Shown: in pieces, positions 1-36,287 of the stretch
How positions within the stretch are numbered: the first letter of the stretch is position 1
How the letters are laid out: every line of letters starts with the position of its first letter
Assembly: GCA_026706025.1 (NCBI GenBank)
Contig: JAPOZO010000006.1
Coordinates: forward strand, 1 to 36,287
Direction of reading: 5' to 3'
From: Candidatus Poribacteria bacterium
Lineage (GTDB): Bacteria > Poribacteria > WGA-4E > WGA-3G
Length of the DNA stretch: 36,287 bases
Program-made: the position numbers and the translations under genes
The notes under the pieces: model-generated
What the model was told of the DNA's origin: nothing
Seen by the model: only the letters and a program-made list of their open reading frames with translations
Databases searched by the model: none

Positions 1-74
1 TTGGCAAGCTCTTCAACTCATGAAAAAAGTACATTATGAAAACTGAATGGCTCTGTTAAGGATTGAAACGACAG

Positions 75-103
75 TTGTTTTTTTTCCGTATTTGATGTAT
101 AAT
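75..103 (+). promoter_or_regulatory. Predicted sigma-70 promoter of the glnD-like gene
   Basis: A perfect TATAAT -10 box lies at 98-103. A weak -35 (TTGTTT, 75-80) sits 17 bases upstream. The implied transcript would start near 110 and leave an 80-base leader before the ATG at 191. The -35 matches the consensus at only three of six positions, so the call rests mainly on the -10 box and its place upstream of the first gene. Confidence 0.45.
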
Positions 104-190
104 GCGTTTAATGAATCCTTTAGTCATTTCGAGATTTGGAGGTAACGACGCCACAATTGGACTGCGCTAATATATTAGGAGTGATGGGAA

Positions 191-2908
191 ATGGATGACA
201 CACAGATCAAAAAACGACTCAATACCTATGTGCCTGACTTGGATGTAACTTTTGAAGCGTTGCAAAAACAACTTGCTGCTTTCATCCAATCCGAGCGGGA
301 GCAGCTAAAAGCCCGTATCTTGGAGGGCGAAAGCGGTTTTGGGGCTTGTGGCATCCACACACAGGTGTGGGATGTCGTGATTCAGAAGGTTTATGAGGTC
401 GCCGCCTTCCAGATTCGAGACGAATTCCAGAAGCAGATTGATGTCCTGAGCCAACTTCCAGATGTTGATACGAGCGACTTAGCGGCAGAATTAGAGGGAT
501 GGATGCCGGATGTCGCGCTCTACGGTGTCGGGAGTTACGGTAGACACGAACTCTGCTATTTTTCGGATGTAGATGTTATCTATACTTCTTCTGTGGATTT
601 AGAGGATATTTACGATGAGAGCACGCTTGAACTCATCCGATGGTTCTATGATTTTTTTGACAGCCTCCATTCGGTAATTCCGGGGTTTGAGTTTAGTTTC
701 ATCTATCGGCCGCTGGCGGATGTGGCGCAATGGAATTATCAAGACATGACCGCACTGATTGATATGCGGTTTATCACTGGTGATTCAACGCTGACGGAGC
801 GTTTCCGGAAGGTCGTGCATTCTGAAAAATCGGATATCTCGCTCGTCCTGGACCTGTTGAAATCTAAGGCGGATGCTTTCAAGGCTTCTGAGGATACCAT
901 CTATCTCAACCAACCGAATGTGAAAACCGGACGCGGCGGGCTTCGGACGCTTCAATACGCGCTCTGGATATGTGGGCTGCCAGACTTTACATCGATACCT
1001 GAACTCTACGAACACTACGACGATGAGCAGCTAATGCCGTCACTGGATTTCATGTTCAAGGTGCGTAACCTGCTTCATGTGCTTGCTGACGCGCCACATG
1101 ATGATCTCACCTATCATCCTGAGAAGGAGGATATGCTGCAGGCACAGATCGCTCGCGTCCTTGAATTAACAGATGAAACCGACGAAGGGCGTTACGCGTT
1201 CATGGCGGAATATTACGCGAAGGCAAAATATCTGCATTTCAAAGCGGAATTGTTGATTCGGAAGATGTTGGCGAACGGAATTCCTATCTCGGATGTGCTT
1301 GCAGTCAGGACGGACATGCTCTATTGCATGGATAATAATTTTGGTGAGTTGGATGCAAGCGAGCTTTTTACATTGTTCATCTACTTCCAGCAATACGATT
1401 TTGAAATCGATGCATCACTTTCTACATTCATCTCCCGCTATGTTCACGCGTTTGATTGGCGTTCCTTCCAAGGACGGATGGCAGAGTTGATGAACATACC
1501 TGGTGATGTTGCGAAGACCTTAACACGCTTACATAGACTCGATATTCTGTCGTATCTCGGAGAGGGCGGGGAACTTTTTGAAAGGGCGATGATGACACGG
1601 AGCGAGCGGAGTCTTGATCCATATACGGTCGGAAAACATACACTCGTTGCGATCGGGCATCTGGATGAAATCCGGCAAACGGAACCGAGTAGTCCGTTTG
1701 GTGGTGCAGGTGGTTTTGGCGCGCCGCCGACGCCGTCCCCGACTTCCGAATTAGAGGAACTCAACACCGTATTTCGATCGCTTTCAGATCCGAGTCCGCT
1801 CTATATGGCACTCTTCCTTCACGATATAGACAAGCCGGATCCGAGCCATCCTGCGACCGGTGCGAAAAAAGCGGAACGCATCGCACCCGAATTTGGGTTC
1901 AATTCGCAACAGACAGATGATATCTGCTTTCTCATCCGAGAACACCTCGCGATGATAGATTTGGCACGTTATCATCATTGGGATGAAAGCACAATCGCTG
2001 AATTTTGTAAGAAGGTTAACTCGTTGGAGCGTTTAACCGCACTGTATCTGCTCACTTATTGTGATTCCAAAGCCAACGGTTCGCAAAATTTCAGCCATGT
2101 GGTTAAGCATAATTTGAAGAGTTTATATGAAGTCGCTCGGACTCGCTTTGTCGGGCAAGAGGAGACGCAGTGGGGTGCCTTTGCACCGGTTGAAGAATTT
2201 CAGCAGTTCCTTCACCACATGCCGGTCTCCTATCGTATTAGCGTTTCTCCTGAAGATATCGCCATGCATATAAAAATGACGACACAAGCAGAAGCAGCAT
2301 CTACAGAGACGGCTGCGACACCCAGCACTGGGATCGTCCAGTTTATTGACCGTCCCGGATTTACAGAACTGCATCTCTGCAGTCCAAGTCGGATCGGGAA
2401 GTTACACACAGTGAGCGGTCTCTTTTTCGCGAACGGCATAGATGTCCGGGACGCACGCGTCTATACGAAACAGGATACGAATATTGAGCTTGAGATCTAT
2501 CGGCTTGTCCATCAGCCACTCCATCACAAAGGCGAACCAATGCCTCTTGATGAAGAACTCAAGCGGGACCTCGATTTTGACATCCGAAGCCTCCTCGCAG
2601 AGGAAGTTACACTCGACCAGGTTTTTGAGAAACACTATGTGAATCTGAATGATACGTGGCAGGTTGATGATGTCACTGTTGAATCGGCACGGAGTTACTC
2701 AGAGATTGTCGTTGTCGGTGAGGAAAAGATGGGATTCCTCCACTACTTCAGCGGTATCTTGGCGAAACTTGGATTGAACGTTGAGATGTGTAAGTGTTCC
2801 GGGTTAGGTGGACGGGCGATTGATCGGTTCTATGTCCAACCGGTGGCTGACCCGAAAGCAGTACACGCTGATATTATGGCGGCGTTGGCGGCTCAAAATG
2901 GGCAATAG
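191..2908 (+). CDS. glnD: GlnD-like [protein-PII] uridylyltransferase/uridylyl-removing enzyme (NT-HD-ACT-ACT)
   Basis: This 905-residue protein has the full GlnD architecture. A nucleotidyltransferase domain carries the GSYGR signature (114-118) followed by S125-D126-V127-D128, the metal-binding aspartates. An HD hydrolase domain has H544-D545. Two C-terminal ACT domains lie at about 720-785 and 837-897. In known GlnD proteins the first domain uridylylates PII, the HD domain removes the group, and the ACT domains sense glutamine. The length is near the usual 850-900. A Gly/Pro-rich linker (about residues 503-526) just before the HD domain is unusual. The start is supported by AGGAG at 177-181, nine bases before the ATG. 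The gene is 20 bases from the next one, so the two are probably co-transcribed. No glnB or amtB lies in the window, so the PII substrate is inferred from family. Confidence 0.82.
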   Translation: MDDTQIKKRLNTYVPDLDVTFEALQKQLAAFIQSEREQLKARILEGESGFGACGIHTQVWDVVIQKVYEVAAFQIRDEFQKQIDVLSQLPDVDTSDLAAELEGWMPDVALYGVGSYGRHELCYFSDVDVIYTSSVDLEDIYDESTLELIRWFYDFFDSLHSVIPGFEFSFIYRPLADVAQWNYQDMTALIDMRFITGDSTLTERFRKVVHSEKSDISLVLDLLKSKADAFKASEDTIYLNQPNVKTGRGGLRTLQYALWICGLPDFTSIPELYEHYDDEQLMPSLDFMFKVRNLLHVLADAPHDDLTYHPEKEDMLQAQIARVLELTDETDEGRYAFMAEYYAKAKYLHFKAELLIRKMLANGIPISDVLAVRTDMLYCMDNNFGELDASELFTLFIYFQQYDFEIDASLSTFISRYVHAFDWRSFQGRMAELMNIPGDVAKTLTRLHRLDILSYLGEGGELFERAMMTRSERSLDPYTVGKHTLVAIGHLDEIRQTEPSSPFGGAGGFGAPPTPSPTSELEELNTVFRSLSDPSPLYMALFLHDIDKPDPSHPATGAKKAERIAPEFGFNSQQTDDICFLIREHLAMIDLARYHHWDESTIAEFCKKVNSLERLTALYLLTYCDSKANGSQNFSHVVKHNLKSLYEVARTRFVGQEETQWGAFAPVEEFQQFLHHMPVSYRISVSPEDIAMHIKMTTQAEAASTETAATPSTGIVQFIDRPGFTELHLCSPSRIGKLHTVSGLFFANGIDVRDARVYTKQDTNIELEIYRLVHQPLHHKGEPMPLDEELKRDLDFDIRSLLAEEVTLDQVFEKHYVNLNDTWQVDDVTVESARSYSEIVVVGEEKMGFLHYFSGILAKLGLNVEMCKCSGLGGRAIDRFYVQPVADPKAVHADIMAALAAQNGQ

Positions 2909-2928
2909 TTTTATTTCAAGGGGTAAAG

Positions 2929-3678
2929 ATGAAACAACGTGTACTTATTACAGGTGCAGCTGGCGCGGTCGGCACCGCGCTCTGGAAGGCGTGGGAAGAA
3001 CAAGATACCTATACACTAACATTGATGGATATCAATCCAATTGTAGGTGCAAGTTCCCGCGTCGCACAAGCGGATATTCGTGACTACGCTGCGATGCAGG
3101 AATTGTGCCGTGATCAGGATGTGTTGGTGCATCTGGCTTATGTACGCCAAGATTCGCTTGGGAAAACGCCCGGCGAAGTCAGCGACATTGGCGCGTCTAT
3201 GACCCTCTTTGAAGCAGCACGAGAGGGCGGCGTTAAAAAGATTATATACGCCAGCACGAACCACGTTTCAGGCTGGAATGAGCGATTGAGTTCGCCACCT
3301 CGGTTCTCGACCGGTGATCAGTTTCGCCCGGACGGGTGGTACGGCGCGATGAAGGGGATGGCAGAGATCGCGGGACGGTATCTCGTCGATGCACACGATA
3401 TGCGGTTCATTAGTATTCGTATCGGGAGTTTCAATGGAACGTACGAACCGAGCGGGATTCGCCACTGTAGCACACTCCTGACCCCACGAGATTGTGTCCA
3501 ACTTTTCGGTCTCGCTGTTGATTACGATGGACCGGTAAAATATCTGGTTACGTATGGACGTTCTGCGAACTCTGACGGGTATCAGCAGAGCTACCTTGAT
3601 ATTAGTGGTGCTGTTGAGGTGTTGGGGTATCAACCGCAGGATAATTTGGTTAAAACGCATCTCCACAAATATCTTTAA
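2929..3678 (+). CDS. NAD-dependent epimerase/dehydratase family protein, uronate dehydrogenase-like
   Basis: This is an extended-type SDR of 249 residues. The N-terminal Rossmann motif is G9-x-x-G12-x-x-G15 directly after a beta strand. The catalytic set appears as S109 (in YAST) with Y138-x-x-x-K142. The segment ISIRIGSFN followed by TLLTPRDCVQL resembles the substrate-binding part of NAD-dependent uronate dehydrogenases (Udh), which oxidise galacturonate or glucuronate to aldaro-lactones. The length also fits Udh (about 265) better than sugar-nucleotide epimerases (over 300). The start has AAGGGG at 2918-2923, five bases before the ATG. It follows the glnD-like gene by 20 bases, so it probably shares its transcript, though no functional link is obvious. 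The SDR fold is certain; the exact substrate is inferred. Confidence 0.75.
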   Translation: MKQRVLITGAAGAVGTALWKAWEEQDTYTLTLMDINPIVGASSRVAQADIRDYAAMQELCRDQDVLVHLAYVRQDSLGKTPGEVSDIGASMTLFEAAREGGVKKIIYASTNHVSGWNERLSSPPRFSTGDQFRPDGWYGAMKGMAEIAGRYLVDAHDMRFISIRIGSFNGTYEPSGIRHCSTLLTPRDCVQLFGLAVDYDGPVKYLVTYGRSANSDGYQQSYLDISGAVEVLGYQPQDNLVKTHLHKYL

Positions 3679-3682
3679 AATA

Positions 3683-3825
3683 CCTTGCGGTTCGGTGAAG
3701 TGGTTTTGATGTTTTGGGGTTTCGTATATCCGTTCTCCATTACATTACGATTTTTTTAATTTTCCTTGCGGTTCGGCGAAGTGGTTTTGATACTTTGGCG
3801 TTTCGTTCCGTATATCCGTTCTCCA
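3683..3825. repeat. Imperfect direct repeat, two copies of about 57-62 bases
   Basis: Copy 1 (3683-3739) and copy 2 (3764-3825) both begin CCTTGCGGTTCGG and end TATATCCGTTCTCCA. They differ by a few substitutions and a 5-base insertion (TTCCG) in copy 2. The copies are 81 bases apart and neither is coding. They look like a local duplication of a dispersed intergenic repeat. Confidence 0.8.
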
Positions 3826-3841
3826 AATGTAAAGCTAAGAC

Positions 3842-3867
3842 AAATTATGCCATTTAAGGCATAATTT
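3842..3867. repeat. Perfect 10-bp inverted repeat upstream of trmB
   Basis: AAATTATGCC (3842-3851) is followed by the 6-base loop ATTTAA and its exact complement GGCATAATTT (3858-3867). The stem lies 37 bases before the trmB start. There is no immediate T-run, so it is a poor intrinsic terminator. An operator or mRNA hairpin is as likely. Confidence 0.65.
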
Positions 3868-3903
3868 CATTACGAACTCTGTTTTTGGTACTAAGAAGAA
3901 AAA

Positions 3904-4617
3904 ATGCGCGAAAATCCCAACTACACTGACCTCTACTATCAGAATACAACTTCTCATTCCCAGATCATTGACATTATTACAGAACACACTGTTTCGCTCA
4001 ATGAGGTGGCTGCACCGATTGATTGGGAAATTCTTTTTCGGAATGCGCATCCGGTGGAAATAGAAATTGGATTCGGTAAGGGACGTTTTCTGCTTGAAGC
4101 GTCGAAACGGCATCCGAAAGTTAATTATGTCGGCGTAGAACGGGCGCAGAAATACGTTGAATTGACACGGGAGCGGTTTGAAAAGTACATCCGACATTTC
4201 GGTGTCGATAGGGCGTCTGGGATGTTCTCAAATGTTCGGCTCGCGTGGACGGATGCCAACTACTTTTTGACCCGATATGTTGCTGCAGCATCCGTGCAGG
4301 CGTATCATATCTATTTCCCGGATCCGTGGCCCAGAAAGCGGCAGCAAAAACGACGGATTTTTCGGAATCAAGACTTTCTGGAAGCCTTGACGCGCACACT
4401 CAGTTCAGATCATGGTAGGTTATATGTTGTGACAGATTATGAGACATATTTCCAGGAGATTCAGGAACGGCTTACGGATTTGTCGGCACTTCATCCTATT
4501 GATGTTGCTCTCAAACCCGATCGCGATATCGCCACGAACTTTGAAACCAAGTATATCTTAGAAGGTAGACCTATCTATCGGGCAGTGTATGAGAAAGTGC
4601 AGTTCTCTCAGGAGTAG
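3904..4617 (+). CDS. trmB: tRNA (guanine-N7-)-methyltransferase TrmB
   Basis: TrmB uses S-adenosylmethionine to methylate N7 of G46 in the variable loop of tRNAs. The 237-residue protein has the class I methyltransferase motif EIGFGKGRFL (from about residue 53), a motif II region YVGVERAQKY, and the family signature PDPWPRKRQQKRR (from about residue 139), where the PDPWPK-type loop and basic tract bind the tRNA. Near the C-terminus it has TDYETYFQ and TNFETKY, also typical. The length is normal. The ATG at 3904 has only a weak purine-rich tract (AAGAAG) upstream, and the N-terminal 45 residues before the fold are not conserved, so a later start cannot be excluded. It lies 45 bases before uvrC on the same strand. 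Confidence 0.95.
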   Translation: MRENPNYTDLYYQNTTSHSQIIDIITEHTVSLNEVAAPIDWEILFRNAHPVEIEIGFGKGRFLLEASKRHPKVNYVGVERAQKYVELTRERFEKYIRHFGVDRASGMFSNVRLAWTDANYFLTRYVAAASVQAYHIYFPDPWPRKRQQKRRIFRNQDFLEALTRTLSSDHGRLYVVTDYETYFQEIQERLTDLSALHPIDVALKPDRDIATNFETKYILEGRPIYRAVYEKVQFSQE

Positions 4618-4662
4618 ATGTAACCACGGGAGCGTGTCAGAAACCAACACAGGAGCCTAAAG

Positions 4663-6501
4663 ATGAACACAGAGCAACAGGAAAAGGCGACCCCAGAATT
4701 GTGGCAATCTCTTCCGAATGTGCCCGGGGTTTATCTCATGAAAGCCTCCGATGGCAGTGTCATCTATGTCGGAAAGGCGATCCGTTTGCGAACGCGCGTG
4801 CGCTCCTATTTTCGCGAAAAGTCTGCACATGCACTCACCTCACAGATGATGCGGTATGTTACTGAAGTTGATTATATCGTTACAGAGACGGAAGTAGAGG
4901 CGTTGATTTTAGAGAATAACCTGATTAAAGCGCATCAACCCCGCTACAACGTAAAACTGAAAGACGATAAACGCTACCCGTATCTGCGCGTAACCACGGA
5001 TGAACCTTTTCCGCGCATCCATATCACCCGTAAAGCCGAGAACGACGGAACACGATATTTCGGTCCATTTGTTCATGTACGTTCAACACGTCAGGTACTG
5101 AAGCAGTTGACAAAGTTCTTTCCTATTCGGACCTGTACCTTACCGCTCACAGAGAGGAAAAATAAGTATCGGGTCTGTTTAGATTATCACATCGGACGCT
5201 GCCCGGGGCCTTGTGCAGATAAGATGAGTGTTGCAGATTACGACGAGATCGTTCGGAAGGTGTGTCAGTTCTTGAGTGGGAATACAGACGCTGTTGTTAA
5301 GGAATTGACGGAACAGATGGAAGCCGCGGCGGAGGCACTCGATTTTGAGACTGCTGCGAAGTATCGCGATACGCTTAAAGACGTTCAACAGGTGATTACA
5401 ACACAGAACATGGATAGTGTTTCCGCAGCCGATGAAGATGTCATCGGCATTGCGGCACAGCCTGATATTGCATGTGTGCAGCTGCTCCGGGTTCGAGATG
5501 GTAAACTGCTTGAACGTGAACACTACTACCTCAACGATGCCGATCCTGAAGTGCTTGCGACGGCGTTAAGTGCGTTCATTTCGCAGTATTATCAAAACGC
5601 GGTTTTCGTGCCAAAAACGGTTGTCTTGCCGATGCCGATTGCGTCCGTAGAACTGATAGAAAACTGGCTTAGTGAGAAGCGTGGAAGCCGTGTCGGATTA
5701 AGTGTGCCGAAAGCCGGTAGACTCAGGAAATTACAAACTTTGGCATCGAAAAATGCTGAGATTCTGTTGACGCAGCGGGAGCAAAATGTGGTTTATAGCA
5801 GTGGTGTGGAGCCTGCGCTTGTTGAACTACAGGAGCTGCTGGGTCTAAAACACCCGCTCAGACGGATTGAGGCGTATGATATTTCCAATCTCGGTGATCG
5901 GTTCGCCGTCGGTTCAATGGTGGTCTTGGTGGATGGAAAACCGGCTTCAAGTGAGTACCGCCGATTCAAGATTCGCTCGGTTGAAGGGCAGAACGATTAC
6001 GCAATGATGCAAGAGGTGATCACTCGCCGCTTCCGCCGTGCCCTCGCGGACGATGAAAAATTCAATCAACTCCCAGACCTGATGTTAATTGATGGTGGGA
6101 AGGGGCAATTGAGTGCGGCACAGGCAGCTATGAAAGCGTTTGCTTCGTCCGATCTTCCTGAGATTCCGATGATCGCACTTGCGAAGCGGATTGAGGAGAT
6201 TTTCGTGCCGGGGACATCGGAACCGGTTGTGTTGCGAGAAGATAATCCGACTTTACACATGATCCAACGATTGCGCGATGAAGCGCATCGGTTTGCGATT
6301 ACGTATCATCGGCGGCTCCGGCAGAAGTCGCTGAGTGCGTCTGTGCTTGACGAGATTCCGAACCTCGGTCCGAAACGGAAACAGGCACTGCTTCAACATT
6401 TCGGTTCTATTGAGGCGATCCGAGCGGCGAGTTTAGACGGGTTGCTCTCTGTGAAAGGCATCCCCCGCAGTGTTGCCGAAAATATTCGGAAGCATCTCTG
6501 A
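4663..6501 (+). CDS. uvrC: Excinuclease ABC subunit UvrC
   Basis: UvrC makes the dual incision in nucleotide excision repair after UvrA and UvrB load at a lesion. All family modules are present in its 612 residues. The GIY-YIG nuclease comes first (GVYLM at 22-26, VIYVGKA at 33-39) and makes the 3' cut. A UVR domain that binds UvrB is at about 209-243. The RNase H-like nuclease for the 5' cut is at about 400-540, with AYDISN near 405 and LIDGGKGQ near 475 supplying the catalytic aspartates. A C-terminal helix-hairpin-helix pair runs from about 565 to 612 (IPNLGPKRKQALLQHFGS, then SVKGIPRSVAE). The length matches typical UvrC. AGGAG at 4651-4655, seven bases before the ATG, fixes the start. 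A hairpin terminator follows. Confidence 0.97.
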   Translation: MNTEQQEKATPELWQSLPNVPGVYLMKASDGSVIYVGKAIRLRTRVRSYFREKSAHALTSQMMRYVTEVDYIVTETEVEALILENNLIKAHQPRYNVKLKDDKRYPYLRVTTDEPFPRIHITRKAENDGTRYFGPFVHVRSTRQVLKQLTKFFPIRTCTLPLTERKNKYRVCLDYHIGRCPGPCADKMSVADYDEIVRKVCQFLSGNTDAVVKELTEQMEAAAEALDFETAAKYRDTLKDVQQVITTQNMDSVSAADEDVIGIAAQPDIACVQLLRVRDGKLLEREHYYLNDADPEVLATALSAFISQYYQNAVFVPKTVVLPMPIASVELIENWLSEKRGSRVGLSVPKAGRLRKLQTLASKNAEILLTQREQNVVYSSGVEPALVELQELLGLKHPLRRIEAYDISNLGDRFAVGSMVVLVDGKPASSEYRRFKIRSVEGQNDYAMMQEVITRRFRRALADDEKFNQLPDLMLIDGGKGQLSAAQAAMKAFASSDLPEIPMIALAKRIEEIFVPGTSEPVVLREDNPTLHMIQRLRDEAHRFAITYHRRLRQKSLSASVLDEIPNLGPKRKQALLQHFGSIEAIRAASLDGLLSVKGIPRSVAENIRKHL

Positions 6502-6565
6502 CAGCTGCGTGCTGTATCAATCTTACGAACTTCTCTGCACGGATTTGGGCAATTTTCTGTTAGTG

Positions 6566-6587
6566 CTGCACCGATTGGTGCAGTTTT
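6566..6587 (+). terminator. Rho-independent terminator after uvrC
   Basis: The arm CTGCACC (6566-6572), loop GATT and complementary arm GGTGCAG (6577-6583) form a perfect 7-bp GC-rich stem followed directly by TTTT. It is 65 bases after the uvrC stop and before the next promoter. The T-run is short, so it may be only partly efficient. Confidence 0.55.
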
Positions 6588-6622
6588 AACGCCCGGATTG
6601 GCGATCTGTAGTGTTTCTGGAT

Positions 6623-6638
6623 TGGCATATTATTTGCA
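6623..6638 (+). promoter_or_regulatory. Sigma-54-like (-24/-12) promoter
   Basis: TGGCATATTATTTGCA matches the RpoN consensus TGGCAyr-N4-TTGCA. The invariant GG (6624-6625) and GC (6636-6637) are exactly ten bases apart. It sits about 70 bases before the Uma2-family start and just after the uvrC terminator. No activator gene or upstream activator site was recognised, so the call rests on the core match alone. Confidence 0.4.
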
Positions 6639-6706
6639 ATGACAGCCTTGCGATTTGATTCGCAAATTTTTGCACTTTTGAGAGGACAAGAACAGTGGAG
6701 GCACAC

Positions 6707-7282
6707 ATGTCAACGCCTATAGCACAGACATATCTGACACCAACAGAATATCTTAATTGGGAACGCAAGGCGGTTACGAAACATGAATATCTGGGTGGAG
6801 AGATAGTCGCGATGTCGGGCGCGAGCAACGCTCACAATATCATTACGATGAATACAGCAAATCAACTTTATAACCAATTGGTGGACGAGGATTGCCTCGT
6901 CTATGCCAGCGATATGCGCGTTCGGGTGCACGCGCCCGTCTCCTACTTCTACCCAGATATTGCAGTCGTCTGTGGGGAACCACGTTTTGAAGATGATGTT
7001 TTTGATACACTTCTTAACCCGACTGTCGTGGTAGAAGTCCTGTCGCCTTCGACTGCAGCATACGATCGGCGCGAGAAGTTTACACGTTATCAACAGATTG
7101 CATCGCTGAAAGAGTACATCCTTATTTCGCAAAACCGAATACACTTGGAGCATCATCTCCGACAAGAAAACCAGTGGTCTGCAACTGAATTTCACAAACT
7201 TGAGGATGTAGTGCCTGTCACTTCAATTGAATGTGAGCTCCTTTTGGGTCATGTTTATAGGCGTGTCACATTTTCGGACTGA
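6707..7282 (+). CDS. Uma2 family endonuclease (DUF820, PD-(D/E)XK fold)
   Basis: The 191-residue product is a typical Uma2/DUF820 protein. The N-terminus LTPTEYLNWE then KHEYLGGEIVAMSGAS is followed by HNIITMNTANQL, the core YPDIAVVCG (catalytic-type D) and VVVEVLSPSTAAYDRREKFTRYQ (E plus the downstream helix). These families have a restriction-endonuclease-like fold and are abundant in cyanobacteria and Poribacteria. Their cellular role is not settled. The ATG at 6707 has GGAGG at 6697-6701, five bases upstream. An in-frame GTG at 6695 would add four residues and has AGAGGA upstream, so it is a possible alternative. The next gene begins 14 bases after the stop, suggesting co-transcription. 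Confidence 0.85.
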   Translation: MSTPIAQTYLTPTEYLNWERKAVTKHEYLGGEIVAMSGASNAHNIITMNTANQLYNQLVDEDCLVYASDMRVRVHAPVSYFYPDIAVVCGEPRFEDDVFDTLLNPTVVVEVLSPSTAAYDRREKFTRYQQIASLKEYILISQNRIHLEHHLRQENQWSATEFHKLEDVVPVTSIECELLLGHVYRRVTFSD

Positions 7283-7296
7283 ACTGAAAACACAAC

Positions 7297-9879
7297 ATGA
7301 AAGAAAGAAACATCAAAATCGTTGCGATCTTACTTATCCTGCTGAGCGTCGCGGTTTTACACGTCCAGCTTTATCGGTTCGCAGAGGTGACGCACGATGG
7401 CGCGTTACAGGTGTTAGTCTGTTTGGGACGTGTTATTAGCATAGACACAAGTGACGAGGCGGACCAGGTATTGTCCTTCCGTATCCTCTCCGGGCAATTT
7501 CGTGGGGAGATCGTCAAAGTCAACAACATCTGGACGGGACGTGCCTTCGGCGATCGCGTGTTGCACAAAGGCGATGTCCTGTTCCTTGATATTCCGCTCC
7601 GGGACCCGCTGAACCCGAAAATTGACCGGGTATCAATGCGAGAGTACTTCCGCACGCCGTTCCTGCTGTATCTGGCGGGCGCGTTAGGCGTTCTGATGAT
7701 ACTTGTCGCCGGGATGAAAGGAGTCCGCGCGATTCTGACGCTCTTTGTCACTGCCCTCGCTGTATTGTATCTGCTGGTGCCATTGACTATCAGCGGTTAT
7801 AACCCCATCGGCGTTGCCCTCCTCATTGCTGCATTCCTCACATTAACGACCTTTGTCCTCATTACAGGATTTAGTTTCAAAGTCATCTCTGGTGTACTTG
7901 GGACACTCGGCGGCTTGGCTGCTGTTGGTATCTTGTCGGTAATCAGTCAACATGCAATGGCACTGACCGGATTGGCGCAGGAATTTGGGTTCCTTGAACT
8001 CGGGATTGCGCTGTGGCGGACACCGGAATCACATAATTGGAACTTCACAGGTATCCTATCTGCTGGCATCATCTTGGGGGCTGTCGGGGCAATGATGGAT
8101 GTGAGTATGTCCATCTCCTCAAGCGTCCACGAAGTCAAGCAGGTGAATCCGAACATAACCGTCCGGCAAGCCATTCGCGCTGGGTTGAATGTCGGACGCG
8201 ACATTATGGGAACGATGGCGGATACGCTCATCTTCGCCTACCTCGGCGCGCACATGATGACAATGCTACTTCCGCGCATTGAATTCCCAGAGGTCGGTTA
8301 CCTCTATCCATTTCTCCGTCTCGTCAACGATGAAGCGACATCCGTTGCGATTATTCAAGCGGTGGTTGGCACCATCGGATTGGTGTTAACAGTCCCGATT
8401 GCTGCGTCCGTTGCCGGATTCCTGACGCAATACGCAAAGGTGGATAAATCCGAGATTCACGAGGACCTGCCTTCAGAAGAAGAGTTAGAGGAGTTGTTCC
8501 GTGCTGATCCGCCACACAGCAAAGCACGTATCGCTGTCCCTATCGCAATGGTTATCGTCTTGATTGGTACGATCTTTGTCTACTACCGAACGCACGGACT
8601 CTCCGCGACGATCTCTGAGCAATCGGAGTACGCGAAAGGTAGAGTCGTCCGACTGCTTGAGTCGAACGGGAATTTCCTTTTTGAGATTGACAGCAGTGCT
8701 GTAACTGATCTGGACAATCGTGTCATTCCAGCAGTGCTGCGTGAAGCATTCGGTGAGGAGAATATCCCGCTCTCTGACGAAGTCACCGTCTCAGTGAAAC
8801 CTTGGAAGGACAGCCGCTGGCTTCTCTCAGACGAGAAGTATGAGCAGACCTATAGTATTCGTGAAATGGAGCAAGAAGGGAAGACTGTCCTCAACGTCTA
8901 TGAATCGAAAAGCGAGCATCATATCCTTGAAGTAGAAATGCTGAGTGGTATGTATGAAGGCAGACGCTTGGTGCTACGGAATATCGTGAACCACAATATG
9001 CCGTTGCTGAGCATCCCCGCGGAGCCGGGTGATGTTATTCTCTGCCGTGTTGCTGGCGATCCTGATCAGGTCAGCCTCGTTAACATCGTCCAAGATTATG
9101 GTAGAGACCGGTTCCTGATTTGGATGGTCGGGGGGATGCTGCTCCTGATTATCCTCGTCGGCCGGATTGAAGGCATCCGGACGGCGTGTGCGATGCTCAT
9201 CTCTGCTGCTGTCATCTATTTCTTTATGCTGCCGTTGATTTCAGGCGGCGCGAATGCAGTGTTCATCGTGACGCTAACTTCAGGCGCGGTGGCGTTTGTG
9301 TCCTTGGTGTTCGTCATCGGTCCGAGTCGGAAGACGTTTTCAGCTGTGCTGGGGACGATGGGTGGTATCTTGGTCGCGGGTCTGATTGTCCTGTTTGCGC
9401 AGCAACATCTCCATTTCTCTGGGTTAGAGAATGCCATTTCCGCCGACATTATCGAGGCGACGCGCACGCCACCCTTCGATTTCGTGCAGATCCTTTTGGC
9501 CGGGATGTTGATGGGTGTATTAGGTGTCGCTGTTGATGGCGCGATTGAGGTAGCATCGAGTATGGAGGAAATCCGTAAAGCGAATCCGAACATGCCGACA
9601 TGGCGGCTCATCGCCTCCGGTCTCAACGTCGGTACGGACATCCTCGGAACGATGGTGAATACGTTGGTCTTTGCTTATCTCGGTGTGGAGTTGCTGCTTG
9701 TCGTCACGATTGCAGCGCCGAACTTGGACTTCTTCAAATCACCACCCGCGCAGCTATTAAGCATCGGCGTTGTATCTGCTGAGATTGTGCGGTTGCTGGC
9801 TGGCACGCTCGGCTTAGTCCTCGCGATTCCGATTACAGCGGTGATTTGCGCTTTCTGGAATCCGAAGCAGAAGGCGTAA
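7297..9879 (+). CDS. YibE/F family multi-pass membrane protein, tandem fusion of two YibE/F units
   Basis: This 860-residue inner-membrane protein contains two copies of the YibE/F unit. Each has a soluble N-terminal beta region (ILSGQFRGEIVKV in the first, MLSGMYEGRRLVL in the second) followed by several transmembrane helices. Paired motifs show the duplication: VLGTLGGLAAVGIL and VLGTMGGILVAGLI; GLNVGRDIMGTMADTLIFAYLG and a matching stretch near 9628-9690. A first membrane anchor is at about residues 5-25. The first helical block spans about 120-375 and the second about 605-855, separated by a helix near 410-430 and a soluble segment. YibE/F proteins have no settled function; a transport role is often guessed. 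Most homologues carry one unit of about 350-400 residues. The ribosome site is weak. Confidence 0.8.
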   Translation: MKERNIKIVAILLILLSVAVLHVQLYRFAEVTHDGALQVLVCLGRVISIDTSDEADQVLSFRILSGQFRGEIVKVNNIWTGRAFGDRVLHKGDVLFLDIPLRDPLNPKIDRVSMREYFRTPFLLYLAGALGVLMILVAGMKGVRAILTLFVTALAVLYLLVPLTISGYNPIGVALLIAAFLTLTTFVLITGFSFKVISGVLGTLGGLAAVGILSVISQHAMALTGLAQEFGFLELGIALWRTPESHNWNFTGILSAGIILGAVGAMMDVSMSISSSVHEVKQVNPNITVRQAIRAGLNVGRDIMGTMADTLIFAYLGAHMMTMLLPRIEFPEVGYLYPFLRLVNDEATSVAIIQAVVGTIGLVLTVPIAASVAGFLTQYAKVDKSEIHEDLPSEEELEELFRADPPHSKARIAVPIAMVIVLIGTIFVYYRTHGLSATISEQSEYAKGRVVRLLESNGNFLFEIDSSAVTDLDNRVIPAVLREAFGEENIPLSDEVTVSVKPWKDSRWLLSDEKYEQTYSIREMEQEGKTVLNVYESKSEHHILEVEMLSGMYEGRRLVLRNIVNHNMPLLSIPAEPGDVILCRVAGDPDQVSLVNIVQDYGRDRFLIWMVGGMLLLIILVGRIEGIRTACAMLISAAVIYFFMLPLISGGANAVFIVTLTSGAVAFVSLVFVIGPSRKTFSAVLGTMGGILVAGLIVLFAQQHLHFSGLENAISADIIEATRTPPFDFVQILLAGMLMGVLGVAVDGAIEVASSMEEIRKANPNMPTWRLIASGLNVGTDILGTMVNTLVFAYLGVELLLVVTIAAPNLDFFKSPPAQLLSIGVVSAEIVRLLAGTLGLVLAIPITAVICAFWNPKQKA

Positions 9880-9943
9880 TTGGCTGTCAGCAATTAGCAT
9901 TCAGTTTCCGTCCTACCAATTCATATTTTCCCTTGAAAAACTG

Positions 9944-9979
9944 TTGACATTCACCTATATGTTGAGGTATCCTTAACTT
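9944..9979 (+). promoter_or_regulatory. Promoter with overlapping operator-like dyad upstream of LRR gene A
   Basis: A consensus -35 TTGACA (9944-9949) is followed after 18 bases by TATCCT (9968-9973). TTGAGG-TAT-CCTTAA (9963-9977) forms an imperfect dyad across the -10 region. The same -35 and GTAyCCTTAACTT block occurs before LRR gene A' at 16954-16988. Conservation in both copies supports a real regulatory site. No regulator is identified. Confidence 0.5.
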
Positions 9980-10082
9980 GAAAATTGGTGACCTACACAA
10001 TTGCTGCCAAAATGCCGGCGTGGCTGCAAACTGCCTCCTTTGTGAATGGCAGACCTGTAATAAAAAAGGGAGATACAACCGA

Positions 10083-12233
10083 ATGGAACTGATTAAGAAA
10101 CAATCCGTTTTTGTTTACACACTCACCTTCTGTGCGACACTGTTCTTTGTGTTTCCACTGACGACGGTGGCACAAACCGTTAACATTCCCGATGCCAACC
10201 TGCGTGCGGCAATTGCGACAGCTTTAGGTAAAGCACAGGGGGACACAATTACGGTGGAGGAGATGGCGACGTTGAGGGACCTTGAGGCGCATAACGCTGG
10301 CATACGTAATTTGACAGGACTCGCATTTGCAACAAATTTGGAAGAGATAAGATGCAATAATAATTTGATATCCGATCTATCACCACTTACTGGCTTGATC
10401 AATCTGCGTGTTATAGAATTGCGGGACAACGTGATAAGTGATTTGTCACCGCTCGCCGGATTAATCAATTTGGAGTGGCTAATTTTTACACGTAATTCAA
10501 TATCTGATCTCTCCCCAATTGAAGAATTGATCAATTTGTTCGGTTTAGCTGTTGAGGATAATTTGATATCTAACCTCTCTCCGATTTCTGGGTTAGTAAA
10601 ACTTGAAAGGATATGGCTGCACGAAAACCCACCAATTGATCTCTCCCCGCTCGCCGGATTAATCAGCCTAAGAACCATTAACTCTTGGGGGACCCCCATC
10701 ATATCAGATCTTTCTCCCTTGGCAAAGTTACCAAAATTGCAGGTTATAGATATTTGTGGTGGAGAGATATCGGACCTCTCTCCATTGGCAAGCGCAACAG
10801 GATTGAAAGAATTATCCTTTGCTGGCAATGAGATATGGGATCTGTCACCCTTGGTGAACCTAACGGGGTTGACGCGTCTGAATCTGGAAAATAACGAAAT
10901 AGAAGATGTATCACCGCTCGCCGGATTAACCAACTTGACTTCGCTAAACCTTGAAAACAATGAAATATTGGACTTTTCGCCTTTAGATGCCTTGCCTAAA
11001 AATATACATATCATTCGGCATAACAACCCCGGATTCACACCCGCGGCACCGAAAATAGAGGGACCGTGGCTGTGGGTTATTGCACCGACAGATGGAATGT
11101 CCGGTTCAGACGCTGCTGCTTCTGGGAGAGATTTTCTGGCAGAAGTCAGCGGTGGTGAAGTAACAGAGTTGGTGATCGCTACAGGAGGGGCGGTGGTAGG
11201 TGAACCAGTTGGGAATAAAGTCTGGACAGTTGGTGAGCTCTCTCGGAGAGGTGGCAATAACATAAATGATATGGTGAACGCTACGGCTTTGGGATTGGGT
11301 GATATAAATCATCATGTAGCGTACGGATCAATTACCGTCGAATCACTGAGCCAACAGCGCACAAGGATGTTTGTCGGTAGTGGTGATGCTGTTAAGGTTT
11401 GGCTCAACGGTGTTTTGGTTCACAACGAACCTGTAGATCGGGACGCTGACGATTATCAGGAGAGTTTTCCTGTCACATTAGAGCGGGGAACAAATATCTT
11501 GTTAGTCGCTGTCTACGAGGGTGAAGGCTGGTGGAGCGGTTTTTTTGGGTTTGATACCGGCGCGGAATTCACAGTATACTTACCGGGGCCTTCATTTGTG
11601 TTGGATACGCCGCGTGTTGCCGATATAAATGAAGATGGAAAAGTGACCATTCTGGACCTGATCTTGGTCGCTCGCGACTTCGGAAACAGTAAACTTGCTA
11701 ACCCGCGAACCGATGTAAACGGTGATGGAAAGGTCAATATATCGGACCTGACCCTTGTGGCACAAAGTATGGACGCAGATGCGGGGAACGCGGGGCCCTC
11801 TGCCGTTGCTATGAACGGTGCGATTTCTCCGGTGATCATACAGGCGTGGATAGGACAGGCGCAGATTGAAAGCGATGGTTCGCTTGCTTTTCAAAAGGGG
11901 ATTGCGAACCTCCGACGGCTTTTAGAGACGTTAATCCCAAAGCAGACGGCATTGCTTGCGAACTATCCGAACCCGTTTAACCCGGAGATATGGATACCGT
12001 ATCAACTCGCTGCACCTACCAAAGTCACTTTACAGATTTTTACAGTGAACGGCGGATTGGTTCGGACGTTAGACTTAGGACACCAACCCGCGGGCGTGTA
12101 TCAGCACCGAAGTCGTGCGGCGTACTGGGATGGTCGTAACCAACTCGGTGAACCTGTAGCGAGTGGTGTGTATTTCTATACGCTCACTGCAGGCGATTTC
12201 ACAGCCACGCGCAAGATGCTAATAGCGAAATAG
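10083..12233 (+). CDS. Secreted leucine-rich-repeat protein with dockerin and C-terminal FlgD/T9SS-like module (copy A)
   Basis: This 716-residue secreted protein starts with a signal peptide (basic MELIKK, hydrophobic core, cleavage likely after VAQ near residue 30). The next segment, IPDANLRAAI, is the usual cap of this LRR family. About ten 22-residue internalin-type repeats (NxISDLSPLAGLINL pattern) fill about 73-317. A lectin-like beta module with VGSGDAVKVWLNGVLVHNE lies at about 323-500. Two dockerin EF-hand loops (DINEDGKVTILDL and DVNGDGKVNISDL) lie at about 513-565. The C-terminal NYPNPFNPE module, ending GVYFYTLTAGDFTATRKML, lies at about 623-716. Such modules act as FlgD-type Ig or sorting domains. 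The ATG at 10083 has GGGAGA upstream and begins the signal peptide; an upstream in-frame TTG at 9978 does not. The ligand is unknown. Confidence 0.85.
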   Translation: MELIKKQSVFVYTLTFCATLFFVFPLTTVAQTVNIPDANLRAAIATALGKAQGDTITVEEMATLRDLEAHNAGIRNLTGLAFATNLEEIRCNNNLISDLSPLTGLINLRVIELRDNVISDLSPLAGLINLEWLIFTRNSISDLSPIEELINLFGLAVEDNLISNLSPISGLVKLERIWLHENPPIDLSPLAGLISLRTINSWGTPIISDLSPLAKLPKLQVIDICGGEISDLSPLASATGLKELSFAGNEIWDLSPLVNLTGLTRLNLENNEIEDVSPLAGLTNLTSLNLENNEILDFSPLDALPKNIHIIRHNNPGFTPAAPKIEGPWLWVIAPTDGMSGSDAAASGRDFLAEVSGGEVTELVIATGGAVVGEPVGNKVWTVGELSRRGGNNINDMVNATALGLGDINHHVAYGSITVESLSQQRTRMFVGSGDAVKVWLNGVLVHNEPVDRDADDYQESFPVTLERGTNILLVAVYEGEGWWSGFFGFDTGAEFTVYLPGPSFVLDTPRVADINEDGKVTILDLILVARDFGNSKLANPRTDVNGDGKVNISDLTLVAQSMDADAGNAGPSAVAMNGAISPVIIQAWIGQAQIESDGSLAFQKGIANLRRLLETLIPKQTALLANYPNPFNPEIWIPYQLAAPTKVTLQIFTVNGGLVRTLDLGHQPAGVYQHRSRAAYWDGRNQLGEPVASGVYFYTLTAGDFTATRKMLIAK

Positions 12234-12270
12234 TTGTCGGGGCGGTTTTTCTAATGAGGTTTAACAAATA

Positions 12271-12353
12271 AATTGGGTAATTTACTCCATGCCCGGTAGA
12301 TGCGGTTTCCTAACCGCACCGGGTCCGACAAGAAAACTGAAAATTACCCGATT
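12271..12353. repeat. 83-bp nested fold-back element
   Basis: Three nested inverted repeats share one centre. The outer arms are AATTGGGTAATTT (12271-12283) and AAATTACCCGATT (12341-12353), matching at 12 of 13. The middle arms are CCCGG (12292-12296) and CCGGG (12319-12323). The inner arms are TGCGGTT (12301-12307) and AACCGCA (12312-12318) around the loop TCCT. It lies between genes A and B and resembles a REP/MITE-type palindromic repeat. Confidence 0.7.
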
Positions 12354-12458
12354 AAATTCTTAATCTTCATACGAAAAACCTTTCAACTGTCAGTTTGCCT
12401 TGCAGTGAGAGTTAAAGAGGACTCTTGTGGTGTCAATGTTTCAGTAAGGAGATAAATG

Positions 12459-15400
12459 ATGAAAACCGGAAAATACCTCGGACCACACATACACGGTTTG
12501 TGCTATACTTTAATTATCTTAACCTTCATCCTGGTGGGATTTGGAATCGCACAAGCGCAAGAAAATCTCGCGCAAGAGGCGTATGCGATCTTTCAACAAA
12601 ACTGCCTCGGTTGCCATGGTGAACACGGTGCTTTTACGGAAGATCTCGTCATTGATCGCGCCGCACTCATTGCTTCTGGGACGATTGTTCCGAGGAATCC
12701 GAATGCTTCCGAGTTCTTAGATCGGTTAATTGAAGATACGCCGGAAAAACCGAGAATGCCGTGGGGACAACCCGCTTTGTCGGTTGATGCGATTCAGACG
12801 ATTCGGCTTTGGATTCAAGCAGGCGCGCCGGATTGGGAGGTGCAGTATGATATTAACTTCATAACGACCGATGCAATGCTTGATACCATTCAAGCGCATC
12901 TTGAGGGGCTTTCGGCATTTGATCGTCCATCAGCTCGCTACTTCACACTCACGCATCTCTATAATGCTGGCGAAAGTCCGGAAGCACTTGATGCCTATAA
13001 GATCGCACTCTCGAAACTCGTCAACAGTCTCTCTTGGGGTTTTGATGTCATTAACCCCCAGCCCATTGATCTCCAAGAGACGATCTTTTACATTGATCTG
13101 CGCCACTACGAATGGGATGTTAGAAACGAAGCGTGGACGCAGATTGAACGGGAATATCCCTACAGCATTGACTTTGATCCAGAGACGCAAGCAGGTCTCC
13201 ACGAAAAGTTGACGCATTTGCGTACAGAGATGGCTTGCGAAGTGCCGTTTATTCATGTGGATTGGTTCCTTGCGAATGCGTCGTTGCCACCACTTTACCA
13301 CGATATTCTGGACCTCCCCGAGACGGATCGGGAGTTAGAACAACAGTTGGAAGTCAATGTTACGAGAAATATTGACAGTGCGCCGGGTTTTCGTGTCTGG
13401 CGTGCGGGTTTCAACGATTCGGGGGTTTCAAATAACAATCGCGTCGTAGAACGGCACACCTCGCGATACGGTGCGTATTGGAAAAGTTACGATTTTGCGG
13501 GCAGTGTAGGTCCACAGAATATCTTTACGCATCCATTGACTTTCAGACACGACGGTGGTGAGGTGGTGTTCAATCTACCGAACGGTTTGCAGGGGTATTA
13601 TATCTCCGATGCGTCTGGGAATCGGATAGATGAGGCACCGACGACCATCGTTTCGAATCCTGCGGCGAGCAACCCGGCTGTTCGGAATGGTCTCTCTTGT
13701 ATCGGTTGCCATACAGAAGGGATGAAGACGTTTGAGGATGAGGTGCGCGCTGTTATCATGAAATCACCTGCTGGCCCGGTGAAAGATCAGGGATTGCGTC
13801 TGTATGTGGAGCAGTCAGTGATGGATGATCTTGTGGCAGAGGATACAGAACGTTATAGGGCGGCACTCGAAAAGACCGGCGGCGTATTTGGAGGTATTGA
13901 GCCGGTGCATCGTTTCTACGAGGAATTTCAAGGTCCCGTGGACGCATCACACGCTGCCGCTGCTGTCGGTTTAGAGACTGAGGCATTCCTTGAAAAAATT
14001 CGTGAGAATCCGAGTTTGCAACGTTTAGGCTTGTCGGCATTGGAAAGCGAAAATGGAGATGTGAAGCGCGATGCTTGGACTTCTAACTTTACCGAAGTGA
14101 TTTCCGCACTGAATTCACCTGACGACATCACAACACAGCCAGTCGAGCCAGTGCCGGACCTACGCCCTGGTGATTTGGTTTCTATCCCCGATCCGAACCT
14201 ACGTACTGTAATTGAGGAATTACTGGGTAAAGCCGCGGGGTCTCCGATTACAGCGGAGGAGATGTCAAGATTGACGCGGATTGATGCCGATGATGCAGGG
14301 ATTAGCAATTTGATCGGTCTTGAGGCTGCGACAAAACTGGAACGGATAGAATTTCGCAACAATTCTATATCCGATCTCACTCCCTTGGCTGGATTGACCC
14401 GGTTAAATAACATCAAGCTACAAGGTAACAGGATCACCAACGTATCCCCGCTTGCTGGATTAGTTAACGTGGACTGGTTGGGACTTGAGGAGAACGAGAT
14501 AACAAATTTATCGCCGCTGAAGGGATTAATAAAATTAAATGGGATAGGGATCTCCGGCAACCCAATATCGGATGTATCGCCGCTTGCCAGCTTAATCAGT
14601 TTAGAACGCATAAATGCTTGGAATACACCAATATCAGACTTCTCTACTTTGGCGGGCGCGCGGAGACTGCGATGGATAGAATTTGGAAATAACAACTTTG
14701 TATCGGCACTGCCATCTCTGAAGGGATTGCGGAGTCTGAGACGGTTGGAAATTAACAACTGCAATATCTCAGATCTTACCCCCTTAGCGGAGTTTACCCA
14801 ACTGGAATGGTTGGAATTAGTGAATAACTTGATAGCTGATATAACGCCGTTGCGGAATTTAAGGGGTTTAGAACATCTGAATCTTGATGCTAACATTATC
14901 GAAGATGTATCGCCACTTGCGCAGTTAACGCGATTGGAGTTGCTGTACCTTGAAAACAACAACATCTCGGATGTATCGCCGTTGACGGGGTTGACTAAAT
15001 TAGAACGGTTAGATCTTCGGAATAATTCCGTATCCGACTTTTCACCTTTAGAAGGGTTACCGGATGAAACCTTTGTTCGGATGTCTGGTAACCCGGGTTT
15101 CCCATCTGGCGGTTCAAAAATAACGGGGCCGTGGTTATGGGCGATAGTTCCAGGAACGCGCCTCAACGAAAACACAGATTTTCTGGCGCGAGCAACAGGC
15201 GGGGCAGCGACAGAACTGAAGGTGGCTGCCAACGGTGCGAAGGAAGGGAAAGCTGTCGGAAACAGTGTCTGGACGCTTCACAGGCTTTCCGCTACCGGTG
15301 GGAATAACATAAACCGAATGACAGATGCCCTCGGTTGGGGAACAGGTGAGGAGATATATGATCATATCGTTTACGGTTCTGTGGTTTTAGATGCTCCGGA

Positions 15401-16700
15401 GGAACAGGAGACGACAATGCTCGTCGGCAGCAGTGATGCCGTCAAAGTTTGGCTCAACGGTGAGTTGGTTCACAAAGCATTCGTTGAACGTGGATCTGGC
15501 GATTACCAGGATTTTTATGCTGTCACGCTGAAACAAGGTAAAAATGTTTTATTAGTTGCCCTTGACAATCACGGACATGGGAGTTTTAGCGGGTTCTTTG
15601 GGTTCGCACCTGACGCGAAATATACCGTGTTCCAACCGGGTATCAACTTCTTTTTTTCCTCAGATACAGCACGCTATGAGGTTGAAGAGACGTTCACCCT
15701 CCATCTGAATATAGAAAACGTTTCCGATTTAGGTGGTTGGCAAGCGGATATCGTATTTGACCCCGCTGTGCTAAGAGCAGATAAAGTGAACGAGGGCAAT
15801 TTTCTGAAAGAGGATGACGAACCGCCTTTCTTTGATGCTGGTACGATTAATAACAAAACTGGTCGAATCACCGGTTTAAAGGCAGTACGCATCTCTCAAG
15901 ATAGGCGAATCGGTCGGCAAGGCATACTGCTCACGATAGAATTCACTGTCATTGGTAGTGGAGAGAGTCGATTAACGTTGGATAATTTTGAGGTGGGGTC
16001 TCGCAGAGGAGAGATGATCCCGATTATTACGCCAGAAATTGTCATTGTTGTGGAAGGAGACGGACCTACTAAACCCGCGTGGGATGTGAATCAAGATGGT
16101 CAAGTGAACGTTCTGGATCTAATTCTGGTGGCACAATATTTAGGTGGAGATGCCGCCAGCAACCCACGAGCAGATGTGAACGGCGATGGAATTATCAACA
16201 TTTTGGATCTCATCGTTGTCGCACAACATTTCGGGGAATCAACCGAGGCGGCTGCACCTTTTAGTGTGTCTGCTATAGAAACCTTGGACTTAGACCCGGC
16301 AATCGTTCAAGAATGGATAGCGCAGGCACGGGTTGAAAATGACGGATCGCTTGCCCACCAGCAAGGCATCGAAAACCTCCAGCGGCTTTTAGCATCGTTA
16401 CTCCCAGAAGAGACGGCGTTGCTTGCGAACTATCCGAATCCGTTTAACCCAGAGACGTGGATACCGTATCACCTCGCGGTGCCTACGGATGTGACAGTGC
16501 ATATCTACGGAGCAGGAGGCACCTTGATTCGGACGTTGGCGTTAGGGCATCAGGCTGTCGGCGTCTATGAGAGTCGTACCCGTGCAGCGTATTGGGATGG
16601 GAAAAACGAGGTCGGGGAGTCTGTTGCGAGCGGTGTCTATTTTTATACCCTAACGGCTGGTAATTTCACTGCTACTCGGAAAATGCTAATAATGAAATAA
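12459..16700 (+). CDS. Giant secreted cytochrome c-LRR-cohesin-dockerin protein (copy B)
   Basis: This protein has 1413 residues and a signal peptide (cleavage near residue 33). A planctomycete-type cytochrome c domain has the haem site C49-LG-C52-H53. A large middle domain of unknown fold (about 130-410) is followed by a second haem motif, C414-IG-C417-H418. Next come IPDPNLRTVI and about 13 internalin-type LRRs (about 574-871), a lectin-like beta module (about 884-1058, with VGSSDAVKVWLNGELVH), one cohesin-like beta-sandwich (about 1061-1198, with GGWQADIVFDPAVL), two dockerin loops (about 1204-1263) and the NYPNPFNPETWIPY C-terminal module. It is probably an exported, surface-attached haem protein. 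The start ATG at 12459 is seven bases after AAGGAG, as in copy B'; the ATG at 12456 is an alternative. Electron-transfer function is inferred from the haem motifs only. Confidence 0.85.
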   Translation: MKTGKYLGPHIHGLCYTLIILTFILVGFGIAQAQENLAQEAYAIFQQNCLGCHGEHGAFTEDLVIDRAALIASGTIVPRNPNASEFLDRLIEDTPEKPRMPWGQPALSVDAIQTIRLWIQAGAPDWEVQYDINFITTDAMLDTIQAHLEGLSAFDRPSARYFTLTHLYNAGESPEALDAYKIALSKLVNSLSWGFDVINPQPIDLQETIFYIDLRHYEWDVRNEAWTQIEREYPYSIDFDPETQAGLHEKLTHLRTEMACEVPFIHVDWFLANASLPPLYHDILDLPETDRELEQQLEVNVTRNIDSAPGFRVWRAGFNDSGVSNNNRVVERHTSRYGAYWKSYDFAGSVGPQNIFTHPLTFRHDGGEVVFNLPNGLQGYYISDASGNRIDEAPTTIVSNPAASNPAVRNGLSCIGCHTEGMKTFEDEVRAVIMKSPAGPVKDQGLRLYVEQSVMDDLVAEDTERYRAALEKTGGVFGGIEPVHRFYEEFQGPVDASHAAAAVGLETEAFLEKIRENPSLQRLGLSALESENGDVKRDAWTSNFTEVISALNSPDDITTQPVEPVPDLRPGDLVSIPDPNLRTVIEELLGKAAGSPITAEEMSRLTRIDADDAGISNLIGLEAATKLERIEFRNNSISDLTPLAGLTRLNNIKLQGNRITNVSPLAGLVNVDWLGLEENEITNLSPLKGLIKLNGIGISGNPISDVSPLASLISLERINAWNTPISDFSTLAGARRLRWIEFGNNNFVSALPSLKGLRSLRRLEINNCNISDLTPLAEFTQLEWLELVNNLIADITPLRNLRGLEHLNLDANIIEDVSPLAQLTRLELLYLENNNISDVSPLTGLTKLERLDLRNNSVSDFSPLEGLPDETFVRMSGNPGFPSGGSKITGPWLWAIVPGTRLNENTDFLARATGGAATELKVAANGAKEGKAVGNSVWTLHRLSATGGNNINRMTDALGWGTGEEIYDHIVYGSVVLDAPEEQETTMLVGSSDAVKVWLNGELVHKAFVERGSGDYQDFYAVTLKQGKNVLLVALDNHGHGSFSGFFGFAPDAKYTVFQPGINFFFSSDTARYEVEETFTLHLNIENVSDLGGWQADIVFDPAVLRADKVNEGNFLKEDDEPPFFDAGTINNKTGRITGLKAVRISQDRRIGRQGILLTIEFTVIGSGESRLTLDNFEVGSRRGEMIPIITPEIVIVVEGDGPTKPAWDVNQDGQVNVLDLILVAQYLGGDAASNPRADVNGDGIINILDLIVVAQHFGESTEAAAPFSVSAIETLDLDPAIVQEWIAQARVENDGSLAHQQGIENLQRLLASLLPEETALLANYPNPFNPETWIPYHLAVPTDVTVHIYGAGGTLIRTLALGHQAVGVYESRTRAAYWDGKNEVGESVASGVYFYTLTAGNFTATRKMLIMK

Positions 16701-17063
16701 GCGTTTGATGAGGCGGGTGTGCTTCTATCGCTCATGTGCACTTGTGCAGCAAATACCTACAAAGCCTATATTTCCAGATTTTATTGTAAAAAGCCTATAT
16801 TTTTTATTTTTTTTTGGGATTTTGCACGTTTTTTACGAAAAAAAGTGTCTTTAATATGTAGTTGGGTAATGGACACCCATCCACGTTATCTATTCCAATT
16901 TTTTAGCGAAAATATTGGTAAAATTAAATGTCCTACTTCCTCGTGAAATGATGTTGACATTTGCTTGAAGTTAAAGTACCCTTAACTTAAAATATGAAGG
17001 TTTACACAGTGACTAAGAGACTGTCGGCGCGATTGCCGGTAGTAGAAAAGGAGATAAAACAGG
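16701..17063. other. 363-bp AT-rich intergenic region between B and A'
   Basis: No convincing gene is present. A 13-base direct repeat AAAGCCTATATTT occurs at 16761-16773 and 16790-16802, followed by T-rich tracts around 16797-16815. The right part carries the A' promoter (16954-16988) and the ribosome site AAAGGAG (17047-17052). Confidence 0.6.
16954..16988 (+). promoter_or_regulatory. Promoter with inverted repeat upstream of LRR gene A'
   Basis: TTGACA (16954-16959) is followed by AAGTTAA (16968-16974), seven bases, and TTAACTT (16982-16988), a perfect 7-bp inverted repeat placed where the -10 box should be. The block matches the site before gene A at 9944-9979, including GTAyCCTTAACTT. 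A repressor or activator site shared by the two copies is inferred. Confidence 0.5.
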
Positions 17064-19337
17064 ATGGTACTCAGGAAAAGAAAACACATTTTTGTTTACA
17101 TACTCACCTTCTGTACAACGCTCTGCTTTTTGTTTCCACTGACGACGATGGCACAGACTGTTAACATCCCCGATGCAAACCTACGCGCTGCGATTGAAGA
17201 GGCACTTGGTAAAACATCAGGTGCCACAATTATGGCAGAGGAGATGTTGACATTGACCCACTTTGAAGCAGTTAACAGAAACATTAACGATTTGACGGGG
17301 ATTGGGGCTGCAACAAATCTGGAAAGACTGGAACTCAACCACAATTTAATATCTGATATATCACCGCTCGTGGGATTGGTCAGGCTACATAGGTTGGGTT
17401 TGGAAGATAACGCTATATCCGACCTCACGCCCCTCGCCGGATTAATCAGCTTGGAAAGGCTACATTTCGCGCATAATGCGGTATCTGATCTCTCCGCGCT
17501 CACCGGATTAATCAACTTGAGAGGACTTGGTATTTCAGATAACTTGATAATTGACTTATCTCCCCTCGCTGGTTTAATAAAGCTTGAAGGGATATCAATG
17601 AGCGAGAACCCACCAGCTGATCTCTCACCGCTTTCAGGGTTAACCAACTTGGTCCACTTTCACTCTTGGGGCACCCCAATATTAGACCTCGCCCCGTTGG
17701 CAAAATTGCCAAAGTTGGCGGAGATAAATATTTGCGGTGGGGAGATATCGGATCTCTCTCCCTTGAAGGACGCAACGAGACTCAAGGAGTTGTATTTTGC
17801 TGGTAACGAAATATCGGATCTTTCTCCCTTGGCAAATTTAACAGGTTTAACACGTTTGAGTCTTAAACATAATGAGGTATCAGATGTATCTCCACTCGCA
17901 TCTTTGCCAGGTTTGACATGGTTAGACCTCAACGACAACGCGATATTGGATGTATCTCCGCTTGCGTCTTTGCCGAGCTTGACATGGTTAGACCTAAGCA
18001 ACAATGCGATATCGGATGTATCGTCGCTTGCTTCTTCGCCTAACTTGACGTGGTTAGGGCTTACTGGCAATGCCATAGCAGACGTATCCAGTTTGGACAG
18101 ATTTTCCGAGAGCACATCAATCTCGCACTCAGATTTCATTAACTCCACCTTCCCGGAAGCCGGTCCAAAGATAGTCGGACCCTGGTTGTGGGTGATTGTG
18201 CCTGGGGCACGCCTTGACCACACAGACCTGTTGGCAAAGGCGAGCAACGGCAAGGTTACAGAGGTAAAGGTGGCGACCTTTGGCGCGACGGAAGGAAAAT
18301 TCGTCGGCAATAGTGAGTGGACATTACACGAACTCGCCCCCACAGGTGGAGACAACCTCAACCAAATGACAGATGCCCTCGGTTGGGGATCAGGTTCTGA
18401 GGTATATGACCATGTCGTTTACGGTTCCGTCACATTGGATTCACCGCGTGAACAGGACACAACGATGCTTGTCGGGAGTAATGATGAAGTAAAAGTCTGG
18501 ATTAACGGAGAGGTGGTCCACTATAACCCTGTGATCCGGGGTGCTGGCGACTTCCAAGATGCGTTCCCCGTCACTCTGAAACAGGGACCAAACGTCTTGT
18601 TAGTTGCTGTTGACAATCGCGGGCACGGGGCTTTTAGTGGGTTTTTTGGTTTCGCCGAAGACGCGGAATATACGCTGAACCACCCTGATAAGAAAATCAC
18701 AATCGAAGTGCCAGCTTATGATGTGAATAAAGATGGGATAATAAGCATTCTGGATATCATTCTGGTAGGACAAGACTTCGGAAAAGCCAACCCTGCCAAC
18801 GCACGCACGGACGTGAACGCGGATGGAAGAGTCAACATCTCTGATCTCATCCTCGTGGCCGGACACCTCGGCGAACTCAGCGGAATTTCTGCTGCACCCT
18901 CTGTCATCGCTATGGATGCTATGAAATTAGATCCAACGATGATACAAGCATGGATAGCGCAGGCAAAAGTAGAAAATGATGGTTCGCTTGTGTTCCAACA
19001 GGGGATCGCAAATCTTCAACGGCTTTTAGCGTTGTTGACGCCACAGAAAACAGCACTGCTTGCGAACTACCCAAATCCGTTCAACCCGGAGACATGGATT
19101 CCATATCAGTTAGCGCAAGAAAGTGATGTACGTATTCACATCCATGCTGTAAATGGTGCTTTGATTCGGACGTTAGACTTAGGGCATCAACCGGCGGGCG
19201 TATATCAGCACCGAAGTCGTGCGGCGTATTGGGACGGTCGCAACCAACTCGGTGAACCTGTAGCGAGTGGTGTGTATTTCTACACGCTCACTGCAGGCGA
19301 TTTCACAGCCACGCGCAAAATGCTGATACAGAAGTAG
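17064..19337 (+). CDS. Secreted leucine-rich-repeat protein with dockerin and C-terminal FlgD/T9SS-like module (copy A')
   Basis: This 757-residue paralogue of the protein at 10083-12233 has the same module order. A signal peptide (MVLRKRKH then a hydrophobic core, cleavage near MAQ) leads to IPDANLRAAI and about twelve internalin-type repeats (about 76-353). The last repeats are very regular LASLPxLTWLDLxxNAISDVS units, suggesting recent internal expansion. A lectin-like beta module is at about 366-543 (VGSNDEVKVWINGEVVH). Dockerin loops DVNKDGIISILDI and DVNADGRVNISDL are at about 549-604. The C-terminal module is at about 663-757, and its last 150 bases are nearly identical to those of copy A. 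AAAGGAG at 17047-17052 supports the ATG at 17064. The B' gene follows after 64 bases, so A' and B' are probably co-transcribed. The ligand is unknown. Confidence 0.85.
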   Translation: MVLRKRKHIFVYILTFCTTLCFLFPLTTMAQTVNIPDANLRAAIEEALGKTSGATIMAEEMLTLTHFEAVNRNINDLTGIGAATNLERLELNHNLISDISPLVGLVRLHRLGLEDNAISDLTPLAGLISLERLHFAHNAVSDLSALTGLINLRGLGISDNLIIDLSPLAGLIKLEGISMSENPPADLSPLSGLTNLVHFHSWGTPILDLAPLAKLPKLAEINICGGEISDLSPLKDATRLKELYFAGNEISDLSPLANLTGLTRLSLKHNEVSDVSPLASLPGLTWLDLNDNAILDVSPLASLPSLTWLDLSNNAISDVSSLASSPNLTWLGLTGNAIADVSSLDRFSESTSISHSDFINSTFPEAGPKIVGPWLWVIVPGARLDHTDLLAKASNGKVTEVKVATFGATEGKFVGNSEWTLHELAPTGGDNLNQMTDALGWGSGSEVYDHVVYGSVTLDSPREQDTTMLVGSNDEVKVWINGEVVHYNPVIRGAGDFQDAFPVTLKQGPNVLLVAVDNRGHGAFSGFFGFAEDAEYTLNHPDKKITIEVPAYDVNKDGIISILDIILVGQDFGKANPANARTDVNADGRVNISDLILVAGHLGELSGISAAPSVIAMDAMKLDPTMIQAWIAQAKVENDGSLVFQQGIANLQRLLALLTPQKTALLANYPNPFNPETWIPYQLAQESDVRIHIHAVNGALIRTLDLGHQPAGVYQHRSRAAYWDGRNQLGEPVASGVYFYTLTAGDFTATRKMLIQK

Positions 19338-19355
19338 ACTGGTAGTTTTCTTTAT

Positions 19356-19378
19356 TGGCGAGGTTTCTAACCTCGTCA
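19356..19378. repeat. Hairpin between A' and B'
   Basis: TGGCGAGGTT (19356-19365), loop TCT, and AACCTCGTCA (19369-19378) form a 10-bp stem with one G-T pair. It lies in the 64-base gap between the two genes, just before the B' ribosome site at 19389. Related GAGGTT/AACCTC hairpins occur elsewhere in the window. It is not followed by a T-run. Confidence 0.6.
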
Positions 19379-19401
19379 ACCGAGAACTAAGGAGATTGAC
19401 T

Positions 19402-22400
19402 ATGAAGACGAACAAATATTTTGCCCTCGTTATCTTAACATTCCTCGGACTGGGGTTTAGCATAGCAGAGGCGCAAGAAAATCTCGCGCAAGAGGCGTAT
19501 GCGATCTTTCAGCAAAACTGCCTCGGTTGCCATGGTGAACACGGTGCCTTTACGGAAGATCTCGTCATTGATCGCGCCGCACTCATTGCCTCTGGGGCGA
19601 TTGTTCCGAGGAATCCGAATGCTTCTGAGTTCTTAGATCGGTTAATTGAAGATACGCCGGAAAAACCGAGAATGCCGTGGGGACAACCCGCTTTGTCGGT
19701 TGATGCGATTCAGACGATTCGGCTTTGGATTCAAGCAGGCGCGCCGGATTGGGAGGTGCAGTATGATATCAACTTCATAACGACCGATGCAATGCTGAAT
19801 ACCATTCAAGCGCATCTTGAGGGGCTTTCGGCATTTGATCGTCCATCGGCTCGCTACTTCACACTCACGCATCTCTATAATGCTGGCGAAAGTCCCGAAG
19901 CACTTGATGCCTATAAGATCGCGCTCTCGAAACTCGTCAACAGCCTCTCTTGGGGTTTTGATGTCATTAACCCCCAGCCCATTGATCTCCAAGAGACAAT
20001 CTTTTACATTGATCTGCGCCACTACGAATGGGATGTTAGAAACGAAGCGTGGACGCAGATTGAACGGGAATATCCCTACAGCATTGACTTTGATCCAGAG
20101 ACGCAAGCAGGTCTCCACGAAAAGTTGACGCATTTGCGTACAGAGATGGCTTGCGAAGTGCCGTTTATTCATGTGGATTGGTTCCTTGCGAATGCGTCGT
20201 TGCCACCACTTTACCACGATATTCTGGACCTCCCCGAGACGGATCGGGAGTTAGAACAACAGTTGGAAGTCAATGTTACGAGAAATATTGACAGTGCGCC
20301 GGGTGTTCGTGTCTGGCGTGCGGGTTTCAACGATTCGGGGGTTTCAAATAACAACCGTGTTGTGGAACGGCACACTTCCCGGTATGGGGCATATTGGAAA
20401 AGTTACGACTTTGCGGGGAGTGTAGGTCCACAGAACATCTTTACGCATCCGTTGACTTTCAGAGCCGACGGTGGTGAGGTAGTGTTCAATCTACCGAACG
20501 GTTTGCAGGGATACTATATTTCCGATGCGTCTGGGAATCGGATAGATGAGGCACCAACAAATATCGTTTCCAACCCTGCGGCGAGTAACCCTGCCGTGCG
20601 GAATGGTCTCTCGTGTATCGGTTGCCACACAGAAGGGATGAAAACGTTTGAAGACGAAGTGCGCGCGGTTGTTGAAAAAGCACCTGCTGGCCCGGTGAAA
20701 GATCAGGGGTTGCGACTGTATGTGGAGCAATCGGTGATGGATGATCTTGTAGAGGAAGACACGGAGCGTTATAGGGCGGCACTCGAAAAGACTGGTGGTG
20801 TCTTTGGTGGTATTGAGCCTGTGCATCGTTTCTACGAGGCGTTTCAAGGTCCCGTGGACGCATCACACGCTGCCGCTGCTGTCGGTTTAGAAGCAGAGAC
20901 TTTCCTCCAAGAGATTCTTGATAAGCAGCGTTTGCGGGACTTAGGTTTAGCGGGGTTGTTGGAAGACGGAGATGTGAGTCGGGATGCATGGACCTCCAAT
21001 TTTGCCCAAGTGATTTCCGCGCTGAATTCCCCGGACGACGCGACAACACAGCCAGTCGAACCGGTGACGGACCTACGCCCTGGTGATCTGGTTTCTATCC
21101 CCGACCCGAACCTCCGTACTGTGATAGAAAATTTGCTCGGTAAAGCCCCAGGTGCTTTGATTACAGGGGCGGATATGGCAAGGTTGACGCGGATTGATGC
21201 AGACGATGCAGGGATTAGCAATTTGACGGGGCTTGAGGCTGCAACAGCACTGGAACGAATAGAATTTCGTCGTAATTCGATATCCGACTTATCTCCGCTC
21301 AGAGGCTTAACCCAACTCAATAATATTAAACTGCGAGGAAACAGGATAACGGACGTATCCCCGCTTGCTGGTTTAATCAACGTGGACTGGTTAGGTCTTG
21401 AGGAGAACGAGATAACCGATTTGTCCCCGCTTGCTGGATTGATCAAATTAAACGGTATAGGGATTTCAGGCAATCCTGTATCGGACGTGTCCCCGCTTGC
21501 CCAATTAATCAGTTTGGGGCGGATAGACGCTTGGCGCACCCCTATCTTAGACTTCGCCGCCTTGGCGAAATTGCCGAGACTCAGCTGGATCGAATTTGGT
21601 AATGATAGGTCAATATCCGTGCTGCCATCTCTGAGGGGGTTAAGGAATCTAACACGTTTGGAGATTCACAATTGTAATATCTCAGATATCTCTGGGTTGG
21701 CGGAATTAACGCAGTTGGAATGGTTAGAATTGATCAACAATCAGATATCGGATATATCTCCGCTGACGAATCTAAAAAGTTTGAAGCATCTGAACCTTGA
21801 TGCTAACGTTATCGAAGATGTATCGCCATTGGCGAAACTAACACGATTGGAATTATTGTACCTTGAGAACAACAAAATATCGGATGTATCACCGCTTGCG
21901 GGGTTAACCAACTTGGAACGGTTAGACCTCCGCAACAATGCAATATCTGACTTTTCGGCCTTAGCAGGATTACTTGATAAAACATTCGTCCGGATGGAAG
22001 GCAATGCAGGTTCCACTGTCGCAAGCGGAGGAAAAAAAATAGAAGGTCCGTGGTTATGGATAATTGCATCGACAGGAGAAACGGGCGGCGCAAGTGCCGC
22101 TACTTCCGGGATAGATTTCCTGGCACAAATAAGTAGCGGGACTGTAACGGAGCCGGAAATCGCTGCCAACGGAGCAATTGAGGGTAACCCTGTTGGTAAC
22201 AAAGTATGGACAATTGGTAACATATCAGCAACAAGGAGCAATAATATCAATGATATGGTGAATGCTGCCGGCTTGGGAGCAGGCGATATAAATAATCATG
22301 TCGCTTATGGTTTTGTCTCCTTAGACTCACCGCGCGTGCAAAACACAACAATGCTTGTCGGAAGCGATGATGCTGTCAAGGTTTGGCTCAATGGCAATTT

Positions 22401-24057
22401 GGTTCACAACAATCCTGTGAACCGAGGTGCTAATAATTTCCAAGATCAATTCCCAGTCACTCTGAAAGAGGGGATAAACATCTTGTTAGTTGCCGTTTAT
22501 GAAGGGGGTGGGGCTTGGAGCGGCTTTTTCGGGTTCGCACCTGATGCCAAATATACGGTATTATCACCCAGCACCAGATTCTCCTTGTCCACAGCGACGA
22601 CACAGGTTGAAGTTGGCGATAGGTTCACCGTTCAACTCAAAGCAGAAAATATCACTGACTTAGCAGGGTGGCAAGGTGATATAGTATTTGATCCTGCGGT
22701 ACTAAAAGTAAATAACGTGAGTGAGGGCAGTTTTCTGAGGCAGCGCGGTGGACGCTCGCACTTTTTGAAAGGCACGATTGATAATACAACAGGGAGAATT
22801 GGCGGTATCGGTTCTGCACGGATCTCCGAAGGTGGGGGTAGCGGTGAAGGCACGCTGTTGTCGGTTATATTCACAGCGATAGCGAATGGAGAGAGCCGAT
22901 TGTCTGTGCGCAAATTTCAAGCCGGTTCCAGCCTTGGTGAGACGATTTCGTCTCGTCCACCTGATATTATCATCACGGTCGGAGATCCATCTGTTTCGGA
23001 TGTCAGTGATCTCAAGTTCTCACTTTCCACAGATGCAGAGCCTATTCGCAGGGGCGATACCTTCACCCTTCGTCTCAACGCAAATGATGTTACTGATTTA
23101 GCGGGGTGGCAGACCGATATTTCATTTGCTCCTGATGTTCTTGAAGCGGTTGAGGTGAGCGAAGGCGATTTTCTGAAGGTGAAAAGTGGAGATACCTTCT
23201 TTCTCCAAGGCTCCATTGATAACACGGCAGGTAAAATCACAGGTATCAGCGCAGCGAAGCTTAAGGGCAGTGGTAGCGGCACAGGCACGCTGCTATTGGT
23301 TACATTCAAGGCGAAGGCTGCCGGAGAGACACGAGTGACACTTAGCAATTTCTACGCTGGCTCCAGCAGCGGTGAAGCAATTCCATCGGACGCTCCTGAA
23401 ATTGTTATCACTGTGGAAGACCGCGAGTATCCGGCTTGGGATGTCAATCAGGATGGTCAGGTAAACGTCCTGGATCTAATTCTGGTGGCACAATATTTAG
23501 GTGGAGATGCCGCCAGCAATCCACAAGCAGATGTGAACGGTGATGGAATTATTAATATTTTAGATCTCATCGTTGTCGCACAATATTTCGGGGAATCAAC
23601 CGAAGCGGCTGCACCTTTCTATGTTGCTGCAATAGATAGTTTGGAATTGGATCCAGCAATGATTCGGACATGGATAGCACAGGCGGAGACTGAAGATGAC
23701 GGTTCGCTCGTCTTTAGGCAAGGTATCGCGAATCTTCAGCGACTTTTAGCATTGCTACTGCCAAAAGAGACGGCGTTGCTTGCGAACTATCCGAACCCGT
23801 TTAATCCGGAAACATGGATACCCTACCACCTCGCGGAGCCTGCGGATGTCAGGGTGCATATCTATGCTGCGGATGGTGGCTTGATTCGGACGTTGACTTT
23901 AGGGCATCAGGTTGCTGGCATCTATGAGAGTCGCACCCGCGCGGCGTATTGGGATGGCAAAAATGAGGTAGGTGAACCCGTCGCGAGCGGCGTGTATTTT
24001 TATATGTTGACTGCGGGTGATTTCACGGCTACGAGAAAAATGTTAATAGTGAAATAG
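19402..24057 (+). CDS. Giant secreted cytochrome c-LRR-double cohesin-dockerin protein (copy B')
   Basis: This 1551-residue paralogue of the protein at 12459-16700 has a signal peptide ending near AEA. Haem motifs are C40-LG-C43-H44 and C405-IG-C408-H409. LRRs lie at about 563-867 and a lectin-like beta module at about 880-1055. It differs from copy B in having two cohesin-like domains in tandem, at about 1058-1192 (LAGWQGDIVFDPAVL) and 1202-1340 (LAGWQTDISFAPDVL). Dockerin loops DVNQDGQVNVLDL and DVNGDGIINILDL lie at about 1347-1403, and the C-terminal module at about 1455-1551. The start ATG at 19402 is seven bases after AAGGAG (19389-19394); an in-frame TTG at 19396 is less likely. It ends 10 bases before a convergent minus-strand gene. 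An exported haem protein is well supported; partners are inferred. Confidence 0.85.
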   Translation: MKTNKYFALVILTFLGLGFSIAEAQENLAQEAYAIFQQNCLGCHGEHGAFTEDLVIDRAALIASGAIVPRNPNASEFLDRLIEDTPEKPRMPWGQPALSVDAIQTIRLWIQAGAPDWEVQYDINFITTDAMLNTIQAHLEGLSAFDRPSARYFTLTHLYNAGESPEALDAYKIALSKLVNSLSWGFDVINPQPIDLQETIFYIDLRHYEWDVRNEAWTQIEREYPYSIDFDPETQAGLHEKLTHLRTEMACEVPFIHVDWFLANASLPPLYHDILDLPETDRELEQQLEVNVTRNIDSAPGVRVWRAGFNDSGVSNNNRVVERHTSRYGAYWKSYDFAGSVGPQNIFTHPLTFRADGGEVVFNLPNGLQGYYISDASGNRIDEAPTNIVSNPAASNPAVRNGLSCIGCHTEGMKTFEDEVRAVVEKAPAGPVKDQGLRLYVEQSVMDDLVEEDTERYRAALEKTGGVFGGIEPVHRFYEAFQGPVDASHAAAAVGLEAETFLQEILDKQRLRDLGLAGLLEDGDVSRDAWTSNFAQVISALNSPDDATTQPVEPVTDLRPGDLVSIPDPNLRTVIENLLGKAPGALITGADMARLTRIDADDAGISNLTGLEAATALERIEFRRNSISDLSPLRGLTQLNNIKLRGNRITDVSPLAGLINVDWLGLEENEITDLSPLAGLIKLNGIGISGNPVSDVSPLAQLISLGRIDAWRTPILDFAALAKLPRLSWIEFGNDRSISVLPSLRGLRNLTRLEIHNCNISDISGLAELTQLEWLELINNQISDISPLTNLKSLKHLNLDANVIEDVSPLAKLTRLELLYLENNKISDVSPLAGLTNLERLDLRNNAISDFSALAGLLDKTFVRMEGNAGSTVASGGKKIEGPWLWIIASTGETGGASAATSGIDFLAQISSGTVTEPEIAANGAIEGNPVGNKVWTIGNISATRSNNINDMVNAAGLGAGDINNHVAYGFVSLDSPRVQNTTMLVGSDDAVKVWLNGNLVHNNPVNRGANNFQDQFPVTLKEGINILLVAVYEGGGAWSGFFGFAPDAKYTVLSPSTRFSLSTATTQVEVGDRFTVQLKAENITDLAGWQGDIVFDPAVLKVNNVSEGSFLRQRGGRSHFLKGTIDNTTGRIGGIGSARISEGGGSGEGTLLSVIFTAIANGESRLSVRKFQAGSSLGETISSRPPDIIITVGDPSVSDVSDLKFSLSTDAEPIRRGDTFTLRLNANDVTDLAGWQTDISFAPDVLEAVEVSEGDFLKVKSGDTFFLQGSIDNTAGKITGISAAKLKGSGSGTGTLLLVTFKAKAAGETRVTLSNFYAGSSSGEAIPSDAPEIVITVEDREYPAWDVNQDGQVNVLDLILVAQYLGGDAASNPQADVNGDGIINILDLIVVAQYFGESTEAAAPFYVAAIDSLELDPAMIRTWIAQAETEDDGSLVFRQGIANLQRLLALLLPKETALLANYPNPFNPETWIPYHLAEPADVRVHIYAADGGLIRTLTLGHQVAGIYESRTRAAYWDGKNEVGEPVASGVYFYMLTAGDFTATRKMLIVK

Positions 24058-24067
24058 ATGCCCTGAA

Positions 24068-24424
24068 TCAAGAGCGACCGGTGTAAGTGAGATCAGGGAT
24101 TTCTACCAAGGATTTACCTTGTTGCAAAAGTAAAAGCGTACTTCGGAAGTCTTGTCGCAAAATAGTGCGCATTTGGACATTTGATACGTTGCCACAAGTT
24201 ACCCAAACAACTTGAGGCGGAGGACCAAGTCTTTCTAATAATTGCACAAAGTCTTGGTCTTTGGTCATTACAATCGCTTTTTCCAATCGGGCTGCAGAGA
24301 AAATACTTTCGTCACTTGCATCTCGAAGCCCGAGTCGTTGGATAGAAAACGCTTCAACTGCAAAAGTGTCCCTGAGCCATGGTGCCAGGGCCGGAGAAAG
24401 TTGGGCATCAATCCAAAACTTCAT
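24068..24424 (-). CDS. DUF5615 PIN-like toxin-type protein
   Basis: This 118-residue protein matches the DUF5615 (Mut7-C/PIN-like) family. It has the N-terminal strand FWIDAQLSP with D6, then LGLRDASDESIF (D38), VMTKDQDFVQL (D56, D58) and a C-terminal VVWVTCGNVSN strand. These acidic residues correspond to the metal site of PIN-type ribonucleases. In many genomes such genes sit directly after a DUF433 gene and are predicted toxins. That is the case here, where the ATG overlaps the stop of the upstream TPR-DUF433 gene as ATGA (24421-24424). This translational coupling also fixes the start; a longer reading frame continues upstream but lacks the family N-terminus. Nuclease activity is inferred, not shown. 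Confidence 0.8.
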   Translation of the reverse strand: MKFWIDAQLSPALAPWLRDTFAVEAFSIQRLGLRDASDESIFSAARLEKAIVMTKDQDFVQLLERLGPPPQVVWVTCGNVSNVQMRTILRQDFRSTLLLLQQGKSLVEIPDLTYTGRS

Positions 24425-24906
24425 TTGGTAATTACAGGAGCGTCCATTTTGTGAGCAGCGAACTGAAGGCATGCCAGAACATCTTCGGCTTCCAGATCCG
24501 GCATTTCTTCAAGAATCTCTTTAATAGAAAGCCCACTCGCGAGCAATCCGAGGACATCCGTGACGCGAATCCGCATGTCCCGAATACATGGACGTCCGCC
24601 ACACTTGCTTGGATTAAAAGTAATTCGGCTTAATCGAAGTTCCTGTTCAATGATGACTTTGAGACTTGCATCGCCGATTTTTGCTACAAGTTTTTCTGCA
24701 ATTTCGAGATCGGACTTTGCTGCGGAGAAATTCCCGAGTTCGCTTTTCGCTTTCCCTCGCTTGTAGTAGGCACGGGCAAAATCTGGTTTTAGATGGATGG
24801 CTGTATTATAGTCAGCTATAGCCCCTATATAGTCCCCTGACTTGCTCTTCTCGTTCCCCCGCGTGAAGTAAGTTTCAGCAGATAGTGATTTGTGGTTAGT
24901 TTTCAT
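24421..24906 (-). CDS. TPR-DUF433 fusion, antitoxin-like
   Basis: The 161-residue protein has two tetratricopeptide repeats (about residues 10-75, with GDYIGAIADYNTAIHLKPDFA). A C-terminal DUF433 domain follows (about 92-152, with CGGRPCIRDMRIRVTDVLGLLASGLSIKEI and LEAEDVLACLQFA). DUF433 is a small helix-turn-helix-like domain normally found as a stand-alone protein of about 75-100 residues and predicted to be the antitoxin of DUF5615 toxins. The N-terminal TPR extension is unusual. AAAGGAG eight bases upstream of the ATG (complement of 24914-24920) strongly supports the start. A possible -10 is TATACT (complement of 24927-24932). The stop overlaps the toxin start. An autoregulated pair is expected from family behaviour. 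Confidence 0.78.
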   Translation of the reverse strand: MKTNHKSLSAETYFTRGNEKSKSGDYIGAIADYNTAIHLKPDFARAYYKRGKAKSELGNFSAAKSDLEIAEKLVAKIGDASLKVIIEQELRLSRITFNPSKCGGRPCIRDMRIRVTDVLGLLASGLSIKEILEEMPDLEAEDVLACLQFAAHKMDAPVITK

Positions 24907-25016
24907 TTGGATGCTCCTTTCATTTCAGTATACACTATCCAAACCTTCAAATGCAAGAGTTTTTGATATTATCCTCGTAAGCCTCCACCTATATTAGCAC
25001 TACAGAGAAAAATGGG

Positions 25017-25724
25017 CTATTGTGGGCACCACGCCATCACGGTTCCGAAACTGGCAAACGCGCTGTTTTCGCCGCTTGTCAGGATACGCGATCCTTGGAC
25101 GACGACCCGGGCATCGCGACTTGTGATTTTGTAACTGACAGGGGCATCTTTGGCAATTAACGGTTCGCCGTTTTCGTCCTTGAGTTTATCGAGTCGATAA
25201 TGTACAGAACGATGGGCTGGCACGTCAAACTCACAGGAGACGTTCTCCAGCGTAATATCCTCGTAAAGTACCTCTAAAAGACAACGGGTGTCTATATCGG
25301 CGGTGTTGGAGATACAGATAGATTCATGCGAAAAATAGCCACCGCCGTGCTGTTCCCATGCCTGCTCTGCTGGTGTGAGTGCTGCCATGTAACCATCAGG
25401 AATAACCCAAACATAAGCCCCATCACCCTCTGACCTATAGGCTTTGAGGGCATCCGCTATCGCCTCGGGATTGTCAGCCACTTGGTCCAGTGAGATTACA
25501 AGAAATCGGGAGTGTGTTTCTATTCCCTTTACTGATATAGTATGTTTTAACTCGCCTCTCACGTTCAGGCATACTGTGTTATCTCCGAACATCGTGAGGG
25601 AACTTATGCCTTGCGATGCGAGCCAATCACCAAGGGAGTCATTCAGGAGTGTTGTTACGGTTTCACGCGAGATGTCTTGTAGTTTATATTCATCAACCGT
25701 TGTAAGTAATGTTCCGAAATTCAT
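25017..25724 (-). CDS. ASRT-like (sensory rhodopsin transducer family) protein with novel N-terminal domain
   Basis: The C-terminal half of this 235-residue protein (about 103-235) resembles the Anabaena sensory rhodopsin transducer family. It has VWVIPDGYMA, FSHESICISNTADIDTRCLLEVLYED, VPAHRSVHYRLDKL, and VQGSRILTSGENSAFASFGTVMAW. In the known family this is a soluble beta-sandwich tetramer that binds a photosensor or, in other members, possibly small ligands or DNA. The N-terminal 100 residues are not recognised. No rhodopsin gene is present nearby. The start chosen is the ATG at 25724, with AGAGGA four to five bases upstream and 11 bases after the preceding stop. An upstream ATG at 25748 would overlap the preceding gene and lacks a ribosome site. 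Confidence 0.65.
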   Translation of the reverse strand: MNFGTLLTTVDEYKLQDISRETVTTLLNDSLGDWLASQGISSLTMFGDNTVCLNVRGELKHTISVKGIETHSRFLVISLDQVADNPEAIADALKAYRSEGDGAYVWVIPDGYMAALTPAEQAWEQHGGGYFSHESICISNTADIDTRCLLEVLYEDITLENVSCEFDVPAHRSVHYRLDKLKDENGEPLIAKDAPVSYKITSRDARVVVQGSRILTSGENSAFASFGTVMAWCPQ

Positions 25725-25735
25725 AATTTCCTCTG

Positions 25736-26134
25736 CTAAACCATCCATCGTTCACTAATACCGAGCAGTGCCATCAGTGCCTGCAAAAGTACGCTCTCAG
25801 CGTCGGTTCCAGTGAATTGGCGATGTGTATCAATATAGGTGCCGTAATCGGCAGCCCACTCCCGAAAATAGGTCTGGTATTCCCAACCCTCCGCGGAGCG
25901 TTGAAAAACTGACCGATCCGGATAGGGGAGTTTCTGTATTAAGAGTTGCTGGAGTTGTTCGGATGTCGGTATCCATACGTCTTCGGTAACTTCTGTTTCG
26001 GGACAGAGTGCTTGAATTTCCGGATGCCGACATCTCTCTAAGTATTCTTGCGGATATTTCTGTTTCTCGGATTGATCCATAGGTTTCGATTGACGACTTA
26101 ATATCTCGTCTTTCAAGCCGCCTGTAAGGTTCAT
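25736..26134 (-). CDS. Hypothetical protein, first gene of a two-gene unit with the ASRT-like gene
   Basis: This 132-residue soluble protein has no recognised family. It begins MNLTGGLKDEILSRQ, has a middle section rich in Glu, Gln and Pro with an isolated CRHPEIQALC cysteine pair, and a C-terminal part rich in Trp and Tyr (GWEYQTYFREWAADYG), ending in a hydrophobic helix ALMALLGISERW. No signal peptide or membrane segment is seen. The ATG at 26134 is chosen because AAGGA lies seven bases upstream; in-frame codons further upstream lack such a site. The ASRT-like gene starts 11 bases after the stop, so the two are probably translated from one mRNA and may act together. Confidence 0.6.
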   Translation of the reverse strand: MNLTGGLKDEILSRQSKPMDQSEKQKYPQEYLERCRHPEIQALCPETEVTEDVWIPTSEQLQQLLIQKLPYPDRSVFQRSAEGWEYQTYFREWAADYGTYIDTHRQFTGTDAESVLLQALMALLGISERWMV

Positions 26135-26370
26135 TTTTTCGTCCTTCGTGTTGATTTCAAAGCGTATTATACGGTGTGAATTCTTAATTGTCAACATTTG
26201 ATTGCTGACAACTGAATGCCTCTGCGGGACCAATAAAAAATTTGATATTTTAGGTTAAATATGTTATCATATATATTGTAGTAACGACTTTTTTCAAGAG
26301 CATCTAAACCAACAGAATTGCCTCCAAAATTAACTTAAAGTTAACATGAAAAAATAGGAACAAATTGGAT

Positions 26371-26765
26371 TTCATGAACAATTCAAAAAAGAATCAATCT
26401 TATCAAGTGCCGTTATCCCTTGTATCCATTAGGTTTATAGCACTTCGGGGTGGAACTCGGTAAAAAAAATATTGCCCAATTGTTCATGAAAATTCCGAAA
26501 ATCCAAAATTATGGATACCCACGAACCTACATAACCAGTGGCATAAAAGCCCCTCAAATTCGCAAAAGAAGATCATGAACAATTTCGTGAACAATCGTGA
26601 ACATTTTCGGATAAAGCGGCATCGTGGCATAGACAAATTATCGAACAAACACACTGGCTGCGTAAGTTTAGAATCTAAATCTCCGCAGAGGGAAAAAATG
26701 AACATATAGTGCATGTTCATGATTGTTCATGGAATTTTATGGAATGTTCACGAAATGTTCATAAA
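26371..26765. repeat. Cluster of about ten TGTTCA-type motifs in the divergent intergenic region
   Basis: The 771-base gap between the minus-strand unit and the restriction-modification gene holds repeated TGTTCAyGA words. Plus-orientation copies start at 26481, 26714, 26724, 26745 and 26756. Reverse-orientation copies (TCrTGAACA or ATGAACA) are near 26372, 26573, 26585, 26595 and 26698. Most are followed by AAATT or ATTTT. The right end is a close series of four motifs in about 50 bases. No gene is evident in 26135-26905. The arrangement resembles iterons or a multi-site operator. Confidence 0.7.
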
Positions 26766-26905
26766 ATCCCCAGATTTTACGCCTAAAAATCAAGGATACC
26801 GGGCAGTCGAAAAAAGTTAACATTTAGGTAATTATCACTATGGGTGTTTCACCTGATGCCGTTTCTGGCAATTGAAAACTGAGTACTGAAAACTAACAAC
26901 TAATC

Positions 26906-29900
26906 ATGCCAGATATCAACATCAAAACGACTCACAAACCTATCCAAGAATACTATACCGAACTCGAAAAATATGTGCAACTCGGTGCGGAAAATGAAGG
27001 CACCGTCCGCACCGCATTCCAAAACTTGCTCCAGCATTACTGCCACCGCTCCAACCTTACACTCCTCTGTGAAAAGACGCTTTCTTTCCCACCTGATAAG
27101 GGGGACCAGGGGGGTTACAGACGCATCCGACCCGACGGTGAAGTTGTTGATGCGTTCGGTTTACCACACGGCTACTGGGAAGCCAAAGATACCCAAGACA
27201 ACCTGTACGTTGAAGCGGACAAGAAGTTCGCTGCAGGCTACCCCTCGAAAAATATCGTCATCCAGTCTCCGACCCACGCACTCCTCTATCAACACGGACA
27301 ACTGCAGCTCGATCTTGACATCACTGAACCAAGAAACCTCGTCCATGTCTTGCAGACCTTCTTCACCTATCAGGAGGAGAATATCTCCGCATGGCATACA
27401 GCAGTCTCTGACTTCAAAGACACGGTGCCGGAACTCGGTGACAAATTGGCGGCACTCATCGAAATAGAACGCCAAAACAACCCACATTTTCAGGAAGCGT
27501 TCACCCGTTTTCATCAACAGTGTCAAGCCTCGATTAATCCGAACTTGTCCGTTGCTGCCATAGAGGAGATGCTCATCCAGCATCTGTTGACAGAACGCAT
27601 TTTCCGCACGGTCTTTGATAACCCCGACTTTACCCGCCGAAATATTATCGCCCGTGAAATTGAGAATGTTATTGACGTGCTTACCGAGCGGACACTCAAC
27701 CGCTCTGAATTTCTCCGTCCATTAGAGCCGTTCTATGCTGCGATCGAACAGACTGCCGGTACGATTACCGACTTCTCGCAGAAACAGGGGTTCCTCAACA
27801 CTGTCTACGAGCAGTTTTTTCAAGGCTTCTCCGTCAAAGTCGCTGATACGCACGGCATTGTCTACACACCGCAACCGATCGTCGATTTCATGGTGAAAAG
27901 CGTTGCGCATATCTTACAGACCGAGTTTGATCGTTCACTTTCGGATAGTGGCGTACATATCATCGACCCATTCGTCGGCACTGGTAACTTCATCGTCCGC
28001 ATTATGCAGGAGCTTGATCCCATTTCACTGGAACAAAAATACACCGCCGACCCGCCGGAACTCCAGTGTAACGAGGTGATGCTCCTACCCTACTACATTG
28101 CCAGTATGAACATCGAGCAAGAGTTCTACACCGCAACGCACCGCTATCTACCCTACGAAGGTATCTGTCTCGTGGATACGTTTGAGATGATAGAGACCCA
28201 ACAGATGCAGCTCCTCACGCCTGCGAACACGGCACGCGTCGAAAAGCAGAAAGAGACCGATATGTTCGTCGTCATCGGCAACCCACCTTACAATGCATGG
28301 CAGGTTAATGAGAACGACAACAACAAAAACCGGAAGTATAAGACAATGGACCAGCGGATTGCCGACACCTACGCAAAAGATTCTAAAGCAACGCTCAAAA
28401 ACGCACTCTACGATCCGTATGTCAAGGCGATTCGGTGGGCATCTGATAGAATAGGTGAGGATGGCGTTGTGGCTTTTGTGACAAATAATGGTTTTCTCGA
28501 CGGTGTAGCGTTCGATGGAATGCGGAAACGTCTTGCAGAAGAATTTGACACTATCTACATTTTGGATCTGGGGGGTAATGTTCGTAAGAATCCGAAACTG
28601 TCAGGGACGACACACAATGTGTTTGGAATTCAGGTTGGAGTGAGTATCAATTTTTTCATCAAAAAGGCTGACAACACAAATTCGCAAACGCAAATTTTCT
28701 ACGCTTGTGTCGATGAATTCTGGCGCAAGGAAGATAAGTATGACCACCTTAATTCAAAACAACATTACCAGAATATTGAATGGGAGCAAATAACACCTGA
28801 CAAACGAGATACATGGCTCACCGAAGGTCTCCATGCTGAATTTGAAGCCTTTATTCCGATGGGAACTAAGCAAGAAAAAGCGGTCAAAGGCGTGGCAGCG
28901 GATGTTATTTTCAAAACCTATAGTCGCGGTGTTACCACAAGCCGTGATGCATGGGCGTACAATTTTGCTCAAAACACACTCGCTGAAAACATGGACAGGA
29001 TGATTGAAACCTACAATGAGGAAGTGTCCAAGTGGGAACGACGAAAAAATCGAGACGCAGAAGTTGATGATTTTATAATTTCTGATGACAGAAAAATTAA
29101 GTGGACCGACAGACTAAAACAGGAATTAAAAAATGGAAAAATGACTGATTTTTCCCATGAAAAGATCAGAATATCTTTCTATCGCCCGTTCACAAAATCA
29201 AACCTTTACTTTGATAGGTTGATGAATCAGAGGGTTTATGTATTTCCTTCTATCTTTCCTATACCGAAAACTGAAGAGGAGAATCGAATAATTTGTGTCA
29301 ACGGAATTGGAAGTAGTAAATCTTTTCAGACTTTAATGGCGAAATTGATTCCTTCCCTTGATATACTCGAAAAAACCCAATGTTTCCCCTTTTACATCTA
29401 CGACGAGGACGGCACAAACCGACGCGAAAACATCACCGATTGGGCATTAGCACAGTTCCGCAGGCATTACGAAGACGACACTATCACCAAATGGGACATC
29501 TTCCACTACAACTATGGACTCCTGCATCATCCTGAATATCGCGAGAAATACGAAGCCAACCTCAAACGCGACCTGCCACATATCCCTTATGCCAAAGACT
29601 TCTGGGGATTTGCGAAAGCAGGCGCGCACCTCGCGGATAGCCATGTCACCTACGAATCCCAACCCGAATACGATAAACTCAAGTTCGTCCAAACGCCAGA
29701 TGTGCCGCTCGATTGGCGTGTCGAGAAGATGAAACTCTCCAAAGACAAAACCGCGCTCATCTACAACGACTTCCTGACGTTATCGGGCATCCCTCCAAAG
29801 GTTTTTGATTATCGGCTTGGCACCCGTTCCGCGTTGGAATGGGTGATAGATCAATATCGCATCAAAACAGACAAACGCAGCGGCATCGTCAACGACCCGA

Positions 29901-30007
29901 ACCGCACAGACGACCCGCAGTACATCGTGAAGTTGGTTGGGAAGGTGATTACAGTGAGCTTGGAGACCGTGGATATTGTTGAAAACTTACCTGAATTAAG
30001 TTTCTGA
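26906..30007 (+). CDS. Single-chain type ISP/IIG-like restriction-modification enzyme (nuclease-N6-adenine methyltransferase-specificity)
   Basis: The 1033-residue enzyme has a nuclease-type core near the N-terminus (RPD77, then W91-E92-A93-K94, a PD-(D/E)XK pattern). A helical connector leads to a gamma-class N6-adenine methyltransferase with motif I DPFVGTGNF (354-362) and motif IV NPPYN (459-463). The C-terminal type ISP specificity domain includes FWGFAKAG, LTLSGIPPKVFDYRLGTRSALEWVIDQY and TDKRSGIVNDPNR. One chain should therefore methylate and cut DNA in a sequence-specific way. It lacks the helicase of LlaGI-type ISP enzymes (about 1570 residues), so it is closer to type IIG. Residues 61-71 (FPPDKGDQGGY) look like a repeat inserted in frame. 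No clear ribosome site precedes the ATG. The target site is unknown. Confidence 0.85.
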   Translation: MPDINIKTTHKPIQEYYTELEKYVQLGAENEGTVRTAFQNLLQHYCHRSNLTLLCEKTLSFPPDKGDQGGYRRIRPDGEVVDAFGLPHGYWEAKDTQDNLYVEADKKFAAGYPSKNIVIQSPTHALLYQHGQLQLDLDITEPRNLVHVLQTFFTYQEENISAWHTAVSDFKDTVPELGDKLAALIEIERQNNPHFQEAFTRFHQQCQASINPNLSVAAIEEMLIQHLLTERIFRTVFDNPDFTRRNIIAREIENVIDVLTERTLNRSEFLRPLEPFYAAIEQTAGTITDFSQKQGFLNTVYEQFFQGFSVKVADTHGIVYTPQPIVDFMVKSVAHILQTEFDRSLSDSGVHIIDPFVGTGNFIVRIMQELDPISLEQKYTADPPELQCNEVMLLPYYIASMNIEQEFYTATHRYLPYEGICLVDTFEMIETQQMQLLTPANTARVEKQKETDMFVVIGNPPYNAWQVNENDNNKNRKYKTMDQRIADTYAKDSKATLKNALYDPYVKAIRWASDRIGEDGVVAFVTNNGFLDGVAFDGMRKRLAEEFDTIYILDLGGNVRKNPKLSGTTHNVFGIQVGVSINFFIKKADNTNSQTQIFYACVDEFWRKEDKYDHLNSKQHYQNIEWEQITPDKRDTWLTEGLHAEFEAFIPMGTKQEKAVKGVAADVIFKTYSRGVTTSRDAWAYNFAQNTLAENMDRMIETYNEEVSKWERRKNRDAEVDDFIISDDRKIKWTDRLKQELKNGKMTDFSHEKIRISFYRPFTKSNLYFDRLMNQRVYVFPSIFPIPKTEEENRIICVNGIGSSKSFQTLMAKLIPSLDILEKTQCFPFYIYDEDGTNRRENITDWALAQFRRHYEDDTITKWDIFHYNYGLLHHPEYREKYEANLKRDLPHIPYAKDFWGFAKAGAHLADSHVTYESQPEYDKLKFVQTPDVPLDWRVEKMKLSKDKTALIYNDFLTLSGIPPKVFDYRLGTRSALEWVIDQYRIKTDKRSGIVNDPNRTDDPQYIVKLVGKVITVSLETVDIVENLPELSF
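27086..27118 (+). repeat. Repeat-derived in-frame insertion inside the restriction-modification gene
   Basis: The stretch CCACCTGATAAGGGGGACC (from 27089) followed by AGGGGGGTT is a G-run palindromic word typical of dispersed intergenic repeats, yet here it is read in frame as FPPDKGDQGGY. It sits just before the RIRPDG nuclease motif. Recognition as a repeat is from memory of similar sequences in other genomes, not from a search. Confidence 0.45.
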
Positions 30008-30068
30008 AAATTTCGGTGAGAGCTGTTCCGCCTTCTGTCCTGTCATGAAGATTGTCTGCCTCTTCACT

Positions 30069-30090
30069 GGAGAGGTTTTCCAACCTCGCC
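30069..30090. repeat. GAGGTT/AACCTC hairpin after the restriction-modification gene
   Basis: GAGGTT (30072-30077), loop TTCC and AACCTC (30082-30087), extended by GG/CC past one mismatch. It is 62 bases after the stop and of the same type as the hairpin at 19356-19378. There is no T-run, so termination is uncertain. Confidence 0.5.
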
Positions 30091-30130
30091 TAATTTCCAA
30101 GACGCAGGTTGTATCACAGATAAGCTCCTT

Positions 30131-30206
30131 AGCCCCGTAGGGGCGGCATATTTATAGAAAAAGATTCTAATCATCCCTTCAGCCCCGTAGGGGCGGCATA
30201 TTTATA
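30131..30206 (+). repeat. Two identical 26-base REP-like repeats, 50 bases apart
   Basis: Copies at 30131-30156 and 30181-30206 are identical. Each starts AGCCCCGTAGGGGCGGCA and continues into TTTATA. The 5' part is a GCCCC-GTA-GGGGC palindrome. Reverse-oriented relatives occur at 35354-35427, after the STAND gene. Confidence 0.8.
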
Positions 30207-30293
30207 ACTTTGATTTTCCTTGATTCTTCCTGTCAAATATGCTATGATTTTGTTAAACGTGAGTTTGATAATTAAAAAGTCTGGATATAGTTT

Positions 30294-30533
30294 CCGTAGG
30301 TTAGGTTGAGCGGTAAAGCCACAGACTCACTTTCGCTATACACAGCGTTCCGTTCTTCAATCAACCATGGCGGTAGATAGGTGTATCGAAACCCAACATC
30401 CCAAACCGTGTCGGTCTCATAGGTTTCCGTTGGGTTTCACTCGGTTTTTTGGTGATTTCAGGTTTCTCTGTTCCCTTGAAACTATGTGCTGTGTGCGATT
30501 TTTTAGTAGGTCTCCGTTCAACCCAACCTACGG
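30294..30533. mobile_element. 240-bp MITE-like fold-back element
   Basis: The ends are 20-base inverted repeats, CCGTAGGTTAGGTTGAGCGG (30294-30313) and CCGTTCAACCCAACCTACGG (30514-30533), matching at 18 of 20. An inner perfect 10-base inverted pair, GAAACCCAAC (30388-30397) and GTTGGGTTTC (30429-30438), is nested inside. No transposase is encoded. The AACCCAACCTACG motif is common in intergenic repeats of several environmental phyla (recollection, not search). Confidence 0.6.
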
Positions 30534-30646
30534 GACGCTTCCATTTTTATTTTAAATCCACATTTGTTAAGGTTAATTGCCGTGTGTTTGCCACGTAATG
30601 CTGTGTAACAAGATCCTTGAATTGTTAGGCACGAGGTGTTAATTCA

Positions 30647-33600
30647 ATGAATTTAAAAAAATCTCAAGATAGAATTGGAAAATTAATGTTAAGGTTTATA
30701 GATGAAATTAGGGTTGCGACAGCAATGGGTAAAAGGGATATCAATTGTGTATCTGAAAATGTATTAATTCAATTATTTTCCGAAATCTATGAACATACAG
30801 ATTTAAAAAATTTAAATGTGTCCGAGGGGTCTAATTTTCCCGCAATAGATTTAGGCGATAAAAAAACGAGAACAGCTTACCAAATTACATCAACGCCTAG
30901 TTCTGAAAAGGTCAAACGGACTTTAGAAAAATTTGTTGCTCGTGAACTATATAAAGAATACGACCGTCTTGTCATCTACATCTTGACAGAAAAACAAAGC
31001 AGATATCAATCAAAAAAAATTGATGAAATCATAAATGGCAAATTCACTTTTGACAAGAAAAATGACATACTTGATTATAGCGACTTACTGAAAGAAATTT
31101 CAGGGTTTTCTCTGGAAAAGACGCGCAGAGTAGAGCATATACTTGAGCAACATTTCGGTGAAGGGCAGACGGGTGACGAACCGCAGGATATATTGGATTG
31201 GTTAGAACAGGTTAATAATTTATGGGGCTGGGAATCGGGAGCGATAAAAATTAATCGAGAGGAATTACGCAACGGGTTATTGAACTTTGCCTCCCGAGGG
31301 AACGGGGTCGTTATCGGAAGTCCCGGCGTAGGAAAAACCTTCTTACTGAAAGAACTCCACCAATATTTAAAATCCAACGAAATACCACATCTTCTACTAC
31401 CTATTGACCGACTCGGGAATGGCACTCCCGAAGATTTGGAGAATGGATTATCATACAAAGGTAATCTGATTGAGAGGTTGAAATCCGTTCCTGTTTCAGA
31501 CAAGAAAGCAATTTTACTGTTTGATGCCTTTGATGCTGCTCGGGATGAACAAACACGCAAATGCTTTTTAAGCTTGATTCAACAGGCAATTCATAAACTC
31601 AGCGAGTCATGGAATATAATCGTTACAGTAAGAACCTATGATGCAACGAAATCTCAAGAACTTTTAGATTTGTTCGGTAATCTTGATGAGGCAGATCTAA
31701 CTCAATATCAGAGCGAAGACATTCCATGTCGCCATTTCACAATTCCACCGTTCAATAAGAACGAGATATTACAAGCGTTAAGTCAAATTGGATGCCCGAA
31801 ATCTGTTTACGACGATGGTTCTGACGACTTTAAGAAGATCCTTGCAAAGCCGTTTAATCTTTGGTTATTGGAAAAGATTCTAAGCACTTTACCGGACAAG
31901 GATATTCGCAGAACTTTTAGTAAGGTTCGTTCTGAAGTCCAATTACTTGATTTATTTTGGTCCCGACGAATAGAGGCTGCAGACAATGAAAATGACCGTT
32001 TATCTGTTCTTGAAGAAATCGCACTCGAGATGGTTGAACAGTGCTCCTTGAGCATTAGGCAGATCAATGTTCGTAAGACTCTAATCCAGACAGCATGGAA
32101 TGATCTCCTGAGTGATGAAATCTTAACTAAGGTATCTTCGACGGGAAAACGGGTTGCCTTTTCTCACAACATTCTCTTTGATTACGCAATTAGCGTCCTA
32201 CTCATTGATGATGAGCCTCAGCACCTTGAAAATTTTATCCTTGAAGATCCATCGCGCCCTCTCTTTCTCCGACCAAGTCTTACCTACTTTTTCACCCGCC
32301 TCTGGTACTATAAGGACTCCGCAAGTTTCTGGCGTGCCTTCTGGCATATTTTGCAAAGAGATCAATCTGTACCTTTGCGTCTCGTCGCACACTTGGTTCC
32401 CACAAGTGTCATCGCAAATGAAGCACATGATATTGACCAACTGACACCACCGTTAGAAAAATTACAAAGCACGAACGAGACCGCAAACAAGGCAATAATG
32501 TGGCTTTTGCAGTCGCTCCGGACGCTCCAAATTGAGAGTGACACACTTTGGATCGATTTTTTCGACCAAATTTCACTACATCTGCACAGTGACTTTGCTT
32601 GGGATTTAGCAACTCTTACTTCGGATATTCTCGAGCGTGCAAGGGATGAAAATGTCAAAGATACTTGTGGACGGATTGGTCGGCGACTACTTGAATGGGT
32701 ATGGCAGGAAAAAGAAACAAACGAAAGCGATTGGTATGATCGATTTGGTAGTTATGGTGCGGTACCACTTGTTGCCAAAACATATCACACAAATATTGAA
32801 GAATCCCGTGCACTCCTTGAAAAAGTTCTTGAGCTGCTACCGAGGGACAATTTCCCAATAGACTTTCCATCAAGACTGACCGAGCATGTTGACAAAATTT
32901 GGGCTCATGATCCTGAGTTTGTTGCCTCGGTCTATAGAGCAGTATTTACCCACTATGAGATCAGCGATGAGGAGATACATCGGGGTGGATTCATTTTACC
33001 ATTTAGAAGTTTTCGCAGGCAAGATTATAGGATGTGCCAATATCGGTTGGTAAAGCATCTCCCCAATTTCCTTTGCGCAGCACCATCAACCACGGTGGAA
33101 GCAGTAATTCGTAGTCTGAATAACTTCATTATCCACACACGTATAGACAAACCACTTGAGGGTCTCATAGAGACGTTTAATTTTCGAGGAGAACTTGCTA
33201 GCTTTGTGCAGGACGGTAGTCATATATGGGATCGACAGAAAGCTCCACCTGAACCAATTAAACTTGCGAATGCCTTGTTTGACTACATAGTAGAATTGGC
33301 AAAGTTAGAAGATCCGCTTTTTGATTCAATTCTTGATATTTTTCGTGATGAGGTGCAGATTGCGTTTTTCTGGAAACGGCTTTTGAAGATAGCATCACAG
33401 TTTCCCAAGGTTTTCGCGCCACGCCTTTTTGAGTTGTGCATCGCTAAACCGATACAGTTGCATTTTGAAGTTTCTTATGAATTGGGTCTGTTTTTGAAAG
33501 CTGCTGCATCTGAGTTCACACAGGACAAACTTCTTCAGATCGAAGAAAGTATCTTAGCGATTCCTGAAGAAACAGAAGATAATCAAGAATCTCTTAAACT

Positions 33601-35272
33601 GCGGAGAAATCGTCTTCTTGCACAAATTCCCGCAGATTTGCTACTTACAGATAAGGCAAAGGAAATTCGAGAAGACATGGAACGTGAAAATAGCGTTCCA
33701 GTGAATCGACCTCCAGTGAGTGTTAGTGTCACATCTCAACCTTTTACCGAGGAAATGTGGTTTCAAGAACAAGGAGTTGACACGACTACACCTGAAAATC
33801 AAGAATTACGACGCTTTTTTGAATCTCTTGATAAATTCAGTTCTGATTGGCGAAATGATGCCCCAACTCAGGAAGCCACTCGATTAATTTTACCGCGGTT
33901 ACAAGAAGCACACGCCATCCTAAAAAGTAATACGAGAGCCGATCAAAAGGTAATTGATTCGCTATGGCGTAAACTAACCGATTGTATCGCAATTCTTGGT
34001 CGAGTTGCTAAGAATCTTGAAAGTGAATCGTTTACTTTTTGCCGACAAGTGCTTTTAGCTGGAGCAGAACATGAACAGCCCAAACCAAACCCCATATACG
34101 ATGAGCAATTTGATTATCCAGGTTATTCCCCATATCCACGACATGATGCTGCCCGTGGGTTACTCCGGCTAGCGTCTCACCAACCTGATAGAGAAATATT
34201 AGACGCTATTGAGGTACTTGCGAGGGATCCTGTACCATCTGTTTGCATGGAGATAGCAATGGAGTTGCCCATGATTTACGTCAAAGCGCCAGAAAGATTC
34301 TGGCACATTATGGACAAAATGGCAACTCATGAAGAGAATTGTGTTGTTCAAGAATGCCTCTACGGCACGTTGGATTGGATCGTCACAGGAGAAAATGAAG
34401 ACAAGATAACTCACATCATAGCGAAGTTACTTGAGCACACACCATCCCCTCCAAGCCCAAGAGTGTTAGGCACATCGGATCCATTTATTGATTTGTTGAT
34501 GTGGTTGGCAATTGACCGTGAAAATTCGTGGGCATTAGAAGTAATCGAAGACACATTTTTCAAAGACCCAATTCGGTTCACTAATATCCTAACCCGTCTT
34601 GTGTCTCAAGTCGTGGAGGATTACGTTGTACCGAATCACCTTAAAACGCCTGACGGACGCAAGAGAATAAAACGGGCCACTAAATGTGTAAGTAAAGCTA
34701 TTACTACAGCTACTGATGGGATTGCAAAATTGTGCGTCACGCCCAAGGAGCAAAGGACTGAGGAAGTAGGAAAACAGTTACAGAACCTCTACGAGGTAAT
34801 TGATGAGGTTATCACGAGGCTTTACTTTGGGGTTGCCCACAAAAGAGACCAGTCTGAAGAACCTGTCAAGGAAATCTCCCGCAAGTTGCGCTGCGACTAC
34901 TACAATGAAGTCAAGCCGTTGATGAAACAGGTTATTGCCTTTGCACAAGATCCAAAAAGTGGTGCGATGTTTGCACCGACAGCGCACTATTTCATGCAAC
35001 TTTTAAAGAGTTTCCTCGGCTGCAATCCAAAAGAGGTTTTGCATTTAGCAACGGGGGTCGTAAAATCAAGTGAACCGTTCGGTTATAATCTCGATTCCAT
35101 TGCGGTTCATGATGTAGTTGAATTCGTTGAAATTGTGCTTGCTGATTACCGGCATGAAGTGCGCGATGGCGAGGCTTTGGAAGACCTCCTACAGCTGTTA
35201 GATCTTTTTGCCAAAATAGGTTGGTCGGATGCCCTTAAACTCGTTTGGCGACTTGATGAGGTTTTCCGTTAA
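30647..35272 (+). CDS. SMEK-like/STAND P-loop NTPase, predicted antiviral conflict protein
   Basis: This 1541-residue protein begins with a domain of about 170 residues ([50 protein letters not shown]) that resembles the bacterial SMEK domain found at the N-terminus of conflict proteins; its D...YQIT pattern suggests a degenerate nuclease-like core. A P-loop NTPase follows with Walker A GSPGVGKT (224-231), Walker B [10 protein letters not shown] (288-297) and a VTVRTYD sensor segment. A winged-helix-like part lies near residues 455-520, and about 1000 residues of helical repeats extend to the C-terminus. This order (effector, STAND NTPase, solenoid sensor) is that of NLR-like and Avs-type phage-defence proteins. 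GAGGTG eight bases upstream supports the start. The first 450 bases are visibly richer in A and T. The trigger and effector action are unknown. Confidence 0.72.
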   Translation: [1541 protein letters not shown]

Positions 35273-35285
35273 GTTTATACAACTT

Positions 35286-35555
35286 GTTTGCCAGACCATG
35301 GGACCATGGGTGTCAATTTAGGGATTTTTTGATGGTGTTTGGCTCACTCTAAATATAAACATGCCGCCCTTACAGGGCTTAGACTTAGGCTAAAATGCTG
35401 CTATAAACATATCGTCCTTACAGGACTAAAGACAGATTTTTAGAGTATACAAGGTTTCTGCCTAAAATCTGGCATAGTTTCAAACAGTGCCCGCCGTATC
35501 TCGGGGTCAAGATGGTCCTTTTTTACAATTGACACTTATGGTTTGCCAGACCATG
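35286..35555. mobile_element. Putative MITE-like insertion flanked by 15-base direct repeats
   Basis: GTTTGCCAGACCATG occurs at 35286-35300 and 35541-35555 in the same orientation. Just inside are inverted GTGTCAATT (35310-35318) and AATTGACAC (35527-35535). The interior of about 240 bases holds two REP-like units and no open reading frame of note. The direct repeat could be a target duplication or an independent repeat. Confidence 0.45.
35354..35427 (-). repeat. Two REP-like repeats, reverse orientation
   Basis: Copies at 35354-35379 (TATAAACATGCCGCCC then TTACAGGGCT) and 35402-35427 (TATAAACATATCGTCC then TTACAGGACT) are diverged reverse complements of the repeats at 30131-30206. Spacing is 48 bases. 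The diverged arms keep their pairing (GCCC/GGGC, GTCC/GGAC), indicating that the hairpin is conserved. Confidence 0.7.
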
Positions 35556-35601
35556 TTACGTGAACATCTATAGAGATAGGTTTCAATTGGGGATTAATCA
35601 A

Positions 35602-35736
35602 ATGACTACAGTAATTATCATCATAGGTTCAGTCGCTGCAATAGTCGGTGTTGGTGTTGCCACTTGGTCTATCGTCAGCACAAGAAAAAAGTACTATGAT
35701 GAATATATGAAGAGGAAACGCGGTGCAGAAGATTAA
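35602..35736 (+). CDS. Small single-pass membrane protein (44 residues)
   Basis: The short frame encodes MTTVIIIIGSVAAIVGVGVA followed by TWSIVSTRKKYYDEYMKRKRG and an acidic end. It has one transmembrane helix (about residues 4-26) and a strongly basic tail that should lie in the cytoplasm. GGGGA eight bases upstream (35589-35593) supports translation. The next gene begins 33 bases later on the same strand, so they may share a transcript. The family is not recognised. The hydrophobic and basic pattern and good ribosome site make chance less likely, but it is short. Confidence 0.55.
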   Translation: MTTVIIIIGSVAAIVGVGVATWSIVSTRKKYYDEYMKRKRGAED

Positions 35737-35769
35737 AAGTTTCAGCGAAAAAGGAAAATCCTAACTTAC

Positions 35770-36287
35770 ATGAAAATAACTGAAATTCAGAATGCGCTGG
35801 CAGCGTTAGAGTTAGATGCGTGGCTCCTATACGATTTTCGAGGGATAAACCCTATCGCACAGAACGTCGCAGGCTTGGCGGGCGCACATATCACGCGCCG
35901 ATGGTTCTGCCTTATTCCTAAACAGGGTGAGCCGCGATGGTTGGTGCATCGAATTGAGACATCGAATTTTACCAATGTGCCGGGGCAAGTCGCGCTCTAC
36001 GCTGGCTGGGAAGAACTTAACGAGGCTATACGTACCTTGCTCGCCGGTATCAAAACAGTCGCGATGGAGTATTCACCAAACGCTGAGATCCCTTATATTT
36101 CGCGGGTAGATGCTGGCACGCTGGAATGGATTCGTTCGTTCGGGATTGAAGTACAAACGTCTGCGGAACTCGCACAGCGGGTAGAGGCACGGCTGAGCGA
36201 GGCACAAGCCGCAGGGCATCAGACCTCCGCACACTTGGTATTGCAAGCGAAAGATTACGCCTTCACGTGGATCGGTTCGCAGCTGCG
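35770..36287 (+). CDS. M24 family metallopeptidase / Xaa-Pro aminopeptidase-like protein (N-terminal part, truncated by the window)
   Basis: The first 172 residues are present and run off the right edge. MKITEIQNALAALELDAWLLYDFRGINPIA is the usual start of creatinase/prolidase N-terminal domains. It is followed by RWFCLIPKQGEPRWLVHRIE and VAMEYSPNAEIPYISRVDAGTLEWIRSFGIEV, matching the M24 pattern in which this domain precedes the pita-bread metallopeptidase. The linker AQRVEARLSEAQAAGHQTSA resembles the helix before the catalytic domain. The metal ligands lie beyond the window, so activity cannot be judged. AAAAAGGA is 15 bases upstream of the ATG, a loose ribosome site. It follows the small membrane-protein gene by 33 bases. 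Confidence 0.75.
   Translation, partial: MKITEIQNALAALELDAWLLYDFRGINPIAQNVAGLAGAHITRRWFCLIPKQGEPRWLVHRIETSNFTNVPGQVALYAGWEELNEAIRTLLAGIKTVAMEYSPNAEIPYISRVDAGTLEWIRSFGIEVQTSAELAQRVEARLSEAQAAGHQTSAHLVLQAKDYAFTWIGSQL

Follow-up and report, generated by a model that had tools for sequence, protein, structure and literature searches.

What function is served by a cluster of ten TGTTCA words in a single intergenic region, and where did such a cluster come from? The question is raised by a locus in the window, i.e., the whole stretch of 36,287 nucleotides of Poribacteria DNA analyzed here, whose preliminary description proposed either cooperative binding of a regulator or an iteron-like replication site.

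The TGTTCA cluster and its surrounding element

The location of the cluster in a divergent intergenic region is borne out, and so is the count of about ten words: TGTTCA occurs ten times in 395 bp, five times on each strand, and the positions of the last four words (26714, 26724, 26745, and 26756) and their spacings of 10, 21, and 11 bases are exact. The longer form TGTTCAyGA stands only in part, since exact TGTTCAYGA is present in seven of the ten words and a version with one mismatch in two, and the word at 26699 goes no further than TGTTCA.

The cluster is real and far above chance. In 2000 dinucleotide shuffles of these 395 bases, TGTTCA never occurred ten times (maximum 4, mean 0.42), all other 395-bp stretches of the window contain at most three, and no 6-mer of the region is more frequent than TGAACA/TGTTCA. 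Pairs of TGTTCAYGA within 30 bp occur at only three places in the 6.27-Mb genome, on contigs C6 (the window), C31, and C93, and the reversed-pattern control for such paired words gave none in the whole genome. All three clusters lie in copies of a single intergenic element. As a lone word, TGTTCATGA likewise outnumbers its reversed control over the genome, 83 to 29; as to the array, the possibility that the word is equally common elsewhere did not hold.

The limits first drawn for the cluster, 26371-26765, turned out to be too narrow, and the conserved unit spans 26239-26834 on the plus strand, where it is matched by positions 1-585 of the nhmmer model. Copies were located by iterative nhmmer; 43 were collected and the 41 full ones aligned, with the partial copies L090 and L065 left out. 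Since homology between copies at unrelated loci mostly stops about 10 bases or less from the left edge and near the right one, the element is a discrete unit of about 600 bp. Some copies of subfamily C (see below) have a further 37-87 bp in common on the right. A short MITE-like sequence with the ends GGACTTACGCA and TACGTAAGTCC was seen by eye to adjoin the right edges of subfamily C copies, as well as several of the palindromes described below (in L237 upstream of position 950).

The left end of the element in the window is promoter-like and of the sigma-70 type by sequence: TTGATA-17-TATCAT (26242-26270, plus strand), with TG before the second hexamer as in an extended -10, is conserved in the copies. 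A scan of the region counted promoter-like sites at a level not above that of shuffles. The left palindrome TTAAC/GTTAA (26330-26345), also conserved in the alignment, is followed by TGTTCA site 1 (26375-26380, minus strand), which is exact at the aligned place in 40 of the 41 copies, and by site 2 (26481-26486, plus strand), present in all 41. Next comes an AACC-N-CAGTGG box (26524-26541, plus strand), by eye akin to AACCC-N-ACTGGGTT in the leaders of terminase-like paralogues. Sites 3-5 (26576-26603, minus strand) begin at 26576, 26588, and 26598 with spacings of 12 and 10, and are kept in 40, 41, and 41 copies. Site 6 (26699-26704, minus strand) is the weakest, with 26 copies, and sites 7-10 (26714-26761, plus strand) are found in 25 (13 gapped), 34 (five gapped), 40, and 40. 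The element ends with a palindrome-like GTTAAC-N-GGTAA (26816-26832), recognized from the sequence, the alignment, and the flanks; its place is just 5' of the ribosome-binding site in those copies that precede a terminase-like gene.

A type ISP/type IIG restriction-modification (RM) gene (26906-30007, plus strand) begins 72 nt past the element; its protein has the Pfam domains Type_ISP_C, ISP_coupler, and N6_Mtase and is classified as type IIG by PADLOC. Directly before its start codon (26865-26905) lies GAAAACTGAGTACTGAAAACTAACAACT, which matches dozens of places in the genome. On the other side of the element, at 26166-26194, the minus strand carries a 12/12 sigma-70 consensus (TTGACA-17-TATAAT) facing the ASRT-side ORFs. 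After the RM gene, 30647-35272 encodes a SMEK-domain protein with NACHT/nSTAND-type matches and a PADLOC PDC-M54A assignment, a candidate defence gene.

The element has a narrow distribution. Matches, many of them to the promoter end only, were found in 33 of the 60 relatives searched, all in its own genus, and none of the 24 genomes from outside the genus gave a match at E 0.01. An exact core TGTTCAYGAAATGTTC was found in 18 of the 38 genomes of the genus, with six occurrences in the complete genome G005; single exact 16-mers also occur in G060 and G079, which belong to other genera. Over a collection of genomes from 84,980 species, a two-part pattern of the array retrieved 33 stretches, all titled Poribacteria. 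A phage origin of the array was considered and rejected, as the same pattern gave no stretch in viral contigs and the element has no match in the pieces of the phage-like contig G018:C3. We recognized no description of the element, or of a chromosomal regulator resembling a small terminase in Poribacteria, among the papers listed by searches of the open-access (PMC) literature.

Conservation of the sites and genes behind the copies

Invariant columns over the 41 copies number 42 of 60 in the cores and 12 of 268 in the linkers. The same contrast is seen between copies at one locus. The window copy and L064, solo copies before the same RM gene, differ at none of 55 core positions but at 53 of 267 in the linkers (p=3e-5); the corresponding figures are 0/55 and 49/265 for the window copy and L072, and 0/55 and 43/260 for L010 and L062, both before the same DUF6785 gene. 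With frozen cores next to changing linkers at one locus, solo copies seem to be maintained rather than just passed on.

The long linkers, poorly conserved in sequence, hold their length (106 bp in 34 of 41 copies, 95 in 35, and 101 in 33); the distance from the left edge to the left palindrome is variable, 99 to 182 bp. Several size variants differ by 9-11 bp, some of them in 10-bp direct repeats, where slippage is an equally possible cause. The suggestion of helical-turn spacing survives for the short spacings, which are near whole turns, but phasing over the whole array is weak (p=0.02 against random positions, and 0.76 when only the long linkers are jittered).

These features bear on the two functions proposed at the outset. 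An iteron-like replication or partition site, for which the repeated short words at near-helical spacing could speak, is nearly out of the question and was dropped as an origin, given that up to six exact cores lie dispersed over one complete chromosome (G005) with unrelated flanks and that no initiator-like gene was found beside the copies among the neighbouring proteins scanned. Of the general readings, a regulator that would bind at many of the sites has the best support, given the frozen cores, the fixed spacings, and the slight RNA covariation.

When the solo loci are merged by hand into 23 distinct ones, 20 of them have the next ORF downstream in the same orientation as the promoter (p=0.0005, computed without a background rate of codirectionality). 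The genes behind solo copies include type ISP RM, FRG (two), Schlafen-type, DUF1156 methyltransferase, and PDDEXK_3 genes, and further leuS, PhyH (two), a gene for an Oxidored_q6 protein, Hen1, and DUF6785. DUF6785-type genes are numerous in the genus, with 21-33 matches per genome.

The cluster is not tied to RM genes. In a comparison of 30 RM loci among the matches listed, 29 of them with upstream sequence, a full copy precedes only four homologous genes (in G000, G002, G027, and G015, the last cut by a contig end), and a site specific for RM genes is ruled out by the other gene types downstream of copies. At four more of these 29 loci, among the matches listed, the promoter end is present without the array: directly upstream in L295 and L307, by string match and eye in L290, and about 310 bp upstream in L301. 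The promoter part can therefore persist alone, which fits a promoter function. In the remaining 21 of the 29 loci listed neither the element nor its promoter end was detected at E 0.01, and many have by eye a different promoter-like sequence. Among the matches listed, the element precedes the gene found behind it on C31 at three of 30 loci and leuS at one of 30, and the leuS comparison yielded no precise empty site, the intergenic sequence being too diverged. Homologues of the RM N-terminus are widespread, occurring in 63 of 72 genomes of the order with up to 15 matches in one.

The linked terminase-like gene and its paralogues

A tree of the copies separates subfamily A (12 copies, including that of the window), 12 terminase-linked copies, and subfamily C (16 dispersed copies on short branches), with L078 apart; a single clade of linked copies is not supported, because three label changes are needed on the tree. 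The 12 linked copies precede an ORF of 246-268 aa, mostly at a distance of 6-21 nt (in L077 the ORF starts 280 nt on). Copies of subfamily A, that of the window included, never adjoin this gene.

By its sequence, the linked ORF resembles a phage small-terminase-like (TerS-like, DUF2280-like) protein. DUF2280 was matched below its curated cut-off in all four homologues scanned (E from 0.094 to 0.00013), and all 14 members examined matched phrog_546, a family with no function given, with E values up to 1 (best 8.3e-5); a TerS or DUF2280 profile match above cut-off was not obtained for the linked ORF. On contig G018:C3, a homologue of 32% identity overlaps a gene with matches to terminase large subunit models. 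This contig (L219, L220) is 80 kb long with redundant ends and is apparently a Poribacterium phage of about 67 kb with a terminase-like gene pair. The structure model of the linked ORF, of moderate confidence, is helical, with pLDDT 83-90 for residues 11-90 and 64.5 overall, and gave no significant fold match in Foldseek. At L011, where the linked ORF of C93 lies at 6123-6863 on the minus strand, a large terminase gene is absent beside it, and genes for DUF1573, a 375-aa protein without Pfam match, and SecA follow.

Among the 38 genus genomes, 16 have strong homologues of the ORF, those in G010 and G024 being truncated or partial. Of the 38, 11 have both solo copies and the gene, five have solo copies only, five the gene only, and 17 neither (p=0.008, with kinship ignored). 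Two solo copies lie in the complete genome G021, whose terminase-like gene is only a remote one. A profile search extended the terminase-like matches to 25 of the 38 genus genomes, and 22 loci around such matches were examined.

The leaders of these remote paralogues have, by eye, the same kind of promoter in eight of ten cases. Most of the paralogues also have a perfect palindrome beside the ribosome-binding site, the sequence of which varies by paralogue: ATGTTACAC..GTGTAACAT, ATGTTA..TAACAT, GTTACC..GGTAAC, GATACC..GGTATC, or TTTCCTAC..GTAGGAAA. Such a palindrome lies near the start codon in 21 of 25 matches outside the linked family (L246 being counted with a corrected start); it is displaced by an insert in L237 and absent in four: two fragments (L241 and the second L244 piece), L254, and the phage-like L219 homologue. 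As a scale for comparison, among the 234 ORFs of 200 aa or more at the loci inspected, terminase-like genes included, 21 have a palindrome with 9-bp arms no more than 130 nt upstream. By eye, the palindrome class tracks the protein class around the presumed recognition helix, a match that may reflect shared descent. A palindrome, AATGTTACACNNGTGTAACATT, occurs with at most one mismatch at about 304 places in 34 of the 38 genus genomes, against none for the reversed control, and in 30 loci with such copies (e.g., L257-L286) most are not beside a terminase-like gene. In G070, which belongs to another genus, an 815-aa ORF that by eye resembles a Cas3 helicase precedes a terminase-like paralogue (L221, 4263-7544).

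Possible functions and known systems

We propose that the cluster is the operator array of a promoter-operator cassette of about 600 bp, which would be the 5' leader of the TerS-like gene dispersed in solo form before other genes; we consider this account evenly balanced between right and wrong. On the best reading of the sequences, the cassette would reach from the promoter of a chromosomal TerS-like gene almost to its ribosome-binding site, and the product of this gene is best read as a domesticated autoregulator. RNA polymerase would start at the left-end promoter, and a TerS-like oligomer with many helix-turn-helix domains would bind several TGTTCA sites in both orientations and loop or wrap the leader DNA, so that transcription of its own gene would be damped, as would that of the genes behind solo copies. 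In the window, the left-end promoter would drive the type ISP RM gene. That the TerS-like protein binds the sites, that it represses, and that this promoter serves the RM gene is what we infer. In favour of the account are the near-constant site positions in the 41 full copies, the frozen cores of solo copies, the linkage of 12 copies to the TerS-like ORF, the class-specific palindromes of its paralogues, the codirectional downstream ORFs, the promoter ends left at RM loci, and the co-occurrence of solo copies with the gene. Against it stand G021, where the terminase-like gene is remote, subfamily A, which never adjoins the gene, the sub-threshold DUF2280 matches and the empty fold search, the scan count of promoter-like sites, and the slight repeat preference of the SF6 domain described below. 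A promoter with operators is in itself ordinary; the unusual aspect is that a terminase-type leader is dispersed and kept intact before other genes.

It is possible, if unlikely, that a different host regulator or a nucleoid protein binds the array and that the terminase-like link of one subfamily is incidental. Subfamily A without a terminase-like gene beside it would then be expected, as would the five genomes, one of them complete (G021), that have solo copies without a close homologue of the ORF. The common layout of the linked and paralogue leaders, with class-specific palindromes at the ribosome-binding site, and the co-occurrence of solo copies with the gene (p=0.008) argue for the TerS-like protein instead.

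We find it quite unlikely that the element acts as a structured leader RNA of about 550 nt, or as a small RNA, in which the inverted TGTTCA/TGAACA words pair in the transcript. Single sequences do fold better than shuffles (z -2.72, -2.50, and -2.04), which is as expected from inverted repeats, and the paralogue palindromes before the ribosome-binding site could be RNA hairpins. Yet RNAalifold retained pairing through changes on both sides in only one of 30 pairs, with a covariation term of -0.51. For two named helices the measures are divided: three of five are reached by hardly any shuffle (3/500, 1/500, and 4/500), but the other two are not above shuffles (344/500 and 134/500), and these shuffles ignore kinship. 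Moreover, the long linkers hold their length, which is needless for a loop, and the leader has no terminator-like site. A known RNA family was rejected, as no Rfam match was obtained in the window at gathering scores.

A non-autonomous, MITE-like mobile repeat without a regulatory role, the sites of which would be transposase-binding sites or their remnants, could account for the discrete edges, the dispersal of copies with unrelated flanks, and the group of recent copies on short branches. We consider it very unlikely in view of the frozen cores between which linkers change at one locus and of the codirectional downstream genes at 20 of 23 loci; neither a transposase nor a target duplication was identified at the copies.

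Little credence is given to a more far-reaching proposal, by which the TerS-like proteins and their arrays would be chromosomal packaging systems, each class with its own dispersed pac-like sites, that mobilise host loci by directed transduction. Each TerS class would steer the large terminase of a phage or a gene-transfer agent to host loci, some with defence-type genes, and the differing paralogue palindromes would be a set of addresses. In layout, the linked copies, which mostly end 6-21 nt before the TerS-like ORF, agree with a pac site, where repeats span the promoter and the start of terS; the solo copies, including that of the window, do not.

If our account of a dispersed TerS-like leader is true, a family of phage packaging-recognition proteins has been domesticated in an uncultured phylum of sponge symbionts, its paralogues each keeping their own operator, and an operator-promoter leader that spreads as a cassette can bring restriction genes and others under shared control. 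The evolution of helix-turn-helix specificity could then be tested on a natural set of paralogues whose recognition helices and palindromes are matched.

Several known systems share part of this organization. Mobile promoters of bacteria are promoter-bearing intergenic units repeated before different genes, mostly in the same direction as those genes. The element, too, is a promoter-bearing unit that stands before different genes and mostly in one direction; in contrast to mobile promoters, its conserved operator array is large, and its origin can be traced to the leader of one particular regulator-like gene. REPIN and similar repeats are dispersed short intergenic units with inverted repeats, and the element is likewise dispersed, intergenic, and provided with inverted repeats, but it is much longer, has a promoter and about ten fixed sites, and is present in few copies per genome. 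Phage-inducible chromosomal islands such as SaPI have a chromosomal TerS with a pac site, resembling the TerS-like protein encoded on the chromosome here and its putative cognate site, but neither an island nor genes for an integrase or capsid modification were seen next to the TerS-like gene.

The closest parallel to the linked leaders is in phages SPP1 and SF6 (PMC4737164). The pac site of SPP1 covers promoters together with the beginning of the small terminase gene, and operon transcription is downregulated by the complex of terminase and pac; DNA has been proposed to wrap round a ring of helix-turn-helix domains about one turn apart, and the DNA-binding domain of SF6 TerS showed little sequence preference for the pac repeats (PMC4737164). 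The linked leader is likewise a repeat region that spans a promoter and ends at a terS-like start. The Poribacteria gene differs in being chromosomal and without a large terminase beside it (at L011), and the Poribacteria words are more numerous and more strictly conserved, with solo copies preceding unrelated genes.
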